In this document: piece by piece, positions 1 through 64,000 of the stretch | Numbering within the stretch: position 1 is the first letter of the stretch | Layout: the number at the start of each line of letters is the position of its first letter | Assembly: GCA_017616015.1 (NCBI GenBank) | Contig: JAFZYY010000006.1 | Span: 124,001-188,000 of the forward strand | DNA: 64,000 nt | Direction: 5' to 3' | From: Alphaproteobacteria bacterium | GTDB taxonomy: Bacteria > Pseudomonadota > Alphaproteobacteria > CAAGCB01 > CAG-977 | Made by a program: the position numbers and the translations under genes | The notes under the pieces: generated by a model | What the model saw: only the letters and a program-made list of their open reading frames with translations | Told to the model about the DNA's origin: nothing | Databases searched by the model: none

Positions 1-2
1 CT

Positions 3-557
3 GCAGCGCCCGAATTTACGGCGCCCGTCGGCGGCGGACAATTCGGACAAAGAACGCCGCCTGACGTATTGCAAAACACCTACGGATATCGTGGCGAAGA
101 TCTGTCCGCGACAGCTCCAAGCTCCGGCGGAAGAGGTTTATACAGCTACGACAGCTCCAAAGAAACAAATTTGAACGCGAACACTTTAAACAACGCGCAA
201 AGTCAGGCTCCCGCGCCGACAGTCGATTCAAGTTCGGCGACAGCAACGGAAACAGCCGCGTCTTCGGAAGAAACTTATGATCCGGCGGATCCCGTTGAAG
301 ACTGGCTGGCGACGGAAGGCTCTTCCGTCCGTTCCCTTTTGACTGAATGGGGGGATAAAGCGGGCTGGCGCGTTATATGGAATACGGATCGCGAATATAT
401 TCTGGAAGCCGGCGCCATGTTCCGCGGACGTTTTATGGACGTTTCTTCGGCATTAATTCGCTCTTTTGCCCGCGCCCGTCCAGCACCGTGGGGAACATTT
501 TATAAAGGAAACCGCGTATTGTTAGTGACTACTCAGGAGGACGAAAATGCGGATTAA
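3..557 (+). CDS. pilL: Type IVB pilus protein, PilL/TcpQ C-terminal domain (5' end outside window)
   Basis: The reading frame is open to the left edge of the window, so this is the 3' part of a longer gene. After an Ala/Ser/Thr/Gly-rich linker, the last 80 or so residues (from DWLATEGSSVRSLLTEWG to the end) match the TcpQ/PilL C-terminal domain, which includes the W-x-V-I-W-N-T-D pattern. In R64-type and toxin-coregulated pili, proteins with this domain sit in the periplasm and help place or stabilise the secretin. The stop codon overlaps the pilN start by 11 bases, which fits the first-in-operon position PilL has in R64. No pilM lies between this gene and pilN. The exact name is an inference from synteny. 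Confidence 0.75.
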   Translation, partial: AAPEFTAPVGGGQFGQRTPPDVLQNTYGYRGEDLSATAPSSGGRGLYSYDSSKETNLNANTLNNAQSQAPAPTVDSSSATATETAASSEETYDPADPVEDWLATEGSSVRSLLTEWGDKAGWRVIWNTDREYILEAGAMFRGRFMDVSSALIRSFARARPAPWGTFYKGNRVLLVTTQEDENAD

Positions 558-2136
558 TCATTTATTTTTCTTACTCGGCGTCTCCTTAGTCGGGCTGACA
601 TCATGCACATTATATAAATCCAATATTAAAACGGCGGATCGCATTTCCGATAAAATTCAGGCGAATTTGGAACAGCCTTTCAAACCGTCCGAACAATACA
701 AGATGGACACCATCGCCGTCAAAGACGACATTTGGTTAGGCAATCAAAGCGTTCGCGTCAACGAAGGGGATCCTTTGCCTTCACGGTATGAAACAGAGGA
801 CGGCATCACGTTGGTCAGCACCGCGCCCGTTTCCTTATTGCAGATTTCAGAACAGATCACTTCTCTGACCGGAATTACCGTCCGTGTCGACGATATGATC
901 CTTAACGAAGTCCGTTCCGCCGTTCAGGGCGATACGGACACTGTCGGATCGTCTCAAAAGGCAAGCCCCGAATTGTTTATGCCGACCTACTCCGGAAAAC
1001 TGAGCGGTTTGTTGGATCAAATCGCGTCCCGTTTCGCTTTGTGGTGGAGATATAAAAACAACGTCATTTCCTTCTATAAAATGGAAACGCGCGTTTTCAC
1101 GATTTATGCCCTGCCGACAACTTCTTCTTTAAGCGCGAACATTGCCGGTACGGCTTCGGGATCCGACGGCGGTACGACTTCGGCGTCCATGTCGTCCTCA
1201 ATCAACCTGGATTTTTGGTCTCAGTTGGAATCCGCTTTAACGGCCATGTTGCCGGACGGCGCCACCTTAAACGTCATTCCGACAAACGGAACCGTTACCG
1301 TGACCGCGCCGCCGTTTACGCTGCAGCGCATAGCTCAGTACATTAACAGCATGAACGACAGACTGTCACGTCAGGTCGCAATTTCGGTTAAAGTTCTGAA
1401 CGTGACGCTGAATGACGAGAATTCTATCGGAATAAGCGTTAACTCCGTTTTGCAATTCATGAAAAACAAATTAACCGGCTCCCCCGTTCTGGACATAGAG
1501 TTGAGCTCCACGGCTCAGAGCACCAAATCGTTAGGCATGACGTTGCTTCCGAACGACAAACATTTTGGTGAAACTTCATTGATTTTTGACGCTTTGAACA
1601 CACAGGGAACGACTTCTTTGGTCACCAGCGCAACAGCAACGACCCTGAATAACAGAATCGCGCCGATTCAGGTTTCAACGAACGAATCTTATGTTGAAAA
1701 AATTGAAACGACGATGAATTCGGACACGACTTCCGTTTCCATTACGCCGGCAAAAATCAACTACGGTTTCACGATGGAAGTTCTGCCGCGTATTTTGGAT
1801 CACGGCCGTTTATTGGTCATGTTCACAATGACGCTGACTCAGTTGGAAGCTATGGGTAAAGCGACCGGCGGCGGAACAGGTGAAGAAACAACATCAACAA
1901 CCGTTCAGTTGCCGAAGATCAGAACGCGCGGTTTCGTACAGGAAATTGCGATGACGTCCGGACAAACGCTGATGCTGACAGGGTTTGAAGAAGTCAATAC
2001 CCAGACCAATAAATCGACCGAAATGTTCGGAGCCAGTGCGAATGCGAACAAAAACAGAAACGTTATGGTTATTTTGTTAACGCCGGAAGTTTTGAATTCC
2101 CCGCTGTCTCCGGAATCAAGAATGAAAGACATGTAA
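547..2136 (+). CDS. pilN: Type IVB pilus secretin lipoprotein PilN
   Basis: Predicted outer-membrane secretin of a type IVB pilus, forming the pore through which the pilus passes. The 529 residues begin with a lipoprotein signal whose lipobox is L-T-S-C (lipidated Cys 20). N-terminal secretin modules and a Ser/Thr/Gly-rich stretch (about residues 195-225) follow. The C-terminal secretin domain contains the run PKIRTRGFVQEIAMTSGQTL. The closing segment NRNVMVILLTPEVL is typical of secretins. A strong AGGAGG sits 6 bases before the ATG. It is co-transcribed with the overlapping upstream TcpQ-domain gene and with pilO 13 bases downstream. Confidence 0.9.
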   Translation: MRINHLFFLLGVSLVGLTSCTLYKSNIKTADRISDKIQANLEQPFKPSEQYKMDTIAVKDDIWLGNQSVRVNEGDPLPSRYETEDGITLVSTAPVSLLQISEQITSLTGITVRVDDMILNEVRSAVQGDTDTVGSSQKASPELFMPTYSGKLSGLLDQIASRFALWWRYKNNVISFYKMETRVFTIYALPTTSSLSANIAGTASGSDGGTTSASMSSSINLDFWSQLESALTAMLPDGATLNVIPTNGTVTVTAPPFTLQRIAQYINSMNDRLSRQVAISVKVLNVTLNDENSIGISVNSVLQFMKNKLTGSPVLDIELSSTAQSTKSLGMTLLPNDKHFGETSLIFDALNTQGTTSLVTSATATTLNNRIAPIQVSTNESYVEKIETTMNSDTTSVSITPAKINYGFTMEVLPRILDHGRLLVMFTMTLTQLEAMGKATGGGTGEETTSTTVQLPKIRTRGFVQEIAMTSGQTLMLTGFEEVNTQTNKSTEMFGASANANKNRNVMVILLTPEVLNSPLSPESRMKDM

Positions 2137-2149
2137 CAGGATAAAACCT

Positions 2150-3535
2150 ATGGCTGAAGACGAAGAAGAACTGACAGTAGACGATTTGGAAGACGAACTT
2201 CCTCCTGAAGAAACAGAGGAAGAAGTAGTTCCGTCCGATAACTCGTCCGATCCGGAATGGGGCGCGACAATTGTCGTAAACAATACGACATACGCCGTCA
2301 GTTTGTTCTGGCAGCCGTTGCAGGACACAAACGATCCTTATCCTGAAGTCCGGGAAACCGTTGAAAACGTTATGGAAGGCGCGGATCTGTTCTGCCTGCG
2401 TTCGGGAACATCGCCTCAATACGGTATCGGTAATTCAGCCGAAGGACACAAAGCCGGCATGCCTTCCGCGGCAGCGGCCGTGGCCGAAGTGTTTCAGGAC
2501 AAGTCATCTTCCGTTGCCGTTTTCGAAGTCGATGAAGGTTGGTGGTTTATCGCCGTCAGAAACGACTTGATTCTGTCCGAAGAAGATATTTTGTATCTGA
2601 ACGAAGAAGACGCTAAGAGAGCTTTCTTCGCGATGATGGCCGTGCCGGATTGGGGACGCAAAATCGCGCCGGCTTCCTGGGAAATTGAAGGAACGGAGGA
2701 AATCGACCTCTGGAAGATTCTGAAAAATCCCGGAATGTCCAAGCTGATGCATATCAGCAAAAGCGGATCGAAAACAAAATTAATAGCGATTGGGGCAGGA
2801 CTGTTGGTACTGTTTGTCGGATACAAACTTCTTTCCGGAATATTCTTCCCTGAAAAAAAACCTGTTGTACGACCTTTAACGCCGCTTCCGTTTACTCAGG
2901 AAGAAGAAGCTCCGCCGCAACAAGAAGAAGTCATCGTGCACCCGTGGGAACATCTGGTTGTAACGGAAGCTTTGCTGAATCGTTGCCAGGCGGCGGCAAT
3001 GCAAATGAAAACCATTGTCGTGCCGGGCTGGGAAATGGGAAACATCAGTTGCACGGCTTCCGGATTGTCAACGGCATGGACAATGAAATGGGGAAATTTA
3101 GGCTTTTTCAAACGAGCCTTCGAAGAATACAATATAAACGGACTAGATTATGTGGTTGACGATTCCGGAAAAGCCGCCGTCGTCAGTCTGGCGATCGGAG
3201 AAATCCCCGTGCGGTCTCAGGCACCTAAAATGCGTTTATATGAAATACGCGAAGAACTGACCAACATTTTCCAAGCCATCAATATGCCGATATCCTTGCG
3301 GGAAGAACAGCGTGCGGTTCAGTTGAACGACGCAAACGGTTTGGCGGTTTCGCCAAACGCTCCGCGTCCGAGAGTTTATTCAAAGATAACTTTTTCCTTT
3401 GCTTCCGAACTGCCGATGGAAGATTGGCTCAACGTCTTCAATAAATTCCCTGCTTTGGAGATTTTAAATTTACAATTAAACCCACAGAACAACATCTGGA
3501 CTTATGAAGGACAAATCTATGAACCGAGTATTTAA
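2150..3535 (+). CDS. pilO: Type IVB pilus accessory protein PilO
   Basis: A 461-residue bitopic inner-membrane protein matching the PilO (PAP_PilO) family of R64-like pili. The acidic N-terminus is followed by a cytoplasmic domain with the family-like text ATIVVNNTTYAVSLFW and GWWFIAVRNDLILSEEDILY. One membrane helix (about residues 207-227, KLIAIGAGLLVLFVGYKLLS) leads to a Pro/Glu-rich linker and a periplasmic domain. In this pilus type PilO belongs to the inner-membrane platform next to PilN, PilP and PilQ. Its ribosome site is weak (CAGGAT). The 3' end overlaps the start region of the next gene. Confidence 0.85.
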   Translation: MAEDEEELTVDDLEDELPPEETEEEVVPSDNSSDPEWGATIVVNNTTYAVSLFWQPLQDTNDPYPEVRETVENVMEGADLFCLRSGTSPQYGIGNSAEGHKAGMPSAAAAVAEVFQDKSSSVAVFEVDEGWWFIAVRNDLILSEEDILYLNEEDAKRAFFAMMAVPDWGRKIAPASWEIEGTEEIDLWKILKNPGMSKLMHISKSGSKTKLIAIGAGLLVLFVGYKLLSGIFFPEKKPVVRPLTPLPFTQEEEAPPQQEEVIVHPWEHLVVTEALLNRCQAAAMQMKTIVVPGWEMGNISCTASGLSTAWTMKWGNLGFFKRAFEEYNINGLDYVVDDSGKAAVVSLAIGEIPVRSQAPKMRLYEIREELTNIFQAINMPISLREEQRAVQLNDANGLAVSPNAPRPRVYSKITFSFASELPMEDWLNVFNKFPALEILNLQLNPQNNIWTYEGQIYEPSI

Positions 3536-4931
3536 AAAACACCTTTGGCTGACAGCTATGGTTATTTCCATAACTGCGCCCGCAGCGTATGCAGATGATT
3601 TGTTTGGCGATTCTTTTTTCGCGGATCCGGCTCCCGTTGATGCCGTAAAGCCCGCAGATCCGACTCCGGCTCCGGAACCGGCTGCGGAACCGGTTCAAGC
3701 CGCGACAGAACCGGCAGAACCTTCTTTAGCCACAAAAGAAGTCGCAGATGTCGCCCTTCCTGCGGAACCGGCGTTTCCGAAACCGGAAGAACCGCAGTTA
3801 AGCATGGATTTCCCTATGCCTCCGGCCGATAATATTCCGTCTCCGAGCAATAATGTTATGCCGGCGCAACCTTCTATTCCAGATTTTAATTTTGCCGCTC
3901 CGGGAACCGGAACTATGAATTTAGCTTCGCCGCCCAGCGAACAGGTATTAGGAAAAATTTCCAGTGACGTCTTCCGTGAAATGGCGGAAATGGAACGTGA
4001 AAACAACGCGTTGATGTTGCAGTTAAAACGCGAACAGCTCCGTTCCGAAATTGACGCGTTAAAAACGTCCAACAGACAAATCCTTTTTGATGAAATCGAA
4101 CGCCGCGAAAAAATGACTCAGGCGCGTCTGGAATGGGAATTGGCTCAGGATCTGAAACGTCAGGAAGCTTTGGAACGCAAAAGAAAAGCTGAGATTCGTC
4201 AAAAACAAATCGAAGCCGCTTTAAAACGCGAAGAAGAACGTCGGGTTCAAAGAATGAAAGAAGAAGAAGAGCGCCGCATTCAAAAACAAAAGGAAGAAAA
4301 AGCCGAAGCCGATCGCAAAAAGGACGAATTGCGGAAAAAATACGACGCCGCTTCTTTGGTTCAGGTTAAAGGTCTTCAGCCCGTTTTCATGGCGGCGACC
4401 CGTCCTGCCAAAGTGAAGCGTTCGGCAACCTCGCGTGTCGCGCTTCAATTAACGCCTGCGGGTCAGGAAATGCTGACAAAGAAAAAAGCGGGCGAATCGC
4501 TTGCCGCAGAAATGGACAGCGAAAAAGAAAACGAAGCTAAAAAGAACAGAGAACCGGCTTCGTCCTTATATACGGTTGCAGAAATCCGCGGAACGGCAGG
4601 TACTTTAATTGCCAAACTGATTTCCAAAAAAGACAGAACGACTTTCTTTGCCAAACAGTCGACTATTTTGCCGACCGGCCATACTGTTATAAATATTGAT
4701 AAAGACTATGTGCTTGTCCAAATCGGAAAAGACAAAGAAATGATCGGTTTCCCGTCTGCAGGATTACTGTCTGAAAACGCTACTTCTCCTTCCGCCGTCG
4801 AAAGAACGGACAGCGGAGATGAGGGCGCCGAAAACAATCGTCCTGCGGCGCGTCAGAAACGCATCAGCGCACCGATATCACTAAAAAGCAATTCCGGGCC
4901 TCTTCTTTCCGGAGCAGCTTTGGCCAAATAA
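3519..4931 (+). CDS. pilP: PilP-like pilus periplasmic protein with long coiled-coil insert
   Basis: A 470-residue exported protein. The start at 3519 is preferred over the in-frame ATG at 3504 because AAGGA precedes it at a good distance and a clean signal peptide then follows (cleavage after A-Y-A, residue 25). Next come a Pro/Ala/Glu-rich stretch and a highly charged coiled coil of about 130 residues (roughly residues 155-290). The C-terminal domain (about 345-420) resembles the PilP/GspC homology-region fold, with VAEIRGTAGTLIAKLIS and a hydrophobic ending VLVQIGKDKEMIGFP. PilP normally links the inner platform to the secretin. R64 PilP is about 150 residues, so this protein is roughly three times longer. 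It overlaps the end of pilO by 17 bases. Confidence 0.75.
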   Translation: MNRVFKKHLWLTAMVISITAPAAYADDLFGDSFFADPAPVDAVKPADPTPAPEPAAEPVQAATEPAEPSLATKEVADVALPAEPAFPKPEEPQLSMDFPMPPADNIPSPSNNVMPAQPSIPDFNFAAPGTGTMNLASPPSEQVLGKISSDVFREMAEMERENNALMLQLKREQLRSEIDALKTSNRQILFDEIERREKMTQARLEWELAQDLKRQEALERKRKAEIRQKQIEAALKREEERRVQRMKEEEERRIQKQKEEKAEADRKKDELRKKYDAASLVQVKGLQPVFMAATRPAKVKRSATSRVALQLTPAGQEMLTKKKAGESLAAEMDSEKENEAKKNREPASSLYTVAEIRGTAGTLIAKLISKKDRTTFFAKQSTILPTGHTVINIDKDYVLVQIGKDKEMIGFPSAGLLSENATSPSAVERTDSGDEGAENNRPAARQKRISAPISLKSNSGPLLSGAALAK

Positions 4932-4937
4932 TTGTCT

Positions 4938-4966
4938 GACAGGGAAAAATAAAATTTTTCCCTGTC
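4938..4966 (+). promoter_or_regulatory. Perfect hairpin between pilP and pilQ
   Basis: The arms GACAGGGAAAAAT and ATTTTTCCCTGTC are perfect complements of 13 bases around an AAA loop, just after the pilP stop codon. A run of T does not follow, so it is not a typical terminator. It may act as an mRNA processing or stabilising element that sets PilQ/PilR levels relative to the upstream genes. The structure is seen; the role is inferred. Confidence 0.6.
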
Positions 4967-5005
4967 TGTTTCTGAAAGTCATTGTGTGAATAAGGATTAA
5001 AAGCT

Positions 5006-6703
5006 ATGCCTTTACCTGCAAAAACAAAACAAGGAAATGCATCGCATGCCGCAGGATCAGGAGGAGCAACTCCGTCCTCTGCCGGCGGAAAATCCGCGTC
5101 CGCAAAAGCGGCACCGAAGAAAAGTTCTGAAGTCCTCAACGAACTTTTTGCGAACAGTGTATGCATTACGGCCCCCAGAGGCTCTTTTCCGGTAAAAGAC
5201 GATACGCGAACTTTACTGGCGTTATTCGATAACGGCCGGTTTCTGGTCAACTCCGAACATAAATTCGACGGCCGCGTTTTAAGCTTTGAAGTGTTGGCTC
5301 GCAAAAAGAAACTGCAGGTAAACAAAGCCGAATATGTTCCGCCCAACCTGATCCGCGCTATTTATGACCGCGCCGAGAAGGAAGCGCCCGAAGAAGTCCC
5401 TGAAGAAACAGGCAGCGCAGCCGATCTGGATCAGCTGCAAATGCAAAAAGACTACGTCGCCGTTCTGTCCAAAGCGGCGGCGGTCAAAGTTTCCGACGTT
5501 CACGTCGTCGTCGGATCCCACAAAACGCAGATTTATTTCCGACAAAACGGTATGATGCAGGTCGTTTTGGAAAACACGAAAGAATGGGGAGAAGCATTCG
5601 TGCGCGCAGCTTTCGCTTCTTCCGATATTTCCGACGCGAACTATGCGCAAAACGAATATCAGGCGGCGCAAAAAATCGGCGACGCGCCGTTGCGCGGTTC
5701 AAACGGAAAATTAAGATTGCCTAAATTAGTGCTGGGGGTTCGTTTGCAATTCAACCCGATCGCCTTCGGAACGCGCTATCTGGTCATGCGTTTGCTTTAT
5801 GCCGATGAAGACCCCGATAACGCGGGCGATTTGACGGCTCTGGGGTATACGCAACGCGAAGCCGATATGTTCTACCGTCTGCGCGCCGTACCGATTGGCA
5901 TTATTATCGTTGCGGGGCCGACAGGTTCCGGAAAATCGACGACGTTGCAACGCAATATGATCTCCCTTTTGCAGGAACGCAACTACGAACTGAACCTGAT
6001 TACCGTGGAAGACCCGCCCGAATACCCGATTCCCGGCGCGCGCCAAATGCCTGTGACAAACGCGAATACGGAAGCGTTAAAAGAACAGGAATTTACAAAA
6101 GCTCTGGCGGCTTCTCTGCGTTCCGACCCGGACATGCTGATGATCGGGGAAATCCGTACTTTGTCTTCCGCGCAATTAGCTTTTAAGGGTGCCTTGTCAG
6201 GCCACGGCGTGTGGTCGACTCTGCACGCGAACTCGTCTCCGGCGGTTATCATGCGTTTCCGCGATATGGGCGTCGAAACATTCAAGCTGATTGACCCCGA
6301 AATTATGAAAGGCATGGTTTCTCAACGTTTGTTCCGCCGCGTTTGCCCGCATTGCCGTATTCCGGTTTCGCAAAAACCGGATCACCCGACCGTGCAGCGC
6401 TTGCGCAAAGCTTACGGCGATTTCGGTATGGAACAGGCTTTTCTGCGCGGTCCGGGGTGCCCCGAATGCGGCGGAAACGGCTGTAAAGGCAGATGCGTCG
6501 TCGGTGAAATTCTGTTGCCGGACGCCACGTTCCTGAACCTGTTGGTCAACGGGGAAACAAAAAAAGCGATTGACTATTGGACAGGCGATTTAGGCGGACG
6601 TACAATGAAAGACTGTTCGGTGGAACGCATGCTCAACGGTTTGATTGATGCTGAAGAAGTCGAGCGTTGGTGCGGTCTGTTGGACGAAAGACCCGTTTAC
6701 TAA
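5006..6703 (+). CDS. pilQ: Type IVB pilus assembly ATPase PilQ (GspE/TcpT family)
   Basis: Secretion ATPase expected to drive pilus polymerisation at the inner membrane. It has 565 residues. The Walker A motif GPTGSGKST is near residues 303-311, the Walker B region DPDMLMIGEIR near 374-384, and the His-box-like GVWSTLHAN near 400. A Cys-rich zinc element (CPHC about 446, then CPECGGNGCKGRC about 485-497) is like that of GspE-type ATPases. A Ser/Ala/Gly-rich N-terminus precedes a PilB-like N-terminal domain. AAGGA stands before the ATG. In R64 the gene called pilQ is this ATPase, not the unrelated secretin of the same name in type IVa pili. Confidence 0.9.
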   Translation: MPLPAKTKQGNASHAAGSGGATPSSAGGKSASAKAAPKKSSEVLNELFANSVCITAPRGSFPVKDDTRTLLALFDNGRFLVNSEHKFDGRVLSFEVLARKKKLQVNKAEYVPPNLIRAIYDRAEKEAPEEVPEETGSAADLDQLQMQKDYVAVLSKAAAVKVSDVHVVVGSHKTQIYFRQNGMMQVVLENTKEWGEAFVRAAFASSDISDANYAQNEYQAAQKIGDAPLRGSNGKLRLPKLVLGVRLQFNPIAFGTRYLVMRLLYADEDPDNAGDLTALGYTQREADMFYRLRAVPIGIIIVAGPTGSGKSTTLQRNMISLLQERNYELNLITVEDPPEYPIPGARQMPVTNANTEALKEQEFTKALAASLRSDPDMLMIGEIRTLSSAQLAFKGALSGHGVWSTLHANSSPAVIMRFRDMGVETFKLIDPEIMKGMVSQRLFRRVCPHCRIPVSQKPDHPTVQRLRKAYGDFGMEQAFLRGPGCPECGGNGCKGRCVVGEILLPDATFLNLLVNGETKKAIDYWTGDLGGRTMKDCSVERMLNGLIDAEEVERWCGLLDERPVY

Positions 6704-6721
6704 AACAAATGAGGGAAGAAA

Positions 6722-7807
6722 ATGGCAGATAGATTTAGTCTGGCGGAACTTAACCGATATTACGCCATGATCATATGCAGAATGAGCCACGGCACACGGA
6801 TAAAAATTTACCGTAAGCTGATTTCATTGTTGCGGAACCGGTTTTCTTTGATGGACGCTTTGGATCGAATTCGCGGCATTATTACAAATGAAGGACGAAA
6901 TCCTGATGAACCGATGGCATTGGCAGTTTTATACTGGACTCGATCGTTGCAAAACGGTAATCCGTTTTCCGTTGCTTTGGAAGGGTGGGCGCCGGCCAGC
7001 GAACGACTGATGCTTTCCGTCGGTGACGTGTCGCACTTGGAAGGCGCGCTGGAAAACCTGATTAAAGTGACCGAAGGCACGAAAAAAATGAAAGAGCCTC
7101 TGATCAGCGCTATCAGCTACCCGATGTTTTTGTCCATGATGGTCGTTTTGATTATTTACGCGATCGGCGCTTACATGGTTCCGCCGATGATGAACGCCGC
7201 GCCGAACACACGTTGGACGGGAAGCGCGAAAGATCTGGTTTCTTTATCCGTTTGGATCCAGAAAAACTGGGCGATTGCATTTGCGTCTTTACCCACACTA
7301 TTTGTCATTATTTATTTAACGATGGGACGATGGAAAGGAAAAACGCGTGCGTTTTTTGAAAACATTCCGCCCTGGTCTTTGTACCGGATTTTCGTCGGCG
7401 TGACGTGGCTTTTGGCAATGGCAGCTCTGGTACGCGCGGGAACTCCTGTGTCGCAAGCTTTGCGTTCCTTGCGTCACGACGCCAGCCCTTACCTGCTTTA
7501 CCGGATTGACAGCGCTTTGGTCTATGTCAACAACGGTGATAACTTAGGCGAAGCTTTGATGAAAACAGGATTGGGTTTCCCCGATAAAGAAATCGTCGGC
7601 GACTTGCGTATTTATTCTGAAATGGATAACTTTCAGGAAGCTTTGGATCAAATGGCAAACGAATGGCTTGAAGACAGTGTGTCAAGCATCGAGAAAAAAG
7701 CCAGTGTTCTGAATATGATCGCGACACTGTTTGTTTCCGGCACGATTGCCTGGGCGGTTATGGGAACCTTCGCCATGCAGGATCAAATCACGAAAGCCAT
7801 GGGCTAA
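6722..7807 (+). CDS. pilR: Type IVB pilus inner-membrane platform protein PilR (GspF family)
   Basis: The 361 residues match the GspF/PilC platform family. Two cytoplasmic helical domains each precede membrane segments: hydrophobic stretches lie near residues 127-150, 172-195 and 330-355. PilR anchors the ATPase and the growing pilus. It follows pilQ by 18 bases with GAGGGAAG before the ATG. The operon ends here at a strong terminator. The major pilin (PilS), a PilT-like transglycosylase and a prepilin peptidase, which follow pilR in R64, are absent from this window and must lie elsewhere if the pilus is functional. Confidence 0.88.
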   Translation: MADRFSLAELNRYYAMIICRMSHGTRIKIYRKLISLLRNRFSLMDALDRIRGIITNEGRNPDEPMALAVLYWTRSLQNGNPFSVALEGWAPASERLMLSVGDVSHLEGALENLIKVTEGTKKMKEPLISAISYPMFLSMMVVLIIYAIGAYMVPPMMNAAPNTRWTGSAKDLVSLSVWIQKNWAIAFASLPTLFVIIYLTMGRWKGKTRAFFENIPPWSLYRIFVGVTWLLAMAALVRAGTPVSQALRSLRHDASPYLLYRIDSALVYVNNGDNLGEALMKTGLGFPDKEIVGDLRIYSEMDNFQEALDQMANEWLEDSVSSIEKKASVLNMIATLFVSGTIAWAVMGTFAMQDQITKAMG

Positions 7808-7820
7808 AAAGCTTAAAGCA

Positions 7821-7860
7821 AAAAGAAGACCTTCGCCTGACGGCGAAGGTCTTCTTTTTT
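7821..7860. terminator. Strong bidirectional terminator between pilR and pepF
   Basis: The stem AAAAGAAGACCTTCGCC / GGCGAAGGTCTTCTTTT is nearly perfect over 17 pairs with a TGAC loop. T's follow on the plus strand and a mirrored A-run lies on the other side. It separates the convergent pilR and pepF genes and can stop both. Confidence 0.9.
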
Positions 7861-7873
7861 AATATCGGCAGGA

Positions 7874-9742
7874 TTAACGGCCGCCCTCTTTAAGAGCTTT
7901 TTTCGCCGCCAAAGACGGAGCTGCTTTGTCCGTTTGCTGTCCTTTGTTTTTGTTCTTGTTCATACCCAACTGTTCCGTCAGGACTTCCAGTTCGTCAACA
8001 AATCCTTTGACGACACTCAATCCTTTCTTCCAGAAATCCGACTTGGAAGCGTCCAACCCGAAAGGTTTCAGCATTTGCTGATGACGTTCTGAACCGCCTT
8101 TGGCCAGCATTTCCATATACTTCTTCGGGAAATCCTCGACTTTTCCTTCCTCGTACACTTTATACAGCGAATTGACCAGACAATCCCCGAACGCGTATCC
8201 GTACACGTAGAACGGCGTATGAACCATGTGCGGCACAGTCGCCCACATCGCGTTCGAATTTTCATCGTTCTTCACCGAAGCGCCCAAAGCTTCATTCTGC
8301 GTCTTTGTCCAAATACCGTTCAACCGTTCCGGAGACAATTCGCCTTCCTTGCGGCGCGCGGTATGAACTTCCGTTTCAAAGCGGTGGAAAGCTATCTGAC
8401 GAACGGAAGAATTGATCATTGACCCCGTTTTTTCGGCCAGCATCGCGAAACGCTGTTTCGGATCCTTTTCGTGTTTAAGCATATACTTAAACGTCATCAT
8501 TTCGCCGAAGATTGACGCCGTTTCGGCCAGCGTGATCGGCGTGTTGGATTTCAACATGCCCTGCTCGCGCGCCAAATACTGATGCACGCCGTGCCCCAAT
8601 TCATGCGCCAGCGTCATCACATCGTTCGTCGTCCCCATGAAGTTCAGCATGATATACGGGTGAGCCGACGGAACCGCGGGGTGCGAATAAGCGCCGCCTT
8701 CCTTGCCTTCCTTCGGCGCAACGTCAATCCATTTATTATCGAAAAACTTTTTGCCGATTTCCGCCATTTCCGGAGAAAATTCGTTATACGCGGCAAGAAC
8801 GATGTTTTTCGCCTCCTCCCATGTATATTTCTTTTCCGGCAGATCGGGAATAGGCGCGTTGCGGTCGGAATAATCCAACTGATCAACCCCCAGCCAATCC
8901 GCTTTCATTTTATAATAGCGATGAGAAATGTCGGCATGACTGTCCACCACGGAATCAACCAAAGCGTCAACGACTTCGTCCTCCACCTGATTTTCGATAT
9001 TGCGGGCGGAAATCGGGCGTTCATAGCCGCGCCATTCGTCTTCAATCTGTTTGTCTTTAGCCAATGTATTGGTGATCAACGCGAATGTGGACATATTTTC
9101 CTTCATCACGCGATTGATTTCGGCACAAGCTTCATGACGCGTTTCGATATTCGGATCGGACATTTTAGCCATCGCTTCCGGCTCCGTCAGTTCTTCGCCG
9201 CCGATATTAAAGCGCAGTCCCGCCATTGTTTCGTCAAACAAACGGTTCCAGGCCGTCGCGGAGCTCATGGATTTGTCGTGCAGCAATTTTTCCATGTTTT
9301 CCGGCAACATGTGATCGCGGGCGGCGCGCACGTTTTTAATCCACGGCTCATATTTCTGAGCCATCGGAGAAGTCATCTTTTCGGCCAGCTGTTCATCTGT
9401 CAGGCCATTTAATTCCAATTCAAAGAACAGCATTTTCCCGGCAACGTCATTCGCTTTTTCCTGCACGTTCTGATAGAACGTTGAAATTTCCGGATCATTC
9501 ATGTTTGTCGAATGCATCATGTAAGAATAAGCGTCCAAACGCCCCAGCGTTTCGCTTAATTTTTCATATTCTTCTATTGACTTGCCGAATTCGTCGGGAG
9601 AAGCGCCGGCCAGCTTGCCTTTATAATGAGTTTCGAAACGCATGGCGCCGGCGGAAACGGCCGCCATATCCTTCTTCAGCTCAGGAGAATCCATTCCCGG
9701 ATACAAATCATTCAAATTCCACTTCGGCATTTCTTCAGACAT
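7874..9742 (-). CDS. pepF: Oligoendopeptidase F, M3 family zinc metallopeptidase
   Basis: Cytosolic M3B peptidase that cleaves short peptides. The 622 residues are normal for the family. The zinc site HELGHGVHQ (HExxH) is near residues 387-395, with the downstream glutamate region ETASIFGEMM. The N-terminal oligoF domain (MPKWNLNDLYPGMDSPEL) is typical. The C-terminal tail is Lys/Asn/Gln-rich. AAAGGAG precedes the ATG on the minus strand. It appears to be a single-gene unit facing the pilus operon. Confidence 0.93.
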   Translation of the reverse strand: MSEEMPKWNLNDLYPGMDSPELKKDMAAVSAGAMRFETHYKGKLAGASPDEFGKSIEEYEKLSETLGRLDAYSYMMHSTNMNDPEISTFYQNVQEKANDVAGKMLFFELELNGLTDEQLAEKMTSPMAQKYEPWIKNVRAARDHMLPENMEKLLHDKSMSSATAWNRLFDETMAGLRFNIGGEELTEPEAMAKMSDPNIETRHEACAEINRVMKENMSTFALITNTLAKDKQIEDEWRGYERPISARNIENQVEDEVVDALVDSVVDSHADISHRYYKMKADWLGVDQLDYSDRNAPIPDLPEKKYTWEEAKNIVLAAYNEFSPEMAEIGKKFFDNKWIDVAPKEGKEGGAYSHPAVPSAHPYIMLNFMGTTNDVMTLAHELGHGVHQYLAREQGMLKSNTPITLAETASIFGEMMTFKYMLKHEKDPKQRFAMLAEKTGSMINSSVRQIAFHRFETEVHTARRKEGELSPERLNGIWTKTQNEALGASVKNDENSNAMWATVPHMVHTPFYVYGYAFGDCLVNSLYKVYEEGKVEDFPKKYMEMLAKGGSERHQQMLKPFGLDASKSDFWKKGLSVVKGFVDELEVLTEQLGMNKNKNKGQQTDKAAPSLAAKKALKEGGR

Positions 9743-9843
9743 AGCCCGCTCCTTTTTTTATGAAACTCTTTTTAAATTTTGTCCAAAATCCTTACGACTG
9801 TCAATCGTTTTTAGAAAAAAAACTATTGATTTCCACCTTTTTT

Positions 9844-11025
9844 CTAGCGATATGAAGCTTTGAAAATATCCATATTTTCCTGCAAAGACAGCGTATAACG
9901 ATCCATCGCGAACAGATTGCTCATTGTTTTATGGGCGTTTCTGGCCAATGCTTCCATTTCATCGTCCCGTATGCCGTAATCGGACATTTTCAAACCGTCC
10001 ACGCCGCACTTCTTTTTGAGCTTCTGCAAAGCGCGGACGAACGTGTACGGCTTTTCCTCTTCCGGTAAACCGTCTGTCGTTTCGCCCATCATATGCGCCA
10101 TTTTGATGAAACGATCCGGCACATACTTCGCGAAAAACGAGAAGTAAGCTTCCGAAATCATCAGCATTCCCGCACCGTGCGGCAATTCGGGGTGAAAAGC
10201 GCTCATCGCGTGTTCCATTGAATGTTCGGAAGTGCAGCTGGACGTCACCTGAACCATACCGGACAGCAATCCGGCCAACGCAATGTTTGTTCTGGCTTCT
10301 ATATCCGAACCGTCATGAACCGCTTGCGGCAGGTTTTTTGAAATCAAACGAATCACCTGCAAAGAAAACGCTTCGCTGATCGGCGTCGCGCTTTTAGCGA
10401 TAAAGCCTTCCGCCGCATGGAAAAAAGCGTCGAATCCCTGAACCGCCGTTAAAAAAGAAGGGACGGTCAGCACCAATTCGGGGTCAACGATTGACAGCGT
10501 CGGAAAAGTCGACGGCACGCCGAACCCGATTTTTTCATGCAGATTTTCTTCCGTCACGTCCAGCCACGGATTGACCTCCGTTCCCGATCCCGAAGTCGTT
10601 ATAACGGCGATAATCGGCAACGCATGATTTTTAACAGCCTTTCCTTTGCCGGATCCGGTCACGATATAATCCCATAAATCGCCCGGATTGCGCGCCATCA
10701 AAGCGGCGCCTTTTGCCGCATCGATCGCGCTGGAACCGCCGACACCGATAACAAAATCACAGAAGTTGTCACGCGCGATCTGCGCCGCTTCCATAACGGA
10801 AGCTTTGGACGGATTAGAGCGCACTTTATCAAAGATCAAATATTCGATTCCCTGATGTTTCAGAGCCGCTAACACGCGATCCAAACAGCCGCTTTTCTTT
10901 ACTGTCGTACCGTCAGATATGACAACCAAAGCGAACTTCCCCGGCAACGGCTCGCGTTTTAATTCATCAAGTCTTCCCGCGCCGAACAACACTTTTGTCG
11001 GAATCGAAAAATTAAAATCAAGCAT
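9844..11025 (-). CDS. Iron-containing alcohol dehydrogenase (class IV)
   Basis: NAD(P)H-dependent Fe-ADH that interconverts alcohols and aldehydes, likely in fermentative redox balancing. It has 393 residues. Nucleotide-binding text GVGGSSAIDAAKGAA lies near residues 95-110, and the SGSGTEVNPW region follows it. The metal-binding C-terminal half has ligand histidines in SMEHAMSAFHPELPHGAG. A GAGGAGG ribosome site precedes the ATG. The precise substrate (butanol, propanediol, lactaldehyde) cannot be read from sequence. Confidence 0.9.
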   Translation of the reverse strand: MLDFNFSIPTKVLFGAGRLDELKREPLPGKFALVVISDGTTVKKSGCLDRVLAALKHQGIEYLIFDKVRSNPSKASVMEAAQIARDNFCDFVIGVGGSSAIDAAKGAALMARNPGDLWDYIVTGSGKGKAVKNHALPIIAVITTSGSGTEVNPWLDVTEENLHEKIGFGVPSTFPTLSIVDPELVLTVPSFLTAVQGFDAFFHAAEGFIAKSATPISEAFSLQVIRLISKNLPQAVHDGSDIEARTNIALAGLLSGMVQVTSSCTSEHSMEHAMSAFHPELPHGAGMLMISEAYFSFFAKYVPDRFIKMAHMMGETTDGLPEEEKPYTFVRALQKLKKKCGVDGLKMSDYGIRDDEMEALARNAHKTMSNLFAMDRYTLSLQENMDIFKASYR

Positions 11026-11090
11026 AGACGCCTCCTCTTTTTCAGGACGTTTCTTTTATACTTTTTTTCGCGATTAAAGGGAAATAAAAA

Positions 11091-12002
11091 TCAGCGTGTC
11101 GGCCGCAAAAATTCGAACGGAACGGATCCTTCCCGCTTTTCAGAGAATTCCTCCGGACTTTCGGCCGGCGCATCGGGAATATTGTCCTCGGGTTCCGGCG
11201 GCCGCTGTTCTTCTTCGGCAACGGCGGGCTGTTCGTCAAAAAAGACGGGAGCCTCTTCCGGTTCGGAGGGAACGGGCTGTTCGAAAACCGTCTGAGGCCG
11301 ATCGATTTCCCGACAGGCATCAACGAAATGAACGTATACGCGCCCCAAAGAGCCTTCTTCAAAAATTTTGGTCAGATAATGCTCAAAATCGTGACGTTCC
11401 AGCATCGTGAACATCTGCTCGAAACGGTAGCAGAAAGAACGGACGGCGTTCGACAGGATTTCATCGCGTTTCAGCTGATTTTGCAGATCGTCTTTAAATC
11501 TCGGGGAATTTTCGGCGTTTTGCAGTAAAACCTTGCAAAAAGCCCAACGGTTCCCGTCGCCGACGCGCTGCCAAACAAGCTCCGTATGCGCCGGCTGAAT
11601 CAACCCTAAACGCACGACAATATCAGACAACAAGTCATTCAATTCGTTAATAAACAAATCGGCGTTATGCAATACCAGCGCGCTGCGCGTCTGCACCTGC
11701 GTTTCCATCATCGTGCGCACCATGACTTCCGCGTGATCGGCAGACCGGCGTGTCTGCGCCAACAACAAATTAATCGTATTCCCGTGCTTGCGCAGCGTCA
11801 TCGCGTTATACAGCAATCCGACCACAATCCATAAAAAAACCACCGGCAGAAAAGCGGTCGCGGCCAGCATCGTAATTTCCGGCACAGGCAATCCTAACAA
11901 CTGAGGAAAACCGATTTTGGCATAGACATAAAACAGAACGCCGCCCAGCCATAATAAAGAAGCCGCTACGGAAACACTGAATAAAACGATTAATCCTATC
12001 AC
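11091..12002 (-). CDS. Conserved-looking inner-membrane protein, unknown function
   Basis: I do not recognise this protein. Two membrane helices (about residues 1-25 and 42-65) are followed by a mostly helical cytoplasmic domain of about 160 residues. The C-terminus is a disordered Pro/Glu-rich tail of about 80 residues ending in a basic LRPTR. The frame is open to a TTG at 12035. The GTG at 12002 is better, because AAAGGGA lies just before it and the first helix then begins at once. It is divergent from accA across a 157-base AT-rich gap, so both promoters probably lie there. Confidence 0.75.
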   Translation of the reverse strand: MIGLIVLFSVSVAASLLWLGGVLFYVYAKIGFPQLLGLPVPEITMLAATAFLPVVFLWIVVGLLYNAMTLRKHGNTINLLLAQTRRSADHAEVMVRTMMETQVQTRSALVLHNADLFINELNDLLSDIVVRLGLIQPAHTELVWQRVGDGNRWAFCKVLLQNAENSPRFKDDLQNQLKRDEILSNAVRSFCYRFEQMFTMLERHDFEHYLTKIFEEGSLGRVYVHFVDACREIDRPQTVFEQPVPSEPEEAPVFFDEQPAVAEEEQRPPEPEDNIPDAPAESPEEFSEKREGSVPFEFLRPTR

Positions 12003-12159
12003 GTTTTTATCCCTTTGAACTGTAAAGAAAATCAACGAATTTATTCTTCATTATAGTTTGATTTTATAAATTTTCTCTAAACAACGGGCATTTTTTATTC
12101 TCTTGTGATGTTAAAAGTGATAAAAGAGAAAAAATCAGAATTTAAAAGAAAGAGCCGCT

Positions 12160-13122
12160 ATGGATCAGGAACAGTATTTGGAATTTGAAAAACCTATTGC
12201 CGAACTGGAAAGCAAAATCGAAGGATTGCGCCATCTCAGCAGTGCCGAAGACGGCATCAGCATCGCTGAAGAAATCAGCCGCCTGCAAAAAAAAGTCGAA
12301 AAGCAGGTCAATCAACTGTATGCCAAACTGACGCCGTGGCAGAAAACGCAGGTAGCCCGTCACCCGAACAGACCGCATTGTCTGGATTACATCAACGGGC
12401 TGATTTCTGATTTTACGCTGTTGGCCGGCGACAGACTGTTTGCCGAAGACGCTGCGATTGTGGGCGGCATCGGACGTTTTCAGGGACATTCCGTCATGGT
12501 TATCGGACAGGAAAAAGGTCACGACATCGAAACGCGCCTGAAACACAGTTTCGGCATGGCTAAGCCGGAAGGATACCGCAAAGCGATCCGTTTAATGAAA
12601 ATGGCGGATCGGTTTGGTTTGCCAATCATTACTTTTGTTGATACCGCGGGAGCTTTTCCTGGAATAGAAGGAGAAGAGCGCGGACAGGCCGAAGCCATCG
12701 CGTCCTGCATTGATCAAAGCTTTGCCGTACGCGTTCCCATTATTTCCTGCATCATCGGCGAAGGCGGTTCCGGCGGCGCGATTGCGTTGGCGACGGCCAA
12801 TCGGTTGCTGATGCTGTCCAATTCGATTTATTCCGTTATTTCTCCGGAAGGGTGCGCCTCTATTTTATGGCGGGACGGAGCGCAGGCGCAAAAAGCGGCC
12901 GAAGCGTTGCATTTAACGGCGGACGATTTAAAAGAATACGGCGTCATTGATGAAATCGTCAAAGAACCCACAGGCGGTGCGCATCGTTCAAAAGCGGAAA
13001 CGATTGCCGCTGTCGGAAAAGCGATTTCCAAGCATCTGACTGAAATCATGAAAGCCGACCCCGACAAAATCCGCCGCGACAGAGAAGAAAAATTCTTAAA
13101 AATGACCAGAAAACAAGCTTAA
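12160..13122 (+). CDS. accA: Acetyl-CoA carboxylase carboxyltransferase subunit alpha
   Basis: Transfers the carboxyl group from carboxybiotin to acetyl-CoA, with AccD, in the first step of fatty-acid synthesis. The 320 residues are the usual length. Family text is clear: MDQEQYLEFEKPIAELESKI at the N-terminus, RPHCLDYINGL, the oxyanion-forming IIGEGGSGGAIALA, and YSVISPEGCASILWRD. The proteobacterial N-terminal helical region is intact. A membrane-protein gene follows after only 5 bases and is probably co-transcribed. Confidence 0.97.
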   Translation: MDQEQYLEFEKPIAELESKIEGLRHLSSAEDGISIAEEISRLQKKVEKQVNQLYAKLTPWQKTQVARHPNRPHCLDYINGLISDFTLLAGDRLFAEDAAIVGGIGRFQGHSVMVIGQEKGHDIETRLKHSFGMAKPEGYRKAIRLMKMADRFGLPIITFVDTAGAFPGIEGEERGQAEAIASCIDQSFAVRVPIISCIIGEGGSGGAIALATANRLLMLSNSIYSVISPEGCASILWRDGAQAQKAAEALHLTADDLKEYGVIDEIVKEPTGGAHRSKAETIAAVGKAISKHLTEIMKADPDKIRRDREEKFLKMTRKQA

Positions 13123-13127
13123 GCACC

Positions 13128-14768
13128 ATGACGGACGCAAAAGACCTTGAGGGAAGAGGCTTTGACGAACAAAAGATATTTTACAATATCTCTTTTTCTT
13201 TACTGTCGATTTTATTTTTATTATTTGTGTCCGCTTCCGTCTGTTTTGTTTTAGGGATCGGTCTTAACGGCTTCGGTATTCTTCTGTCTTTTATTTTAGG
13301 AATGGGAGCTCCCGTTTTTCTGAAAATATCCGATATAAAAGAGTTTTTGCCGAGCTTTGTAATTATTTTCGGCATTATTGCTCTTTCCCTGTATCTGGCC
13401 GAAGCCATGGCCGACGTTTCTTATGACGGACGCTGGTATCACCAAACCAACGCTCTGTTTTTGAAAAAAGGGTGGAATCCCGTCTATGTCAGAGCCGCGG
13501 ATTTTTTAAAAGAACATTGGACCGTAAAATCAATTTCCGGCCTAACGGTCATGGACAGTTATCCGAAAGCCGTTGAAATTATAGCGGCAAGCTTTTTTTA
13601 TTTAACCGACAACATCGAAACCTGCAAAGCCGTCAATCCGTTGGCTATGGCGGCTCTGTTTTTCTATTCTCTTTATATCTTCAACGCATTTTTTCCGAAT
13701 CTTCTCGGAATTCTGCGTTTTTTTCTCTCTTTTGCCGTTATTATCAACCCCGTTGTTTTGGCTCAGATGCACACCGGATATGTGGACGGGCTGATCTATG
13801 TCTGCTTTATGTTTGCCCTGCTTTCCATAATCGAATTGGAAAAAACGGATCGGCAATCCAAATCGGGGCTGTTGATTTTCATCATGAGCATAACTTTATT
13901 AAGCGGAATAAAAACGTCAAGCGGACTTTACGCGGCGGAAATCATTCTTCTCTACCTGATTTATTTAAAATGCCGCAAAAAAAACATCGAAAAACCGGGC
14001 AAAATCCTGATCGCGCTCGTAGCATTGCTATTTGTCACAAACATTAATCCCTATCTGACAAATTTATATCAGGGCAAACATTTATTTTATCCGATCATGG
14101 GAAAAGACAAAATAGACGTGATAACCCATAACGTGCCGACATATTTTTTCAATCGGTCAATGCCCTACAAATTATTCATGTCTCTTTTTACTTCCGCTAA
14201 GAATTCTTCTTTTGAACACCCTGAAACAAACACACCTATTAAAGTAAAAACGCCGTTCACCCGTTCGGACGAAGAAAAAAGAAATTTAGGATTTGCGGAT
14301 TTAAGGCTTTCCGGTTTTGGCGTGTGGTGGGGCGGAATATTGATATTGTCTTTGTTTCTGGCGCCGTTTTCGCGGAAAATTCCGGAACCGGACAGTTCTT
14401 TATATCATCTGCTCATGCTGATTTTGATTGTCAGCGTTCTGACGCACCCTCACAACTGGTGGGCCAGATACGTCCCTCAGCTTTATGCGCTTCCGATATT
14501 TATCATTTTGTTTTTTGCGCAGCGTAATTTTTCCGTATACCGTCATGCTTTTTCACTCGTTTTATTGCTTTTCATGACGATAAACTCGTTATTTACATAT
14601 ACTGAAGTTGTGGTTCGAAACGTTATTCGAACCGAGATGCAGAAAAGTTTTTATGCGTCGCCCGCTTATCAAAGAAGAAACCTTGCGCTTCTTTTGGATC
14701 CTTCGGGCGTGCCTCACGAAACCCAGACGATTCCCGCCCTCATGCTGACCGAAAAAGATGAAGAATAA
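13128..14768 (+). CDS. Polytopic membrane protein, possible GT-C type glycosyltransferase
   Basis: A 546-residue protein with about ten to twelve hydrophobic segments spread over its length. The first large extracytoplasmic loop carries acidic/aromatic text YDGRWYHQ (about residues 99-106), and a later loop carries HTGYVDG. Acidic residues in the first loop of a polytopic enzyme are typical of GT-C glycosyltransferases, which use lipid-linked sugars. This similarity is suggestive only. It lacks a strong ribosome site and lies 5 bases after accA, so translation may be coupled to it. Confidence 0.6.
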   Translation: MTDAKDLEGRGFDEQKIFYNISFSLLSILFLLFVSASVCFVLGIGLNGFGILLSFILGMGAPVFLKISDIKEFLPSFVIIFGIIALSLYLAEAMADVSYDGRWYHQTNALFLKKGWNPVYVRAADFLKEHWTVKSISGLTVMDSYPKAVEIIAASFFYLTDNIETCKAVNPLAMAALFFYSLYIFNAFFPNLLGILRFFLSFAVIINPVVLAQMHTGYVDGLIYVCFMFALLSIIELEKTDRQSKSGLLIFIMSITLLSGIKTSSGLYAAEIILLYLIYLKCRKKNIEKPGKILIALVALLFVTNINPYLTNLYQGKHLFYPIMGKDKIDVITHNVPTYFFNRSMPYKLFMSLFTSAKNSSFEHPETNTPIKVKTPFTRSDEEKRNLGFADLRLSGFGVWWGGILILSLFLAPFSRKIPEPDSSLYHLLMLILIVSVLTHPHNWWARYVPQLYALPIFIILFFAQRNFSVYRHAFSLVLLLFMTINSLFTYTEVVVRNVIRTEMQKSFYASPAYQRRNLALLLDPSGVPHETQTIPALMLTEKDEE

Positions 14769-14785
14769 GGAACGGCGGCGTTTTT

Positions 14786-15271
14786 TTAATCGCGGAAATT
14801 AACGAACTGCAACGGCTGATCAATCCCCAGCGTTTTCACAAAAGCGATCACGTCCTGCAAATCGTCGCGTTTTTTGCCGGAAACGCGCAATTCGTTGCCC
14901 TGAATGGCAACCTGTACTTTTTTCTTGGAATCCTTGATCGCTTTAGAGATCTTTTTGGCGACTTCCTGTTCGATTCCCTGCTTGACATGAACGGCCTGAC
15001 GCACCATTGCGCCGGCGGCTTTTTCTTCTTTTCCGAAATCAAGGGCGGAAACGTCAAGCTTGCGCCGCGTCACATAAGTCAGGATCAATTCGTGCATTTG
15101 TTTCAGCTTCAAAGAATCGTCAGCCAAAACGATAATATCGCCGTCTTTTAATTCAATCGAGCTTTTGGAGCCTTTAAAATCAAAGCGTTGGGAAATTTCG
15201 CGGGAAACGCCGGCAACGGCGTTGGAAATTTCAGTCATATCCGTTTTGGAAACAATATCGAAAGAAGGCAT
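14786..15271 (-). CDS. yajQ: YajQ-family nucleotide/c-di-GMP-binding protein
   Basis: The 161 residues match YajQ (DUF520): MPSFDIVSKTDMTEISNAV at the start and DGDIIVLADDSLKLKQMHEL in the middle. The ending is FVKTLGIDQPLQFVNFRD. YajQ proteins have two ferredoxin-like halves and bind RNA or nucleotides; some relatives bind c-di-GMP. The start is set at 15271 because CAGGAG lies just upstream; the 17 residues before it in the open frame do not fit the family. It follows the convergent membrane-protein gene by 17 bases. Confidence 0.93.
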   Translation of the reverse strand: MPSFDIVSKTDMTEISNAVAGVSREISQRFDFKGSKSSIELKDGDIIVLADDSLKLKQMHELILTYVTRRKLDVSALDFGKEEKAAGAMVRQAVHVKQGIEQEVAKKISKAIKDSKKKVQVAIQGNELRVSGKKRDDLQDVIAFVKTLGIDQPLQFVNFRD

Positions 15272-15344
15272 TTTTTTCTCCTGTAAAAATGTAGTTTCGA
15301 TAATTATACGCAAAAAATACAAGATCGCATTAAAATTTTCCGCA

Positions 15345-15377
15345 TAAAAAAACGACGGTTCTGAAAAAAACCGCCGT
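15345..15377 (-). terminator. Terminator of the cold-shock gene
   Basis: Read on the minus strand, AACGGCGGTT pairs with AACCGTCGTT (with a G-U pair) across a T-rich loop and is followed by seven T's. It lies directly after the csp stop codon. Confidence 0.85.
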
Positions 15378-15395
15378 TCCCTTTATTTTGTTTTA

Positions 15396-15605
15396 TCACA
15401 TGACCAGCTTCAGATTTTCCGCCGAACTTCTTCCGTCTTTTCCGGGCAAAAGATCGTACTCTATCAGCTGTCCGTCCTGCAGTCCGCGAATTCCCGCTTT
15501 CTGGACGGCCGAAATATGCACGAAAACATCTTTCGACCCGTCGGAAGGACAAATAAAACCAAAGCCTTTTACGGTATTAAACCACTTTACTGTACCAACA
15601 CTCAT
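15396..15605 (-). CDS. Cold-shock-domain protein (CspA family)
   Basis: RNA chaperone with a single cold-shock domain. The protein from MSVGTVKWFNTVKGFGFI is 69 residues, with RNP1 KGFGFI and RNP2 DVFVHISA intact. The start at 15605 has GAGAGACGAAA upstream and fits family length; the open frame begins 5 codons earlier. A 210-base gap to the divergent TerB-like gene leaves room for a regulated leader, but I see no definite cold-box. It ends at its own terminator. Confidence 0.95.
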   Translation of the reverse strand: MSVGTVKWFNTVKGFGFICPSDGSKDVFVHISAVQKAGIRGLQDGQLIEYDLLPGKDGRSSAENLKLVM

Positions 15606-15816
15606 TTTCGTCTCTCTCACAATAATTACAACCAGCCTTTTTCAAGACCGAAGCAAGATTAACATGAAAGAAAACAGGCGTCACTTTATCCATTAGTCTT
15701 GGTCAGACACAAAAAACCGTCAAAATAAAAGCTCGTTTTGCACTTTTTCCTTTTAAATTTCGTCAAAACAGGTATAACTGAATATTAAAAATACTTATTA
15801 TGGGGGGAAATTTCAA

Positions 15817-16245
15817 ATGATGGAATTTTTTGAAAACGTTGATTTAAAACAACGTATTGCCTTTTTGGGAACAATCGCACACCTGGCTCGTGTGGACGGC
15901 ACGTTCGACGGTAATGAAAAGCAGTTCTTCGTTGATTTGGCCAAGTTGTACAGCCTGTCAAAAGAAGACGCAAAGGAAGCGATCCGTCCCAGAACGGAAG
16001 AAGAAGCTTTGGCTTTGGCAAAAACAATTACGGACAAAGGATTTTCTTTGGTTCTGATCCGTGAAATGTTCTATCTGGGATACGAAGACGGCGACTTGTC
16101 GGATTCCGAAATTCTGTTTATTTCAAAAGTCGGTATGGCTCTGAATATTCCTTTGGAAAAAATGGAACAAATCAGTAACTGGGTTATCAGAGGCATCGAA
16201 TGGGAAGAAGAAGGCGCTGAAATCTTTTCCGATTATCAGTCCTGA
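15817..16245 (+). CDS. TerB-like helical protein
   Basis: A 142-residue soluble, all-helical acidic protein. The text IAHLARVDGTFDGNEKQFF resembles the acidic motif of TerB/DjlA N-terminal domains, and DGDLSDSEILF is a second acidic copy near residue 90. TerB-like domains occur in stress and membrane-associated systems, and the exact role here is unknown. GGGGGGAAA precedes the start; an adjacent in-frame ATG at 15820 is equally possible. Confidence 0.7.
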   Translation: MMEFFENVDLKQRIAFLGTIAHLARVDGTFDGNEKQFFVDLAKLYSLSKEDAKEAIRPRTEEEALALAKTITDKGFSLVLIREMFYLGYEDGDLSDSEILFISKVGMALNIPLEKMEQISNWVIRGIEWEEEGAEIFSDYQS

Positions 16246-16341
16246 TGACGTGACCGGACGGGTACACTCTCTTTAGTGAAGTTGTGTTCGGGCAAAAAAG
16301 GGCGTATAACGCTTTCCGGTCTATTTTTAACGGAGTTATGT

Positions 16342-16569
16342 ATGGCAAAAGAAGAACTATTGGAATTCAGCGGTACGGTTATTGAAAAGCTGCCGAACGC
16401 CATGTTTCGGGTCAAATTGGAAAACGACCACGAAATTCTGGCGCACACTGCCGGTAAAATGCGGAAATTCCGCATTCGCGTCATGGTCGGAGACAAGGTT
16501 GACATCGAAATGACCCCCTATGATCTGACAAAAGGACGCATTACTTTCAGACATAAAACGCCGGCATAG
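16342..16569 (+). CDS. infA: Translation initiation factor IF-1
   Basis: Essential S1/OB-fold factor that binds the A site of the 30S subunit during initiation. The protein from [20 protein letters not shown] is 75 residues, ends in KGRITFRH plus four residues, and contains the [17 protein letters not shown] core. The open frame extends 22 codons further upstream but the family start and CGGAG at about 16330 support 16342. In many alphaproteobacteria infA lies near maf; here an unknown gene follows. Confidence 0.97.
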
Positions 16570-16617
16570 CTCCAAATTTTTTCTCAGCCTATTACTCTTC
16601 AACTCAAGAGGGAATGC

Positions 16618-17208
16618 ATGACACGAGAATTAAGTAACGAAGAAAAAAACAAATTGGCGGAACGGATCGCTCAATCGGTTAAACGAGCCCCCTTTCGCGC
16701 CGGCCGGTTCAGTTTGGAACGGATTCCCTTGCCTTTTTACAAAGATGCTTACGCCGTCCATATTAAATGCTTTACTACGCGTCCGATGATCACAAAAAAA
16801 TACATATGCGATGACGAACGTGTTTTTGAAACGGACGGCGAAAAAGAAACGTTGTTAAAAATCAACAAGGCGTTGTCTTTAAAGTTGGATTCCGAAAACG
16901 TTGTGGCATACACGGCTTTCTATTTCAGAAAAGTCGCCATAGACGATCATTTCGCCACATTGGCTTTAACGCCGGACGATATTATTGACGATAATTTTAA
17001 CGAAGAGCTGCAGGAAACATTAGAAACTCTGGTTACGGCACCGCAAGTCCGCGAAACCGAAGACGGATTCATCGTATCCGGCTTTGTATTGTTGGAAGAT
17101 ACGTTGTTTAAAGCCGATTTAAAAGTTGAAAAAAATGGTAGCGTTTCCATTGATAAAGAAGAAATTGTTTACGAAAACCTGCCCATTAATCGCATTATGC
17201 TTAGATAA
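16618..17208 (+). CDS. Unknown 196-residue protein
   Basis: Not recognised. A soluble mixed alpha/beta protein, basic at the N-terminus and acidic in the C-terminal half, with no signal peptide or membrane segment. AAGAGGGAATGC lies before the ATG. It is followed after 11 bases by the putative metallopeptidase gene, with which it is probably co-transcribed, so the two may work together. Confidence 0.7.
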   Translation: MTRELSNEEKNKLAERIAQSVKRAPFRAGRFSLERIPLPFYKDAYAVHIKCFTTRPMITKKYICDDERVFETDGEKETLLKINKALSLKLDSENVVAYTAFYFRKVAIDDHFATLALTPDDIIDDNFNEELQETLETLVTAPQVRETEDGFIVSGFVLLEDTLFKADLKVEKNGSVSIDKEEIVYENLPINRIMLR

Positions 17209-17219
17209 AGAGGTGTTTT

Positions 17220-18266
17220 ATGGTTAAATCTTTAAAAGGTTCTGAAAAAAAGAAAACGTCGGCCGCCAAAGAAAAACCTGCGGTTCATATTCCTCTTCAG
17301 GGCAGTAAGGCCAAAAAAGAAGAATTGACAAAAATTATCAATGAAATGTGCAAATCCGATGCCGGACGCGCCATTTTGGAAACCGCCGCCTACAACGGAT
17401 ATGAGCTGAAGTTTGATCCGGAATTGGAGGAAACGGGAGAATACGGTTATGCCGATCAGGATGAGCGTTGTTGCGCCTTAAATCCTGCAAACTCTATGGC
17501 TGAAAATATTGCCACTTTAGCGCATGAACTGCGGCACGCCTATCAATTCGAATATAGCAAACTGACCGAAGATGTATACAGCGAAGAATACGATACAAAA
17601 ACGTTGCTGCACAAAGATCGTATCATGGAAGCCGATGCGGAGAGTTACGGGTGCTTGGTCGCATGGGAACTAAAACAACAAGGCCTTGAAGACTGTTGGA
17701 ACGACTTCGCCGCTGAATTTCCCAATGTAACAGAAGCTTTCGAAAAAACCTTTAAAGAAACAGAGGATAAAAACAAAGCGCGTACAGCTGCCTTCAAAGG
17801 GTGGTATGACGACACCGAAAGACGGGATTCTTATGATGAAGGCATCGTCGAAGAAATTGAATCGACCTCTCCCGATGATTTCAAAAAGAAATTGAAATCC
17901 ATCAGCGCCGAAACGTTTGTAGAAGCTTTCTGCACCGATCCGGACACGGGAATGAATTATTTTACTGATGATCCGAGCATTCTGGAATCCGGAAAATATA
18001 CGGCGCTGTATGAAGACAGAAAAGAAGCCATAAAGGCTCATCATCAAAAACGCGAAACTTTGCCGGGACGAATCCCCGATAAAACCATCGAGGGCATCGA
18101 AGCGCAAAAGCGTCCGGGAGCAGAGCGTGAAAACAACGCCCGAGCCGTCAGCGCAGAAGCGAAAGAAGTCGCTTTGGCCAGTCGGCAGAAACGCGCCGCG
18201 AAACAGATCAAGCAGCAGAAAAAGCCGTCCTTAGCTTTATTGAAAAAGAAGAGCAAAACCCGCTAA
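17220..18266 (+). CDS. Putative zinc metallopeptidase (DUF6782-like)
   Basis: A 348-residue protein with a minimal zincin site LAHELRHAYQFE (HExxH; about residues 100-111) and a downstream acidic helix DRIMEADAESYGCLVAWEL that could supply the third zinc ligand. This pattern fits the putative metallopeptidase family DUF6782, as I recall it. Lys-rich termini are probably disordered. No signal peptide is seen, so it is likely cytosolic. AAAGAGGTG precedes the ATG. The target is unknown. Confidence 0.7.
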   Translation: MVKSLKGSEKKKTSAAKEKPAVHIPLQGSKAKKEELTKIINEMCKSDAGRAILETAAYNGYELKFDPELEETGEYGYADQDERCCALNPANSMAENIATLAHELRHAYQFEYSKLTEDVYSEEYDTKTLLHKDRIMEADAESYGCLVAWELKQQGLEDCWNDFAAEFPNVTEAFEKTFKETEDKNKARTAAFKGWYDDTERRDSYDEGIVEEIESTSPDDFKKKLKSISAETFVEAFCTDPDTGMNYFTDDPSILESGKYTALYEDRKEAIKAHHQKRETLPGRIPDKTIEGIEAQKRPGAERENNARAVSAEAKEVALASRQKRAAKQIKQQKKPSLALLKKKSKTR

Positions 18267-18479
18267 TCAATAATGCGGCGGCGGAACTTCCTCGGACAGC
18301 GGACGAATTTGTCCGCCGGCGTCGAAGTTTTGCGCCAAAAAATGAACTTCCCGCCGAAGACGGTCAATCGTCAGCGCCTGTTGCGCGACGATCTGATTTA
18401 AGTCTTTCAGCGTGCGTTCGTTTTCAGCAATAATGCTTTCCAACGCGATAAAGCGTTCTTCTGTTTCATCTGGTGTCAT
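18267..18479 (-). CDS. slyX: SlyX-family protein
   Basis: A 70-residue coiled-coil protein (heptads across residues 5-45) with the C-terminal PPPHY signature of SlyX. The function of the family is unclear. It is convergent with the metallopeptidase gene with no gap. Confidence 0.9.
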   Translation of the reverse strand: MTPDETEERFIALESIIAENERTLKDLNQIVAQQALTIDRLRREVHFLAQNFDAGGQIRPLSEEVPPPHY

Positions 18480-18590
18480 TTTCTGCCTCTTTTCAATCGG
18501 GTAAAAAGGAGCATAACGCTATTTTGCCTGTTGAGTAAATCTTTTAAAAAGCTTACTTTAAAGAAAAATTATTTTTAATGAGGTGTTTTC

Positions 18591-19793
18591 ATGACTGCTT
18601 TAACCGATTTGTTTTGCGATTTGGCGCGCATTCCCTCGCCTTCTTTACAGGAAGACGCCGTTGCAGAGCGCATACTGTCCGTATTCAAAGAAAGCGCTGT
18701 TCCCGCCGAGCGCGATGATTTCGGCAATGTTTACGCCCATATTCCGGCAACGGATTCGTCAAAGCGTCCGTTAATGCTGTCCGCGCACATGGACGTGGTC
18801 GGCGATTCCAGTCCCGTCCACATTGTCAAAAACGGCAATATCATCAAAACAGACGGCAAACGCACTTTAGGCGCCGACGATAAAGCAGGTGTCGCCGCCG
18901 CCATAATGTTGGCCAAGACGGTTATAAATGATAAAGAAGCCCGTCACGGCGGCCTGGAAATCGTTTTCACCCGCGATGAAGAACAGAATATGAGCGGCGC
19001 GCGCGCTTTAAATTTCGTCCGCTTCAAGTCGGAATATATTTTAGTTCTGGACGGAGATCGTTTAGGGGACTTTCAAATCGCGGGCGCCGGCTATACCAAG
19101 ATGATGTTAAGCGTCAACGCGTTCAAGGGCGGTCACTCCGGCATTGACATCGCCGATCCGTCGCGCGTCAACGCAGTCAAACTGATTGCCGAAATCATGG
19201 CGGAAATGCCGCAGGGTGTTTATTACAAAGATGAAACCGGCGTAGTTACATCAATCAATGCCGGCGCGGTTGTCGGCGGCGGCGTCAAAAACACGGAAAC
19301 GGACAAACAGGGCGTTGATTTTGCTTTTTTCATGGCAGATCATGCCATGTCCAACATTATCAACACGGACGCGTTTGCGCTTTATTCAATTCGCAGCTCC
19401 GACAAGGCTAAAGAAGCGGCTCTTATTCATGAAATTCAGGACAAGATCGCTCTGTTCAATAAAAAATACGACGGTCTGGCCGCTTTTTCGGCAACTTTTG
19501 AAGAGCATATTCCGCCGTTTGAAAAATCAAGCGATACGACAATGATCGAAACGGCCAAAAAAGCCGGAGAAAAAACAGGAATGAGCTTAAATATTTCCTC
19601 TTTCCACGCCGGCGCGGAAACACATCTGTACGCGCAAAAGAAAAATGCGAACGGAAAGACGTTCAAGCCTTATCTGGTCGGCGCGGCGAACATATACAAC
19701 ATGCACTCGGCCGCCGAATACGTCGAGGCCGATTCCATGGATAAAGGTTTCGAACTGATCAAAGCGCTGTTCTATACCTTCAACGCAGGTTAA
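18591..19793 (+). CDS. M20-family peptidase (PepT-like aminopeptidase)
   Basis: A two-zinc exopeptidase resembling tripeptidase T-like proteins. The 400 residues show the metal-site motifs SAHMDVVGD (about residue 63), GADDKAGVAAA (about 92) and TRDEEQNMSGAR (about 125). The dimerisation-domain text KGGHSGIDI also appears, and a C-terminal HSAAEYVEADS supplies the last ligand region. TGAGGTG precedes the ATG. It probably takes part in peptide recycling, as does pepF. Confidence 0.88.
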   Translation: MTALTDLFCDLARIPSPSLQEDAVAERILSVFKESAVPAERDDFGNVYAHIPATDSSKRPLMLSAHMDVVGDSSPVHIVKNGNIIKTDGKRTLGADDKAGVAAAIMLAKTVINDKEARHGGLEIVFTRDEEQNMSGARALNFVRFKSEYILVLDGDRLGDFQIAGAGYTKMMLSVNAFKGGHSGIDIADPSRVNAVKLIAEIMAEMPQGVYYKDETGVVTSINAGAVVGGGVKNTETDKQGVDFAFFMADHAMSNIINTDAFALYSIRSSDKAKEAALIHEIQDKIALFNKKYDGLAAFSATFEEHIPPFEKSSDTTMIETAKKAGEKTGMSLNISSFHAGAETHLYAQKKNANGKTFKPYLVGAANIYNMHSAAEYVEADSMDKGFELIKALFYTFNAG

Positions 19794-19858
19794 AAGTACA
19801 CTTTTTATTAAGAGCTTTATTCTATAATACGTACTCCGTTCAAACAGGGTGCGTATCA

Positions 19859-20554
19859 ATGGATTATAATACTTTACAAAGCGATTTTCGAAATATAAAA
19901 GGGTGGGTTTTCGATCTGGACGACACGCTTTATCCGCCGACGGGAGAAATTTACGCGCAAATGGCAAAAAGGATTTGCGAATATGTGATGAAAACTCTCA
20001 ACCTTGACGAAAAAGAAGCCACAGTTATTCAAAAAGAGTATTACCGCAAATACGGTGCAACCGTCTGGGGACTGATGGTTGAACACGATGTCGATCCCGA
20101 AGATTTTACCAATTACGTACATGAATTGGATTTGTCGTCCCTAAAAAAAAATCCGCGCCTGAAAAAGTGTCTTGACAATCTGCCCAACAAAAAATTTGTC
20201 TTTACCAACGGCGCTTATCAACACGCCGAACGCGTTTTGGAACGCCTGGGACTGACAGAGTGTTTCAGCGGCATTTTTTCAATCCGCGAAGCCGAATATA
20301 TTCCAAAACCGGCTTTGCAGACTTATCTGAAAATGTTGGAAACTTTTAGCTTAAACGCTAAAGAAAGCGTCATGTTCGACGACAGCCCCGCCAATATTCT
20401 CGGTGCTAAAAGAGCCGGCATGCGTACCGTCTGGATTTCGTCCAACGTGGAAAACAACAAATACTGCTCGGTCGATACACAAGATTTCTGCGATTACGAA
20501 ACGCCGGATCTGATAACGTTTTTATCCGCTTTGCTCATGGATAAAAGCGCGTAA
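19859..20554 (+). CDS. HAD-family pyrimidine 5'-nucleotidase-like hydrolase
   Basis: The 231 residues match the HAD subfamily that includes pyrimidine 5'-nucleotidases. Motif I is VFDLDDTLYPP (about residues 17-27), motif II FVFTNGAYQHAERVL, the Lys of motif III is in EYIPKPAL, and motif IV is MFDDSPANILGAKRAG. The reaction is dephosphorylation of a small phosphorylated metabolite, probably a nucleotide. It is convergent with the MBL-fold gene with no gap. Confidence 0.88.
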   Translation: MDYNTLQSDFRNIKGWVFDLDDTLYPPTGEIYAQMAKRICEYVMKTLNLDEKEATVIQKEYYRKYGATVWGLMVEHDVDPEDFTNYVHELDLSSLKKNPRLKKCLDNLPNKKFVFTNGAYQHAERVLERLGLTECFSGIFSIREAEYIPKPALQTYLKMLETFSLNAKESVMFDDSPANILGAKRAGMRTVWISSNVENNKYCSVDTQDFCDYETPDLITFLSALLMDKSA

Positions 20555-21181
20555 TTACAGAAAATTCTTTTTTTCCGCTCCGACGGTCGTCGGCTCGGAA
20601 TGTCCCGAATACAAAACCGTATCCTCCGGCAAAGTCAGAACCTTTTGCTTAATGCTCTGTTGCAGCTGTATGAAATTGCCGCCGGGAAAATGCGTCGCGC
20701 CCATGCTGTCTTTGAAAATCGTGTCGCCGACAAACGCCGTTTTGTTCGCCGCGTCATAGTAAAGAACGGAATCAGGCGTATGACCGGGCGTATGAATGAC
20801 TTTCAGTTTGACGGACGAATCGGCTTCAAGCGTTATTTCATCGCCTTCGTTCACATATTCCGCTTCGGTTAAATTGAATTTCCGATTGCAGTAGTCTCCC
20901 AGATTTAATTGTCCGTCCGTCAGGTATTCCTGCCCGTTGAGATGCGCGACATACGGAATGTTCAGCTGACGGTGAAGCGTTTCCACGGCGCCTATATGAT
21001 CGAAATGCCCGTGCGTGATCAGCATTTTTTCTATCGTCCAGCCGTTTTCTTCAATCACACGAAGCAATACGTCCGCCTGCGCCGCGGGATCGATTAAAAA
21101 GCCGTGCTTTGTTTTTTCATCAATGTAAAAATAAGCGTTCGTTTCAATAAATTCAGCGACTTCAACCTGTTTAACAATCAT
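20555..21181 (-). CDS. MBL-fold hydrolase, glyoxalase II-like
   Basis: A 208-residue metallo-beta-lactamase-fold protein with the complete metal site THGHFDHIG (about residues 56-64), TPGHTPDSV, VGDTIF and the late GHSEPTT. The length and order fit small glyoxalase II-like hydroxyacylglutathione hydrolases. The substrate is not certain. Confidence 0.87.
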   Translation of the reverse strand: MIVKQVEVAEFIETNAYFYIDEKTKHGFLIDPAAQADVLLRVIEENGWTIEKMLITHGHFDHIGAVETLHRQLNIPYVAHLNGQEYLTDGQLNLGDYCNRKFNLTEAEYVNEGDEITLEADSSVKLKVIHTPGHTPDSVLYYDAANKTAFVGDTIFKDSMGATHFPGGNFIQLQQSIKQKVLTLPEDTVLYSGHSEPTTVGAEKKNFL

Positions 21182-21223
21182 AAAAGAACCTTCCCTGATG
21201 TTTTTTCAAGCATACACAAAAAA

Positions 21224-21246
21224 CAAGCCCGCCGTAAAGCGGGCCC
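21224..21246 (-). terminator. Terminator after the small exported protein gene
   Basis: On the minus strand GCCCGC-TTTACG-GCGGGC is followed by TTGTTTTTT, immediately downstream of the 21250 stop codon. Confidence 0.85.
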
Positions 21247-21249
21247 GTT

Positions 21250-21600
21250 TTATTTTTTCTTTTTATTTTTCATCTGCTTTTTCGTTTTCGGCGGAAAGAT
21301 TTCCACTTCGTCGACAATCAGATAGTCCGGATTGTCCGCGAAATATTCCACCTGCACACGATCGCCCGTATTCAAATCGGTCAAAGAGACTTCTTCGTCA
21401 AACCACTTGCCGTTTTTTTCCATTTCCGTCATTTCGTTGATGTTAAACAAATACATGTGCCCGTCGTCGCCGCGGACGGTAAACGTGTTTTCCGCCGCCG
21501 CGATTTGTTCCACCGTGCCGAACGTTTTCATGCCGTCGGCAAAAGCCGGACAAGCCGTCGCGCAAAACAAAACCAATCCTGTCAATACTTCTTTTTTCAT
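21250..21600 (-). CDS. Small exported protein, DUF1344-like
   Basis: A 116-residue protein with a signal peptide (cleavage after A-F-A, residue 21), a small beta-rich domain containing FGTVEQIAAAENTFTVRGDD and DLNTGDRVQVEYFADN, and a Lys-rich tail. The arrangement resembles DUF1344-type periplasmic proteins of alphaproteobacteria. Function is unknown. GGGAGGAAAT precedes the ATG. Confidence 0.75.
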   Translation of the reverse strand: MKKEVLTGLVLFCATACPAFADGMKTFGTVEQIAAAENTFTVRGDDGHMYLFNINEMTEMEKNGKWFDEEVSLTDLNTGDRVQVEYFADNPDYLIVDEVEIFPPKTKKQMKNKKKK

Positions 21601-21669
21601 CTGATTTCCTCCCTTTCACAACACGGTTAAATTATCAAAAACCGGAGAAAAAATCAGGCTGGCAGAAGG

Positions 21670-22107
21670 TTATCTGTCCGACGGTATTATATCAACCTTC
21701 ACGCCGGCTTCCTCCAGAATGGTTTTTGCCAGATTGAAGTTTTCCAGCCACCGGTCGGGAATCGGCTTGTCCTCGACGACAACGCGTTTGATGCCGGACT
21801 GAATGATCGCCCCCGCACAGCGCGAGCACGGCAGGTACGGATAGACGTAAATCGTGCAACCGGCAACTGATTTCGGCGCGGTTAAAATCGCGTTGGCTTC
21901 CGCATGAACAATCAGTTCATACTTTAATTCCCGCTTGTTCAGGCGTTCTTCCGTATCTTCGACTCCGATCGGCAATCCGTTAAAGCCGACGGAAACAATG
22001 CGTTTTTTATCGTCAACGATGACCGCGCCGACCTGCGAGGACGGATCTTTCGACCATGTCGCGACCAACTGAGCCAAATCAAAAAAGCGTTTTTGCCATT
22101 TATCCAT
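21670..22107 (-). CDS. dCMP/cytidine deaminase-like zinc enzyme
   Basis: The 145 residues contain the deaminase zinc motifs VHAEANAIL (about residues 67-75) and PCSRCAGAII (about 93-102), and the family N-terminus WSKDPSSQVGAVIVDDKKRI. It probably deaminates dCMP or a related pyrimidine nucleotide to feed dTMP synthesis. TGAGGAGAAC precedes the ATG. Confidence 0.88.
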   Translation of the reverse strand: MDKWQKRFFDLAQLVATWSKDPSSQVGAVIVDDKKRIVSVGFNGLPIGVEDTEERLNKRELKYELIVHAEANAILTAPKSVAGCTIYVYPYLPCSRCAGAIIQSGIKRVVVEDKPIPDRWLENFNLAKTILEEAGVKVDIIPSDR

Positions 22108-22231
22108 AATGCGTTCTCCTCAAACATTGAAAGCATCATAACAATCTTTCGGTATACCGACAATAAAAAGACTTAACAAAACGAATGCGTTTCGCTACTT
22201 TGAATGAAAACAACTTTAAAAGGAAAAAACC

Positions 22232-22915
22232 ATGAAACCGATTATTGCCGTCCTGTGTCCGATGCCCATGGAATTCAACGCCGTCGAAAAAGCGTTCGGA
22301 AAATTGGGAGAAACGCTTGAAACCGTGTTTGAAGAAAAACGTTTCGACCATAACGGTCTGGACGTCATTCTGGCGCGCTGCGGCGTCGGCAAGACTTTCG
22401 CCGCGGCAAAAGCGCAAAAACTGATTCAGACTTACGAACCCGATCATTTGTTTGTCTGCGGTGTTGCCGGCGCAATTTCGGAAAAACTGAATGTTTTCGA
22501 CGTTGTCGTTCCGAACCGCGTCGTTCACGGAGACGTCTGTTTCGGCGACACGTACAGTCCGACGGACGTAACGGAATCCTCGATGGAATTTTTCGAAGGC
22601 AAACCGGGATTTTCCCAAACGGCTTATCTGCCGGAACGGCTGAACGCCCCGTATGAATCGGGAACGCTCGCCACGATCGACTTCTTTGCCGAAGAAAAGG
22701 AAAAAGACTTTCTGGAAGAAAAGTTCAACGCCGTCTGCATTGATATGGAAAGCGCCGCCGTTGCGCAAATCGCGACGCTGTGGAACATTCCCGTCACCGT
22801 GATTCGGGCGATTTCCGACAACAGAAAACACACTTTGGGCGACTTTGAAACAAACGCGCCGAAAGCCTGCGATCTTGCGGCGCAAGCTTTGTTAACGTTG
22901 TTAAAAAACATCTAA
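22232..22915 (+). CDS. 5'-methylthioadenosine/S-adenosylhomocysteine nucleosidase-like phosphorylase-fold enzyme
   Basis: A 227-residue protein of the purine/uridine phosphorylase superfamily. The N-terminal MKPIIAVLCPMPMEFNAVEK carries the family glutamate. CGVAGAISEKLNVFDVVVPN is the nucleobase-pocket region, and CIDMESAAVAQIA holds the ribose-binding Met-Glu. The final AISD aspartate is present. This fits Mtn/Pfs, which hydrolyses MTA and SAH in methyl recycling. It overlaps the convergent histidine phosphatase gene by 4 bases. Confidence 0.85.
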   Translation: MKPIIAVLCPMPMEFNAVEKAFGKLGETLETVFEEKRFDHNGLDVILARCGVGKTFAAAKAQKLIQTYEPDHLFVCGVAGAISEKLNVFDVVVPNRVVHGDVCFGDTYSPTDVTESSMEFFEGKPGFSQTAYLPERLNAPYESGTLATIDFFAEEKEKDFLEEKFNAVCIDMESAAVAQIATLWNIPVTVIRAISDNRKHTLGDFETNAPKACDLAAQALLTLLKNI

Positions 22916-23472
22916 AGATCCGACGAATAAATAAACTCTTTGAGCCGGACAGGCGTATTGCCCAGCTTTTGCCACGGTTCCGGAATATCCAGACAAGCCA
23001 GAGCCGAGGTCGGAAATCCGTCCGCGATCCGATGTGCATACAACTCTTCGCCCGCCGGATTCCAATCACAGACCATCGGTAAAAACTCCTGTAATCCGGG
23101 ATTGTGACCGATAACAAGCACTTCGCGCTTATCCGGCGCGGTACGCCTCAAAATGCGCAGAATATCATCAGCGTCCGCCATATAAAGCGCATCGATAAAA
23201 ACAACTTCCGTCGTCGCAAAAGCTTTTTTCAGCTTTATAAGCGTTTCCATCGTCCGGACGGCCGGCGAACATAAAATCAAATCGGGACGAACCTGTCTGT
23301 CAATCATCAGGTTTCGGATTTTCTTCACGTCTTTGCGGCCGCGTTTCATTAACGGACGAAATACGTCCCGATCTTCTGTTTTGCTTTTTTCCGCTTTGCC
23401 GTGACGCATCAAATACAACCGTCGGGGAAGCTTTGCTTCCGACACTGTTTCTTTCGCCTTTTTTAAAGCCAT
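22912..23472 (-). CDS. SixA-like histidine phosphatase
   Basis: A 186-residue histidine-phosphatase-superfamily protein with the catalytic RHG motif in LYLMRHGKAEK (about residues 20-30) and the second histidine in VLVIGHNPGLQEFL. LILCSPAVRTMETL matches the SixA subgroup, which dephosphorylates phosphohistidine proteins. AAGAGGTGCGAC precedes the ATG. The substrate here is not known. Confidence 0.85.
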   Translation of the reverse strand: MALKKAKETVSEAKLPRRLYLMRHGKAEKSKTEDRDVFRPLMKRGRKDVKKIRNLMIDRQVRPDLILCSPAVRTMETLIKLKKAFATTEVVFIDALYMADADDILRILRRTAPDKREVLVIGHNPGLQEFLPMVCDWNPAGEELYAHRIADGFPTSALACLDIPEPWQKLGNTPVRLKEFIYSSDL

Positions 23473-23623
23473 GTCGCACCTCTTTTTGCCTCTCTTTTTC
23501 AGAATAAAAAATTCCGTAAAAAAAGGAAGATGAGCAATCGATTTAAACTTTTTTCATTCTTTTATTTTATATGAAAAAATATTATTGATTAAAGCTGATG
23601 TCTTTTGATTAAGGATTATTTTC

Positions 23624-25903
23624 ATGCCGTCAGAGCCCGTTGTTTTCTCACAGCCCGTATCCATGGATTCCCCGTCCCGTTTTTTCAATCGGGAACTGTC
23701 CTGGCTGGCGTTCAACCAACGCGTTTTGGAAGAAGCGATGAACACGCGTTATCCTTTGCTGGAACGTTTGCGCTTTCTGGCGATTTCGGGATCCAATCTG
23801 GACGAGTTTTTTATGGTGCGCGTCGCCGGTATTTTAGCCCAGATTTACGCGGGCGTAACGACGCGTTCCGATGACGGCCTGACACCGCAGGAACAACTGG
23901 ACGCGATCAACAGCCGCGTTGAAATTCTGCGCAAAACGCAGGACGAATACTTCCATATTCTGAAAAAAGAAATGGAAAAGGAACAAATTTTCCTGATTTC
24001 CAGAGATCAGCTTTCCAAACAGGACACAAAAGCCCTGAAATCCGTCTTTGAAGATTCCGTTTTTCCCGTCTTAACGCCGATTGCGTTGGATCCGGCGCAC
24101 CCTTTTCCGTGGCTGGCGAATTTATCGCAATCTCTGATCTTTTCAATGAAAGACAAAAAAGGAACGGAACGCAAAGCTTTGATTCCTCTTCCGTCCAGTC
24201 TGCCGCGCTTTATCCGTCTGACAAAAAAACCCGCCCGCTTTATCGCGCTGGAAGATGTCGTCATGCAATTCATCGGCACGATTTTTCCGAACTTTACCGT
24301 CAAACAGTCCGGTTCGTTTTCGATCGTCCGAAACAGTCTGCTGGAAGTCGATGAACGCGCCGAAGATCTGGTGCGTCAGTTTGAAACGGCTTTAGCGCAG
24401 CAAAAACGCGGCGACGTGATCGCTTTGGTGATGAATCAGGATATGCCGGACGAATTGGCTTCCTATCTGACATATAAGCTGGACGTTGAAAGTTTCGGCG
24501 TCGTGCGTCGCAACGGTGTTTTAAGCGTGCGTTCTTTGTCGTCTTTAATCCTTTCGGAAAGAAAAGACCTGCTGTTCAAACCTTACAAGCCCCGCCATGC
24601 CGAGCGCGTCCGTGACTTCAAAGGCGACCACTTCGCCGCTATCCGCAAAAAAGACATGGTCATTCATCACCCTTACGAATCTTTTGAAGTCGTCGTCAAA
24701 TTCCTGCGGCAGGCGGCAAAAGATCCCGACGTTGTTTCCATCAAGCAAACGCTTTACCGCACGAACAAAAACTCGCCGATTGTCAAAGCGTTAATCGACG
24801 CCGCACGCGCCGGCAAAGACGTAACCGCCGTCGTCGAGCTGCGCGCCCGTTTCGACGAGGAAGCCAACATCAAGTGGGCGAAAGATATGGAACAAGCCGG
24901 CGTTCACGTCGTTTTCGGACTGATGAACTACAAAACGCACGCGAAAATTTCTCTGGTCACCCGCAAAGAAAACGGCAAAATGAAAAGCTACGCCCATTTC
25001 GGAACGGGCAACTATCACGAAATCACGGCGAATTTATATACGGACCTGTCGTTTTTCACCTGCGACAAACAGCTGTGCACGGACGCGGCTCTGGTGTTCA
25101 ACTATCTGACCGGTTATGCACAGCCCGAAGGGTTGAAAAAGCTGGCGATCGCCCCGTTGAATCTGCGCGATAAGCTGTTGAAACTGATTGATAAGGAAAT
25201 CTCGTACGCAGAAGAAGGTAAGCCGGCGAATATTTGGGCGAAAATGAATTCTTTGCTGGACGACAAGCTGATCGACGCTTTGTACCGCGCTTCGCAGGCC
25301 GGCGTAAAAATCTCTTTGGTCGTGCGCGGCATTTGCGCTTTGCGTCCGGGCATTCCCGGTTTTTCCGAAAATATCAAAGTCAAAAGCATTATCGGGCGTT
25401 TTCTGGAACACGCGCGCATTTTCTGCTTCGGCAACGGCAACAAGCTGCCTTCGCCCGACGCAAAAGTGTTTATTTCCTCCGCCGACTGGATGCAGCGCAA
25501 CACGATGCACCGTGTGGAAACGCTCGTCCCCATTCAAAACGAAACCGTTCACGAACAAATCATGGGACAAATCATGCAGGGCAACATCAAAGACGAAGCG
25601 CTGAGCTGGCTTTTGCACCCCGACATGACGTACACCCGCGTTTCCGAAAGCCCGCAAGCGTTTTCCTGTCACCAGTTCTTTATGACTCACCCCAGTCTGT
25701 CCGGACGGGGAACCGCCAAACTGCGCGGTATCGTCGCCCGCCAGAAAAAGGCTGTCCGCAAAGAGGAAAGAACCGGCGTTTTGCCGGCGGTAAAACCGAA
25801 ACGGACAAGAACGGTAAAAAAAGCCGCCGCGAAGGTCGTCAAAAAAACGCCCGTCAAAAAGCAGAAAAAAATCGTCAGAAAATCTCTGGCTCAGCCTAAA
25901 TAA
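23624..25903 (+). CDS. ppk: Polyphosphate kinase 1
   Basis: Makes and breaks long-chain polyphosphate using ATP. The 759 residues show the four-domain PPK1 layout: N-terminal SRFFNRELSWLAFNQRVLEE, the head domain, and catalytic C1/C2 domains. The phospholipase-D-like histidine motifs are in YKTHAKISLVTRKENG (about residue 445) and a later MHRVETLVPI. The C-terminal tail is Lys/Arg-rich. AAGGATT precedes the ATG. It is followed after 13 bases by pap, so polyphosphate synthesis and use are encoded together. Confidence 0.96.
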   Translation: MPSEPVVFSQPVSMDSPSRFFNRELSWLAFNQRVLEEAMNTRYPLLERLRFLAISGSNLDEFFMVRVAGILAQIYAGVTTRSDDGLTPQEQLDAINSRVEILRKTQDEYFHILKKEMEKEQIFLISRDQLSKQDTKALKSVFEDSVFPVLTPIALDPAHPFPWLANLSQSLIFSMKDKKGTERKALIPLPSSLPRFIRLTKKPARFIALEDVVMQFIGTIFPNFTVKQSGSFSIVRNSLLEVDERAEDLVRQFETALAQQKRGDVIALVMNQDMPDELASYLTYKLDVESFGVVRRNGVLSVRSLSSLILSERKDLLFKPYKPRHAERVRDFKGDHFAAIRKKDMVIHHPYESFEVVVKFLRQAAKDPDVVSIKQTLYRTNKNSPIVKALIDAARAGKDVTAVVELRARFDEEANIKWAKDMEQAGVHVVFGLMNYKTHAKISLVTRKENGKMKSYAHFGTGNYHEITANLYTDLSFFTCDKQLCTDAALVFNYLTGYAQPEGLKKLAIAPLNLRDKLLKLIDKEISYAEEGKPANIWAKMNSLLDDKLIDALYRASQAGVKISLVVRGICALRPGIPGFSENIKVKSIIGRFLEHARIFCFGNGNKLPSPDAKVFISSADWMQRNTMHRVETLVPIQNETVHEQIMGQIMQGNIKDEALSWLLHPDMTYTRVSESPQAFSCHQFFMTHPSLSGRGTAKLRGIVARQKKAVRKEERTGVLPAVKPKRTRTVKKAAAKVVKKTPVKKQKKIVRKSLAQPK

Positions 25904-25916
25904 GGATTAAACCGTC

Positions 25917-27482
25917 ATGACACATCACCGTGAAGAAGACAGCATCGAATTTGAAGTCAGCTTTTCCAATAAGGAAGAAGCCGAAATCCGCACGCGCCTG
26001 ATCGCTTTGCAGGCTAAAATCAGGGAAGCGAACATTCCCGTTATCATCTTGCTGTGCGGCGTCAACGGTTCCGGCAAAAACGCCGCTTTGGGCATTCTGC
26101 GCGACTGGCTGGATCAGCGCCAGTTGGATTTGCACGCCTACGAACGCCGCGACGTGCGAAAAGATCCTATCGAATTCCGCCGCTATTGGTGCGATACGCC
26201 GATGAACGGAAAAACAGGCATTTTTGTCAGCTCGTGGTATTCCGATCCGATGGTATCCCACGCTTACGGCAAAATTGATGATGACGGATTATACGAAAAG
26301 CTTGACGAATGTAACGCTTTTGAAAAAACATTGACCGATTCAAACGCCATTTTCTGCAAATTCTGGTTTTACAAAAACAAAAACGAACAGGAAGCTTTTT
26401 TAAACGCTCTGGACGACAGTCCTTACGAAAAATGGCGCGTCATGCCGGACGATTGGAAAAACTGCTGCATGGCGGAAAAATTCGAAGCGACGACAAAGAA
26501 AATCATTCGCTACACCGATAAAGATTACGCGCCGTGGTTCGTCATCGACAACGGCAATTTTACCGAACGTATGCGCACCGCCCTGGATATTTTGTGTTCG
26601 CGCGTCGAAACGCAAATCGAAGAGCTGAAAAAACAAAAAAAAGCCGAAACCAAGAAAAAAGCCCCGAAGCCGAAAAAGCCGGTCTTTGTCAAAGAGCTGG
26701 ACATGACGGCACAGCTTTCCAAAGAAGAATACGTCGAACAGCTGCCCTACCTGCGGGCGCGGCTGAACGCTTTGCTGACGGAAGTCAAAAAACGCGATAA
26801 AAAAGTCATTCTGGCCTTTGAAGGTCCGGACGCTTCAGGCAAAGGCGGCGTCATCAGTCGTCTGGCGTCATCGATTTTCGTGCGCGACTGCAACATCTTC
26901 CCGATCGCCGCCCCGACCCAGGAAGAAATCAATCACAATTACCTGTGGCGGTTCTGGACGCGTCTGACCGATCAAAAACTGCTGACCGTTTTCGATCGCA
27001 CCTGGTACGGCCGCGTATTGGTCGAACGCATCGAGCACTTTGCGACCGACACGGAATGGAAGCGCGCTTACGACGAAATCAACCATTTTGAAAAACAACT
27101 GACCGACGGACGCAACATCGTTGTCAAGTTCCTGCTTTACATTACCAAGGAAGAACAGCTCGTTCGTTTCAAAGCCCGCGAGGAAACCGATTATAAGAAA
27201 TGGAAAATCGGCAACGAAGACTGGCGCAACCGAGACAAATGGGAACAATACGACGAGGCTTTTGACGATATGCTGGAAAAAACGGATACCAAATACGCGC
27301 CGTGGTTCGTCGTCGCGGACAACAACAAAAAATACGGCCGGATTCAAGCCATGCGATTGCTTTGCGAGCATCTGGAAAAAGTATTGGACTACAATCCCTG
27401 CGAAGATATTCCCGCGCCAGAAAAAGAAAAAGAACTTCCAAAGACGAAAAAAAATAAGAAAAAAAAGAAAAAATCAGCATAA
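25917..27482 (+). CDS. pap: Polyphosphate:AMP phosphotransferase, two-domain PPK2
   Basis: A fused double PPK2 protein of 521 residues, the length expected for Pap, which uses polyphosphate to phosphorylate AMP to ADP. Domain 1 has LCGVNGSGKNAALGIL (about residue 43). Domain 2 has the canonical FEGPDASGKGGVISRL (about 300) and FDRTWYGRVLVERIEHF. In two-domain Pap only the C-terminal half keeps the full catalytic set, and that is what is seen. The C-terminal tail is almost all Lys. It forms an operon with ppk. Confidence 0.93.
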   Translation: MTHHREEDSIEFEVSFSNKEEAEIRTRLIALQAKIREANIPVIILLCGVNGSGKNAALGILRDWLDQRQLDLHAYERRDVRKDPIEFRRYWCDTPMNGKTGIFVSSWYSDPMVSHAYGKIDDDGLYEKLDECNAFEKTLTDSNAIFCKFWFYKNKNEQEAFLNALDDSPYEKWRVMPDDWKNCCMAEKFEATTKKIIRYTDKDYAPWFVIDNGNFTERMRTALDILCSRVETQIEELKKQKKAETKKKAPKPKKPVFVKELDMTAQLSKEEYVEQLPYLRARLNALLTEVKKRDKKVILAFEGPDASGKGGVISRLASSIFVRDCNIFPIAAPTQEEINHNYLWRFWTRLTDQKLLTVFDRTWYGRVLVERIEHFATDTEWKRAYDEINHFEKQLTDGRNIVVKFLLYITKEEQLVRFKAREETDYKKWKIGNEDWRNRDKWEQYDEAFDDMLEKTDTKYAPWFVVADNNKKYGRIQAMRLLCEHLEKVLDYNPCEDIPAPEKEKELPKTKKNKKKKKKSA

Positions 27483-27533
27483 ATTTCTTTTAATTACGGA
27501 AATTCAACGGTATAAGAATAAGACTTAAAGTTA

Positions 27534-27557
27534 CGGATTCTATCCGAAGGTTTTTAT
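27534..27557 (+). promoter_or_regulatory. Small hairpin with T-run before uraA, possible attenuator
   Basis: CGGAT-TCT-ATCCG is followed by AAGGTTTTTATTTT, ending 20 bases before the uraA start. It could be a weak terminator controlling uracil uptake, or the end of the ppk-pap transcript. I find no PyrR-like site I could defend. Confidence 0.4.
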
Positions 27558-27576
27558 TTTATTACCGGAGTTTTCC

Positions 27577-28806
27577 ATGAGAGAAGCTATTCAGGTTGAT
27601 CAAAAATTGCCCCTTTTGCAGGCATTGCCGCTTTCTTTGCAGCACTTGTTTGCCATGTTCGGCGCGAACGTTCTCGTTCCCATTCTGCTGGGCATCGATC
27701 CCGCCATCGTTCTGTTGTTCAACGGTATCGGCACGTTATTATATATCCTGATCACCAAAAAGATGATCCCCGTTTATCTGGGCGCGTCCTCCGCGTTCAT
27801 TGCCTGCGGACAACTGGTCATCTCAAAATACGGTTATGCGGACGCTTTAGGCGGATTTATCGCCGTCGGTATCGCGTTCGTTCTTGTTTCCGCCATTATT
27901 GCCAAAGTCGGCTATAAATGGGTTTACGCCATTCTGCCTCCGGCTTCCATCGGCGCGGTCATCGCCGTCATCGGTCTGGCTTTAGGGCCTATCGCCGCCA
28001 GAATGTCCGGCCTGACGGCAGAGCATATGGATCCCGCCACGGTTTCCACCGCGCTGTTCACGTTGGCCGTTACAGTCTTCGGATATGTTTTCTTTAAAGG
28101 TTTCCTGTCAATCATTCCGATTCTGATCGGTATCGTTTCCGGTTATATCTTTGCCGCCTTCATGGGACTGGTTGATTTTTCGTTGGTAACGGCCGCTCCG
28201 TGGTTTTCGTTCCCGACATTTACGGCGCCCGTTTATAACCCGAGTGCCATCGCCATCATTCTGCCGGTCGCTCTGGTTTGCGTCGCGGAACATATCGGCG
28301 ATCTGATCGTCGTCAGTTCGGTCGTCGGAAACGATCTGTTGAAACAACCCGGTTTGCACCGTTCCTTCTTCGGCAACGGTTTGTCCGTGATTCTGTCCGG
28401 TTTCTGCGGTTCGACCCCGAACACGACATATTCCGAAAACGTCAGCGTTCTGGCCATTACCCGCATTTTCAGCGTTTATGTCATCGCCGGCGCCGCCGTC
28501 TTTTCGATTTTACTGTCGTTCCTGGGTAAATTTTCAGCGTTAATCCGCACGATTCCCGATTCCGTGATCGGCGGCGTTTCCCTGTTGCTGTTCGGCGTAA
28601 TCGCCACGTCCGGTATCAGAACGCTGATGGAACAGAAGATTGATTATAACAAGCCGGCCAATCTGGTTCTGACCTCTATTGTTCTGATCGTCGGTGTTTC
28701 CGGCGCAAAGATCAGCATTGGCACCGCCACCTTTGAAGGTATGGCTTTGGCGGCGATCTTCGCCGTGATCTTGGGCGGTGTTTTCAAACTGTTCAAAAAG
28801 ATCTAA
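27577..28806 (+). CDS. uraA: Uracil permease, NCS2 family
   Basis: Inner-membrane uracil:proton symporter of 409 residues with about 14 hydrophobic segments. Family text includes LPLSLQHLFAMFGANVLVPI at the N-terminus. VALVCVAEHIGDL carries the substrate-binding Glu, and GFCGSTPNTTYSENVSVLAI is the second signature. ACCGGAG precedes the ATG. uup starts 6 bases downstream and is probably co-transcribed. Confidence 0.95.
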   Translation: MREAIQVDQKLPLLQALPLSLQHLFAMFGANVLVPILLGIDPAIVLLFNGIGTLLYILITKKMIPVYLGASSAFIACGQLVISKYGYADALGGFIAVGIAFVLVSAIIAKVGYKWVYAILPPASIGAVIAVIGLALGPIAARMSGLTAEHMDPATVSTALFTLAVTVFGYVFFKGFLSIIPILIGIVSGYIFAAFMGLVDFSLVTAAPWFSFPTFTAPVYNPSAIAIILPVALVCVAEHIGDLIVVSSVVGNDLLKQPGLHRSFFGNGLSVILSGFCGSTPNTTYSENVSVLAITRIFSVYVIAGAAVFSILLSFLGKFSALIRTIPDSVIGGVSLLLFGVIATSGIRTLMEQKIDYNKPANLVLTSIVLIVGVSGAKISIGTATFEGMALAAIFAVILGGVFKLFKKI

Positions 28807-28812
28807 TCCGAT

Positions 28813-30630
28813 ATGGATTCTGACGCCCCGATTTACACGATAAGAGATGCTTATCTGCATTTCGGGGCGCGTTCTTTATTTTCCGGACTGGAATTATATC
28901 TGACAAAGAACGCCAGATATTGTCTGGTCGGCCGCAACGGATCGGGCAAATCGACTTTGCTGAAAGTCATTGCCGGTCAGCAGGAAGCGGACAAAGCGGA
29001 AATCTTTATCCAACCGGGAACGGTTGTTTCTTACATGGCGCAGGACGACGAGCTTTCGGGCTTTGCCTCCCTGCGCGATGTCGTTTTATCGGGGTTAACC
29101 AAAGAACAACGCCTGACAGAGGAATATAAAGCCGATATTCTGATCGAAAAATTCGGCATTGCCGCAAACGCCAACCCGAAAACGGCTTCCGGCGGTGAGC
29201 GTAAAAAAGCCGCTTTGGCGCGAGCCCTTATCAACGATCCCGACATTCTGCTGTTGGACGAACCGACCAATCACATGGACATCGCGGCCATTGAACAACT
29301 GGAAGAAACGCTTTCCAAATTCACCGGCGCTTTGGTCGTCATCAGCCACGACAAAACTTTCTTAAAACGCGTTTCGGATAACACCATCTGGCTTGATCGC
29401 GGTATTGTCCGCATGCTGAACAAAGGCTTTGACGCTTTCGGAGATTGGCAGGAACGCATTTATGAACAGGAAGATACGGAGCGCCGGCGCCTGAACAAGA
29501 AAATAGAGGCAGAAACCGAATGGCTGCACAAAGGCGTTACTGCGCGGCGCAGACGCAATCAGGGACGTTTGCATAAGTTATATGATCTGCGAAACGAACG
29601 GCGCGAACAGATAAAGAAAACCGGTTCGGTAGACTTAAACATCGATCAGGGCGAAATCAAAACAAACCTGATTATCGAAGCCAAAAACATTTCAAAATCC
29701 TTCGGTGAAAGAACCATTGTTTCCGGATTTTCCCTGCGGTTGATGCGCGGTAACAAAATCGGTATCGTCGGCGCGAACGGTGTCGGAAAAACAACGCTTT
29801 TGCGCATGCTGACCGGACGGCTGGAACCGGATACGGGCTTTGTCCGTCAGGCGCGCAATCTGCAGGAAGTTTACTTTGACCAAAACCGCGCGGCTTTGGA
29901 TCCGACGAAGACATTAAAAGAAACGCTCTGTCCCGACGGCGGCGATTACGTTTTTGTTCTTGGAGAAAGCCGGCATGTTCGCTCTTATCTGAAAGATTTC
30001 CTTTTTTCTCCCACTCAGGCGGACACCCCCGTTTCCGTTCTGTCCGGCGGCGAAAAAAACAGACTTTTGCTGGCTCGGGAACTAGCTAAACCGTCCAATT
30101 TTCTGGTACTGGACGAACCGACCAACGATCTGGACATGGACACGCTTGATTTGTTGCAGGAAGCTCTTGCCAACTACAAAGGCACCGTCCTGATTGTAAG
30201 CCATGACCGCGATTTTTTGGATAACACGGCAACCTCTTTACTGTATATGGCCGGAGACGGCAGCGTTGTCGAATATGTCGATTCCTGTTCGAATATGTTG
30301 GCAAAAATCAAAGAAAAAGAAGAAAGAATTAAACCCGCGGCAAAACTCGTCGAAAAGAAAGAAAAGCCTGTCCGCTCCGCCTCTAACCAAGCTCCGCGTT
30401 TATCTTACAAAGACAAGCGATTGCTGGAGTTACTGCCGGACGAAATCACCGCTTTGGAACAACAAATCAAAACGCTGGAAAGCAAACTGTCCGAGCCGGA
30501 TCTTTACGCCCGCTCCGCAACGGAATTCGAACAAACGGCCGATGCGTTGGAAAAAGCCAAACAGCAGCTTGACGAAAAAGAAACCAAGTGGCTGGAATTA
30601 AACTTGCTGGCGGAAAAAAATCCCTCTTAA
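28813..30630 (+). CDS. uup: ABC-F family ATPase, Uup-like
   Basis: A soluble protein of 605 residues with two ABC ATPase domains and no membrane part. The first has Walker A VGRNGSGKSTLLK, signature SGGERKKAALARAL and Walker B LLLDEPTNHMDI. The second has GANGVGKTTLLRML, LSGGEKNRLLLARELA and LVLDEPTNDLDM. The Lys-rich C-terminal coiled coil is a Uup feature. ABC-F proteins act on the ribosome; Uup is linked to tolerance of stalled ribosomes and transposon excision. Confidence 0.92.
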   Translation: MDSDAPIYTIRDAYLHFGARSLFSGLELYLTKNARYCLVGRNGSGKSTLLKVIAGQQEADKAEIFIQPGTVVSYMAQDDELSGFASLRDVVLSGLTKEQRLTEEYKADILIEKFGIAANANPKTASGGERKKAALARALINDPDILLLDEPTNHMDIAAIEQLEETLSKFTGALVVISHDKTFLKRVSDNTIWLDRGIVRMLNKGFDAFGDWQERIYEQEDTERRRLNKKIEAETEWLHKGVTARRRRNQGRLHKLYDLRNERREQIKKTGSVDLNIDQGEIKTNLIIEAKNISKSFGERTIVSGFSLRLMRGNKIGIVGANGVGKTTLLRMLTGRLEPDTGFVRQARNLQEVYFDQNRAALDPTKTLKETLCPDGGDYVFVLGESRHVRSYLKDFLFSPTQADTPVSVLSGGEKNRLLLARELAKPSNFLVLDEPTNDLDMDTLDLLQEALANYKGTVLIVSHDRDFLDNTATSLLYMAGDGSVVEYVDSCSNMLAKIKEKEERIKPAAKLVEKKEKPVRSASNQAPRLSYKDKRLLELLPDEITALEQQIKTLESKLSEPDLYARSATEFEQTADALEKAKQQLDEKETKWLELNLLAEKNPS

Positions 30631-30636
30631 AACCGA

Positions 30637-32691
30637 TTAGAACATCTCGCCTCTTAAAGCGGCGTCCGAATTCCAACGGCTCAGCATCAGTTCCATCTGT
30701 TTCGGCGGCAACGGACGGGAGAACAAATATCCCTGAATAATATCGCACCCCAAATCTTTCAGCGCGTTAAAGTGTCGGCGGGCTTCCACCCCTTCCGCCA
30801 AAACGGTCAGATTCAAAGCATGCGCCATGGCTATTGTCGCGCGCACGATTTCCAGATTTTCATGTTCGTCCAGTTCCAAAATAAACGACCGGTCGATTTT
30901 CAGTTTCTTTAACGGGAAGCTACGCAAAACGCCTAACGAAGAATACCCCGTTCCGAAATCGTCCAAAGCACATCTGATATTGTTGTCCAACAGTGCCCGA
31001 ATGATTCTTTTCGCGTTTTCGGGATCGTACATGGCGGAGCTTTCCGTCAATTCTAATTCCAACAAATACGGCGGCAGATCGCTTTCTTCCAAAGCCTTGT
31101 CCACCATGGACAACAAATGCGTTTCATTATGGAATTGGCGGCCGGAAATATTAACGGCAACCGGTACACAGCATAATCCCGCCGAATACCATTTCTGATT
31201 CCACTGGCAGGCCAGTTTCAAAATCACTTCCGTCAAAGCATCTATCAGACCGTATTCTTCTGCTTCGGAAAGGAATTCGGACGGCGGAATAACGCCCCCG
31301 TCGCTTGACACCCAACGGGCCAAAGCTTCCATACCGACGATACGGCCGGTTTTAATATCAACCTGCGGCTGGAAAAAGGCCTTGATTTCATCATTTTCAA
31401 GCGCTTTTTTCAAATTGCGGCGCATATTCAGATTAATCGTCGCCTGGATTGACAAATCGCTGTTGTAAACATGCAACGTTCCGGGCTTGTTTGCGCCTTT
31501 TTCCAAAGCCAAATCCGCGCGATAAATCAAATCTTCCAATTTTTCCCCGTCCTGCGGACAGAAGCAAACGCCAATGCTGATGCTGAGGTCAAATTCCATA
31601 TCATCAATAATGATAGGACGGTTCAAACTGTGCAAAATCGCTTCTATCTTTTTCTCAAGTCCTAAAGCGAATTCCAGCTCCGTAATCAAAATCGTAAAAC
31701 GGTAAGAACTGACTTGCGCCAAAACATCATTTGGTTGTAAACAAGCGCGGAACCGCTCGGCCATAGCGGCAATGACCCGCGCATGAATGCTTTGATCCGA
31801 AAGAGCGTTCAACTGCCCCAAACTGTCCAACGCAATTGACAGAACCGCAATTTGGGTCTGAGAAACTCTCGACTGTTCCAACGCCTTATCAAAAGCGTCC
31901 TTCAGAAAAGAATAATTTTCCACGCCGGTATCAATGTCATGATACGCCAGATAACGCAGTTTTTCTTCCCTCTTGTGATATTCCGTCACATCGCGGAACA
32001 AACAGACGAAAATGTTATTTTTCTGAATAAGATCTATTTCAAAAAACGCTTCCGTTCCGTCCTCCTTCAACGACGGAAACTCTATCGTTGTTTTTTCCTG
32101 TGTCGGCATCAGCATATACTGCTGAACGGCGTCAACAGCGTCTGCCGGCAATAAAGAAAACATTGATTTAGAAGAAATATCTTCCACCGGACAGGATAAA
32201 ATATTCGCCAAAGACGGAGAAAACGATAAAATCTGTCCCTGCTGATCAAACGCAACGATGCCTTCGCGCGAATTGGACACCACGAGAGCGTCAAAGAAAT
32301 CCCTTTTCTTTTCAGCGGTAGCGTCTAACCACAAACCGCTCCAAACAATATCGCCGTTTTTCTTTTTCTGAGGAAGGGCGCCTCCTATCAACCACCGCGT
32401 TTCACCGGAGGGCAGTATAACGCCGAAGCTTTCTTCGGAAACGGTCATTTCGCGCGCTGATTTTTCTATCGCACGAGCCAGATTTTCCCGATCCTCGGTA
32501 CGAACAATGTCCAGACACCCCGCCGCATCCGTTAAAATTTCATCAAATTGTGAAAAATCCAAAGCATCTTTATCCTGCTCGGTGGGGAATTCATAAGAAT
32601 ATTTTCCTTTAGCCGTTTTCGTTCTTACAAAAGCAATAAAAGGAAGATTTTTTACAACCTTCGCATATGAAAAGGATTTACTGTCGGACAT
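30637..32691 (-). CDS. PAS-GGDEF-EAL protein, probable c-di-GMP phosphodiesterase with degenerate GGDEF
   Basis: A 684-residue signalling protein without membrane segments. Two PAS-like regions (about residues 1-130 and 135-245) lead to a diguanylate-cyclase-like domain (about 250-410), then an EAL domain (about 425-675). The GGDEF site is replaced by SSYRF within VLAQVSSYRFTILI, so cyclase activity is unlikely. The EAL domain keeps MEALARW, LTESS, DDFGTGYSSLG and KIDRSFI, so phosphodiesterase activity is expected. GGGAGGGAAA precedes the ATG. It is convergent with uup. Confidence 0.9.
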   Translation of the reverse strand: MSDSKSFSYAKVVKNLPFIAFVRTKTAKGKYSYEFPTEQDKDALDFSQFDEILTDAAGCLDIVRTEDRENLARAIEKSAREMTVSEESFGVILPSGETRWLIGGALPQKKKNGDIVWSGLWLDATAEKKRDFFDALVVSNSREGIVAFDQQGQILSFSPSLANILSCPVEDISSKSMFSLLPADAVDAVQQYMLMPTQEKTTIEFPSLKEDGTEAFFEIDLIQKNNIFVCLFRDVTEYHKREEKLRYLAYHDIDTGVENYSFLKDAFDKALEQSRVSQTQIAVLSIALDSLGQLNALSDQSIHARVIAAMAERFRACLQPNDVLAQVSSYRFTILITELEFALGLEKKIEAILHSLNRPIIIDDMEFDLSISIGVCFCPQDGEKLEDLIYRADLALEKGANKPGTLHVYNSDLSIQATINLNMRRNLKKALENDEIKAFFQPQVDIKTGRIVGMEALARWVSSDGGVIPPSEFLSEAEEYGLIDALTEVILKLACQWNQKWYSAGLCCVPVAVNISGRQFHNETHLLSMVDKALEESDLPPYLLELELTESSAMYDPENAKRIIRALLDNNIRCALDDFGTGYSSLGVLRSFPLKKLKIDRSFILELDEHENLEIVRATIAMAHALNLTVLAEGVEARRHFNALKDLGCDIIQGYLFSRPLPPKQMELMLSRWNSDAALRGEMF

Positions 32692-32855
32692 TTTCCCTCC
32701 CGGAAAAAAATTTTTCTGGCGTTATTTTAGTCTCTAAGTCCGATACAGGTCAAGAAAAGAAAAAAAAGTTTTAGTTGACTTCTGCACAATATGATATAAA
32801 AAAGTGAGAATGAATCCGGCGCCGGCCGATAAAGAGGCGCAAACAGTATGAATAT

Positions 32856-32943
32856 GGAGAGGGGACAGAGTGGTCGAATGCTTCCAGACCCGAACCGAAG
32901 CGAAAGCGAAAGTGTCGGAGCGAAGCGAGGACAAATCTGTTGA
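32856..32943 (+). pseudogene. Broken tRNA-Ser copy with insertion in the anticodon loop
   Basis: The first 26 bases repeat the start of the intact tRNA-Ser at 32982 with two differences. CCAGACCCGAA then matches the anticodon arm, but about 38 bases rich in GCGAA/GCGAG follow inside the loop before AATCTGTTGA resumes. The variable arm, T-arm and acceptor 3' half are missing. About 40 bases upstream of each copy are also alike, including a hairpin that ends 10 to 15 bases before the shared GTATGAATATGG. It looks like a tandem duplication that decayed. Confidence 0.75.
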
Positions 32944-32981
32944 TGGCGTCAGCCATAAAGAGACGCCGACGGTATGAATAT

Positions 32982-33074
<93 letters not shown>

Positions 33075-33077
33075 AAC

Positions 33078-33102
33078 GCCTTGAGAAATCAAGGCTTTTT
33101 TT
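33078..33102 (+). terminator. Terminator of tRNA-Ser
   Basis: GCCTTGA-GAAA-TCAAGGC is followed by seven T's, 5 bases after the tRNA. The next 160 bases up to the RhuM-Doc gene hold no gene I can support. Confidence 0.92.
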
Positions 33103-33261
33103 ATTGCCTTAAGCATTCGGCGAAAAGGAAACTTCCCTTTGAAAAATCACCATTGCAACCTCTTTGCAACCCGTTTCTTCAACCGTTTTCGTCCTTAATC
33201 AATCCGAAAACATTATCTTCAATAGGGCGACGGATTGCAACTGTAAATCCGAAACGCCGAT

Positions 33262-34278
33262 TTACTTTTCCGCTTTGTTGCCGTTCAGTATGCTGATAAC
33301 GATTTGTTTCATCGTTTCCATTTCTTCCGGTTTGCTTTCGGCGATCAAAACGGTCAGCGCGAACAAAGTCGCATTATCGATCACAGGCACGCCGGCACGA
33401 TACAAAATGCCGTTCCTGTCCAGAAAATAAAGAAAGCACGCCGCGCCGATACGTTTGTTTCCGTCCGAAAAGCCGTGATTCTTAACCACAAAATACAGCA
33501 ACATAGCGGCTTTTTCTTCCAGCGTCGGATAACAATCCCGTTCGCCGAATGTTTGGTATATCTGGTTCACGGAACTGTCAAAGCTGTCATCTTTCGGATT
33601 GGCAAAAACAGCGGAAGCGAACGCCGGTTTCATTTTGTCAATGACGGATAAAAATTCCTCTTTTGTAACAATGACCGCCGGTTTTACGGTTTTGCCTTTG
33701 GTATCAAGCGTTTTATTGTCATAGTCGTCAAGCAAATCCAACCCTGCGGCAAAATCCGCCATTAACGCGCTGAATTTTTTCGCCTCGTCCAAGTTGTCCG
33801 CCTGATGTTCGATACTGCGGTTTAACAGCTTGATCGCGTTTTGCAACTGCGCGGCTTTGTTTTTTTGTTCTTGCAGCCGCTTTTCGTTTAGCGCATAACC
33901 GTCAACGAGGTATTGATGTAAAACATTTGTCGCCCATTTACGGAATTGAGTGGCGACTTTTGAAGACACCCTATACCCGACCGCCAGAACGACGTCCAGA
34001 TTATAGTATGGAATCCGTCTTTTGACTTCGCGGGAGCCTTCTTTTTGAACTTGTGCAAAAAATGCACACGTTGATTCTTTATCGAGTTCTTCTTCATCAA
34101 AGATATGCTTGATATGGCGTTGAATGTTGGAACGGTCTTTACCGAAAACATCGGCGATTTTCTCGGCACTTAGCCATAAAGTATCGTCTTGTTGAACGAC
34201 CTCTATGTTATTTATGCCGTTGCGACCGGTGTAGATAACGATTTTTCCTTTTGATAAATCCGTATTTTCGCCCTGCAT
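33262..34278 (-). CDS. RhuM-Doc fusion (RhuM N-terminal domain with Fic/Doc C-terminal domain)
   Basis: The 338 residues fall in two parts. The N-terminal two thirds match the RhuM virulence-protein family, with VVQQDDTLWLSAEKIADVFG, RSNIQRHIKHIFDEEEL, and YYNLDVVLAVGYRVSSKVATQF. The C-terminal part is a Doc-like Fic domain with NHGFSDGNKRIGA near residue 270. Fic/Doc enzymes transfer AMP or phosphate to proteins such as EF-Tu. GGGAGGA precedes the ATG at 34278; the open frame runs 29 codons further upstream without support. It is the first gene of the accessory region and is divergent from the WYL regulator. Confidence 0.88.
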   Translation of the reverse strand: MQGENTDLSKGKIVIYTGRNGINNIEVVQQDDTLWLSAEKIADVFGKDRSNIQRHIKHIFDEEELDKESTCAFFAQVQKEGSREVKRRIPYYNLDVVLAVGYRVSSKVATQFRKWATNVLHQYLVDGYALNEKRLQEQKNKAAQLQNAIKLLNRSIEHQADNLDEAKKFSALMADFAAGLDLLDDYDNKTLDTKGKTVKPAVIVTKEEFLSVIDKMKPAFASAVFANPKDDSFDSSVNQIYQTFGERDCYPTLEEKAAMLLYFVVKNHGFSDGNKRIGAACFLYFLDRNGILYRAGVPVIDNATLFALTVLIAESKPEEMETMKQIVISILNGNKAEK

Positions 34279-34404
34279 TTTCGTCCTCCCGATTTGCACC
34301 AAGTCTGTTCGCAAATCTTTATCCCGCTCTGACGGTATTATCAGCAATCGCAGGACAGATTGCAACAGCGCAAGTCATTCCGATAAAGAAATACATTTTC
34401 CATC

Positions 34405-34423
34405 CGTCAGTTTTTGTCATATC
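34405..34423 (+). promoter_or_regulatory. Island motif, site 1 (before the WYL gene)
   Basis: CGTCAGTTTTTGTCATATC, one of four copies of a 19-base motif with consensus YGTCARTTTTTGNCRTRTC. It ends 27 bases before the WYL start codon. A spacing that would make it a good promoter is not evident, so it may be an operator. Confidence 0.55.
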
Positions 34424-34450
34424 CTTATGGTAAGCAGAAAGGAGAACGGC

Positions 34451-35410
34451 ATGGCATACGAAAAAACGGAACAGTTATTGGAATTGGCAACAATGATGCA
34501 GGCGAACCGCGAGGGTGTTTCTTTAAACAATATCTGCGAGAAATTCGGCGTTTCCCGTCGCACGGCGGAGCGAATGCGCGATATGATCAAAATCCGCTTT
34601 CCGCAGACAAAGGAAACAATGGACGACAACGGTTTCAAGCGTTGGTATATCCCGCAAGGCACTTTACGCGATTTCATTCAGTTTTCGGCGGAAGAAGTCG
34701 CTTTACTGGAAACGCTTAAAACGCTGTTGGAAAAAAACAATATGGCGGACAAGACGGAAACGCTGGAACGCCTGACCGATAAAATCAAAGCCAACGTCAA
34801 GCCCGATGTCATGCGGCGACTGGAACCGGACGTCGAGGTTTTAATGGAAGCCGAGGGTTTTATTTGCAGACCGGGGCCGAAATTGAAAATCAACACGGCT
34901 ATCATATCGGTTATCCGTCAGGCGATTTTGGAAAATCATCATATCAGAGTTCAATATGTCAGCCGCTCCACCGGAAAAAGAAGCCGGAACATCCTTATTC
35001 CTTACGGTTTGTTATACGGTGAAAGGAATCACTATCTGATCGCGAAGCACGCGAACGGATACGCTTCCGGCGCATTGCGTTCGTTTATTTTAAGCAACAT
35101 CAAGAAAGTTGAAATCCTGACGGACACCGTGTTTGAACAAGGCGATTTCGACTTGCGGAAGTATGCGGAGGAATCTTTCGGCGCGTTTCACGAAGAACCT
35201 TTTGACGTTGAATGGCTGTTTGATGCCGAGGTTGCCGAAGACGCAAAAAAATATGTGTTTCACCCGTCACAAAAAGTAGTGGAAAACGAAGATGGAACGT
35301 TAACAGTCACCTTCCATGCCGGCGGACGGCGCGAAATGGATTGGCATCTTTACACATGGGGTGAACACGTCAAAGTGATTAAACCGGAAAACTGGAAAAA
35401 AGGAGAATAA
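34451..35410 (+). CDS. WYL-domain transcriptional regulator
   Basis: A 319-residue regulator. The N-terminal winged HTH contains NNICEKFGVSRRTAERMRDMI (about residues 25-45), and the WYL domain (about 155-220) contains IRVQYVSRSTGKRSRNI and YGERNHYLIAKH. A C-terminal WCX-like extension follows. WYL regulators often control phage-defence loci, sensing nucleic-acid ligands. The start at 34451 has AAAGGAG upstream; the frame opens 8 codons earlier. The putative nuclease gene starts 4 bases downstream, a strong sign of one operon. Confidence 0.9.
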   Translation: MAYEKTEQLLELATMMQANREGVSLNNICEKFGVSRRTAERMRDMIKIRFPQTKETMDDNGFKRWYIPQGTLRDFIQFSAEEVALLETLKTLLEKNNMADKTETLERLTDKIKANVKPDVMRRLEPDVEVLMEAEGFICRPGPKLKINTAIISVIRQAILENHHIRVQYVSRSTGKRSRNILIPYGLLYGERNHYLIAKHANGYASGALRSFILSNIKKVEILTDTVFEQGDFDLRKYAEESFGAFHEEPFDVEWLFDAEVAEDAKKYVFHPSQKVVENEDGTLTVTFHAGGRREMDWHLYTWGEHVKVIKPENWKKGE

Positions 35411-35413
35411 AAA

Positions 35414-36355
35414 ATGTGTGATGTAACAATTTACAGAAATAATTTGAAAACAAGTCCTGTAAAAAATGGACATATTAGCCGAGAAGATCTTTTTAATCAT
35501 TGTAACGAAAAGTTAATCATAGGTGGAGGATGGGGATTTTCTAAAGGAAAAGAGCCAAAAAATTATCAAGATGCGATTAACATAGCAAAAGAAGAATTTC
35601 CAAAGAATACAGGATGTAAAAAGCTAATAAACGCTTTGTCGGAAATGAAAGAAAACGATTTAGTTTGGACACGATGTGGCGGCAATTATTATCTGTGTCG
35701 TGTTAAATCGGGATGGGAATATTGTTCTTCCGAACAAGCTAATGAATTTGATATGCATCAAATCGCAAAAGTTTATGATTATGTTAAAATAGGGGCTGAA
35801 GATAAAATTCCGACAAAAGTTCTCAACTCATTCAGAAGTCCATTAACATTACAAAAAATCGATAGTGATATTATATGCAAATTGTCAAAACATCTTTATA
35901 ATAAAAAAACTAATGAATATATATATAAAGATGCTCGTAACTTTGAAATTGGAGAAGAAACATTTTTTGAATTTGTCCATCCAAAAGAAATGGAATGCCT
36001 TGTAGCTCTATATCTTCAAAAAGAAAAAGGATATCTTCTTTATTCAGATACAAACAGAAAATCAACGCCGGTATATGAGTATGTTTTAGTAAAAGAAGAC
36101 GAAGATAACCACTTAGCATATGTCCAAGTCAAAACAGGAGATGAATCATTAGATGCTACTAAAACGGATTACAAAGAATTGACAAAGAACAAACAAGATA
36201 AGGTTTATCTTTTTACCGTTGACGGCTCTCACTATGGAGAGGTTGAAGGAAAACAGAATAATATTTTTTTTATAAGTAAAAAAGAAATCGTTGAATTCGT
36301 ATATAAGTATCCTCGAATTATTCCTGAAAAAATACGGGATTGGCTAAAGAAATAA
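35414..36355 (+). CDS. Putative modification-dependent nuclease: PUA/EVE-like domain plus PD-(D/E)XK-like domain
   Basis: The 313 residues appear to hold two domains. Around residues 70-140, MKENDLVWTRCGGNYYLCRV followed by a W-x-Y pattern and IPTKVLNSF resembles PUA/EVE-like base-sensing domains. From about 185, an acidic HPKEMECLVALYL helix, strand YEYVLV and strand YVQVKTGDE (a Q-x-K core like Mrr) suggest a PD-(D/E)XK nuclease fold. Together they would make a type IV-like restriction enzyme, but this is an inference. The gene is visibly more AT-rich than its neighbours (11 of 60 G/C at 35881-35940), suggesting recent transfer. It is coupled to the WYL regulator gene. Confidence 0.6.
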   Translation: MCDVTIYRNNLKTSPVKNGHISREDLFNHCNEKLIIGGGWGFSKGKEPKNYQDAINIAKEEFPKNTGCKKLINALSEMKENDLVWTRCGGNYYLCRVKSGWEYCSSEQANEFDMHQIAKVYDYVKIGAEDKIPTKVLNSFRSPLTLQKIDSDIICKLSKHLYNKKTNEYIYKDARNFEIGEETFFEFVHPKEMECLVALYLQKEKGYLLYSDTNRKSTPVYEYVLVKEDEDNHLAYVQVKTGDESLDATKTDYKELTKNKQDKVYLFTVDGSHYGEVEGKQNNIFFISKKEIVEFVYKYPRIIPEKIRDWLKK

Positions 36356-36374
36356 CCATCGAAGAACAAAGAAA

Positions 36375-36400
36375 GCTTCGGATTTTTCTGAAGCCTTTTT
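36375..36400. terminator. Terminator between convergent island genes
   Basis: GCTTC-GGATTTTTCT-GAAGC is followed by CTTTTTATC. It lies between the putative nuclease and the small convergent gene. Confidence 0.75.
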
Positions 36401-36402
36401 AT

Positions 36403-36744
36403 CTACTTTGTCCGATAATGCGGATCACGGCAGAAACGGATTGTAAAATCTTCCGGTGAAATGCCGATTTTTTGCAATATCGTTTGAACGGCATCGGGAT
36501 CGGATAAAATTTTGATGTCGGCATAAAAGAAGTATGTCGCCTTGCTGTCGTCCCAAATCAGTCGACCGCGCGGAAATTCGTCATATTCGGTCAAAGCCAG
36601 ATCGGGATATTGCCTTTTGACATCCTCCCATGATTGAACATGACTGCCCGAATAATCGGCGATATTCAACGGCGGCTCGACAGGGCTTTCCTCGCTGAAG
36701 ACGATAGTATGATTCGATGTTTTCCAAAAGATGGCTGTTTTCAT
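36403..36744 (-). CDS. Unknown 113-residue protein
   Basis: Not recognised. A small acidic soluble protein from MKTAIFWKTSNHTIVFSEES to FTIRFCRDPHYRTK, with no membrane segment. CGGAGC precedes the ATG. The open frame extends 73 codons further but that part runs into the exonuclease gene on the other strand and is not used. Its upstream region is shared with exonuclease-ankyrin gene 1, so the two may be co-regulated. Confidence 0.7.
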   Translation of the reverse strand: MKTAIFWKTSNHTIVFSEESPVEPPLNIADYSGSHVQSWEDVKRQYPDLALTEYDEFPRGRLIWDDSKATYFFYADIKILSDPDAVQTILQKIGISPEDFTIRFCRDPHYRTK

Positions 36745-36789
36745 AAAAGCTCCGTTCGCTGTTGATGTTTTATCAATAATGTCTGCATC

Positions 36790-36808
36790 TGTCAATTTTT
36801 GACGTGTC
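36790..36808 (+). promoter_or_regulatory. Island motif, site 2, overlapping a promoter of exonuclease-ankyrin gene 1
   Basis: TGTCAATTTTTGACGTGTC, with the internal inverted repeat GTCAA-TTT-TTGAC. TTGACG within it can serve as a -35 box, with CGATAA 18 bases downstream as a -10 box. Binding here would block RNA polymerase. Confidence 0.65.
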
Positions 36809-36850
36809 TGTGTTGTATGTTTCGATAAAACGCAAAAAAGGAGTTTTATC

Positions 36851-38233
36851 ATGAAACGTGAAATTGTATTAGACACTGAAACAACCGGCCTTTCGGCTGA
36901 AAACGGAGATAAACTCGTTGCCATCGGCGCGGTCGAACTGATTGACGGCAAGCAGACAGGCAAGACCTTTTATGCGGAAATCAATCCGCTTCGTCCGGTT
37001 CCGCAGGACGTCGTCCGTATTCACGGACTGACAGACGAAAAATTAAAAGACAAACCGACTTTTCCGCAGATCGCGCCATCTTTTCTGGATTTTATCGGGG
37101 CTTCGCCTCTGGTCATTCACAACGCGCCGTTTGATATGGCTTTCCTGAACGCCGAACTGACGATGGCAGGATTTGCGCCGATCGCCGAAGAAAGAATCGT
37201 CAATACCCTGCCGATAGCAAAGCGATTGCGTATCGGAAGCTCCGTCAGTCCGGATGCTTTGTATAGCAGTGTGTTTAAAAGAATCGACATATCTTCGAAA
37301 AAACGCCCTTTGCCCAATGCTTTGCTCGGCGCGCAATTACTGGCGGGAGTATATGTGTATCTGCGAGAAAAGGAATTCGAAAAGTCTTTGAAAACGGGAA
37401 AATTCGACGATATAAAACGGCTGTATGAAGACGAAGCGCATATTTACACGAATCTTGCAACTGTTTTGACAATAGCGGCATACTTCAAGAGATGGGATAT
37501 TTTCAAGTGGCTTATCGATGAAAAAGGAGTCGACGTCAACGCACGGAACGATCGCGGCGAAACGCCTTTGATGATGGCGGCAAACGAAGGTAATCTTGAT
37601 ATTTGCAAGTGGCTCGTCAATGAAAAAGGAGCTGACATCAACGCACGGAATGATGACGGCGAAACGCCTTTGATGTATGCGAACTGTTTCCAGATTGTAA
37701 CCTTTTTAGTGGAAGCGGGAGCAAATGTGAATGAGGAAAACGAAGAGGGCAAGACGGCTTTGAATTACGCCATATATGGAAATAATTTTGATACCTTTCG
37801 TTATTTGGTAGAACACGGCGCGGATATCAGGAGAAAATGGTGGATATTACGCGACACTCTTGTTCTAAGCAACACTAAAAATTGTAATAAGATGGCAAAT
37901 ATGCTTCTTGATTTAGGGGTGGATATCAACGCAGATTTTGGTTGGGACACAACGATTATGCAGGCATGCTATGAAGAAGGCCATGAGGAAATCCTTCAAA
38001 GATTGATCGCTTTGGGCGCAAAAGACATTGTCGGCGGCATTACAGCAGCCGTTGAAACGGGACATCCGGAATACCTTGATATTTTGTTGCCGCTTGTGCC
38101 GGACGTGAACAACCTGATCGACCGCAAGGGCAAACCGGTTGATTTGCTTTCAATCAGCCCGCGCAAATACATAACGTCTTACCTGATTGCTCATGGTGTC
38201 CGTCCGAAAAATGAAACGGACGAAACAAAATAA
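36851..38233 (+). CDS. DnaQ-like exonuclease/ankyrin fusion 1, exonuclease site degraded
   Basis: The 460 residues begin with a DEDDh exonuclease domain (residues 1-175), followed by a linker and about seven ankyrin repeats (about 205-455, with signatures such as GETPLMMAANEGNLDICKWL). Exo I (LDTETTG) and Exo II (HNAPFDMAFL) are intact. In Exo III, where the paralog reads LHGALLDAQLLAEVY, this protein reads LPNALLGAQLLAGVY, so both the catalytic His and the Asp are lost. It may bind but not cut DNA or RNA, or bind the paralog's partner. Start: AAGGAG before the ATG. Leader and domain are close copies of the next gene. Confidence 0.9.
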   Translation: MKREIVLDTETTGLSAENGDKLVAIGAVELIDGKQTGKTFYAEINPLRPVPQDVVRIHGLTDEKLKDKPTFPQIAPSFLDFIGASPLVIHNAPFDMAFLNAELTMAGFAPIAEERIVNTLPIAKRLRIGSSVSPDALYSSVFKRIDISSKKRPLPNALLGAQLLAGVYVYLREKEFEKSLKTGKFDDIKRLYEDEAHIYTNLATVLTIAAYFKRWDIFKWLIDEKGVDVNARNDRGETPLMMAANEGNLDICKWLVNEKGADINARNDDGETPLMYANCFQIVTFLVEAGANVNEENEEGKTALNYAIYGNNFDTFRYLVEHGADIRRKWWILRDTLVLSNTKNCNKMANMLLDLGVDINADFGWDTTIMQACYEEGHEEILQRLIALGAKDIVGGITAAVETGHPEYLDILLPLVPDVNNLIDRKGKPVDLLSISPRKYITSYLIAHGVRPKNETDETK

Positions 38234-38257
38234 CATCAACCGCGTTCGGAAAGAGAA

Positions 38258-38278
38258 CACGTCAGTTTTTGACGTGTC
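38258..38278 (+). promoter_or_regulatory. Island motif, site 3, overlapping the promoter of exonuclease-ankyrin gene 2
   Basis: CACGTCA-GTTTT-TGACGTG is a perfect 7-base inverted repeat and contains the 19-base motif. TTGACG is a likely -35 and CGATAA, 18 bases on, a likely -10. The leader to the start codon is nearly the same as that of gene 1. Confidence 0.75.
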
Positions 38279-38322
38279 TGTGCCGTATGTTCCGATAAAA
38301 CGCAAAATACGGAGTTTTTACC

Positions 38323-40518
38323 ATGAAACGTGAAATTGTATTAGATACCGAAACGACCGGTCTTTCGGCTGAAAACGGGGATAAAATTGTCGCCATCGGC
38401 GCGGTTGAACTGATTGACGGCAAGCAGACGGGCGAAACCTTTTATACAGAAATCAATCCGCTTTGTTCGGTTCCGCCGGAAATCTCCGACATTCACGGAC
38501 TGACGGACGAAAAATTAAAAGACAAACCGACTTTCCCGCAGATCGCACCATCTTTTCTGGATTTTATCGGGGCTTCGCCTCTGGTCATTCACAACGCGCC
38601 ATTCGATATGGCTTTCCTGAACGCCGAACTGACGGCGGCGGGATTTGCACCGATTGCCGAAGACAGAATAGTTGACACGTTACCAATAGCAAAGCGGTTG
38701 TATCCCGAACAGCCCGTCAATCTGGACGCTCTATGTGAAAAATTCGACATATCTTTGGAAAAACGGACGTTGCACGGAGCGTTGCTTGACGCGCAATTAC
38801 TGGCAGAAGTTTATGTGCATCTGCGAGAAAAAGAGTTCAGAAAGGTTCTGGAAACGGGAACTTTCGAAGATATAAAAAAGCAGTATGAGGATGAAGCGCA
38901 TATTTACACCCCTTTTGCAAACGTTTTGACTGCTTCTGCATGGTTCGGGCGTTCGGATGTTTGCCGATGGCTGATCAACGAAAAAGGCGTGGATGTTAAC
39001 GCCGTCGATAAGTTCGGAAGGACGGCTTTAATGAAAGCGGCGGAAAGAGGATATTTCGACTTGTGTCAATGGCTCGTTGATGAAAAAGGTGCTGATGTCA
39101 ACGTCAAAAATTGCTGCGGCATAACGTCTTTGATGTATGCCGCAAGGAACGGTCATCTCGACGTTTGCCAATGGCTCGTCAAAGAGAAAAAAAACGAAGT
39201 CAAAACAACCGACAACGAGGGCAAGACCGCTTTGATGTGGACGGCTTTGTGCGGTCGTTTTGAGGTTTGCAAATGGCTCGTTAATGAAACAGGTGAAGAC
39301 GTCAACGCGGCAGACAAGGAAGGACAATCTGTTCTGATCCATGCCGTTCAGGGCGGACACCTTAATGTATGTAAATGGCTGATTGATGAAAAGAATGTTG
39401 AAGTCGGCGACAAAAACATTCTAATAGAAGCCGTGGCGCATGAACATTCGGATATTTGCCGGTGGCTTGTCAATGAAAAAGATGCAGATGTCAACGCCAT
39501 CGATAAGTTCGGAAGAACAGCTTTGATATGGGCGGCAAAGAAAGGAATGCTTGATATATGTAAACAGCTTGTTCTTGAAAAAGGAGCAGACATTAACACA
39601 AAAGACTGCGATGGCAATACGGCTCTGATGTTTGCCATATGGATCGGAGCTTTTGAACTTGTGACTCTTTTGGTTAAAGCGGGTGCAGACGTGAACACGG
39701 AGAATAATAACGGTCAGACACCTCTGGGGGAAGCTACGGCACTCGGATACCTTGATATTGCCAAACTGCTGATTGAAACAGGTGCTGATGTTAACACACC
39801 GGGCAGAAACGGAGAAACGGCTTTAATATCTGCGGCACATAACGAATATCTTGATTTTGTCAATCGATTGATCGAAGCTGGTGCCGATGTCAACGCGAAA
39901 GACAACGACGGTCGGACGGCTCTGATGTTTGCGACTGCGCGGCGAAGCGGAAATCCTGATATCCTCGAAAAACTGATCGAACACGGTGCCGACGTAAATG
40001 CAAAGGACAACGAAAATCGGACAGCTCTGATGTTCGCGGCTTCACAGTGGTGCGAGACCACCGATATCATTAAACGGCTGATTGAATACGGCGCGGATAT
40101 CAATGCGATTGATGAGGACGGTTGGACTGCGCTGATATCTGCGGCACTTGGCGGATACCTTATGAATGTTGAGCAGCTGATCGAAGCGGGTGCCGATGTC
40201 AATACGAAGGACAAAAACGGAGAAACGGCTCTGATGATGGCGTCAGATGAAGGACATTTCGACGTTGTTAAAGCTTTAATTAATTCGGGAGCTAATCTTG
40301 ATGCACAGGACAAGGACGGCGATACGGCACTTATGTCTGCGGCTTTGATCGGAAACCTTGATATTGTCGAACTGCTTATTGAAGCCGGTGCCGACTTGAA
40401 CGCAAAGAATAAAAGCGGAAAAACGGCACTGAATATAGCGGAATATGAAGAACACTCCGATGTTATCAAAACATTAATTAAACATGGCGCAATCGCAAAT
40501 ACAAAGGACGGAAATTAA
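38323..40518 (+). CDS. DnaQ-like exonuclease/ankyrin fusion 2, exonuclease site intact
   Basis: A 731-residue paralog of the previous protein. The exonuclease domain (about 1-175) has all DEDDh motifs: LDTETTG, HNAPFDMAFL, LDALCEKFDIS and LHGALLDAQLLAEVY, the last being almost the DnaQ text. About 16 ankyrin repeats follow (about 205-725), with a regular GADVNAKDNDGRTALMFA pattern. The repeats should form a long solenoid for protein binding. The proofreading-like domain is likely an active 3'-5' exonuclease. Neither the polymerase nor a helicase is attached, so the role is unknown; defence or DNA degradation are candidates. Confidence 0.92.
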   Translation: MKREIVLDTETTGLSAENGDKIVAIGAVELIDGKQTGETFYTEINPLCSVPPEISDIHGLTDEKLKDKPTFPQIAPSFLDFIGASPLVIHNAPFDMAFLNAELTAAGFAPIAEDRIVDTLPIAKRLYPEQPVNLDALCEKFDISLEKRTLHGALLDAQLLAEVYVHLREKEFRKVLETGTFEDIKKQYEDEAHIYTPFANVLTASAWFGRSDVCRWLINEKGVDVNAVDKFGRTALMKAAERGYFDLCQWLVDEKGADVNVKNCCGITSLMYAARNGHLDVCQWLVKEKKNEVKTTDNEGKTALMWTALCGRFEVCKWLVNETGEDVNAADKEGQSVLIHAVQGGHLNVCKWLIDEKNVEVGDKNILIEAVAHEHSDICRWLVNEKDADVNAIDKFGRTALIWAAKKGMLDICKQLVLEKGADINTKDCDGNTALMFAIWIGAFELVTLLVKAGADVNTENNNGQTPLGEATALGYLDIAKLLIETGADVNTPGRNGETALISAAHNEYLDFVNRLIEAGADVNAKDNDGRTALMFATARRSGNPDILEKLIEHGADVNAKDNENRTALMFAASQWCETTDIIKRLIEYGADINAIDEDGWTALISAALGGYLMNVEQLIEAGADVNTKDKNGETALMMASDEGHFDVVKALINSGANLDAQDKDGDTALMSAALIGNLDIVELLIEAGADLNAKNKSGKTALNIAEYEEHSDVIKTLIKHGAIANTKDGN

Positions 40519-40544
40519 AACGCGAAAAAATGGGGGATTCTTTC

Positions 40545-41375
40545 ATGACAATACATCTTTCAACGGGATTTGAAGAGCTTGACGCCGTAATAAACGGTTT
40601 GAACGGTGGGGAGCTTGTTTTAATCGGCGGACGCCCCGCAATGGGAAAAACGACCTTTGCGCTGAATATCGCTTTGAACGTAGCAAAAGGCTTGAAGGAC
40701 AAAGAACGCTCGGGTGTTGCTTTCTTTTCTATGGAACAATCTCTATCGCAACTGACGGGAAATTTTCTGTCGGCGATAACGCGGATCCCTTCCATGAAAA
40801 TCATAAAGGGAGAACTCACCGCGGACGAGTTTCAACGAATTTCCGAAGCGTCCGGAGATTTGGAAAAGATGCTGATTTATATCGACGATACGCCGGCTTT
40901 ATCGCCCGCCGCCTTGCGCGAGCGTTGCCGGAAAATAAAAGACGATCCCGAAAAAGGATTGAGGGTTGTTATCATCGACTATTTGCAACTGCTCAAAAGC
41001 GAAAAACATTCTTTGATGTTGCAAAGACTGAAAAAAATCGCCACGGAATTCGATGTGCCGGTTATTGTGTTATCCCAACTTGTGCGAACGATTGAAAACC
41101 GTAAAAACAAACGCCCGCGTCTGAGCGATATTCCGGCGTGTAAAGACTTGTCCGCTGTTGATAAAGTCCTGTTTTTATATCGGGAAAGCTATTATTTGGA
41201 ACTCAACATACCCGAACAAAGCGAAAATGAAACGGACGAAGAATACAGAGAACGCTTTTTTGAATGGAATGAACGCCTTTTAAGCACGGAAAACAACTAT
41301 GAAATCATCATCGCGAAAAATCCTGCCGGTCAGTGTGGAACGGTCAACCTGCGATTTAACGGAAAGCCGACATAA
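40545..41375 (+). CDS. Stand-alone DnaB C-terminal-like RecA-fold ATPase
   Basis: The 276 residues equal the C-terminal ATPase half of the replicative helicase, without the DnaB N-terminal domain. Walker A is GGRPAMGKTTFALN (about residues 26-39). Walker B is VVIIDYLQLL. VIVLSQLVRTIENRKNKRP matches the DnaB segment that precedes the arginine-finger region, but the DnaB LRESGSIEQDAD text is replaced by IPACKDLSAVDK. The start at 40545 has GGGGGA upstream; an in-frame ATG at 40530 is an alternative. It may load or translocate on DNA for island functions such as the adjacent exonucleases. Confidence 0.85.
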   Translation: MTIHLSTGFEELDAVINGLNGGELVLIGGRPAMGKTTFALNIALNVAKGLKDKERSGVAFFSMEQSLSQLTGNFLSAITRIPSMKIIKGELTADEFQRISEASGDLEKMLIYIDDTPALSPAALRERCRKIKDDPEKGLRVVIIDYLQLLKSEKHSLMLQRLKKIATEFDVPVIVLSQLVRTIENRKNKRPRLSDIPACKDLSAVDKVLFLYRESYYLELNIPEQSENETDEEYRERFFEWNERLLSTENNYEIIIAKNPAGQCGTVNLRFNGKPT

Positions 41376-41377
41376 GG

Positions 41378-41860
41378 CTAATCCTTTTCCCATTTGGCTT
41401 TATGTTTATCAATCAGAGAAAGCACACGATCATCATGTTCAGGTGAAAACCCGGGGCTTATACATTCAGGATTAGCCTGATAGAAATCAATCAAAGCATA
41501 CGCCAATGATAACGCTTCAATCCTGAAATCGATCGATTTTGTATTCATTCTTGCCACCTTTTTGCGTAACGGCGTGACGTATTTATCATAATTTACGAAG
41601 CATGATTTTTTAAAGTTCGTAAAATCAGGTGATGTAAACGAGTAGTATTTAACGTCTTTATAAGCATACGTCACTTTCGGTTCATTTGGTATCAGCCTGC
41701 CTAGCGCATCAATCGCCCCGCGAATTGTATCAACAGGATTAAAAATAACACGTTCGATAACTTCTCTAACAAGTATCATTTCAACCGGCGACATTGCGTA
41801 GGCGTGTACGGACATTAAAAATCCCAATCCAGCAAGCATCGTTATCATTTTTGATTTCAT
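41378..41860 (-). CDS. Small exported protein, unknown function
   Basis: A 160-residue protein not recognised by me. A clear signal peptide (cleavage after A-Y-A, residue 22) is followed by a soluble domain rich in Lys and Tyr with a Cys pair about 65 residues apart (FKKSCFVNY and NPECISP). AGGAGA precedes the ATG at 41860; the open frame runs further upstream without support. It converges with the DnaB-like gene with 2 bases between. Confidence 0.75.
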   Translation of the reverse strand: MKSKMITMLAGLGFLMSVHAYAMSPVEMILVREVIERVIFNPVDTIRGAIDALGRLIPNEPKVTYAYKDVKYYSFTSPDFTNFKKSCFVNYDKYVTPLRKKVARMNTKSIDFRIEALSLAYALIDFYQANPECISPGFSPEHDDRVLSLIDKHKAKWEKD

Positions 41861-41908
41861 GACCGTTTCTCCTGAAAAAAATCTGTTTTGTATTATATAG
41901 TGGGCAAA

Positions 41909-41927
41909 CGTCAATTTTTGGCATATC
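41909..41927 (+). promoter_or_regulatory. Island motif, site 4, next to the ftsK fragment
   Basis: CGTCAATTTTTGGCATATC, in the same plus orientation as the other three. No intact island gene lies downstream on the plus strand. It may be a promoter left behind when its gene was lost at the join to ftsK, or it may control the minus-strand exported protein. Confidence 0.5.
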
Positions 41928-41938
41928 AATGAATATAA

Positions 41939-42199
41939 CAAGAAAGTCTAGAAGCTAACTTCCCCGAACGAATCAGCTTCCGCTTTGTGTCGAAAACGGA
42001 CAGCATCGCCTTTTTAGGCGAACAAGGAGCGGAACAGCTATTAGGACGCGGAGATATGCTGTATATGGCGCAAGGACAACGTCCCGTCCGCTTGCATGGG
42101 GCTTTCGTCAGCGATGACGAAGTGGAAGCGGTGGCAGAGTATTTACGGTTGCAGAAGGAGCCTGAATACGAACAATCCGTAATGGAAGAATCATTGTAA
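41939..42199 (+). pseudogene. ftsK: 3' fragment of ftsK (end of motor domain and gamma domain)
   Basis: From about 41951 the frame reads ANFPERISFRFVSKTDSIAF and GEQGAEQLLGRGDMLYMAQG, which is the last part of the FtsK/SpoIIIE motor. The winged-helix gamma domain follows (VRLHGAFVSDDEVEAVAEYL). It lacks the whole membrane part and Walker motifs and has no start of its own. Either a full ftsK exists elsewhere and this is a relic, or the chromosome's ftsK was cut by the accessory region. Confidence 0.85.
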
Positions 42200-42281
42200 A
42201 AACAATCGGCTTTTTCGTTGAAGTCCAAAAATTTGTCTGTTAAGCTCGCTTCCGAAAATTGATGTTTGAGCGGAAAATCGA

Positions 42282-44063
42282 ATGTCTTTCATTAAGAAAA
42301 TAGCTGATAAATTACAAAAAATCCCTGTCCTTGCAAACTACGGCAAAATGTGGCCATACGTCAAACCGTACAGTATCCGGGCCATCTTAGCCGTCGTAGT
42401 CACGATTCCGATCGGTTCTTTCGACGCCATAACCGCCGGTATTTTGAAACCGTATATGGACGTCGTTCTGGTCGAAAAACAGGCCGCCGCCGTTTCCCTG
42501 ATGCCGCTGGTCATCGTTCTGGGCAGTCTGGCGCAAAGCGCCTGCAATTACGCGGCGACTTACCTGAACGCGTGGGTGGGACAGAAAATCACCATGGCCA
42601 TGAAAATGGACTTATACAAAAAGCTCTTGCATAAAGACGCCTCTTATTTCGACAAGTCCTCTTCCGGCGACATCATTTTGCAGTACAGTTCCTGCGCCGA
42701 AATGGCCTGCAGCGGTTTGCTGATGAACATAAAACTGTTTTCGACGCGTCTGTTTTCTTCCGTTTCTTTAATCGGCGTTCTGTTTTGGAACTCCTGGCAA
42801 CTGGCCATCGTCGCCCTGATTTTCATGTTCGGCGCGCTTTATCCGCTGACGCAGGTCAGAAAGAAACTCCAAAATCTGACAAAAAAGCAAATCGGCGGGT
42901 TGTCGGTAATCACGACGCATTACAACGAAACTTTTTCCGGCAACCGGATTATCGCTTCCTACAACCTGCACGAACATGAAGCAGAGCGCTTTTCCAAAGA
43001 CCTGAAAGGCATGTTCCATATTCAAATGAAGATGATTCAGAGAACCGGCGGTTTGTCGCCCATGATTCATTTCATCGTTTCTTTGGGAATCGCCGGCGCG
43101 ATCTGGCTGGGCAGCTGGCTGATCGTCACGCATCAGATCACCAGCGGCAACTTTGTTTCATTCATTGCCGCCCTTTTGATGCTCTACACGCCCATCAAAG
43201 GTATCGGCAACAGCTTTACCGCCGTCCAAATGTCTTTTATCATGATGGATCAGATATTTGTCGAACTGGCTTCCGTTCCGGAAATCCGCAATGCCGAAAA
43301 TCCCGTGCGGTTGCAAAGAGTGCATAACAAAATCGAATACAAGAACGTCGTGTTCGAATACCTGCCCGGCAAGCCCGTCTTAAAGGGCGTGTCCGCAGAA
43401 ATCGAAATCGGCAAGATGTACGCTTTTGTTGGCAATTCGGGCGGCGGTAAAACGACATTCGTCAACCTGTTGCCGCGTTTCTACGACATCACGAGCGGCG
43501 AATTGCTGATTGATGGCATTCCCGTAAAAGAGATTGATTTGCATGATCTGCGCGAGAATATCGCCATCGTTTTTCAGGACAATTTCCTGTTTTCCGGCAC
43601 AATCCGCGACAATATCCTGCTGGGCAAAACGGATTATTCGGAAGAAGCCTTAAAAACGGCGATTAAAAACGCCTGTCTGGAAGAGTTTATCGCCTCTCTG
43701 GATAAAGGACTGGATACGGAAATCGGCGAACGCGGCGTTTTGCTGTCCGGCGGTCAGAAACAGCGTGTCGCAATCGCCCGCGCTTTTATGAAGGACGCGC
43801 CGATCGTCATTCTGGACGAAGCGACCTCCGCTCTGGACAACAAGTCCGAAGCCATCGTTCAGGAAGCAATTGACAACCTGATGAAAGACAGAACGGTTCT
43901 GGTCATCGCGCACCGCCTGTCCACCGTGAAAAACGCGGACAAGATTTTCGTTATCAACGAAGGCAACATCGTCGAAAGCGGTACGCACGAGGAATTGCTG
44001 AAGCTCGGCGGGGAATACGCCGCTTTGTACGAAATGCAGTTCAAAAAGAAAAAGAGCGAATAA
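42282..44063 (+). CDS. msbA: Lipid A/phospholipid exporter, ABC transporter MsbA-like
   Basis: Half-transporter of 593 residues with a six-helix membrane domain (about 25-310) and an ATPase domain with Walker A VGNSGGGKTTFVNLLPRFYD. The signature is LSGGQKQRVAIARAF and Walker B is IVILDEATSALDN. QDNFLFSGTIRDNILLG is the Q-loop text typical of MsbA. It flips lipid A core or phospholipids across the inner membrane. The ribosome site is weak, and the gene begins just beyond the accessory region. A terminator follows. Confidence 0.9.
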   Translation: MSFIKKIADKLQKIPVLANYGKMWPYVKPYSIRAILAVVVTIPIGSFDAITAGILKPYMDVVLVEKQAAAVSLMPLVIVLGSLAQSACNYAATYLNAWVGQKITMAMKMDLYKKLLHKDASYFDKSSSGDIILQYSSCAEMACSGLLMNIKLFSTRLFSSVSLIGVLFWNSWQLAIVALIFMFGALYPLTQVRKKLQNLTKKQIGGLSVITTHYNETFSGNRIIASYNLHEHEAERFSKDLKGMFHIQMKMIQRTGGLSPMIHFIVSLGIAGAIWLGSWLIVTHQITSGNFVSFIAALLMLYTPIKGIGNSFTAVQMSFIMMDQIFVELASVPEIRNAENPVRLQRVHNKIEYKNVVFEYLPGKPVLKGVSAEIEIGKMYAFVGNSGGGKTTFVNLLPRFYDITSGELLIDGIPVKEIDLHDLRENIAIVFQDNFLFSGTIRDNILLGKTDYSEEALKTAIKNACLEEFIASLDKGLDTEIGERGVLLSGGQKQRVAIARAFMKDAPIVILDEATSALDNKSEAIVQEAIDNLMKDRTVLVIAHRLSTVKNADKIFVINEGNIVESGTHEELLKLGGEYAALYEMQFKKKKSE

Positions 44064-44067
44064 ACAG

Positions 44068-44098
44068 AGAGCCCGTATAAAACACGGGCTCTTTAAAT
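44068..44098 (+). terminator. Terminator after msbA
   Basis: AGAGCCCGT pairs with ACGGGCTCT across an ATAAAAC loop, then TTAAATTT. The T-run is broken, so strength is moderate. Confidence 0.7.
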
Positions 44099-44119
44099 TT
44101 AATGGCAGGACATAATCCC

Positions 44120-44146
44120 CGCCGGGAGGGCGTTATGCCCCTATGG
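44120..44146 (-). repeat. 27-base repeat abutting the rubrerythrin stop codon
   Basis: On the minus strand this reads CCATAGGGGCATAACGCCCT and on to CCCGGCG. It matches 54019-54045 on the plus strand with one mismatch in 27. It touches the last base of the rubrerythrin gene. Confidence 0.75.
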
Positions 44147-44680
44147 CTAATAGTTTTCGGCGCGGACTTCGAAATAGCTCTGCGGGTGATTGCAAACGGG
44201 GCAAACGTCCGGAGCTTTTTTGCCGATGACCAGATGTCCGCAGTTGCGGCATTCCCACATCGTTTCGCCGGCTTTTTCGAACACGGCCTGCATTTCGATG
44301 TTTTTCAACAAAGCGCGGTATCTTTCCTCGTGCGCTTTTTCGATCGCGGCGACACCGCGGAATTGAGCGGCGAGTTCGGGGAAGCCTTCTTCTTCAGCTT
44401 CTTTGGCAAACGTGGCGTACATATCGGTCCATTCGTAATTTTCGCCGTCGGCGGCGTGCTTTAAGTTTTCAACCGTGTTGCCCAATTCGCCCAACGCTTT
44501 GAACCACAGTTTCGCGTGTTCTTTTTCGTTTTCGGCGGTCTTTGTGAACAAAGCGGAAATCTGTTCATAGCCTTCCTTTTTCGCAACGCTTGCGAAGTAG
44601 GTATATTTATTGCGCGCCTGAGATTCGCCCGCGAAAGCGGTCATCAGGTTCTTTTCGGTTTTAGTTCCCTTTAAATTCAT
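44147..44680 (-). CDS. rbr: Rubrerythrin
   Basis: A non-haem di-iron peroxidase that removes hydrogen peroxide in anaerobes and microaerophiles. The 177 residues have an N-terminal four-helix domain with iron ligands in [23 protein letters not shown] and [14 protein letters not shown]. The C-terminal rubredoxin-like domain has CRNCG and CPVCNH. TGGGAGAAAT precedes the ATG. Confidence 0.95.
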
Positions 44681-44792
44681 TAAATTTCTCCCACAATGTA
44701 TCTGAAAGTTTCAGGATTTTAGACCAACGATTGAACAAAGGAAACAAAAAAGTTATAGTGACTTTGAAGCTGAAAAACGAAAGGAAAAAAAT

Positions 44793-45203
44793 ATGGAAAC
44801 TCGAGTTCAAAAAACAGCGGAATTGCATCAGAAAGGTTGCAACTGCGCTCAGGCCGTTTTAGTCGCTTACGCCGATTTGTTCGGATTAAGCGAAAAGGAA
44901 GCTTATAAAATCGCGGAAGGTTTCGGCACGGGCATGGGCGGCATGGGAGAAACCTGCGGCGCGGTCACGGCAGCTTTCATGCTGATCGGATTGAAAAATT
45001 CCAGCGGCGTAACCGGCGACAAAACAACCCGCCCCGACACTTACAAACAGATTCGCGAATTGGCCGACGCGTTCAAAGCCGAAGCCGGATCCATCACCTG
45101 CCGCGAGCTGAAAGGATCGACCGGCTTGCCCGTCTATCCCTGTCCGAAGTGCATCGAAACGGCTGCACGTCTGTTTGAAAAGTCTTTAAATTCAAACGGA
45201 TAA
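44793..45203 (+). CDS. C_GCAxxG_C_C family redox protein
   Basis: The 136 residues carry the Cys pattern of this family: GCNCAQAVL (about residues 14-22), GETCGAVTAAFMLIG (about 51-65), ITCRELKG and YPCPKCIETAARL. The invariant cysteines are probably redox-active or metal-binding. The family is common in anaerobes and of uncertain function. AAAGGAAAAA precedes the ATG. Confidence 0.88.
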   Translation: METRVQKTAELHQKGCNCAQAVLVAYADLFGLSEKEAYKIAEGFGTGMGGMGETCGAVTAAFMLIGLKNSSGVTGDKTTRPDTYKQIRELADAFKAEAGSITCRELKGSTGLPVYPCPKCIETAARLFEKSLNSNG

Positions 45204-45219
45204 AAAAATATTTATTAAA

Positions 45220-45262
45220 AATCAATCGATTGATTGACTTTTAATTTCAAGTACGTTATAGT
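45220..45262 (+). promoter_or_regulatory. Promoter with palindromic operator for tetR-fadL
   Basis: AATCAATCGATTGATT (45220-45235) is a perfect 16-base palindrome. It overlaps the first bases of TTGACT (45234-45239), which is 17 bases from TATAGT (45257-45262), a good sigma-70 promoter. A TetR dimer bound here would repress its own operon. Confidence 0.8.
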
Positions 45263-45293
45263 TCTTCCTGTCATAGACGAAAGAGGGATCAAA

Positions 45294-45941
45294 GTGGTTA
45301 AAGGATCACAGCAGCGTTTATTGGAAAAAGCCAAACATGCTTTTGCCGTGAATGGTTATCAGGCGACGGCGACGCGAGATATTGCCGCGGCAGCGAAAGT
45401 CAACATTTCCGCGATTACTTATTACTTCGGCGGAAAGCTGGGACTGTACCGCGCCGTTTTAGAAGACATTGCCAAACGCGTCATGCATGAACTGGACGAC
45501 AAAATAACTTCGGTTCAATCGTTGCTGGCTGACGAAAACACCTCTCCGGAACAAGCGGAAAAGCTATTGTACGAACGGATTGCCATACTGTGTTCTCTGG
45601 TGTGTTCTCAGCGATTGCCCAGCGAAGACGTCGCCGTGTTTTTGCACGAATATTTCGTTCCGGGCGAAGCTTTTGACACTTTGTATCAGGAATTGATCTC
45701 CCCCGTTTACACGCTGACCGCCGCTTTGATTGTGAAAGCGACGGATAACACGCTCGATCATGAAAGCGCGACGCTGTACACGATTCAGCTGTTTGCGGAA
45801 ATGTTCGTGTTCAGATCGCGCAAGCAATTCATTTTGCAGCAGCTGAACTGGGCGGATTACGGGGAAAAGGAAATGACAAAGATTACGGACGTGGTGATAG
45901 GCCATACCCGGGCTTTTTTAAATCTCTATAAAAAGAAGTGA
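45294..45941 (+). CDS. TetR-family regulator (CerR-like)
   Basis: A 215-residue repressor. The N-terminal HTH is typical: LLEKAKHAFAVNGYQATATR, then AKVNISAITYYFGGKLGLYR. The C-terminal domain resembles the CerR/DUF1956 group. The GTG at 45294 has AAGAGGGA upstream and gives the normal family length; the open frame starts 20 codons earlier, inside the promoter. fadL follows after 9 bases, so the pair is one operon and probably autoregulated through the palindrome. Confidence 0.9.
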   Translation: MVKGSQQRLLEKAKHAFAVNGYQATATRDIAAAAKVNISAITYYFGGKLGLYRAVLEDIAKRVMHELDDKITSVQSLLADENTSPEQAEKLLYERIAILCSLVCSQRLPSEDVAVFLHEYFVPGEAFDTLYQELISPVYTLTAALIVKATDNTLDHESATLYTIQLFAEMFVFRSRKQFILQQLNWADYGEKEMTKITDVVIGHTRAFLNLYKKK

Positions 45942-45950
45942 GACAGACAA

Positions 45951-47243
45951 ATGAACTTTCGAAAATCAGCTTCACGCGGGTTGCCCGCAATCGTTTTAAC
46001 GGCCGGAATGCTTTTATCCGGCGAAACATTCGCTGCCGGCTTTGCGATTAACGACATATCCATGACAGGCGTAGGCCGTGCTTTTGCGGGGGCGGGCGTT
46101 GTCGGCGACGACTATTCGGCAATCGGATTCAACCCTGCCGGCATCACACTGAAAGGCACGGGCGGACAGGCCGGAGCCGTCCTGATTTGGGAACACGGGG
46201 AAGTCAAAGGATACGCGACGAAAAACGTCGCCGGCGCGGACACCATCGTCCACGGCAAAGAAGGCCTCAGTATTCCCGTTATGGCGCCGAATATGTTTTC
46301 GCAGTATAAAATAAACGATTCATTTTATTTCGGCATCGGCGTTTACGCTCCGTTGGGGCTGGCGACGGAATACACGAGCGACTGGTTCGGATCGGATTTC
46401 GCGGTTGATTCCGAATTGGAATCGATTGATATCGCGCCGACGTTGGGCTACAAACTGAACGACCATTGGAGCTTCGGAGCTTCCGTCATTGCGCGTTACG
46501 GACACGTCAAGATGACGAACACTTCCGCCACGACGGGATTCAGCGATTTTGACATTGACGGCTGGAACGCTTACGGCCGTATCGGTGTGATGTACGAGCA
46601 TGATGAAAACACGCGCGTCGGCTTGTCTTATTCAACCATTTCAACGGAAGTCGAACACACGCTGAAAGGCGATCACACGATGACCGGAATGCCCGGCATG
46701 ATGGCGGTTTTAAACGGCAAGCATATCGGCGGTACGCAGGTTCGCCTGCCGGAAATCTGGTTATTGTCCGGCTATCACAGACACGGGGATTTCGGATATT
46801 CGGCGTCCGTCCGTTACACGCGGTGGGAATACTTCAACGACTTTACGCTGACGTCGTCCAGCCTGTTGGGCTACCACACGTCGAAATACAACTGGCACAA
46901 CACGTGGTCGGTGTCTTTGGGTGTTGACTGGTTTTACAACGACACATGGACGTTCCGCGCGGGCTTAGGCTATGACGAATCGCCGGTGCGTCATTCGGAT
47001 TTGCGCACGGTTCGCATTCCGGACAACGACCGCGTGTTGATGTCGATAGGCTTCACGTACAAGATCAACGACCATATGAAAATGGACGTCGGATATTCGC
47101 ACTTGTATCTGCCGACGTTCAAAGCCAGAAACGGTTACAGCAAAACGGGATTGGGCGGTGTTGATCCGGGAACCGGCAAAGTCGACGTCAAGTACGACTT
47201 TAACGCGGAAGTCATCGGCGTTCAGTTCCAATACGATTTATAA
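45951..47243 (+). CDS. FadL-family outer-membrane transporter
   Basis: A 430-residue OMPP1/FadL beta-barrel protein with signal peptide (cleavage after T-F-A, about residue 28) and the family N-terminus GFAINDISMTGVGRAFAGAG, where the hatch region begins. NPAGITL (about residue 63) is the NPA motif. The C-terminus alternates as a beta-barrel and ends in VIGVQFQYDL, with aromatic residues expected for BAM recognition. It imports hydrophobic compounds such as fatty acids or aromatics. It is controlled with the upstream TetR gene. Confidence 0.9.
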   Translation: MNFRKSASRGLPAIVLTAGMLLSGETFAAGFAINDISMTGVGRAFAGAGVVGDDYSAIGFNPAGITLKGTGGQAGAVLIWEHGEVKGYATKNVAGADTIVHGKEGLSIPVMAPNMFSQYKINDSFYFGIGVYAPLGLATEYTSDWFGSDFAVDSELESIDIAPTLGYKLNDHWSFGASVIARYGHVKMTNTSATTGFSDFDIDGWNAYGRIGVMYEHDENTRVGLSYSTISTEVEHTLKGDHTMTGMPGMMAVLNGKHIGGTQVRLPEIWLLSGYHRHGDFGYSASVRYTRWEYFNDFTLTSSSLLGYHTSKYNWHNTWSVSLGVDWFYNDTWTFRAGLGYDESPVRHSDLRTVRIPDNDRVLMSIGFTYKINDHMKMDVGYSHLYLPTFKARNGYSKTGLGGVDPGTGKVDVKYDFNAEVIGVQFQYDL

Positions 47244-47256
47244 GAAACTTTGATTT

Positions 47257-47290
47257 AAAAAGCGGGATTTGGCAAAACCCCGCTTTTTTT
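47257..47290. terminator. Bidirectional terminator between fadL and polA
   Basis: AAAAAGCGGG pairs with CCCGCTTTTT, followed by T's. It is shared by the convergent fadL and polA genes. Confidence 0.85.
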
Positions 47291-50087
47291 AATGCGCGTC
47301 CGCCCAGTTGTCCGCGATGCCGACTTCGGCGATCAGAGGCACGGACAGAGTAACGACGTTTTCCATGACCTGCCTGACGACTTCGGCGGTTTTTTCCGCT
47401 TCGGCTTCGGGCATTTCAAGAATCAGTTCGTCGTGGACTTGAAGCAACAATTTTGCGGACAAGCCCGCCTCCCGCAAAGCCGGCGTCACGCGCAGCATCG
47501 CTTTTTTGATGATGTCGGCGGCGCCGCCCTGTATCGGGGCGTTGATGGCGGAGCGTTCGGCGAACTGCCGGCGGGCGGCGTTTTTGTCGTTCATATCGCC
47601 GACGGCGCATTTCCGTCCGAAAGGAGTCATCACGAATCCGTTGGCGCGAGCGAAAGCGATTGTGTTTTCCATATAGGTTCTGATTTCGGGATATTTGGCG
47701 AAATAAGCGGTGATATAGTCCTGCGCTTCCCTGCGTTCGATGCCGAGCTGTTTGGCCAGCCCGAAAGCGGAGATGCCGTAAATGATGCCGAAGTTGATAG
47801 CTTTGGCGCGGCGACGGATCATCGGGTCCATGCCTTCGACGGGGACGCCGAAGATTTGGGAAGCGGTCGCGGCATGAATATCGGCGCCCGAAGCGAAAGC
47901 GTCTTTCAACGCTTTGACGTCGGCGACGTGAGCCATCAAGCGCAATTCGACCTGCGAATAGTCGGCGGACAGGAGCAGTTTTCCTTTTTCGGCGACGAAA
48001 GCGCGGCGGATTGCGCGGCCTTCCTCCTGCCGGATAGGGATATTCTGCAGGTTCGGGTCGTTTGAGGACAGCCGCCCCGTCGAAGCGACCGTCTGCATAA
48101 AGTTCGTATGGACGCGCCCCGTTTTCGGATTGATTTGTTCCTGCAACGCGTCGGTATAAGTGCTTTTCAGCTTGGCGAATTGGCGGTATTCCAGAATTTC
48201 GCGGGCGATTTCGAATCCGTCGTCGGCCAGCTCTTCCAGCACGGCGGCGTCAGTGCTCCAGGCGCCTGTTTTTTTGCTTTTCGTTCCTTTGGGCAACCCG
48301 AGCTTTTCAAACAAAATTTTGCCCAACTGCGCCGGAGAATTGACGTTAAATTCCTCACCGGCCGAAGCGATGACCTTCTGCTCTTGCGTTTTCAGTTTTT
48401 CGCCGAATTGAGCGCTGAGCTTTTTCAATTCTTCGCGGCAGACTTTAACGCCTTCGCGCTCCATTTGATACAGGACGGCGACGCACGGCCGGTCGGACAA
48501 TTCGTACAAAGACACGCGCCTTTCGTTTGCCAGCCGCTCTTTCAGGAAATGCCACAGCCGCAAAGTGATGTCGGCGTCCTCGGCGGCGTAGTCAAGCGCG
48601 GCGGCCAGGTCGACTTTATCGAAAGTGATTTTTGTGCGCCCCGCCCCGCACACGTCTTTATATTGAATCGTCGTATAGTCCAGAAACAAAGCGGCCAGAT
48701 CGTCCATATTGTGCGGGTGGGCCGCGCCGTCCAAGTCGTAGGACAGCACCATCGTGTCATCGATCGGATACAGGTTCAAATCGCCGTATTCGTTTGCGAA
48801 CACGTGCCAGTCATATTTGATATTGTGCCCGATTTTCAGAACGCCCGGATTTTCCAGAACGGGTTTTAATAAAGCGAGCGCCTCTTTCACGGGGATTTGC
48901 TTGATGACTTCGCCTTCTTCGTTGCCGAACAGGTCGATTTGAGCGTTCGGCGATTTGTGGCGCAACGGGACATAGAATGCCTTTCCCTCCTCGTAACAGA
49001 AGGAAAAGCCGACAATATGCGCCTGCGTCGCGGTCAGGGAATCGGTTTCGGTGTCGATGGCGAGCAAGCCTTTTTCTTCAGCGATTTTCAGTTGTTTTTC
49101 AAGCTCCCGCGCGTCCTGAATCAAAGCGTATTTCTTTTCGACTTTTGCAACGACGGGCAAAGCGGGCGCGACGGGTGCGGAAACGTCGGAGTCGTTTTTT
49201 GTCTGCGGCGCGGCGACGTGAAAAGAGGCGAGCTTCGGAATCAGGCTTTTGAATCCCATTTGTTCGAAGAAAGCCTGCGTTTTTGCCAAATCGGGCGAAG
49301 TCAGCTTAAAGTCGTCCAACGGTTTTTCGATCGGCGCGAAAGCGTTCAGAGTGACCAGTTTTTTGGACATTCGCGCCAATTCCGCGTCGGCGGTCAAGAC
49401 TTCGCGACGCTTGTTTTGTTTGATCGAATCGACGTTGTCCAGCAGGTTTTCCAAAGTCCCGTATTCGTTGATCAAAGCGGCGGCGGTTTTAATGCCGATG
49501 CCGCGCACGCCGGGGACGTTGTCGGACGTGTCGCCCGCAAGCGCCTGCACGTCGATGACTTTGTCGGGAGTGACGCCGAATTTTTCCATGACCTGTTCGG
49601 CGTTGACGACGCGCTGTTTCATCGGGTCGTAAATCGTGACGCCCGAGCCGACCAGTTGCATTAAGTCCTTGTCGGCGGAAACGATGGTGACTTCGGCGCC
49701 TTTTTCGTGCGCCAGACGGGCGTAAGTCGCCAATAAATCATCGGCCTCATAGCCCGTCATTTCGGACTGAGCGATGCCGAAAGCGTCGACGGCCTGCCGC
49801 AGTAAAGGGAATTGCGGAATCAGCTCTTCGGGCGTTTCCCTGCGTGTGCCTTTGTAGTCGGGATAAATGTCCATGCGGAAAGTCTGCCGTGAGGTATCGA
49901 ACATCACCGCCAGATAATCGGCGGGCATTTCCTTGAGCAGTTTCATCAGCATCGCGCAGAAGCCGTACACCGCGTTGACCGGAGTCCCGTCGGGGCGCGT
50001 CATCGGGGGCAAAGCGTAAAAAGCGCGGTAAATATAGCCTGATCCGTCGATCAGGACGACTTTTTTATTATTCAGACTGCCGGTCAT
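47289..50087 (-). CDS. polA: DNA polymerase I
   Basis: The 932 residues cover all three activities. The 5'-3' exonuclease domain (about 1-300) includes YKGTRRETPEELIPQ, EADDLLATYARLA and VRGIGIKTAAALI. The 3'-5' proofreading domain (about 320-510) keeps LAIDTETDSL. The polymerase domain (about 540-932) carries SADYSQVELRLMAHV, RRRAKAINFGIIYGISAFGL and LQVHDELILE. It removes primers and fills gaps. AAGGATTC precedes the ATG. A Fic-domain gene lies 10 bases upstream in the same direction. Confidence 0.97.
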   Translation of the reverse strand: MTGSLNNKKVVLIDGSGYIYRAFYALPPMTRPDGTPVNAVYGFCAMLMKLLKEMPADYLAVMFDTSRQTFRMDIYPDYKGTRRETPEELIPQFPLLRQAVDAFGIAQSEMTGYEADDLLATYARLAHEKGAEVTIVSADKDLMQLVGSGVTIYDPMKQRVVNAEQVMEKFGVTPDKVIDVQALAGDTSDNVPGVRGIGIKTAAALINEYGTLENLLDNVDSIKQNKRREVLTADAELARMSKKLVTLNAFAPIEKPLDDFKLTSPDLAKTQAFFEQMGFKSLIPKLASFHVAAPQTKNDSDVSAPVAPALPVVAKVEKKYALIQDARELEKQLKIAEEKGLLAIDTETDSLTATQAHIVGFSFCYEEGKAFYVPLRHKSPNAQIDLFGNEEGEVIKQIPVKEALALLKPVLENPGVLKIGHNIKYDWHVFANEYGDLNLYPIDDTMVLSYDLDGAAHPHNMDDLAALFLDYTTIQYKDVCGAGRTKITFDKVDLAAALDYAAEDADITLRLWHFLKERLANERRVSLYELSDRPCVAVLYQMEREGVKVCREELKKLSAQFGEKLKTQEQKVIASAGEEFNVNSPAQLGKILFEKLGLPKGTKSKKTGAWSTDAAVLEELADDGFEIAREILEYRQFAKLKSTYTDALQEQINPKTGRVHTNFMQTVASTGRLSSNDPNLQNIPIRQEEGRAIRRAFVAEKGKLLLSADYSQVELRLMAHVADVKALKDAFASGADIHAATASQIFGVPVEGMDPMIRRRAKAINFGIIYGISAFGLAKQLGIERREAQDYITAYFAKYPEIRTYMENTIAFARANGFVMTPFGRKCAVGDMNDKNAARRQFAERSAINAPIQGGAADIIKKAMLRVTPALREAGLSAKLLLQVHDELILEMPEAEAEKTAEVVRQVMENVVTLSVPLIAEVGIADNWADAH

Positions 50088-50097
50088 GAAGAATCCT

Positions 50098-51075
50098 TTA
50101 TTTTTGTTTGAAATATCCGCCTGTTTTTGGCGAACCGATAAAAGCGACGCCGTTTTCGGACAGCTTTTTCAAATATCGCCGCAGCGTTCTGATCGGAATA
50201 TGCAGCTCCCGAGAAATAACATTTGCGCGCACTCCCGGATTTGCGACAATGAATGACAGAATTTGATCGCAGACGTCGTTTACTGTGCCATTTACTGTGC
50301 CATTTACTGTGCCAACCCGTTCGCCTTTATGAAGTTTCAGCGCATTTAAGATTTCCGTCGTCATAAAGTCTATAAAAGCCCCGCAGTCTCCGGCTTGCGT
50401 GCTGTCGTTAAGGACCTGATAATATTTCAGCTGATTGTCATGAACCATTGTTTCAACGGGCAGATGCTGAAAGACGGGATTGAGCTTTGACAAAATCAGC
50501 GACTGCCAAAAACGTCCCATACGCCCGTTTCCGTCGGCGAAGGGGTGGATAAACTCAAATTCGTAATGAAAGACGCAACTTCGGATCAACAAATGATCCT
50601 GCGCGTTTTTCAGCCATGAAAAAAGCTCTGCCATTAATCCGCTGACCTGATTTGCGGGCGGAGCGATATGAACGGCCTCGATGCCCGAAAAGACACCGAC
50701 GCCGCCATGACGGAACTGTCCGGCTTCGTCAACCAAAGCCGTCATCATCGTCTTATGCGCCTTCAGCAAATCGTCAATGGAAAAGGGATCCAATTCGTCA
50801 AATAAGTCATAGGCGGCCAGAGCGTTTTTGACTTCCTGAATTTCACGCAGAGGCGCGACGACTTTTTTTCCGTCCAAAATATCGGACACCTGTCCGACGG
50901 ACAAAGAGTTTCCTTCGATAGCGAGCGATGAATGAATTGTCTTGATTTTATTCGCCTTGCGAAGTTTTAAAGCGTCTTTCTGTTCCAAACGGATTGCATA
51001 CCGTTCAACCAGAGCCGATATGTCCGCAATGTTTGAAACGGCTTTTGCCGATACTGTAAACGGAGGGCTGTACAT
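50098..51075 (-). CDS. Fic-family protein with C-terminal HTH
   Basis: A 325-residue class II Fic protein. The inhibitory helix motif S-x-x-x-E-G is at S50-E54-G55 (HSSLAIEGN). The Fic core HPFADGNGRMGRFW (about residue 190) is complete, so AMP transfer is expected, restrained by Glu 54. The C-terminus contains a winged HTH (ANVISRELHIPIRTLRRYLK), suggesting self-regulation. Just before it, three copies of a 12-base unit encode GTVN repeats. AAGGA precedes the ATG. The gene lies directly upstream of polA and may be co-transcribed. Confidence 0.93.
   Translation of the reverse strand: MYSPPFTVSAKAVSNIADISALVERYAIRLEQKDALKLRKANKIKTIHSSLAIEGNSLSVGQVSDILDGKKVVAPLREIQEVKNALAAYDLFDELDPFSIDDLLKAHKTMMTALVDEAGQFRHGGVGVFSGIEAVHIAPPANQVSGLMAELFSWLKNAQDHLLIRSCVFHYEFEFIHPFADGNGRMGRFWQSLILSKLNPVFQHLPVETMVHDNQLKYYQVLNDSTQAGDCGAFIDFMTTEILNALKLHKGERVGTVNGTVNGTVNDVCDQILSFIVANPGVRANVISRELHIPIRTLRRYLKKLSENGVAFIGSPKTGGYFKQK
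50279..50314 (-). repeat. Three tandem 12-base repeats inside the Fic gene
   Basis: TTTACTGTGCCA occurs three times head to tail, encoding GTVN repeats between the Fic domain and the HTH. Copy-number changes stay in frame and would only alter linker length. Confidence 0.85.
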
Positions 51076-51368
51076 CGTTTTTATTCCTTAATGACAAGGC
51101 GTCAATTCAAGAATATCGCGTTTAAACGCGTTGTCAAGAAACGCGTGTTTTGGTTTTTTTTATTGCGATGTTTCGAAAATCAAAAGGTTTTAGAACAAAA
51201 TAAATAAGAAAAATTATTTTAAAGCAAATATTTATTACTCAAAGATATTTGGTTTTACATATTTTTATTTTGTCAATATTTACAATTATTACAATAATAC
51301 TTGGTTCATTTTTTCTATTGCAGATAGGTAAAGATTATGATACATTTGTGACAATGGAGATTAAAGGT
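51076..51368. other. AT-rich gap upstream of flagellin 1
   Basis: About 290 bases, AT-rich after 51160. It must hold the Fic promoter (minus) and the flagellin promoter (plus). I find no sigma-54 or sigma-28 site I can defend. ATGATA (51337-51342) with TTTGTGACAATGGA downstream is loosely like ATGATAGCTTTATTTGTAATGGA before flagellin 2 and may mark the promoter. A 69-codon frame here is not convincing. Confidence 0.5.
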
Positions 51369-51454
51369 GGCCGTAGTGCCGCTTCCAGAAACCGGCCCGA
51401 GAGGGCTTTTAATTCCCACTTGGGTCCTACAGAACCTAGAAAAGGAGATATATT
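51369..51454 (+). promoter_or_regulatory. Conserved structured mRNA leader of flagellin 1
   Basis: These 86 bases are about 85-90% identical to 55290-55375 before flagellin 2. A hairpin CCCGAG (51396-51401) / CTTGGG (51419-51424) encloses GGG/CCC and an AATT loop. In the second leader the arm is CTCGGG, so pairing is kept despite the change. AAAGGAG ends 8 bases before the ATG. In Caulobacter FlbT binds flagellin leaders; this is a plausible target of the same kind. Confidence 0.75.
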
Positions 51455-53959
51455 ATGACTAATAAAATCGCTCTTACAGCATCAATGCGTTCCAACCTGC
51501 TCAGCCTGAAAAACACGCAGAGCCTGTTGGATAAGACACAAGACCGTTTGTCCACCGGTTACAAAGTTAACAGCGCTATGGACAACCCGTCTTCCTACTT
51601 CACCGCTCAGGCTTTGAACTCCCGCGCCGACGACTTGTCCGGTTTGTTGGACAGTATCGGTCAGGCGATTTCCACGCTGCAAACGGCGGACCAGGGCATT
51701 ACGACGCTGCAAAGCTTTGTTGAACAGGCGAAGTCCATTGCGAACAACGCGCGTGACACGTCCAACGTCCCGTCGAAGGCGACAACGGACAGCGTGAAGT
51801 TCAATCCCGACACCGCCAGAACCGATCTGGTTTCCGAATACGTCGATCTGACGGCCGGTCCGGCGCCGAAATCCATTCTCGGCAACGCGGCTCTTGCCGC
51901 CGATGACAAACTGGTCGCCGATTTAAATCTGACCGCCGGTCAGACGATTGACTTTACGGTAGGTGATGACGCCGCCGTCAGCGTCGCTGTTGCGGCTGAC
52001 GACACGGTCGAATCCTATATGGCTAAAGTGGTCGATGCCGTCGGTTCCGACAAAATCAAAGCGGAATTGGTTGACGGCAGTCTCAAATTCTCGACGGTGA
52101 ACAGCGCCGACCTGAAGATTGAATCCGCCCGCGACACAGAATCGCACGCGACGAAAACGTATACATTCGCTAACACCGACGACGTCAGCGGATGGGCCGC
52201 TGGTGTTGCTCTTACCACGGGTGACGGCACCTCGACTTTCAACGTCGATTTGTCCGGTGTGGCCGCTACACAAGCAGCTACCGGCGTCGGCGCACATTTA
52301 GCGGACGACGAACTCGAAGCTGCGGCTGCGGCGTATGCAGCTGCGATTAACGCTGCGGCTGAGACGGCCGGTGAAAACATCGTTGCGACAGCCGACGGCG
52401 CTACCGTGACGATTAAGGATCTGACGCTGGGCAATGACGCTGCGGCTCCTTCCATGGCGACCGGTCCGGCAACTGCTGCGGCTGGTCCTAATGTGGGCGT
52501 CCCCATACCCGGAACTTCCGCTGCCGAATTGCTCGGTTTTTCCAGCAACAAGGTAGAAGGTTCGGCCGAAGCCGGCAATTCGTTCTCCGTCCGTTTGGGC
52601 GATGCGACGAAGATGACCGGTACCGCGAACCTGCGCGCCGACAAGACGCTGGAGGAAATGGGCATGACTGACGGTCAGTCGATCGACATCATCGTCGGCG
52701 ACGACATTCACACCTACACCATCGGCAAGGAAATCGACAAGACTTCCACGATGCAGCAGTTCATGGACGACATCGTCTATGACATCGGTCGTACGAAGAT
52801 CAAAGCCGAAATCGTTGACGGTACTCTGTCCATCAGCACGTTGGATAACAGCTCGCTGGATATCCGCTCGACCAGTGCGGTCGAAGCGCGCGATGCGATA
52901 AAGATTGCAAAAGGCGAATTCGGTGTTGCCGACCGTACGCTGACGAACGTTGTGGTCACGCCCGACGGCGGATCCGCGACGACTGTCGATTTGACGGGTA
53001 TCGAAACCGCTGAAGGCGTTGCCGACGCGATCAACAATAATGCCGACCTCAAAGCGGCTGGCGTTATGGCGAAAGTGGACGTTAACGGAAACGTGGCCAT
53101 CTTCGACAAGAACGGAGATAACGCCGCTCCGACCATTACGTTCAACGCTGACGACAACGGTACTCCTTATATCAGCGCCGGTGTCGCGGGTAAAACGGAC
53201 TATGAATTGAAGGGTACGTCCTTCAATGAACTCGTCGGTTTTGAACCCGCTCAGAAAGTTGAAATCACGCAAGACATGACGGTTGAAAAATTCCGTCAGG
53301 CCATCAACAATCTGGAAGGCGTCTCCGCCGACTTCGACACGAAGGGTCATCTGATCATTTCGGGCGAACAAGGCGACGACCTGGTCATGGTCAACGATGC
53401 CAACAGCAACGTGTTGAAAAACCTGTTCGGTAACGACGTCGTTTCCGCGACCAACGGTTCGAACGAACGCGCCGTCTACGCCAAACAGTTCGACGACATT
53501 CTGACCCAGATCGACGAATTGGTTCAGGATACGTCCTACAAAGGCATCAACCTGTTGAACGGCGACAGCCTGTTAGTGAACTTCAATGAAAGCCGTACAA
53601 GCTCTCTGAACATCAAAGGCGTGACCTTTGACTCCGTCGGCTTGGGCTTCACCCGTTCCGCTAACGAATGGATTTCGAACACAGACATCGACAACGCTTT
53701 GAACCAAATTTCCAAAGCGACCTCGATGCTGCGTGCTCAGGCTTCTGAATTCGGTCAGAACCTGTCCACCGTTCAGATCCGTGAAGACTTCACTCAGAAC
53801 ATGATTAACAACCTGCAGTCCGGTGCCGATAAACTGACACTGGCCGACATGAACGAAGAAGCGGCGAACATGCTGGCTCTTCAGACACGTCAGCAGTTGG
53901 GCGTCAACTCTTTGTCGATGGCTTCTCAGGCTACGCAGAGCGTGTTGAAACTGTTCTAA
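51455..53959 (+). CDS. Flagellin, long form with duplicated central domain
   Basis: The 834-residue filament protein has conserved D0/D1 ends: TASMRSNLLSLKNTQSLLDK and LSTGYKVNSAMDNPSSYFTA at the N-terminus, MLALQTRQQLGVNSLSMASQ and QSVLKLF at the C-terminus. The central region is surface-exposed and acidic, with two related units: GQTIDFTVGDD...DKIKAELVDGSLKFSTVNSA (about residues 155-225) and GQSIDIIVGDD...TKIKAEIVDGTLSISTLDNS (about 410-475). It lacks Cys. It is exported by the flagellar type III system and ends at a terminator identical to that of flagellin 2. Confidence 0.95.
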   Translation: MTNKIALTASMRSNLLSLKNTQSLLDKTQDRLSTGYKVNSAMDNPSSYFTAQALNSRADDLSGLLDSIGQAISTLQTADQGITTLQSFVEQAKSIANNARDTSNVPSKATTDSVKFNPDTARTDLVSEYVDLTAGPAPKSILGNAALAADDKLVADLNLTAGQTIDFTVGDDAAVSVAVAADDTVESYMAKVVDAVGSDKIKAELVDGSLKFSTVNSADLKIESARDTESHATKTYTFANTDDVSGWAAGVALTTGDGTSTFNVDLSGVAATQAATGVGAHLADDELEAAAAAYAAAINAAAETAGENIVATADGATVTIKDLTLGNDAAAPSMATGPATAAAGPNVGVPIPGTSAAELLGFSSNKVEGSAEAGNSFSVRLGDATKMTGTANLRADKTLEEMGMTDGQSIDIIVGDDIHTYTIGKEIDKTSTMQQFMDDIVYDIGRTKIKAEIVDGTLSISTLDNSSLDIRSTSAVEARDAIKIAKGEFGVADRTLTNVVVTPDGGSATTVDLTGIETAEGVADAINNNADLKAAGVMAKVDVNGNVAIFDKNGDNAAPTITFNADDNGTPYISAGVAGKTDYELKGTSFNELVGFEPAQKVEITQDMTVEKFRQAINNLEGVSADFDTKGHLIISGEQGDDLVMVNDANSNVLKNLFGNDVVSATNGSNERAVYAKQFDDILTQIDELVQDTSYKGINLLNGDSLLVNFNESRTSSLNIKGVTFDSVGLGFTRSANEWISNTDIDNALNQISKATSMLRAQASEFGQNLSTVQIREDFTQNMINNLQSGADKLTLADMNEEAANMLALQTRQQLGVNSLSMASQATQSVLKLF

Positions 53960-53984
53960 TCGCATTGATAGAGCTAATCAAAGC

Positions 53985-54008
53985 AAAGGCGGGGTTTTCC
54001 CCGCCTTT
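53985..54008 (+). terminator. Terminator of flagellin 1
   Basis: AAAGGCGGGG-TTTT-CCCCGCCTTT is a perfect 10-pair stem, identical to the one after flagellin 2. Confidence 0.9.
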
Positions 54009-54018
54009 GTTCTATTCC

Positions 54019-54045
54019 CCATAGGGGGATAACGCCCTCCCGGCG
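54019..54045 (+). repeat. 27-base repeat, partner of 44120-44146
   Basis: CCATAGGGGGATAACGCCCT and on to CCCGGCG; inverted copy with one mismatch next to the rubrerythrin gene. A further CCGTAGGGGCGTCAC near 54917 may be a decayed copy. Confidence 0.7.
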
Positions 54046-54136
54046 GCACTCCCCGTGCGGGGGTCACTTTTTTATATCGTCATTGCGAGGCACGTTAGTG
54101 CCGAAACAATCCGTTTTTTGCCGCTTTTCCCGCCCC
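54046..54136. repeat. Dispersed palindrome-type repeat, left flank
   Basis: Contains GTCACTTTTTTATA then CGTCATTGCGAGGCAC (54078-54093), which recurs at 54926-54956 on the right of the tandem repeats. CGTCATTGCGAGG with GGATTGCTTCGTCGC is a repeat pair seen in many bacterial genomes. No gene is seen. Confidence 0.65.
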
Positions 54137-54216
54137 GTGGATTGCTTCGTCGCGATGACAAGCCTGCATGACCGCCAGACTTGACAAAGCGGGATATAAA
54201 CGTATATCATAAATTA

Positions 54217-54285
54217 TCTACACTAAAGAAATTTAGAAAGCAAAGGGGCTTGGGTGCGCTAACACCGAAAGCCCCTTATTCTTTA
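54217..54285 (+). ncRNA. Predicted antisense RNA A
   Basis: TTGACA (54181-54186) and TATCAT (54205-54210), 18 bases apart, form a plus-strand promoter. A transcript would enter the hairpin at 54242-54277 (outer stem AAAGGGGCT/AGCCCCTT, inner GGTG/CACC), then ATTCTTT. Its 3' end would overlap the end of the peptide mRNA made from the other strand. If it reads through, it is antisense to the whole peptide. Confidence 0.5.
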
Positions 54286-54372
54286 CCAAGCTGATTTAGT
54301 CATACCCAGTAAAAGAATTACGACCAACAAAGTCAGCCGTATGCTTTTCTTCACTAAAGAAATTTTAATCAC
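54283..54372 (-). CDS. Small hydrophobic peptide A, candidate type I toxin
   Basis: A 29-codon frame from GTG, ending IRLTLLVVILLLGMTKSAW, TAA. It has a basic N-terminus and one hydrophobic stretch of about 12 residues, then a short polar tail ending in Trp, like Ibs/Fst/Ldr toxins that insert into the inner membrane. GAAAGGCAG lies before the GTG; the spacing is short and the start codon is uncertain. A conserved TATAGT (complement of 54429-54434) may be its -10 box. A hairpin follows the stop as a likely terminator. Confidence 0.5.
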   Translation of the reverse strand: MIKISLVKKSIRLTLLVVILLLGMTKSAW

Positions 54373-54565
54373 CTGCCTTTCAGACTGAAGACAGTCGATT
54401 GCCGTTCAAAAGCACAAACGGCGGAAACACTATATCCGTCCGGATATAAAAAGAAAAGTCGGAAGTACCGCCCTGTGGATTGCTTCGTCGCGATGCTTCT
54501 CGCAATGACAAGCCTGCATGACCGCCAGACTTGACAAAATCAGAAAGAAAAGTTACATTAAGAAT

Positions 54566-54628
54566 GTAACGTACTAATGTAAAAGCAACGGGGCTAAGGT
54601 GTTGGCGCACCCAAGCCCCGCATTTTTT
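54566..54628 (+). ncRNA. Predicted antisense RNA B
   Basis: TTGACA (54531-54536) and TACATT (54554-54559), 17 bases apart, form the equivalent promoter in copy B. The transcript would run to the hairpin CGGGGCT (54589-54595) / AGCCCCG (54614-54620), which is followed on the plus strand by CATTTTTTA, a proper terminator. The RNA would be about 60 bases and stop at the last codon of peptide B. Confidence 0.5.
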
Positions 54629-54716
54629 ACCAGACTGATTTTGTCATGCCCAGTAAAAGAATTACGACCAACAAAGTCAGCCGTATGCTTCTTAGTAACA
54701 TACTAATGTCAATCAC
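54627..54716 (-). CDS. Small hydrophobic peptide B, candidate type I toxin
   Basis: The copy-B equivalent of the peptide at 54283, also 29 codons from GTG, ending IRLTLLVVILLLGMTKSVW. Over 18 codons from AGC to TCA the two copies differ at two bases, both synonymous (ACT/ACA and GGT/GGC), while N-terminal codons and untranslated parts have diverged. A better-spaced ATG at codon 6 (AGGTGA 11 bases upstream) would give 24 residues. Purifying selection on the peptide is suggested but rests on few changes. Confidence 0.5.
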   Translation of the reverse strand: MIDISMLLRSIRLTLLVVILLLGMTKSVW

Positions 54717-54850
54717 CTGCCTTTCCGTTAGATTGACAGTCGATTGCCGTTCAAAAGCATAAACGGCGGAAACACTATAACCGTCCGGATATAAAAAGAA
54801 AAGTCGGAAGTACCGCCCTGTGGATTGCTTCGTCGCGACGCTCCTCGCAA

Positions 54851-55289
54851 TGACAAAGGAAGGGTTGTCCCCGCACGGGGAGTGCTTGCTTCGCTGACGC
54901 GCGCAATGACTACTGCCGTAGGGGCGTCACTTTTTTATACCGTCATTGCGAGGCACTATCCTTGCAAAAACAATTTCGAAAAAATGTCTTTTGCTTCGAA
55001 CGAAATTAATCCGACTCCAAACAAAACAATAAACTTCAAATAACACAAGGCCGAATATTTCCGCCTTGTTTTTTTATTTAAAATTGAATAATAAAACAAA
55101 GTTTAAACTAAAAACTAAAAATCAAAATAAAAAAAACAAAATAATTTTTACAGTATAAAATCATTAAGAATCAAAAAGATATTTAAAATAATACTACGTT
55201 TTACATAATAAGTATTTTAAGTATTTGTTTTTATTTATTGAACAATACAAATATAAATGATAGCTTTATTTGTAATGGAAAAGTAAAAC
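54851..55289. other. Right flank and AT-rich gap upstream of flagellin 2
   Basis: Holds repeat relics (CCCCGCACGGGG at about 54872, the GTCACTTTTTTATA and CGTCATTGCGAGGCAC pair at 54926-54956), then a very AT-rich stretch from about 55060 to 55285. The flagellin 2 promoter should lie at its end near ATGATAGCTTTATTTG (55257-55272). No gene is supported. Confidence 0.55.
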
Positions 55290-55375
55290 GGCCGAAGCGC
55301 CGCTTCCAGAAACTTGCCCGAGAGGGCTTTTAATTCCCGCTCGGGTCCTACAGAACCTAGAAAAGGAGATATATT
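55290..55375 (+). promoter_or_regulatory. Conserved structured mRNA leader of flagellin 2
   Basis: Equivalent of 51369-51454. The hairpin is CCCGAG (55317-55322) / CTCGGG (55340-55345) with conserved loop sequence. CAGAACCTAGAAAAGGAG before the start is identical in both leaders. Confidence 0.75.
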
Positions 55376-57112
55376 ATGGCTAATAAAATTGCTCTTACAG
55401 CGTCTATGCGCTCCAACCTGCTCAGCCTGAAGAACACTCAAAGCTTATTGGATAAAACTCAGGATCACCTGTCCACCGGTTACAAAGTGAACAGCGCGAT
55501 GGACAATCCGTCGTCCTATTTTACCGCTCAGGCTTTGAATTCCCGCGCCAATGACCTGTCCACTCTGTTGGACGGTATCGGTCAGGCGATTTCAACATTA
55601 GAAGTGGCCGATAAAGGCATTACGACTTTGCAGGACTTCGTCGAACAGGCAAAATCCATCGCACAGTCCGCCCGCGACACATCTAACGTTTCGGCTAACG
55701 TCGCTTCTAACGTACGATTTGATCTGGATACTTTGCGCTCCGAATTGGTTACAAACACCGTTAACGGTGTTGCCGCAAACGACACCATGAAAATTCGCGT
55801 CGGTGATTCCACAAAATTAACCGGCACGTCAAACGTTCGTGACGACGCGGCTATCGGTACAGGCGGCTTCGGATTGACAGGAGCAAACGTCGGCATTCTG
55901 ACGGTTGACGGAACACAATACGTCATCAACGCGTCAACCACGACTGAAAAAATGACGACTGCAACCTTTGAATACAACGCGAACGACAAACTGGTCGTTT
56001 CAAATTACGACGGCACCGCCGGAACAATGACGTTGACCGACGCCGACGGAAATGTATTTGAAGGAGTCTCCACAGGCGGCGTGTCCTTTGTAGACGGCGA
56101 AACCGCAACGCATACCGGCGATTTCTCGATTTCCGCTACAATCACTGCGGACGGAAAGACGGAATGGCAGGTCAGCGCGGCTCTTGCCGCCGACAGCGCG
56201 ACAGCAGCCGTCGGAAGCGCTACCGTAACCGAAGCAAACACAATTTATGTGGACAACTCCGGTACGGTCGCCGATATGGCCAGAACAATTCAGAACATGA
56301 TCGGCAATACCAAGATCAGCGTTTATACTGAAGACAGCAATCTGATTATCAAAACATTGGATACAACCTCTGTCGAAGTAACGGCCGGCGCCTTTGCTAC
56401 CCAATTCGGGTTGGACGTCGGAACGGAAATCTCGCTTGACGCGACCGATACGGCTGAATCTCTGCGCCAGAAAATCGCCGGCATTGACGGCGTCACCGCC
56501 GAATTCGATAAAGACGGCCATCTGGTCATCAAATCCGAACAAGGTGACGATCTGGTCATTTCCGGAAAATTGGCCGACGGACTTGGCGTTTCCGGCGCCG
56601 CAACCAACGGCTCGAACGAACGCGCCGCTTACGCTAAACAGTTCAACGGTATCATGACGCAGATCGATGAATTGGTTCAGGATACGTCCTACAAAGGCAT
56701 CAACCTGCTGAACGGTGATAACCTGACCGTGAACTTCAATGAAAGCCGCACCAGTTCTTTGGAACTGAAAGGCGTTACGTTCAACTCCATCGGGTTAGGC
56801 TTCACAGCCGCCGCAAACGAATGGATCGACAACGCCAGCATTGACAAATCTTTGGATCAAATCACCAAAGCGACCTCGATGTTGCGTGCTCAGGCTTCTG
56901 AATTCGGTCAGAACCTGTCCACCGTTCAGATCCGCGAAGACTTCACGGAGAAAATGATAAACAACTTGCAAACCGGCGCCGATAAACTGACGCTGGCCGA
57001 CATGAACGAAGAAGCGGCAAATATGCTGGCTCTTCAGACACGTCAGCAGTTGGGCGTTAATTCTCTGTCAATGGCTTCGCAGGCTTCTCAGAGCGTGTTG
57101 AAACTGTTCTAA
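55376..57112 (+). CDS. Flagellin, shorter form
   Basis: A 578-residue flagellin whose ends are almost identical to those of the 834-residue protein (SMRSNLLSLKNTQSLLDKTQ; MLALQTRQQLGVNSLSMASQ). The central region is different and Thr/Ala/Asp-rich, with one flagellin-IN-like segment ESLRQKIAGIDGVTAEFDKD and the shared SYKGINLLNGD. The two genes are ancient tandem duplicates with separately evolved surface domains. Same leader and terminator as gene 1. Confidence 0.95.
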   Translation: MANKIALTASMRSNLLSLKNTQSLLDKTQDHLSTGYKVNSAMDNPSSYFTAQALNSRANDLSTLLDGIGQAISTLEVADKGITTLQDFVEQAKSIAQSARDTSNVSANVASNVRFDLDTLRSELVTNTVNGVAANDTMKIRVGDSTKLTGTSNVRDDAAIGTGGFGLTGANVGILTVDGTQYVINASTTTEKMTTATFEYNANDKLVVSNYDGTAGTMTLTDADGNVFEGVSTGGVSFVDGETATHTGDFSISATITADGKTEWQVSAALAADSATAAVGSATVTEANTIYVDNSGTVADMARTIQNMIGNTKISVYTEDSNLIIKTLDTTSVEVTAGAFATQFGLDVGTEISLDATDTAESLRQKIAGIDGVTAEFDKDGHLVIKSEQGDDLVISGKLADGLGVSGAATNGSNERAAYAKQFNGIMTQIDELVQDTSYKGINLLNGDNLTVNFNESRTSSLELKGVTFNSIGLGFTAAANEWIDNASIDKSLDQITKATSMLRAQASEFGQNLSTVQIREDFTEKMINNLQTGADKLTLADMNEEAANMLALQTRQQLGVNSLSMASQASQSVLKLF

Positions 57113-57136
57113 TCGCATAGAGAGAGCCAATAAAGC

Positions 57137-57160
57137 AAAGGCGGGGTTTTCCCCGCCTTT
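57137..57160 (+). terminator. Terminator of flagellin 2
   Basis: AAAGGCGGGG-TTTT-CCCCGCCTTT, identical to 53985-54008. Confidence 0.9.
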
Positions 57161-57212
57161 GTTGTGTCGCCCCCTCCCCACCTTTTTAAAGAATATTCTA
57201 AAAAAACTTTTT

Positions 57213-57224
57213 TTATCCGGATAA
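57213..57224. promoter_or_regulatory. Palindromic candidate operator of the CsoR-like gene
   Basis: TTATCCGGATAA is a perfect 12-base palindrome 36 bases before the CsoR-like start codon. Autorepression is usual in this family. No binding data. Confidence 0.55.
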
Positions 57225-57260
57225 ACGGATTACATTAGAATTATTAATAAGGAGGGCCAA

Positions 57261-57548
57261 ATGAATTCCGAAATAATAAATGAAGAGCCTAATCACTCTA
57301 AAGAAACCGGACGGTTAAACCGTATTCGCGGACAAATCGACGGCATCAAAAAAATGATTGAAGGACATCGCAGCTGTAAAGAGATTTTGTCTCAGCTAAA
57401 AGCTGTCCGCTCCGCCGTTCGCTCCGTCGAAGCCAGCATACTGCAACGGCAGTTACAGTATAACGTCGTCCAAAGCTTTAAATCCGAAAACGATCGCGAA
57501 AAAATAATCAATGAAACAAAAGAATTGTTTAATGATTTCCACGAATAA
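57261..57548 (+). CDS. CsoR/RcnR-family regulator lacking two metal ligands
   Basis: A 95-residue all-helical repressor-like protein (DUF156) with RLNRIRGQIDGIKKMIEG and SCKEILSQLKAVRSAV. CsoR needs Cys-His-Cys. The first Cys (C39) is present, but the region that normally reads like H-L-x-x-C here reads RQLQYNVV, so His is Gln and Cys is Asn. It may sense something other than copper, for example a persulfide through C39, or be constitutive. AAGGAGG precedes the ATG. It lies 12 bases upstream of the MnmA-like gene. Confidence 0.88.
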   Translation: MNSEIINEEPNHSKETGRLNRIRGQIDGIKKMIEGHRSCKEILSQLKAVRSAVRSVEASILQRQLQYNVVQSFKSENDREKIINETKELFNDFHE

Positions 57549-57560
57549 ACGGACGACAAA

Positions 57561-58640
57561 ATGAAAGTTCTGGTCGGATTAAGCGGCGGCGTCGATTCCG
57601 CCGTCGCGGCTTATCTGCTGAAACAAAGCGGGCATGACGTCGTCGGCGCAACTATGTCCATCTGGGAAAAAGGACACGCCTTTTCCGGCCTGACCACCGC
57701 CGACGCCTGTTTCTCCCCCCACGAAGAACAGGACATCGACGCTGCACGTGAAATCTGCAAAATACTCGATATTCCCTATCACACGCTCGATTGCTCGGAA
57801 ATCTACAAAAAAACCGTGCTGGAAAATTTCAAAAGCGAATACCTGTCCGGACGCACCCCTAATCCCTGTGTGTGGTGCAACGCTAAAATCAAATTCAGAG
57901 CTCTGCCCGATGCCGCTAAACAGGCCGGCATCAACTTCGATAAATTCGCAACCGGTCACTACGCCCGCATCACCTTCGACGAAAAATCAAACCGCTTCCG
58001 GCTGCGCCGCGGAATCGACTCCAAAAAAGATCAATCCTATTTCCTTTACCGTCTGAGCCAGGATCAATTAAGCAAAATCCTGTTTCCTTTAGGCGATAAA
58101 ACAAAAGCCGAAATCCGCGAAATCGCCCGCGTCGCCGGATTCCCCGTCAGCGATAAGCCCGACAGTCAGGACTTCTATTCCGGCGACATTAACGATATTT
58201 TACAAGCCGACCCGAAACCCGGCCGATTCATTATGAAAGACGGCACCGTCATGGGAACGCACAACGGTTTCTGGAACTATACGATCGGACAGCGCAAAGG
58301 ATTGGGAATCAGCGCGCCGAAGCCGCTTTACGTCATCGGATTCGATAAAGACAATAACGATGTCATCGTCGGATTCGAAGAAGAAAACGTCTGCCATTAT
58401 CTGACCGCCGGCAACTTGTGTTGGTCTGAAGGCGAACCGCCGGCGGCCTCCTTCGCCGCTGTGGCGAAAATACGCTCGTCGCAACCGCCGACGCCCGTCC
58501 GCGTTTCCTTAACGGCCGCAGATGAAATCAAAATCGACTTCGAACTCAATCAGCGCGGCGTCGCCCCCGGGCAGTCCGTCGTGCTGTATGACGGCGACTT
58601 AATCCTCGGCGGCGGCATAATAAAAAACAGCGGGAAATAA
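57561..58640 (+). CDS. mnmA: MnmA-like tRNA 2-thiouridylase with altered catalytic site
   Basis: The 359 residues match MnmA, which thiolates U34 of certain tRNAs. PP-loop GLSGGVDSAVAA (residues 5-16) binds ATP. NPCVWCNAKIKF (about residue 95) holds the first catalytic Cys. DQSYFLYRLSQDQL and NYTIGQRKGLGI are family text. Where MnmA usually has DSQDICF with the persulfide Cys, this protein reads DSQDFYSGD, without Cys. It may be a paralog with a different sulfur donor or no activity. It shares an operon with the CsoR-like gene. Confidence 0.85.
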   Translation: MKVLVGLSGGVDSAVAAYLLKQSGHDVVGATMSIWEKGHAFSGLTTADACFSPHEEQDIDAAREICKILDIPYHTLDCSEIYKKTVLENFKSEYLSGRTPNPCVWCNAKIKFRALPDAAKQAGINFDKFATGHYARITFDEKSNRFRLRRGIDSKKDQSYFLYRLSQDQLSKILFPLGDKTKAEIREIARVAGFPVSDKPDSQDFYSGDINDILQADPKPGRFIMKDGTVMGTHNGFWNYTIGQRKGLGISAPKPLYVIGFDKDNNDVIVGFEEENVCHYLTAGNLCWSEGEPPAASFAAVAKIRSSQPPTPVRVSLTAADEIKIDFELNQRGVAPGQSVVLYDGDLILGGGIIKNSGK

Positions 58641-58656
58641 TTCCCGCCGTTCTTTT
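58630..58656. terminator. Bidirectional terminator between mnmA and nhaA
   Basis: GCGGGAA-ATAA-TTCCCGC overlaps the mnmA stop codon. T's follow on the plus strand, and six A's precede it, giving T's on the minus strand. Confidence 0.85.
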
Positions 58657-58658
58657 TT

Positions 58659-59906
58659 CTAAAGAGGAACATTTTCCTTCTTCAGCACATGAACCATAAA
58701 CCAGCGTTTCCACGCACGTCCGTAACGGAAAACAACAGCGCCCCACAACGCCGAAATCACCGATCCGCAAATCACGCCCAACCGGATTTCCTGTTGCGTC
58801 GCTTCGCCCGGCAAAGCCAGTTTGCCGACAAACAACGCCATCGTAAACCCAATGCCCGCGACAACCGCTACGCCGTATAAATCCAGCATCGTAACAGATT
58901 TGGGAAATGACGCGATTTTCAGCTTGACCAAAGACCACGTCGTAATGAAAATGCCAATTTGCTTGCCGAAAAACAGACCGAAAATAATGCCTAACGTCAG
59001 CGTGTGCGTAAAAGTTTCCAACGTCACGCCGCCCAAATACAGGCCGGCGCTGGCAAACGCAAATACCGGCAGAATAAAGAAATCAACCCACGGTTTCAAT
59101 TTCTTCATCAGCTGATTTAACGGCGATTCCCTTTCACCGTCAACGCGCATCGGATACGCCATCGCAACGACAACGCCCGCTATCGTCGTGTGAATGCCCC
59201 CGTTCAGGAAGCAATACCACAAAACAACTCCCAGCGCCAAATACGGCAAAAAGTTCGTCACGCGCAGCTTGTTCAATACGTATAACGCCAACGTCGCTAT
59301 GCACGCATACCCCAACAGGGATAAATAAACGCCCTGATTATAGAACAAGGCAATAATCAAAATCGCACCCAGGTCGTCAAAAATAGCTATCGCCAGCAGG
59401 AAAATCTTCGCCGCTTGCGGAACAGAACGCCCCACCAACATTAAAACGCACAACGCAAACGCAATATCGGTCGCCGTCGGAATCGCCCAGCCGTTCATGT
59501 ATTCCGGCGAATTATGATTAAGAAGCGCATAAATAATCGCCGGACAGCAAATCCCGCCGACAGCGGCTACGCACGGAACCAAAACCTGCCGGATATCGGA
59601 AAGAAAACCTTCTTTCATTTCACGCTTCAATTCCAAGCCGACAGACAAGAAAAAGAAAACCATCAAAGCGTCATTCACCCACCATTCTATGGATTTCGGG
59701 AACATCACGTCCCCTATGCCGAGCGTAATTGTTGTTTCCAAAAAATGATGAACCGGCTCGCGTGCCGACGTGTTGGCGCAGACAATCGCCGCAATCATAG
59801 CAAAAATCATAACTAAACCGCTGGTGGCTTCGTTATTTAAAATTTTTTCAAACCATGCTTTTGAGAAAAAACGAACATACGGTGTTTTGACGTGTTCTTG
59901 TGTCAT
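58659..59906 (-). CDS. nhaA: Na+/H+ antiporter NhaA
   Basis: Inner-membrane sodium/proton exchanger of 415 residues with about 12 membrane segments. The signature region AIPTATDIAFALCVLMLVG carries the first transport Asp, and LLAIAIFDDLGAILIIALFY the Asp pair of the NhaA core. GLELKREMKEGFL is another family block. AGAAGGGGA precedes the ATG. A sodium pump gene (oadB) lies nearby, so a sodium cycle is likely. Confidence 0.95.
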   Translation of the reverse strand: MTQEHVKTPYVRFFSKAWFEKILNNEATSGLVMIFAMIAAIVCANTSAREPVHHFLETTITLGIGDVMFPKSIEWWVNDALMVFFFLSVGLELKREMKEGFLSDIRQVLVPCVAAVGGICCPAIIYALLNHNSPEYMNGWAIPTATDIAFALCVLMLVGRSVPQAAKIFLLAIAIFDDLGAILIIALFYNQGVYLSLLGYACIATLALYVLNKLRVTNFLPYLALGVVLWYCFLNGGIHTTIAGVVVAMAYPMRVDGERESPLNQLMKKLKPWVDFFILPVFAFASAGLYLGGVTLETFTHTLTLGIIFGLFFGKQIGIFITTWSLVKLKIASFPKSVTMLDLYGVAVVAGIGFTMALFVGKLALPGEATQQEIRLGVICGSVISALWGAVVFRYGRAWKRWFMVHVLKKENVPL

Positions 59907-59971
59907 AAAAAAATCCCCTTCTGACTCGATTTTGTCCCATTATTAAAATCCTATTGAAAAAAATCAAGTTT

Positions 59972-61372
59972 TTATATTTTCTTTCCTATAATTAATAAAC
60001 CCGAAACAGGTTTGCCAAGCTCCTGCCGCAGTGTAACCGACTGTACTTTTTCCACATGGAAAAACGGCTCTATTTCTTTGGAAACGTACAGCCTGCCGTG
60101 CATAAAACGCCCCGAAGGTTCCAAAGCATATCCGTTTTCGTCCTCATTCTCACTGACCGTAAAGACTATATAACCGCCGGATCTGACCGCGGCAAAAAGC
60201 CCCGAAAATACCTTGGACAAATCCCCTATGTATGTAAAAACATCTGCCGAAACAACCAAATCAAACCGATTCGGATTCGACGGCAAAAAAGAAATAATGT
60301 CTTCCCGGCACAACTCCGTGTAAAGATGTCTTTGCTCGGCTTTTTTTAACATTTCCGAAGACAAATCAACACCGGTCAGAGAAGACCAGGAAACGTTCTG
60401 ATCTTTCAGCGCCGCCGCGCACAGTCCCGTGCCGCACCCCAAATCAAGCGTTTCCGGCAGCTGCTTAAACGATATGCTCTTAACCGCCGAAGCAACCAAA
60501 GCCGGCGCCTGATAATCCAACCCCGTCAGCACGGAATCAAACGAATCCGCAAAAGCGTCGAATAATTCCCGTACATACGCCGCCGAAGCCCGCTTCAGGC
60601 TTTCCGGCTCTTTCAGCGTTTCCAAAACATGCAGAGCGACGGGATTGTCCGGAAACAACCTCAGCCACTCGTCCGCAAAATACAACACCTGCTCCGTTTT
60701 TCCCTGCATTTGCAGATTATACAGGCAGCCGCTGAGAATAACGTGCGTCATTTCGTCTTCTTTAACTTGCAGCAAACGCAGGTACGTTTCGGCCGCCCGC
60801 TCATATTCTTCCTTTTCTTCCGAAAGTTGCGCATAAGAATACAGATATTCGGGATTGTCCGGATCAATCGCTAACAATCTGCCAAATATTTCCGTTGCTG
60901 AATCCGTCTGTTTTTCCGTTATCAGCGCGCTGGCCAAATTAAACAAGACCAACGGATCGTCCGGCTTGATTTCCAATGCTTTCCGATAAGATTCTATCGC
61001 CTCCGCCCCTTTGTTTAAAGACGACAGCATATTGCCGCGATGTATCAAAGCGTTTACATAGTCCGGCTGTCTGGCCAGAGCCTGATCGCAAACGGACAAG
61101 CCTTCTTCAAAACGGGACGTTTCGAAATAAACACCGGCCAAATTGGCCAGAGCTATCACGTCCGTCGAAGATAAAGAAATCGCTTTCAGATAGGCTTTTT
61201 CAGCTTCGTCGAAACGCTTCAGCCCGTAATAAGCGTTTCCAGCTCCGATCCACACAGCGTAATCCGTCGACTGCTCTTTCAGTGCCTGTTCTGCCAAATC
61301 CAAAGCCGCCTGATACTCCGCCCGATTGTTTTTTTCATTAACGGCTGCAATCAAATCATCTGAAGACATCAT
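59972..61372 (-). CDS. TPR protein with C-terminal SAM methyltransferase domain (paralog 2)
   Basis: A 466-residue protein with about seven TPR units (about residues 15-250, such as EAEKAYLKAISLSSTDVIAL) and a class I methyltransferase domain. LDLGCGTGLCAAAL (about residue 309) is the SAM-binding motif I, followed by TGVDLSSEMLKKA. The ATG at 61372 overlaps the stop of the upstream gene by 4 bases (ATGA), showing translational coupling. The open frame begins 10 codons earlier but lies within that gene. The substrate is unknown. Confidence 0.88.
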   Translation of the reverse strand: MMSSDDLIAAVNEKNNRAEYQAALDLAEQALKEQSTDYAVWIGAGNAYYGLKRFDEAEKAYLKAISLSSTDVIALANLAGVYFETSRFEEGLSVCDQALARQPDYVNALIHRGNMLSSLNKGAEAIESYRKALEIKPDDPLVLFNLASALITEKQTDSATEIFGRLLAIDPDNPEYLYSYAQLSEEKEEYERAAETYLRLLQVKEDEMTHVILSGCLYNLQMQGKTEQVLYFADEWLRLFPDNPVALHVLETLKEPESLKRASAAYVRELFDAFADSFDSVLTGLDYQAPALVASAVKSISFKQLPETLDLGCGTGLCAAALKDQNVSWSSLTGVDLSSEMLKKAEQRHLYTELCREDIISFLPSNPNRFDLVVSADVFTYIGDLSKVFSGLFAAVRSGGYIVFTVSENEDENGYALEPSGRFMHGRLYVSKEIEPFFHVEKVQSVTLRQELGKPVSGLLIIGKKI

Positions 61373-63003
61373 TTCTTTTTTTGCACCGCAAAAACAAGGC
61401 ATAGCATTTTTTCGTCTTTATACAAAAATCCTTCCCGCTGGTTTTCCAGCTCTAATTCCAAAGATTTCAGGCAGGATCGCACATACTCCGCGCTATGATA
61501 AAACAAACCGTTGTCAAAAAGAATTTTCTGTTCCGGCTCTTTCGGTGCCAAAACGGAAAAAATAAAATGGCCGTCCGGCTTCAATGCCTTTTTAATCGCA
61601 TTAAATACCGGCTCTAAATTCGAAAAACACGGCAAAACGTCCATACAAACAATTAAATCATACTGCTCCGCCCGCTCTTTTTCCTGACAGAACGAAACCA
61701 AATCGCTGTTCTGAACATCACTGTACTTTTCCTGCGCGGCAGCAAAATTCAACGCTTCCGGCGAAATATCAACACCCGTTAAAACGCCGGAAGGACGACT
61801 GTACTTCTCTAAAAAAGAAGCCATCGCCCCTGTACCGCAGCCTAAATCCAAAACATGAAAGGACTGTCCCGCCGGCACTTGTATAGAATGGAACGTTTCC
61901 TCCAGAAGAGACGGCAGATTGTAAGAAAGCCCCATTGAAATTTCCATCAGACTTTCCGCATTTCTGTCGTTCATCTGCCGTATCAGAGACAACGGAATAT
62001 TTTCCGTTCTTTTTTTGTTTGATAACGTTACATCGCAGATAAACTGTATTTCCGGCGTTTTGTCCTTCTGAGATTCCAAAAATTTTGCCAATTCCAGATT
62101 TTCTTCTTCCAATCCGTCCTGCCGTATCGCATCAAACAAAGTTTGAAGATAAAGAAGCCACTTTTCGGAATTTCGCGGCATTGTCATCAGCAAATCAAAA
62201 GCGTCGTCATATCTCTGCAGTTGAATTAAAGCATCTTCCCATTGAAAATATTCGTCTTCCGACAAATCGGAACAAAAAGACAGCTTCTGAAACAAAATAT
62301 CCGTTTTTTCATATTCTCCCAAAGAAACGGAAGCTTTGATCAATTCGGAGAGAATGCCGGGATCATTCCCGAAAAAGAGCAAAGCTTCTTCCCCGTATTT
62401 TAAAAGTCTGTCGTATTGCTTCGTTAATATCAGTACGCGATAAAATGATTCATTTTGAACGGTCGCGGTTTCGTTTGTCTTCAGAGCTTTTTCAACAAAA
62501 TAGTCCGCCTGAGGCAGATTTCCAATCAAAAGCGCATAAAACGCCATTAAATTTAAGATTCGAGCGTCCTTTTTAAACCGCGGAAAAACCGATCGCATTA
62601 ACGCATATAATTCATCGGAATGCTTTAATTCATTCAGCAAATGCGCTTTTAAAACATATGCGTCAATGTTTTCAGAATCTTTTTCCAACGCCTTATCCGC
62701 AAAAACAAGAGCTTCTTCTTTACGGTCAAGCAAATTCAGCACGTCGGCCAAACATAAATATCCCTGTGCCGGCAAATCTTTAAGACGTTTGGTTATTTTA
62801 TCTAAAAAAGACGCGTCGGCGGAAGAATACTGCAGCCAACAAATATTGCGGTTTAACCAAAAAACATCATTATCCGGTTCTTTCGTCAGCAAATCGTCAT
62901 AAACGGCGACAGCCTCTTCATAGCGTTCCAATAAAAATAATCCGAAAGCGCGGGTCTGCCCCGCGCTCTCCGATTTTTCCATTAAAACGTTTTCTTCCGT
63001 CAT
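61369..63003 (-). CDS. TPR-like protein with C-terminal SAM methyltransferase domain (paralog 1)
   Basis: A 544-residue relative of the previous gene with helical repeats over about 340 residues. The methyltransferase motif is LDLGCGTGAMASFL (about residue 390) followed by TGVDISPEALNFA. The ATG at 63003 overlaps the TGA of oadB by one base, so it is translated from the same message. A pair of such enzymes next to a sodium-pump subunit is unusual. Small-molecule or protein methylation are both possible. Confidence 0.86.
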   Translation of the reverse strand: MTEENVLMEKSESAGQTRAFGLFLLERYEEAVAVYDDLLTKEPDNDVFWLNRNICWLQYSSADASFLDKITKRLKDLPAQGYLCLADVLNLLDRKEEALVFADKALEKDSENIDAYVLKAHLLNELKHSDELYALMRSVFPRFKKDARILNLMAFYALLIGNLPQADYFVEKALKTNETATVQNESFYRVLILTKQYDRLLKYGEEALLFFGNDPGILSELIKASVSLGEYEKTDILFQKLSFCSDLSEDEYFQWEDALIQLQRYDDAFDLLMTMPRNSEKWLLYLQTLFDAIRQDGLEEENLELAKFLESQKDKTPEIQFICDVTLSNKKRTENIPLSLIRQMNDRNAESLMEISMGLSYNLPSLLEETFHSIQVPAGQSFHVLDLGCGTGAMASFLEKYSRPSGVLTGVDISPEALNFAAAQEKYSDVQNSDLVSFCQEKERAEQYDLIVCMDVLPCFSNLEPVFNAIKKALKPDGHFIFSVLAPKEPEQKILFDNGLFYHSAEYVRSCLKSLELELENQREGFLYKDEKMLCLVFAVQKKK

Positions 63004-64000
63004 CAGCCGCACATCACCAATAAAATACCGGCCGCAACGGCAGAGCCGATCACGCCCGACACATTCGGTCCCATCGCGTGCATCAGAATAAAGTTTGTCG
63101 GATCCGCTTCCTTAGCGACTCTGTCGGCAACACGTGCCGCCATCGGAACGGCGGAAACGCCTGCCGCTCCAATCAACGGATTCAGCTTTTCTTTGCTGAA
63201 ACGGTTCATCAGTTTAGCCATTAAAATACCGGTTGCCGTCGCAATCGAAAAAGCGATCAGTCCCAAAACCAAAATACCCAGAGTCTGCGCGGCTAAAAAT
63301 TTATCCGCGGACAGTTTTGAACCGACCGTCAGACCGATAAAGATCGTGACGATATTGCACAGCTCGTTCGCGGCGCATTTCGCCAACCGATCCACCGCTT
63401 TTGATTCTTTGAGCAGATTGCCGAACATCAGCATGCCCATTAACGGCGCAGCGGACGGCACGAACAAAACGCACAAAGAAATAACCAAAAAGACAAAAAT
63501 CAGTTTTTCTTTGCGGGAGACTTCGCGTAGCTGCTTCATTTTGATTTTACGTTCTTCAACCGTTGTCAGCGCCCGCATAATCGGCGGCTGAATAATCGGC
63601 ACCAACGCCATATAGGAATAAGCCGCGACAACAATCGCGCCCATTAATTCGGGAGCCAGACGACCGGTCAGGAAAATCGCCGTCGGACCGTCGGCGCCGC
63701 CGATAATACCGATGGAAGCCGCCTGCTTTAAAGTAAAATCGACTAATCCCAAATCGGTCAGAGCCAACGCGCCCAAAACGGTCGCGAAAATACCGAACTG
63801 AGCCGCACCGCCCAAAAGAGCGACTTTCGGATTGGCAATCATCGGCCCGAAATCCGTCATCGCTCCGACGCCCATAAAAATAATCAACGGGAATATGCTC
63901 GGCGGAGCAATGCCGATATTATAAATATAAAGCAAAAATCCCGTCACGCCGTCCGTAACTTCGGCGACCCCAGCCCCCGGCGCGTTGGACAGCAACCCGC
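63003..64000 (-). CDS. oadB: Sodium-pumping decarboxylase beta subunit, OadB-like (5' end outside window)
   Basis: Inner-membrane subunit that couples decarboxylation of oxaloacetate, methylmalonyl-CoA or glutaconyl-CoA to sodium export. About 330 residues are in the window. [56 protein letters not shown] (with the sodium-binding Asp) and [19 protein letters not shown] are family text. The frame is open to the window edge; the internal TTG at 63995 is not a real start. It heads an operon with the two methyltransferase genes. Confidence 0.93.

What the first reader, a model, noticed from the sequence alone, without database searches (positions are those of the whole stretch)
36851..40518. Tandem DnaQ-exonuclease/ankyrin fusions, one active and one dead
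Two adjacent paralogs join a DEDDh exonuclease to ankyrin repeats (about 7 and 16). The second keeps every catalytic motif. The first has lost the Exo III His and Asp (LHGALLD becomes LPNALLG) while keeping Exo I and II. An active/inactive pair with long binding solenoids suggests a sensor and effector or an inhibitor pair. I know of no described system with this architecture.
Basis: partly seen in the sequence, partly recalled or inferred. Interest (0 to 1): 0.8.

Follow-up and report, generated by a model that had tools for sequence, protein, structure and literature searches.

The report
Exonuclease–ankyrin pair, one copy dead
A bacterium (apparently an alphaproteobacterium) carries, in a small genomic island with defence-like genes, two side-by-side genes that join a DNA-proofreading exonuclease to long ankyrin binding scaffolds, one with an intact active site and one whose active site is broken; the pair is real and looks undescribed, but it was found in this one genome only and its role is not shown.

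Summary
ORFs 36851-38233 (FUS1, 460 aa) and 38323-40518 (FUS2, 731 aa) are tandem paralogues: a DnaQ-type DEDDh exonuclease plus about 8 and 16 ankyrin repeats. FUS2 keeps all five catalytic residues. FUS1 keeps Exo I and II but has lost the Exo III His and Asp, has a 4-residue insertion there, and its modelled Exo III loop is unstructured; the rest of its exonuclease fold is still constrained, so it looks like a retained pseudo-exonuclease rather than a gene in free decay. The pair lies in a ~9 kb island, absent from the same tRNA-Ser site of a relative, with a WYL regulator, two PADLOC defence candidates (PDC-S02, PDC-S23) and a stand-alone DnaB-helicase domain without its arginine finger. 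No other DnaQ-ankyrin fusion was found in this order, in samples of its class and phylum, in 85k species' contigs, phages, plasmids (all with limited sensitivity) or the paper library. Best reading: an accessory exonuclease against mobile DNA with a dead regulatory partner; function is inferred only. The fused pair does not recur, although a relative has one intact plus two degenerate DnaQ copies beside another WYL gene.

The parts
36851..38233 (+). FUS1: 460 aa, DnaQ-type exonuclease domain (residues 1-~180, Exo III lost) plus 8 ankyrin repeats (residues ~202-447)
37313..37330 (+). FUS1 degenerate Exo III motif: P155 (was His) and G160 (was Asp)
   Evidence: alignments
38323..40518 (+). FUS2: 731 aa, intact DEDDh exonuclease domain (residues 1-~170) plus 16 ankyrin repeats (residues ~198-720)
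38773..38790 (+). FUS2 intact Exo III motif, H151 to D156
36796..36833 (+). 38-bp upstream element of FUS1, probable promoter region (TTGACG hexamer), duplicated with the gene
   Evidence: promoter role inferred, the consensus scan does not list it
38266..38303 (+). second copy of the 38-bp element, upstream of FUS2 (35/38 identical)
40530..41375 (+). stand-alone DnaB C-terminal ATPase domain (281 aa), 11 bp after FUS2; Walker A and B kept, arginine-finger motif lost (AKQRHG of host DnaB reads AKNPAG)
34427..35410 (+). WYL-domain transcription regulator; 75% identical in G009, where it adjoins the DnaB-domain orthologue
35414..36355 (+). PADLOC defence candidate PDC-S02 (E 3.5e-80), 3 bp after the WYL gene
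36403..36744 (-). 113-aa protein of unknown family, divergent from FUS1; relatives in five of 12 genomes of the order
33262..34365 (-). RhuM/Fic protein, PADLOC candidate PDC-S23 (E 1.7e-124)
32982..33072 (+). tRNA-Ser(CGA) at the left edge of the island

Best explanation
FUS2 is a working DEDDh 3'-5' exonuclease of the DnaQ (Pol III epsilon) type whose polymerase-binding tail has been replaced by a 16-repeat ankyrin solenoid that chooses its partner or target. FUS1 is a tandem copy that has become a pseudo-exonuclease: it keeps the fold and a shorter ankyrin arm but cannot cut, and most likely regulates FUS2 or competes with it for the same partner or DNA end. Both are cargo of a WYL-linked accessory island at tRNA-Ser and most likely act against phages or other mobile DNA by degrading or blocking 3' ends of replicating DNA. 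Shown: sequences, motif loss, fold predictions, constraint on the dead copy, island boundaries, defence-candidate neighbours. Inferred: exonuclease activity, target, the regulatory role of FUS1, and the role against mobile DNA.
For: FUS2 aligns with E. coli epsilon at E 4.4e-42 with all motifs and its model is confident. The genome has its own full-length DnaQ (235 aa with tail), so the fusions are spare copies, and they lack that tail. FUS1 is not in free decay: residues 1-120 show 16 nonsynonymous differences where about 46 are expected if one copy were neutral since the split (Poisson P about 2e-7), while residues 121-172 look neutral, with 12 changes on FUS1 against 4 on FUS2, many at near-invariant sites; compensating 1-base indels keep the frame. 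Flanking EAL and ABC genes and tRNA-Ser are at the same site in G001 with wholly different DNA between. Neighbours match PADLOC candidates PDC-S23 and PDC-S02. WYL regulators control defence loci: BrxR (PMC9122601) and CapW, whose CBASS operon also holds a DEDDh exonuclease, Cap18 (PMC9122588). WYL genes of this family often sit near ankyrin genes.
Against: No experiment, and no second instance of the fusion, so no conservation argument for the pair. PDC families are candidates, not proven defences. FUS1 and FUS2 each have their own upstream element and a terminator-like hairpin at 36375-36394 separates them from the WYL gene. A catalytic-dead Cap18 did not affect protection in the tested CBASS. 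The constraint on FUS1 may predate its loss of catalysis.
Confidence: 0.4

Rival explanations
1. Neutral or short-lived novelty: a spare DnaQ, perhaps phage-derived, gained ankyrin repeats (abundant in this genome), duplicated in tandem, and one copy is now decaying; the pair has no lasting selected role.
For: Fusion found in one genome only. Ankyrin matches are abundant in the genome (56 matches). Long branch of the pair in the DnaQ tree. The Exo III region of FUS1 evolves at a neutral-like rate.
Against: Residues 1-120 of FUS1 are constrained well below neutral; both reading frames are intact despite compensating indels; FUS2 keeps every catalytic residue.
Confidence: 0.3
2. Replisome mimicry: the island's DnaQ-type and DnaB-type proteins are partial, partly dead copies of alphaproteobacterial replication proteins that act as decoys or dominant negatives against a phage that recruits the host replisome, with the ankyrins as docking arms.
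For: The adjacent DnaB domain best matches the PRK09165 replicative helicase model and is 47% identical to the host DnaB, but lacks the N-domain and the arginine finger. Its orthologue in G009 (63% and 52% identical in two segments) has lost the Walker A lysine (MGIT), and two G010 relatives are truncated or degenerate. G011 has one intact and two degenerate DnaQ copies near a WYL gene in a prophage-like region with a terminase.
Against: FUS2 is fully intact, which a decoy would not need. G011's copies lack ankyrins and may simply be phage genes. The sample is small.
Confidence: 0.15
3. Secreted or host-directed effectors: ankyrin proteins of host-associated alphaproteobacteria are often delivered into eukaryotic cells, and these would be nuclease effectors.
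For: Ankyrin parts score against curated Dot/Icm ankyrin effector models, as ankyrin arrays generally do.
Against: All far below those models' cut-offs (for example 237.8 against 600); the N-terminus is the exonuclease domain itself; neighbours are defence candidates.
Confidence: 0.08

Closest known systems
DnaQ / Pol III epsilon subunit
   Same: Same DEDDh exonuclease fold and motifs (FUS2 to 1j53 E 4.4e-42; FUS1 model to 2gui, TM 0.85 by target length)
   Different: Polymerase-binding C-terminal tail replaced by ankyrins; FUS1 lacks Exo III; the genome has its own DnaQ
CBASS Cap18 with WYL regulator CapW (PMC9122588)
   Same: DEDDh exonuclease and WYL regulator in one defence locus
   Different: No CD-NTase or other CBASS core gene matched among the genes scanned here; no ankyrins are described for Cap18; Cap18 catalysis was dispensable there
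PADLOC PDC-S48 candidate
   Same: N-terminal DEDDh exonuclease (FUS2 E 1.7e-33)
   Different: Match stops at position 169 of 411; the rest of the model is not matched
Human RNase L (ankyrin sensor plus nuclease)
   Same: Works-alike only: ankyrin sensor joined to a nuclease; its sensor is among the structural matches of FUS1 (4g8k)
   Different: Different nuclease fold and domain order; no evidence of an oligoadenylate ligand
SaDinG, DnaQ-type exonuclease fused to a DinG helicase (PMC12345164)
   Same: DEDDh exonuclease fused to another module
   Different: Helicase, not ankyrin, partner; role in defence uncertain according to its authors

Membership tests
DnaQ Pol III epsilon subunit | All five DEDDh residues | tested here: met
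   Met by FUS2; not met by FUS1, which lacks H and D of Exo III
DnaQ Pol III epsilon subunit | C-terminal tail for the polymerase | tested here: not met
   Ankyrins follow the exonuclease domain in both; host DnaQ has a ~55-residue tail
DnaQ Pol III epsilon subunit | Curated equivalog score | tested here: inconclusive
   FUS2 215.9 against cut-off 222.7 (TIGR01406) but 208.7 against 196 (NF004316); FUS1 below both
PDC-S48 (PADLOC) | Full-length match to the model | tested here: not met
   Only positions 8-169 of 411 matched
CBASS Cap18 | CD-NTase and Cap6/Cap7 neighbours | tested here: not met
   None among PADLOC matches of the nine genes scanned
CRISPR-associated DEDDh | Neighbouring cas genes | tested here: not met
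   The PADLOC DEDDh model matches the exonuclease domain, but no cas operon gene was found among the nine genes scanned; the one Cas3c model hit is to the WYL protein
WYL defence regulator (BrxR/CapW type) | Represses the neighbouring defence operon | not testable with these tools
   WYL and WCX domains present; binding and repression need bench work

The most novel reading that the evidence does not exclude
An undescribed immune module in which an active DnaQ-type exonuclease and a selected pseudo-exonuclease, each on an ankyrin arm, work as an effector and regulator pair together with a degenerate DnaB-type ATPase: a defence built from altered copies of the cell's own replication proteins under a WYL regulator.
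Probability: 0.15. Interest if true: 0.8.

Novelty: new variant of a known kind. Interest (0 to 1): 0.5.

Why it matters
If the pair works as proposed, it shows how a proofreading exonuclease can be retargeted by a protein-binding solenoid and paired with a dead copy of itself, a design familiar from pseudokinases and RNase L but, as far as the library shows, not described for DnaQ. It also points to WYL-linked ankyrin islands in this alphaproteobacterial family as a place to look for new defence genes.

Tried and rejected
Recent copy of the genome's own dnaQ: not supported, since the pair branches outside the family's DnaQ clade on a long branch, although placement is unsure. FUS1 as a plain pseudogene: disfavoured by constraint in residues 1-120. 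DnaQ-ankyrin fusion in phages: no record covers 80% of FUS2; Wolbachia phage WO has a split DnaQ-like gene and separate ankyrin genes. Plasmids: none. Relatives of a degenerate G011 DnaQ in viral contigs: none. Tandem dnaQ pairs in L057 and L113 are both catalytically intact by motif, so not a precedent for a dead partner. The 38-bp element elsewhere: not in any other fetched locus. The 113-aa neighbour as an island-specific gene: weak, since in G004 and G007 it lies among apparent core genes.

Full report
Observation. Two tandem ORFs, 36851-38233 (FUS1, 460 aa) and 38323-40518 (FUS2, 731 aa), each encode an RNase_T/DnaQ-type exonuclease domain followed by ankyrin repeats. Their first ~170 residues are 81% identical and the duplication includes about 40 bp upstream of each start, with a 38-bp element found nowhere else in the window or in other fetched loci. 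FUS2 has the complete DEDDh set: D8, E10, D95, H151, D156. FUS1 has Exo I and II but P and G in place of the Exo III His and Asp, N in place of D118, and a 4-residue insertion; all 22 other DnaQ sequences aligned have the H and both Ds. AlphaFold2 gives FUS2 16 repeats at mean pLDDT 93.5 and FUS1 8 repeats at 87.2 with the Exo III stretch (about 130-155) at pLDDT near 50.

Is the dead copy just decaying? Pairwise dN/dS is 0.27 for residues 1-60, 0.07 for 61-120 and 0.49 for 121-172. With dS near 0.39, a copy evolving neutrally since the split would give about 46 nonsynonymous differences in residues 1-120; 16 are seen. Polarised with 22 outgroup DnaQs, changes in 1-120 are balanced (5 on FUS1, 4 on FUS2), whereas in 121-172 they fall 12 on FUS1 to 4 on FUS2 and hit near-invariant sites. 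The frame survives compensating 1-base indels. This fits a pseudo-exonuclease kept for its fold, but the constraint might predate a recent loss of catalysis. The Poisson test is simple and assumes a single split; synonymous divergence rises from 5' to 3' (0.34 to 0.61), so some gene conversion at the 5' end is possible.

Origin. The genome has its own full-length DnaQ on another contig, 58% identical to FUS2 over the exonuclease domain. In a tree of 100 DnaQ sequences the pair lies on a long branch outside the family's DnaQ clade; support is rough. The fusions lack the epsilon C-terminal tail.

Setting. Upstream are a RhuM/Fic protein (PADLOC PDC-S23, 1.7e-124), a WYL regulator and a PDC-S02 candidate (3.5e-80); downstream, 11 bp after FUS2, a stand-alone DnaB C-terminal domain. 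Relative G001 has the same flanks, an EAL gene (73%), tRNA-Ser(CGA) and an ABC transporter (84%), but entirely different DNA between them, so about 33.1-42.2 kb is island DNA specific to this genome in that comparison. BrxR-family WYL regulators lie beside phage-defence systems in about half of cases (PMC9122601), and CapW represses a CBASS operon that also contains the DEDDh exonuclease Cap18, though Cap18 catalysis was dispensable there (PMC9122588).

Recurrence. No other DnaQ-ankyrin fusion was found in the other 11 genomes of the order, in 385 class genomes by a junction query, in the listed top matches of 398 phylum genomes (list truncated), among the best 80 of 344 relatives in 85k species' contigs, or in the phage and plasmid collections. 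These searches favour close relatives, so distant fusions could be missed. Weaker parallels: WYL and the DnaB domain adjoin in G009 (75%, and 63/52% identity in two segments) and lie one gene apart in G010. The window's DnaB domain keeps Walker A and B but has AKNPAG where host DnaB has AKQRHG (that this is the arginine finger rests on established knowledge of DnaB); G009's has lost the Walker lysine. G011 has one intact and two degenerate DnaQ copies near a WYL gene in a region with a phage terminase. Of the 20 WYL places in the 12 genomes, 12 have an ankyrin ORF within about 3 kb; after merging orthologous loci it is about 7 of 14 locus types. No null model was computed for this, and accessory genes cluster anyway.

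Mechanism. Most likely FUS2 is an ankyrin-targeted exonuclease acting on foreign or replicating DNA and FUS1 its non-cutting partner; RNase L, whose ankyrin sensor appears among the structural matches of FUS1, is a works-alike, not a relative. Rivals are passing novelty, replisome mimicry and secreted effectors. None can be settled from sequence.

Organism. The record is unnamed. Alphaproteobacterial affinity is inferred from the nearest DnaQ sequences and from the DnaB model PRK09165.

Noticed in passing
window 33262-34365 (-): RhuM/Fic fusion matching PADLOC PDC-S23 (1.7e-124) next to tRNA-Ser; a separate defence candidate in the same island.
   Followed up: partly
window ~32860-32960: Broken second copy of the tRNA-Ser 5' part directly upstream of the intact tRNA-Ser, interrupted by a short GC-rich stretch; possible trace of events at this site.
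   Followed up: no
L163:10370-12388: Large double AAA+ ATPase beside the WYL and DnaB-domain genes of G009, with PADLOC IetA matches (6.1e-36).
   Followed up: partly
L164:5792-10936: Three DnaQ-like genes, one intact and two degenerate, near a WYL gene and a phage terminase in G011.
   Followed up: partly
L194 (G000:C34:40000-59999): Another accessory region of the same genome with two WYL genes, several ankyrin genes and two weak SprT-like proteins.
   Followed up: partly
L166:6913-7806 and L165:7896-8777: Further stand-alone DnaB-like domains in G010, one with degenerate Walker motifs, one truncated before the arginine-finger region.
   Followed up: partly
L247:3148-4188 and 5608-8065: In G001 a PDC-S02 relative, a relative of the 113-aa window protein and ankyrin ORFs lie within 5 kb, echoing the window's order.
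   Followed up: partly

What the first reader, a model, noticed from the sequence alone, without database searches (positions are those of the whole stretch)
54137..54850. Candidate new type I toxin-antitoxin family in tandem copies between two flagellin genes
Each 340-345-base repeat encodes on the minus strand a 29-codon peptide with a hydrophobic core and a Trp end. Over 18 codons the copies differ only by two synonymous changes. A hairpin follows both stops, and its outer pair changes from A-U to C-G between copies, a compensatory change. A plus-strand TTGACA promoter faces each hairpin, so the two transcripts converge on a shared terminator. Tandem repeats, tiny membrane peptides and convergent RNAs are known for Ibs/Sib, Ldr/Rdl and Fst/par loci; I do not recognise this peptide.
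Basis: partly seen in the sequence, partly recalled or inferred. Interest (0 to 1): 0.85.

Follow-up and report, generated by a model that had tools for sequence, protein, structure and literature searches.

The report
RNA-guarded toxin peptide genes, twin copies
Two side-by-side mini-genes between flagellin genes of a gut alphaproteobacterium each appear to make a tiny membrane peptide, probably toxic, silenced by its own matching small RNA; they belong to an undescribed family in which every copy carries its own private RNA 'key', so that duplicated copies should not silence each other.

Summary
Each repeat is a convergent gene pair: a ~190-nt minus-strand mRNA for a 26-29-residue one-helix peptide, and a ~70-nt plus-strand RNA, sharing one hairpin terminator. 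Its sequence differs between the copies but matches within each. Profile searches found 12 complete loci and one remnant in 8 of 12 genomes of the family (three genera), in unrelated chromosomal contexts, and none in about 380 other sampled Alphaproteobacteria, viruses or plasmids. Across all 12x12 combinations each short RNA pairs best with its own mRNA (mean -21.5 against -9.7 kcal/mol). The mRNA fold is conserved with covariation and hides the ribosome site. This is the anatomy of par/Fst (RNA I/RNA II), but the peptides lack the Fst/Ldr signature and match no Pfam, NCBIfam or Rfam family. Best reading: a new type I toxin-antitoxin family that works like par. The twins look insulated by replaced repeats and an inverted terminator loop. 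Transcription and toxicity remain untested.

The parts
54236..54424 (-). Copy 1 toxin mRNA (predicted, ~189 nt)
   Evidence: Covariance-model span; consensus fold
54286..54372 (-). Copy 1 toxin frame from GTG (29 codons; TAA at 54283-54285); alternative AUU start at 54363
54369..54380 (-). Copy 1 Shine-Dalgarno stretch AAAGGCAGGTGA, sequestered by the upstream CUGUC
   Evidence: Consensus fold, helix 2
54401..54422 (-). Copy 1 5' upstream helix GCCGUU...AACGGC
   Evidence: Consensus fold, helix 1
54429..54434 (-). Copy 1 toxin promoter -10 (TATAGT); -35 about 16 nt upstream, weak
   Evidence: Alignment of loci
54352..54365 (-). Copy 1 direct repeat over the toxin start (plus strand CACTAAAGAAATTT)
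54221..54234 (+). Copy 1 direct repeat in the 5' arm of the antitoxin RNA (CACTAAAGAAATTT)
54245..54275 (.). Copy 1 bidirectional terminator hairpin; antitoxin loop CGCTAA
54181..54210 (+). Copy 1 antitoxin promoter TTGACA...TATATC/TATCAT
54216..54285 (+). Copy 1 antitoxin RNA (predicted, ~70 nt)
   Evidence: Promoter and terminator positions
54581..54769 (-). Copy 2 toxin mRNA (predicted)
54630..54716 (-). Copy 2 toxin frame from GTG (29 codons; TAA at 54627-54629); alternative AUU start at 54707
54695..54709 (-). Copy 2 direct repeat over the toxin start (plus strand GTAACATACTAATGT)
54566..54580 (+). Copy 2 direct repeat in the antitoxin arm (GTAACGTACTAATGT; 14/15 identical to its partner, unlike copy 1)
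54590..54619 (.). Copy 2 bidirectional terminator hairpin, inverted relative to copy 1; antitoxin loop TTGGCG
   Evidence: (I2)
54531..54559 (+). Copy 2 antitoxin promoter TTGACA-17-TACATT
54774..54779 (-). Copy 2 toxin promoter -10 (TATAGT)

Best explanation
Two tandem chromosomal type I toxin-antitoxin modules of a previously undescribed family, working like par (RNA I/RNA II) of plasmid pAD1. The minus-strand mRNA encodes a 26-29-residue single-helix membrane peptide. A 5' upstream helix caps the mRNA and a second stem hides the ribosome-binding site; a pairing between the codons after the start and the 3' tail closes the coding domain. The ~70-nt plus-strand RNA comes from a consensus-like promoter and ends at the same hairpin. 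It would first touch the mRNA through the complementary terminator loops, then its 5' arm (the direct repeat) pairs 12-17 nt over the start region, the one stretch the mRNA leaves open, and blocks translation. If the antitoxin RNA is lost or falls, the peptide is made and damages the inner membrane. Shown here: the anatomy, the within-locus matching of the repeats in 12 loci, the conserved mRNA fold, and the distribution. Inferred: transcription, order of binding, toxicity, membrane target. The two tandem copies are ~92-97% identical in toxin core and toxin promoter but ~50% identical in both repeats, and one terminator loop is inverted, so each antitoxin should silence only its own toxin.
For: Within-locus direct repeats: 6x6 test, cognate -16.5 to -21.0 against non-cognate -2.7 to -8.8 kcal/mol, the identity pairing being the single best of 720 permutations. 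12x12 test: cognate mean -21.5, non-cognate mean -9.7 (sd 3.9); identity is the optimal assignment and 12/12 antitoxin arms prefer their own mRNA. Conserved mRNA fold with SD-sequestering stem and open repeat target; 12 pairs with two-sided changes, 0/500 shuffles as high. Homologs in three genera. Hydrophobic, net positively charged peptides. Copy comparison: repeats 48-52% identical against 92-97% in core and toxin promoter. par anatomy from PMC7472228.
Against: No transcript or toxicity data. The promoter scan is not above shuffles. L008 carries a toxin frame shifted between start and core, and L013 is a remnant. The start codon is ambiguous. Part of the conserved pairing in the coding region could reflect codon constraint. 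Only six fairly close sequences underlie the covariation counts.
Confidence: 0.83

Rival explanations
1. The peptide is a non-toxic small membrane protein (regulator or signal) under antisense control; the module is an antisense-regulated gene, not a toxin-antitoxin pair.
For: Toxicity is untested. Positions next to flagellin, mutL-like, truB-like and other housekeeping genes would suit many roles.
Against: Tandem and multi-copy state, unrelated neighbours, patchy presence within the genus, decayed copies (L008, L013) and tight antisense control with SD sequestration are typical of type I toxin loci (established knowledge).
Confidence: 0.12
2. The peptides are true, highly diverged members of the Fst/Ldr superfamily, so this is par itself in a new phylum.
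For: Same gene layout, RNA sizes and folding elements as par (PMC7472228); Trp near the C-terminus in most members.
Against: No Pfam match for any of 10 members even at E<=10. Trp (or Tyr, Gln, Met) is the last residue with no charged tail after it, and no P/D/S/TxxxG motif within the hydrophobic core of the window copies.
Confidence: 0.1
3. A mobile repeat (MITE/REP-like) with a chance open frame and terminator hairpins.
For: Flanked by TCATTGCGAGG...CAATCC repeat units; tandem copies.
Against: The TGCTTCGTCGCGATGAC unit occurs once in the genome with one mismatch allowed; frame, SD, repeats and fold are conserved in loci without these flanks.
Confidence: 0.03

Closest known systems
par (Fst RNA I/RNA II) of pAD1 and chromosomal par loci of Firmicutes
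   Same: Convergent promoters, shared bidirectional terminator, direct repeats crossing the translation start, 5' upstream helix and SD-sequestering stem, ~200-nt mRNA with a short antisense RNA, paralogs insulated by divergent repeats (PMC7472228).
   Different: Peptide without the PxxxG motif and charged tail; Alphaproteobacteria; repeat lies mostly downstream of the SD in the window copies; extra pairing between the codons after the start and the 3' tail; two conserved hairpins inside the coding region.
Ibs/Sib (E. coli)
   Same: Tiny hydrophobic peptide; repeated loci; specific recognition domains (PMC4147584).
   Different: Sib covers the whole ibs frame and RBS on the opposite strand; here overlap is only the terminator and recognition is by displaced direct repeats. 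A resemblance of the peptide ends is from memory only.
Ldr/Rdl (E. coli)
   Same: Small membrane peptide and ~60-nt antisense RNA in repeated loci.
   Different: Rdl overlaps the 5' leader, not the RBS or start (PMC4147584); no shared terminator or direct repeats known to me.
Zor/Orz and Lpt/RNA II
   Same: 29-residue single-helix toxins; tandem duplication (Zor) (PMC8309996).
   Different: Different organisms; RNA anatomy not compared directly here; no family match of the peptide in Pfam or NCBIfam.

Membership tests
Type I toxin-antitoxin system | Small hydrophobic peptide gene | tested here: met
   25-32 residues, best 15-residue hydropathy 2.4-3.1 in all 11 complete peptides
Type I toxin-antitoxin system | Antisense RNA complementary to the toxin mRNA start region | tested here: met
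   Sequence level: cognate duplexes in 12/12 loci; transcription itself not shown
Type I toxin-antitoxin system | Toxicity of the peptide, relieved by the RNA | not testable with these tools
   Needs expression experiments
par-type regulation (RNA I/RNA II) | Convergent promoters and shared bidirectional terminator | tested here: met
   (sequence level)
par-type regulation (RNA I/RNA II) | Direct repeats read in opposite directions over the translation start | tested here: met
par-type regulation (RNA I/RNA II) | 5' upstream helix and stem sequestering the SD | tested here: met
   Helices 1 and 2 of the consensus
par-type regulation (RNA I/RNA II) | YUNR U-turn in the toxin terminator loop | tested here: inconclusive
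   By eye: UUAG/UUGG in c1, L008, L009; absent from the toxin loop in c2, L010, L012 (sequences). The review says not all par loci have it
Fst/Ldr peptide superfamily | Trp between the TM helix and a charged C-terminus; P/D/S/TxxxG in the helix | tested here: not met
   Aromatic or other residue is last, no tail; no Pfam hit at E<=10
Ibs/Sib | Antitoxin overlapping the whole toxin frame | tested here: not met
   The antitoxin promoter points into the shared terminator 3' of the frame
Any Rfam antitoxin RNA family | Match to a curated covariance model | tested here: not met

The most novel reading that the evidence does not exclude
A new type I toxin-antitoxin family whose toxins start at a non-canonical AUU/AUA codon (strong SD AAAGGAGGU plus 7 nt to AUU in L039 and L071; the same position in the window copies), and in which tandem duplicates were made mutually blind both by replacing the direct repeat on both sides and by inverting the terminator loop that would start the RNA-RNA contact.
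Probability: 0.4. Interest if true: 0.8.

Novelty: new variant of a known kind. Interest (0 to 1): 0.7.

Why it matters
par-type antisense control in a family of Alphaproteobacteria, with a peptide not related to Fst by sequence search, suggests that this wiring arose more than once or travels independently of its toxin. The 12 loci are a natural set of orthogonal RNA-RNA pairs on a nearly constant scaffold. The tandem twins show how a duplicated toxin-antitoxin locus could escape cross-protection, which bears directly on why bacteria keep several type I copies.

Tried and rejected
Membership in a named protein family: no hit in Pfam, NCBIfam, PHROGs or PADLOC; the only PDB match is a chance-level stretch. 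Rfam: none. Plasmids, phages, IMG/VR: none. GTDB contigs: one hit, identical to a locus already found. Weak model hits L041, L046, L048 and L051 were read and rejected as coding sequence without frame, repeats and terminator; L072, L073 and L075 likewise. The idea that the element is a dispersed REP/MITE was dropped. A joint alignment with one sequence on the wrong strand was discarded. One of the seven queries was a stray letter string of mine, not from any locus; it is ignored.

Full report
What was checked. The repeat at 54137-54850 is real: direct repeats with 338-350-nt spacing, present only here in the genome, in two full copies plus a short fragment. The promoter scan by itself is not above shuffled sequence, so the case cannot rest on it.

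The feature that decides the matter. In copy 1 the plus-strand word CACTAAAGAAATTT occurs at 54221-54234, just after the predicted antitoxin start, and again at 54352-54365, over the toxin's start codons. In copy 2 the same two places hold GTAACGTACTAATGT and GTAACATACTAATGT. The word thus differs between copies (48-52% identity over these regions) and matches within each copy, whereas toxin core, toxin promoter and antitoxin -35 region are 92-100% identical. This also explains why only the first codons of the two peptides differ.

Related loci. A DNA search of the genus gave five more places in other genomes: four full loci, each with its own word (L008, L009, L010, L012), and one remnant, L013. 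A covariance model of the six mRNAs and a peptide profile then reached other genera of the family. Reading the hits gave L038, L039, L040, L049, L071 and L077, again each with a private repeat. In all there are 12 complete loci and one remnant in 8 of 12 genomes of the family. About 380 evenly drawn genomes of the class outside this family had none, nor did plasmids, phages or viral contigs. One relative is a sheep-rumen metagenome-assembled alphaproteobacterium, RGIG6957. Neighbours are unrelated chromosomal genes: mutL-like, a Crp-type regulator, an autotransporter-like gene, a metallo-hydrolase, a permease, truB-like (Pfam for some; the rest recognised by eye).

Test of the antisense mechanism. 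With six loci, all cognate duplexes are -16.5 to -21.0 kcal/mol and all 30 non-cognate ones -2.7 to -8.8; the identity pairing is the best of 720. With twelve loci and uniform 45-nt stretches, the cognate mean is -21.5 against -9.7 (sd 3.9), identity is the optimal assignment, and every antitoxin arm prefers its own mRNA; in 11 of 12 columns the mRNA also prefers its own antitoxin. For two loci (L010, L049) at least one of 500 shuffles reaches the observed energy, so the strength is in the set, not in each single locus.

mRNA fold. The consensus has a 5' helix, a stem that buries AAAGGCAGGUGA, an open stretch that holds the repeat target, a pairing of AAAAGCA after the start with the 3' tail UUGCUUUU, two hairpins in the frame, and the terminator. 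Twelve of 62 pairs change on both sides while staying paired; 0 of 500 shuffles match this or the covariation score, and slid structures collapse. Six related sequences are few, and the structure was derived from them, so this is supportive rather than conclusive.

Insulation of the twins. The copy 2 terminator is inverted relative to copy 1 (I2). Cognate loops pair at -5.6 and -7.6 kcal/mol, crossed loops at -1.8 and -2.3; an un-inverted copy 2 loop would pair with antitoxin 1 at -5.3. Together with the exchanged repeats this would make each antitoxin blind to the other toxin. That selection caused it is inference from one pair.

Start codon. Codon 1 (GTG; ATG in L040) sits on top of the SD-like stretch. 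Codon 4 (AUU, AUA; GTG in L038) lies 7-9 nt behind it. In L039 and L071 a perfect AAAGGAGGU is followed after 7 nt by AUU, with GTG inside the SD, so AUU initiation is the better reading there; L049 and L077 use ATG. L008 has one base fewer between start and core and is probably a dead toxin.

Comparison. The layout is that of par of pAD1: convergent promoters, bidirectional terminator, direct repeats over the start, 5' helix, SD-burying stem, and paralogs kept apart by divergent repeats (PMC7472228). The peptide fails the Fst/Ldr signature and has no Pfam match, so it works like par without being shown to be Fst. Ibs/Sib and Ldr/Rdl differ in layout (PMC4147584). A 2025 paper gives the known range of type I systems as Proteobacteria, Firmicutes and Tenericutes before its own cyanobacterial case (PMC12390103); I found no paper in the held library describing a par-like system in Alphaproteobacteria, but key papers (T1TAdb; a 2010 survey) are not held.

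Verdict. A real, new family of par-like type I toxin-antitoxin loci, with strong sequence evidence for the antisense mechanism; transcription and toxicity are predicted, not shown.

Noticed in passing
L038:1973-2404, L039:972-1391: Small helix-turn-helix proteins (weak HTH Pfam matches) lie directly upstream of the toxin gene and in the same direction in these two loci; a similar protein seems to lie near L077 and in L051. Possible third partner or a coincidental multi-copy gene.
   Followed up: partly
window 54087-54160, 54468-54500, 54813-54956: TCATTGCGAGG...CAATCC / GGATTGCTTCGTCGCGATGAC inverted repeat units flank the tandem array and are part of the duplicated unit; similar units occur in G003 (L011, L014). 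Perhaps the vehicle of the duplication.
   Followed up: partly
L045:1501-1670 (L013 locus): A decayed copy: toxin core and terminator remain, but SD, start region and direct repeat are gone.
   Followed up: partly
L035:1501-1685 (L008 locus): Toxin frame broken by one base between the start region and the core while both direct repeats stay matched: a possible antitoxin-only locus.
   Followed up: partly
window 51455-53959 and 55376-57112: The two flanking flagellins share nearly identical ends but have very different, long middle regions (834 and 578 residues).
   Followed up: no

Follow-up and report, generated by a model that had tools for sequence, protein, structure and literature searches.

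A member of a Cys199-less class of MnmA and its CsoR-family neighbour at an alphaproteobacterial locus

Results

Organization of the csoR–mnmA locus

The window, that is, the whole 64,000-nucleotide stretch of alphaproteobacterial DNA that was analysed, carries an open reading frame (ORF) for a CsoR-family regulator followed head to tail, after 12 nucleotides, by an ORF for MnmA. The features of the locus, all on the plus strand, are as follows.

57137–57160, +: G+C-rich, terminator-like inverted repeat AAAGGCGGGG-tttt-CCCCGCCTTT, 3' of the flagellin gene; exact arms, placed by position
57227–57238, +: -10-like element GGATTACATTAG, read by eye
57249–57255, +: AAGGAGG, ribosome-binding-site-like by sequence
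57261–57548, +: CsoR/DUF156-family regulator, 95 amino acids, with Cys39, Gln64 and Asn68 at the ligand positions (Cys, His and Cys in the family)
57561–58640, +: predicted MnmA, tRNA U34 2-thiouridylase of the Cys199-less (DF) class, 359 amino acids, sole copy in the genome
57708–57710, +: codon for Cys50, proposed third cluster ligand, by alignment
57792–57794, +: codon for Cys78, by alignment
57867–57878, +: CVWC, Cys103 and Cys106 (CxxC motif), with DxxC at the same place in E. coli-type MnmA
58161–58178, +: DSQDFY; ICF-class MnmA reads DSQDICF here, with the equivalent of Cys199, by alignment

The terminator-like repeat parts the flagellin gene from csoR, and we infer that csoR and mnmA likely form one transcription unit. 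A TTACAxTA core, read by eye only, is repeated upstream of csoR in all five loci in which csoR precedes mnmA. A simple inverted-repeat scan upstream of the same five csoR copies recognized no G-tract pseudo-palindromic operator of the CsoR kind. Elsewhere in the window (59972–63012), two adjoining minus-strand genes overlap by 34 bases, and both appear by eye to encode TPR-repeat, methyltransferase-like proteins.

The downstream gene encodes the only MnmA of the genome

The MnmA of the window scored above both curated MnmA equivalog cut-offs (381.9 bits against 284, and 330.8 against 236.95), and three tRNA_Me_trans Pfam domains were found in it. It keeps the PP-loop (SGGVDS, Ser8–Ser13), the CxxC and TGHY motifs and the C-terminal domains. 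The predicted structure has a pLDDT of 93, its best PDB matches are all MnmA, from E. coli and S. pneumoniae (Z 39.8–41.8 over 335–347 residues), and fold comparison returned known MnmA and other PP-loop relatives only. With the DxxC-C enzyme of E. coli (PDB 2der/2det/2deu) it shares the fold, at the same Z scores, the PP-loop and the equivalent of Cys102, which is Cys106; it differs in that Cys103 replaces Asp99, so that D99-x-x-C102 becomes Cys103-x-x-Cys106, and in having no Cys199. The [4Fe-4S] thiolases TtuA and NcsA also share the PP-loop fold (5mkq, Z 11.8; 6scy, Z 12.2); they are separate families, and the match spans the catalytic domain only.

The first-pass annotation had left room for a second, complete mnmA. 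A PF03054 search of the genome (98.28% complete) found none, its one PF03054 protein being the MnmA of the window; of the reading that annotation had set against its own, a sole and functional MnmA, the first half is thus what was found. The genome also encodes MnmG, two desulfurases and a SUF locus with SufC-like and SufD-like ORFs (named by eye). It gave no match to TusA, another difference from E. coli, and none to NifU_N over its cut-off, with only one below it. As the genome has no other MnmA and the remaining active-site residues of this one are conserved, it can be argued to work; its sole-copy status suggests that it makes s2U34 as the housekeeping tRNA U34 2-thiouridylase.

Cys199 is missing from a class of MnmA proteins

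The first-pass annotation had read the active-site segment of this MnmA as DSQDFYSG in place of the expected DSQDICF, and this was borne out, both ORFs of the pair being intact. The position of Cys199 is taken by Tyr206 or is deleted, and none of the alignments made restored a cysteine there or elsewhere in the segment. A persulfide-bearing Cys199 marks the DxxC-C and CxxC-C types and is no part of the curated MnmA models. In a first search for MnmA genes 55 of 61 genomes matched, and 30 loci were aligned (one, L018, partial). Sixteen of the 30 proteins are of the DFY type and all 16 lack the cysteine, which argues against a chance loss in the window; the other 14 are canonical, with DSQDICF. 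Genome contigs were then scanned with the patterns K[PK]DSQDFY and RTPNPC[VI]xC, which gave 591 confirmed stretches, and the 80 best of these serve as wider loci. Since both patterns derive from the DF alignment, these 80 loci are a biased sample, and one without DxxC-C proteins.

In the combined set of 110 proteins (the 30 loci and the best 80 of 591), 62 are of DF type, with the motifs DFY, DFI, DFV, DFL or DFA, and 48 of ICF type. A single branch with a support of 98 splits the two in a tree of these 110. DF records, again among the 30 loci and the best 80 of 591, are titled Spirochaetales, Treponema, Elusimicrobium, Gastranaerophilales, Victivallales, Verrucomicrobia, Bacteroidales, Fibrobacter, Dehalococcoidia, Desulfobacterales and Alphaproteobacteria, and many DF members in the sample come from gut samples. 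The alphaproteobacterial MnmA proteins of the window's kind group within the DF set, apart from the 14 canonical alphaproteobacterial ones. The DF type is a minority in the class Alphaproteobacteria, since the pattern DSQDFY was found in only 17 of its 385 genomes. Among 40 DF genomes, assemblies of unstated completeness, 35 have one strong MnmA (E < 1e-50) and five have two; in the latter (G063, G071, G088, G098 and G100) the DF protein is accompanied by a second strong MnmA.

By alignment, then, the loss of Cys199 is shared by a whole class of MnmA that extends across many phyla, and for this reason it is not tied to the regulator in the window. The class-wide nature of the change, the CxxC at 103/106 and the conserved Cys50 had all been overlooked in the first-pass annotation. 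The passages on MnmA available from two reviews (PMC11784392, PMC8584467) make no mention of a Cys199-less class; Shigi 2020 and Zhou 2021 may describe it.

Cysteines kept and lost in the two classes

Residues were tallied over the same 110 aligned proteins. The motif cysteine equivalent to Cys199 (position 206) is present in all 48 ICF rows, and in DF proteins both Cys206 and Cys51 are absent: residue 51 is Cys in 45 of 48 ICF rows, and each of the 61 DF rows has Phe, Tyr or Leu there. The CxxC of residues 103 and 106 is found in every DF row (62/62), and Cys50 in all 61 DF rows that cover the position. Since 45 of 48 ICF proteins have Cys50 as well, a new role in the DF class is not proven by its invariance there. 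In DF proteins, the MnmA of the window included, the loop after Cys50 is longer than in ICF proteins and the loop after residue 206 is shorter, by three residues. This pattern suggests that the Cys50 loop may have taken over from the lost Cys206 loop; since all of the covariation of Cys51 and Cys206 lies on one branch of the tree, the split may be a single event.

Other cysteines are less regular. Cys66 occurs in 40 of 61 DF rows. Cys78, present in 37 of 61 DF rows and in none of the 48 ICF rows, was considered as a general replacement ligand and rejected, being absent from 24 of the 61. Some cysteine lies between aligned positions 190 and 222 in 14 of 62 DF rows, at scattered places; the MnmA of the window has none in this interval.

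The regulator is a CsoR-family protein with one of three ligands

The upstream gene encodes the only CsoR-family protein of the genome (Trns_repr_metal, 75.9 bits; cut-off 22.8). At the ligand positions, which lie 25 and 29 residues after Cys39, it has Gln64 for His and Asn68 for Cys (C-Q-N), confirming the first-pass observation that one of three ligands is kept. With the copper repressors of the CsoR type it therefore shares the DUF156 domain and Cys39 and differs in having neither the His nor the second Cys ligand. It is also unlike FrmR, a feature of which is a Pro2 beside a conserved Cys (PMC5016687, part of the text): its residue 2 is Asn, and it scored 46.3 bits with the FrmR model (cut-off 133). 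The persulfide sensor CstR belongs to the same protein family; its 29-residue spacing of two cysteines (C31/C60') is not found in the window regulator, which has Asn68 for the second Cys and hence a single Cys, and the two-Cys pattern occurs in two of the five regulators that adjoin mnmA. TTHA1953, a CsoR-family repressor of sulfur oxidation (C39/C68), has the same spacing as those C-Q-C and C-Y-C copies.

The five mnmA-adjoining regulators read C-H-C (L004 and L011), C-Q-C (L009), C-Y-C (L010) and C-Q-N (the window). In other genera of the family, the g3 copy (L038) is C-H-C, and three g2 copies (L039–L041) keep no ligand at all. The last three lack even the position-X cysteine, which the available part of a 2016 paper calls conserved in all DUF156 proteins (PMC5016687). 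Outside the family, 25 of the 26 best homologues are C-H-C; in the other, a homologue from the class (L196, genome G150), Ser and Ala replace both ligand cysteines (S-H-A). Overall, C-H-C was found in 28 of 35 homologues, and six of the seven exceptions lie within the window's family. Several of these outside homologues adjoin ORFs that by eye resemble metallothioneins, metal transporters or metallochaperones. With the 25 of 26, these neighbours point to an ancestor that was probably a metal sensor, and the regulator of the window probably descends from such a C-H-C protein. In three loci (L038:995–1426, L181:974–1444 and L182:1369–1782) csoR is directly preceded by a small Cys-rich, metallothionein-like sequence, which in L182 shares the reading frame of csoR, the two making a single ORF of 137 amino acids.

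Six aligned csoR copies share 30 invariant columns, among them Cys39 (6/6) and several arginines. dN from the window csoR to L009, L010 and L011 was 0.32, 0.34 and 0.43, against 0.22, 0.27 and 0.32 from the L004 csoR; to the same outgroups mnmA was even (0.25, 0.26 and 0.29 from the window; 0.23, 0.27 and 0.28 from L004). In the four csoR comparisons in which dS could be computed, dS being mostly undefined, dN was below dS.

csoR adjoins mnmA within one genus

csoR adjoins mnmA in five of seven genus members (the window, L004, L009, L010 and L011), and no csoR homologue was found in the genomes of the other two (L005 and L007). A homologue of the window regulator is present in nine of the 12 genomes of its family. 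Beside the wider MnmA loci it was found in none of 80 (the best 80 of 591; single-query tblastn, with flanks of 4 kb at most and in some cases less), so that the search for further CsoR–MnmA pairs, which the first-pass annotation had suggested, yielded the genus and nothing among these wider loci. A six-row csoR profile matched 99 of the 385 genomes of the class, adjacency to mnmA being judged in 30 loci; in the four genomes outside the family that were compared by contig (G058, G032, G216 and G393), csoR is on one contig and mnmA on another.

Discussion

The close linkage of the two genes had been taken, in the first-pass annotation, as a sign of a shared function around sulfur rather than copper. 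The linkage itself stands, as a 12-nucleotide gap and probable co-transcription. A shared sulfur function does not follow from it: csoR adjoins mnmA only in five of seven members of one genus, the genomes of the other two have none, it turned up beside none of the 80 wider loci (the best 80 of 591), and outside the family 25 of 26 relatives of the regulator retain all three metal ligands. For a functional csoR–mnmA pair, the support ends at probable co-transcription in one genus, and the observations agree better with a metal sensor that is decaying or has been retuned than with a sulfur pair. csoR would be a genus-level addition upstream of mnmA, in the same transcription unit, that keeps its conserved core and that in the window lineage has lost two ligands and sped up. 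Most likely, to judge from these comparisons, it is decaying or answers to a changed effector, and MnmA does not require it as a partner. The speed-up, the loss of ligands and the two gene absences favour relaxation; the conserved core and the intact ORF would also suit a new effector, and plain decay is opposed by the persistence of the pair in five genomes, the invariance of Cys39 in six of six copies and, in the four comparisons with a computed dS, a dN smaller than dS.

That csoR is instead a CstR-like sensor of reactive sulfur, tuning mnmA to the sulfur supply, seems improbable to us. The gap of 12 nucleotides to the gene of a sulfur-using enzyme would suit it, as would the C-Q-C and C-Y-C regulators, and the match of their two-Cys spacing to CstR and TTHA1953 keeps the idea alive for the L009 and L010 copies, though not for that of the window, in which a single Cys permits no X–Z' disulfide. 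Two of the five paired regulators are moreover full C-H-C proteins, two genus members with the same kind of MnmA have no csoR, and no CsoR-like operator was recognized in the simple palindrome scan. A still working sensor of copper or another metal that merely happens to precede mnmA would be in keeping with the C-H-C copies (two of five paired, and genus g3), the metallothionein-like and metal transporter-like neighbours of class homologues (by eye) and a Cu-type P-ATPase with CPC in the genome (motif by eye), but it is very doubtful for the window copy, which has lost the His and the second Cys and does not adjoin the P-ATPase.

How MnmA without Cys199 might thiolate tRNA bears on an open dispute over bacterial MnmA, for which a persulfide on Cys199 and an Fe-S cluster are the rival mechanisms (PMC11784392, in part). 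The accessible review passages distinguish DxxC-C enzymes, for which persulfide or cluster is disputed, from CxxC-C enzymes (PMC11784392, PMC8584467), and also describe a Campylobacter/Helicobacter variant without the first CC region. The CxxC-C enzyme of Thermus thermophilus is described in one of them as carrying a [4Fe-4S] cluster and being active only without air (PMC8584467). The MnmA of the window shares with it the family, the CxxC at 103/106 and Cys50, and differs in having neither the third cysteine of the catalytic centre nor Cys51. Two sets of MnmA structures in the PDB (9hln/9i7r and 9hlv/9hm3/9hmj) have similar sequences that differ at the DxxC/CxxC position; the literature searches made turned up no paper on them.

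For a CxxC enzyme without Cys199, a cluster route fits better than a Cys199 persulfide. We infer that the MnmA of the window is a working thiolase that uses an Fe-S cluster: it would activate U34 with ATP like other MnmA, hold the cluster by the CxxC and a third residue, most simply Cys50, and deliver sulfur via the cluster as in TtuA/NcsA-type thiolases. Gene neighbourhoods give no hint of sulfur delivery in the DF class, a cysteine desulfurase being found in the flanks of only six of 46 DF loci against 17 of 34 ICF loci (wider loci, the best 80 of 591). In one alphaproteobacterial reticulum record (L042:4001–6308), a DF-class mnmA is directly followed by a sufS homologue, 52% identical to the SufS of the window genome.

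Persulfide chemistry retained on a different cysteine, either Cys50 or Cys106 (which corresponds to Cys102), would agree with the invariance of Cys50, Cys103 and Cys106 in the DF class, yet we think it rather unlikely, as the one CxxC enzyme described is a [4Fe-4S] protein without activity in air (PMC8584467, in part). An MnmA that has lost thiolase activity and serves another role, such as adenylation only or tRNA binding, would recall the C199A mutant of E. coli, which according to the part consulted of PMC11784392 could not transfer sulfur, but it is hard to credit: the other residues of the active site are conserved, and neither the window genome nor 35 of 40 DF genomes (of unstated completeness) have a second strong MnmA.

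Taken together, the explanation that we favour, by a modest margin over even chances, is a housekeeping Cys199-less MnmA with cluster-borne sulfur, preceded by a csoR that is a genus-level addition, decaying or changed in effector, and not a required partner. More tentatively, and with slightly more doubt than belief, we propose that a phylum-spanning class of MnmA makes s2U34 without Cys199, with a cluster on Cys50 and the CxxC whose free iron would carry sulfide. Because its members are usually the sole strong MnmA of their genomes, have no Cys199 and keep Cys50 and the CxxC, the class offers a direct test of mechanism and bears testably on a live dispute. If the proposal is true, nature has already made the mutant that separates the persulfide from the cluster mechanism of bacterial tRNA thiolation.
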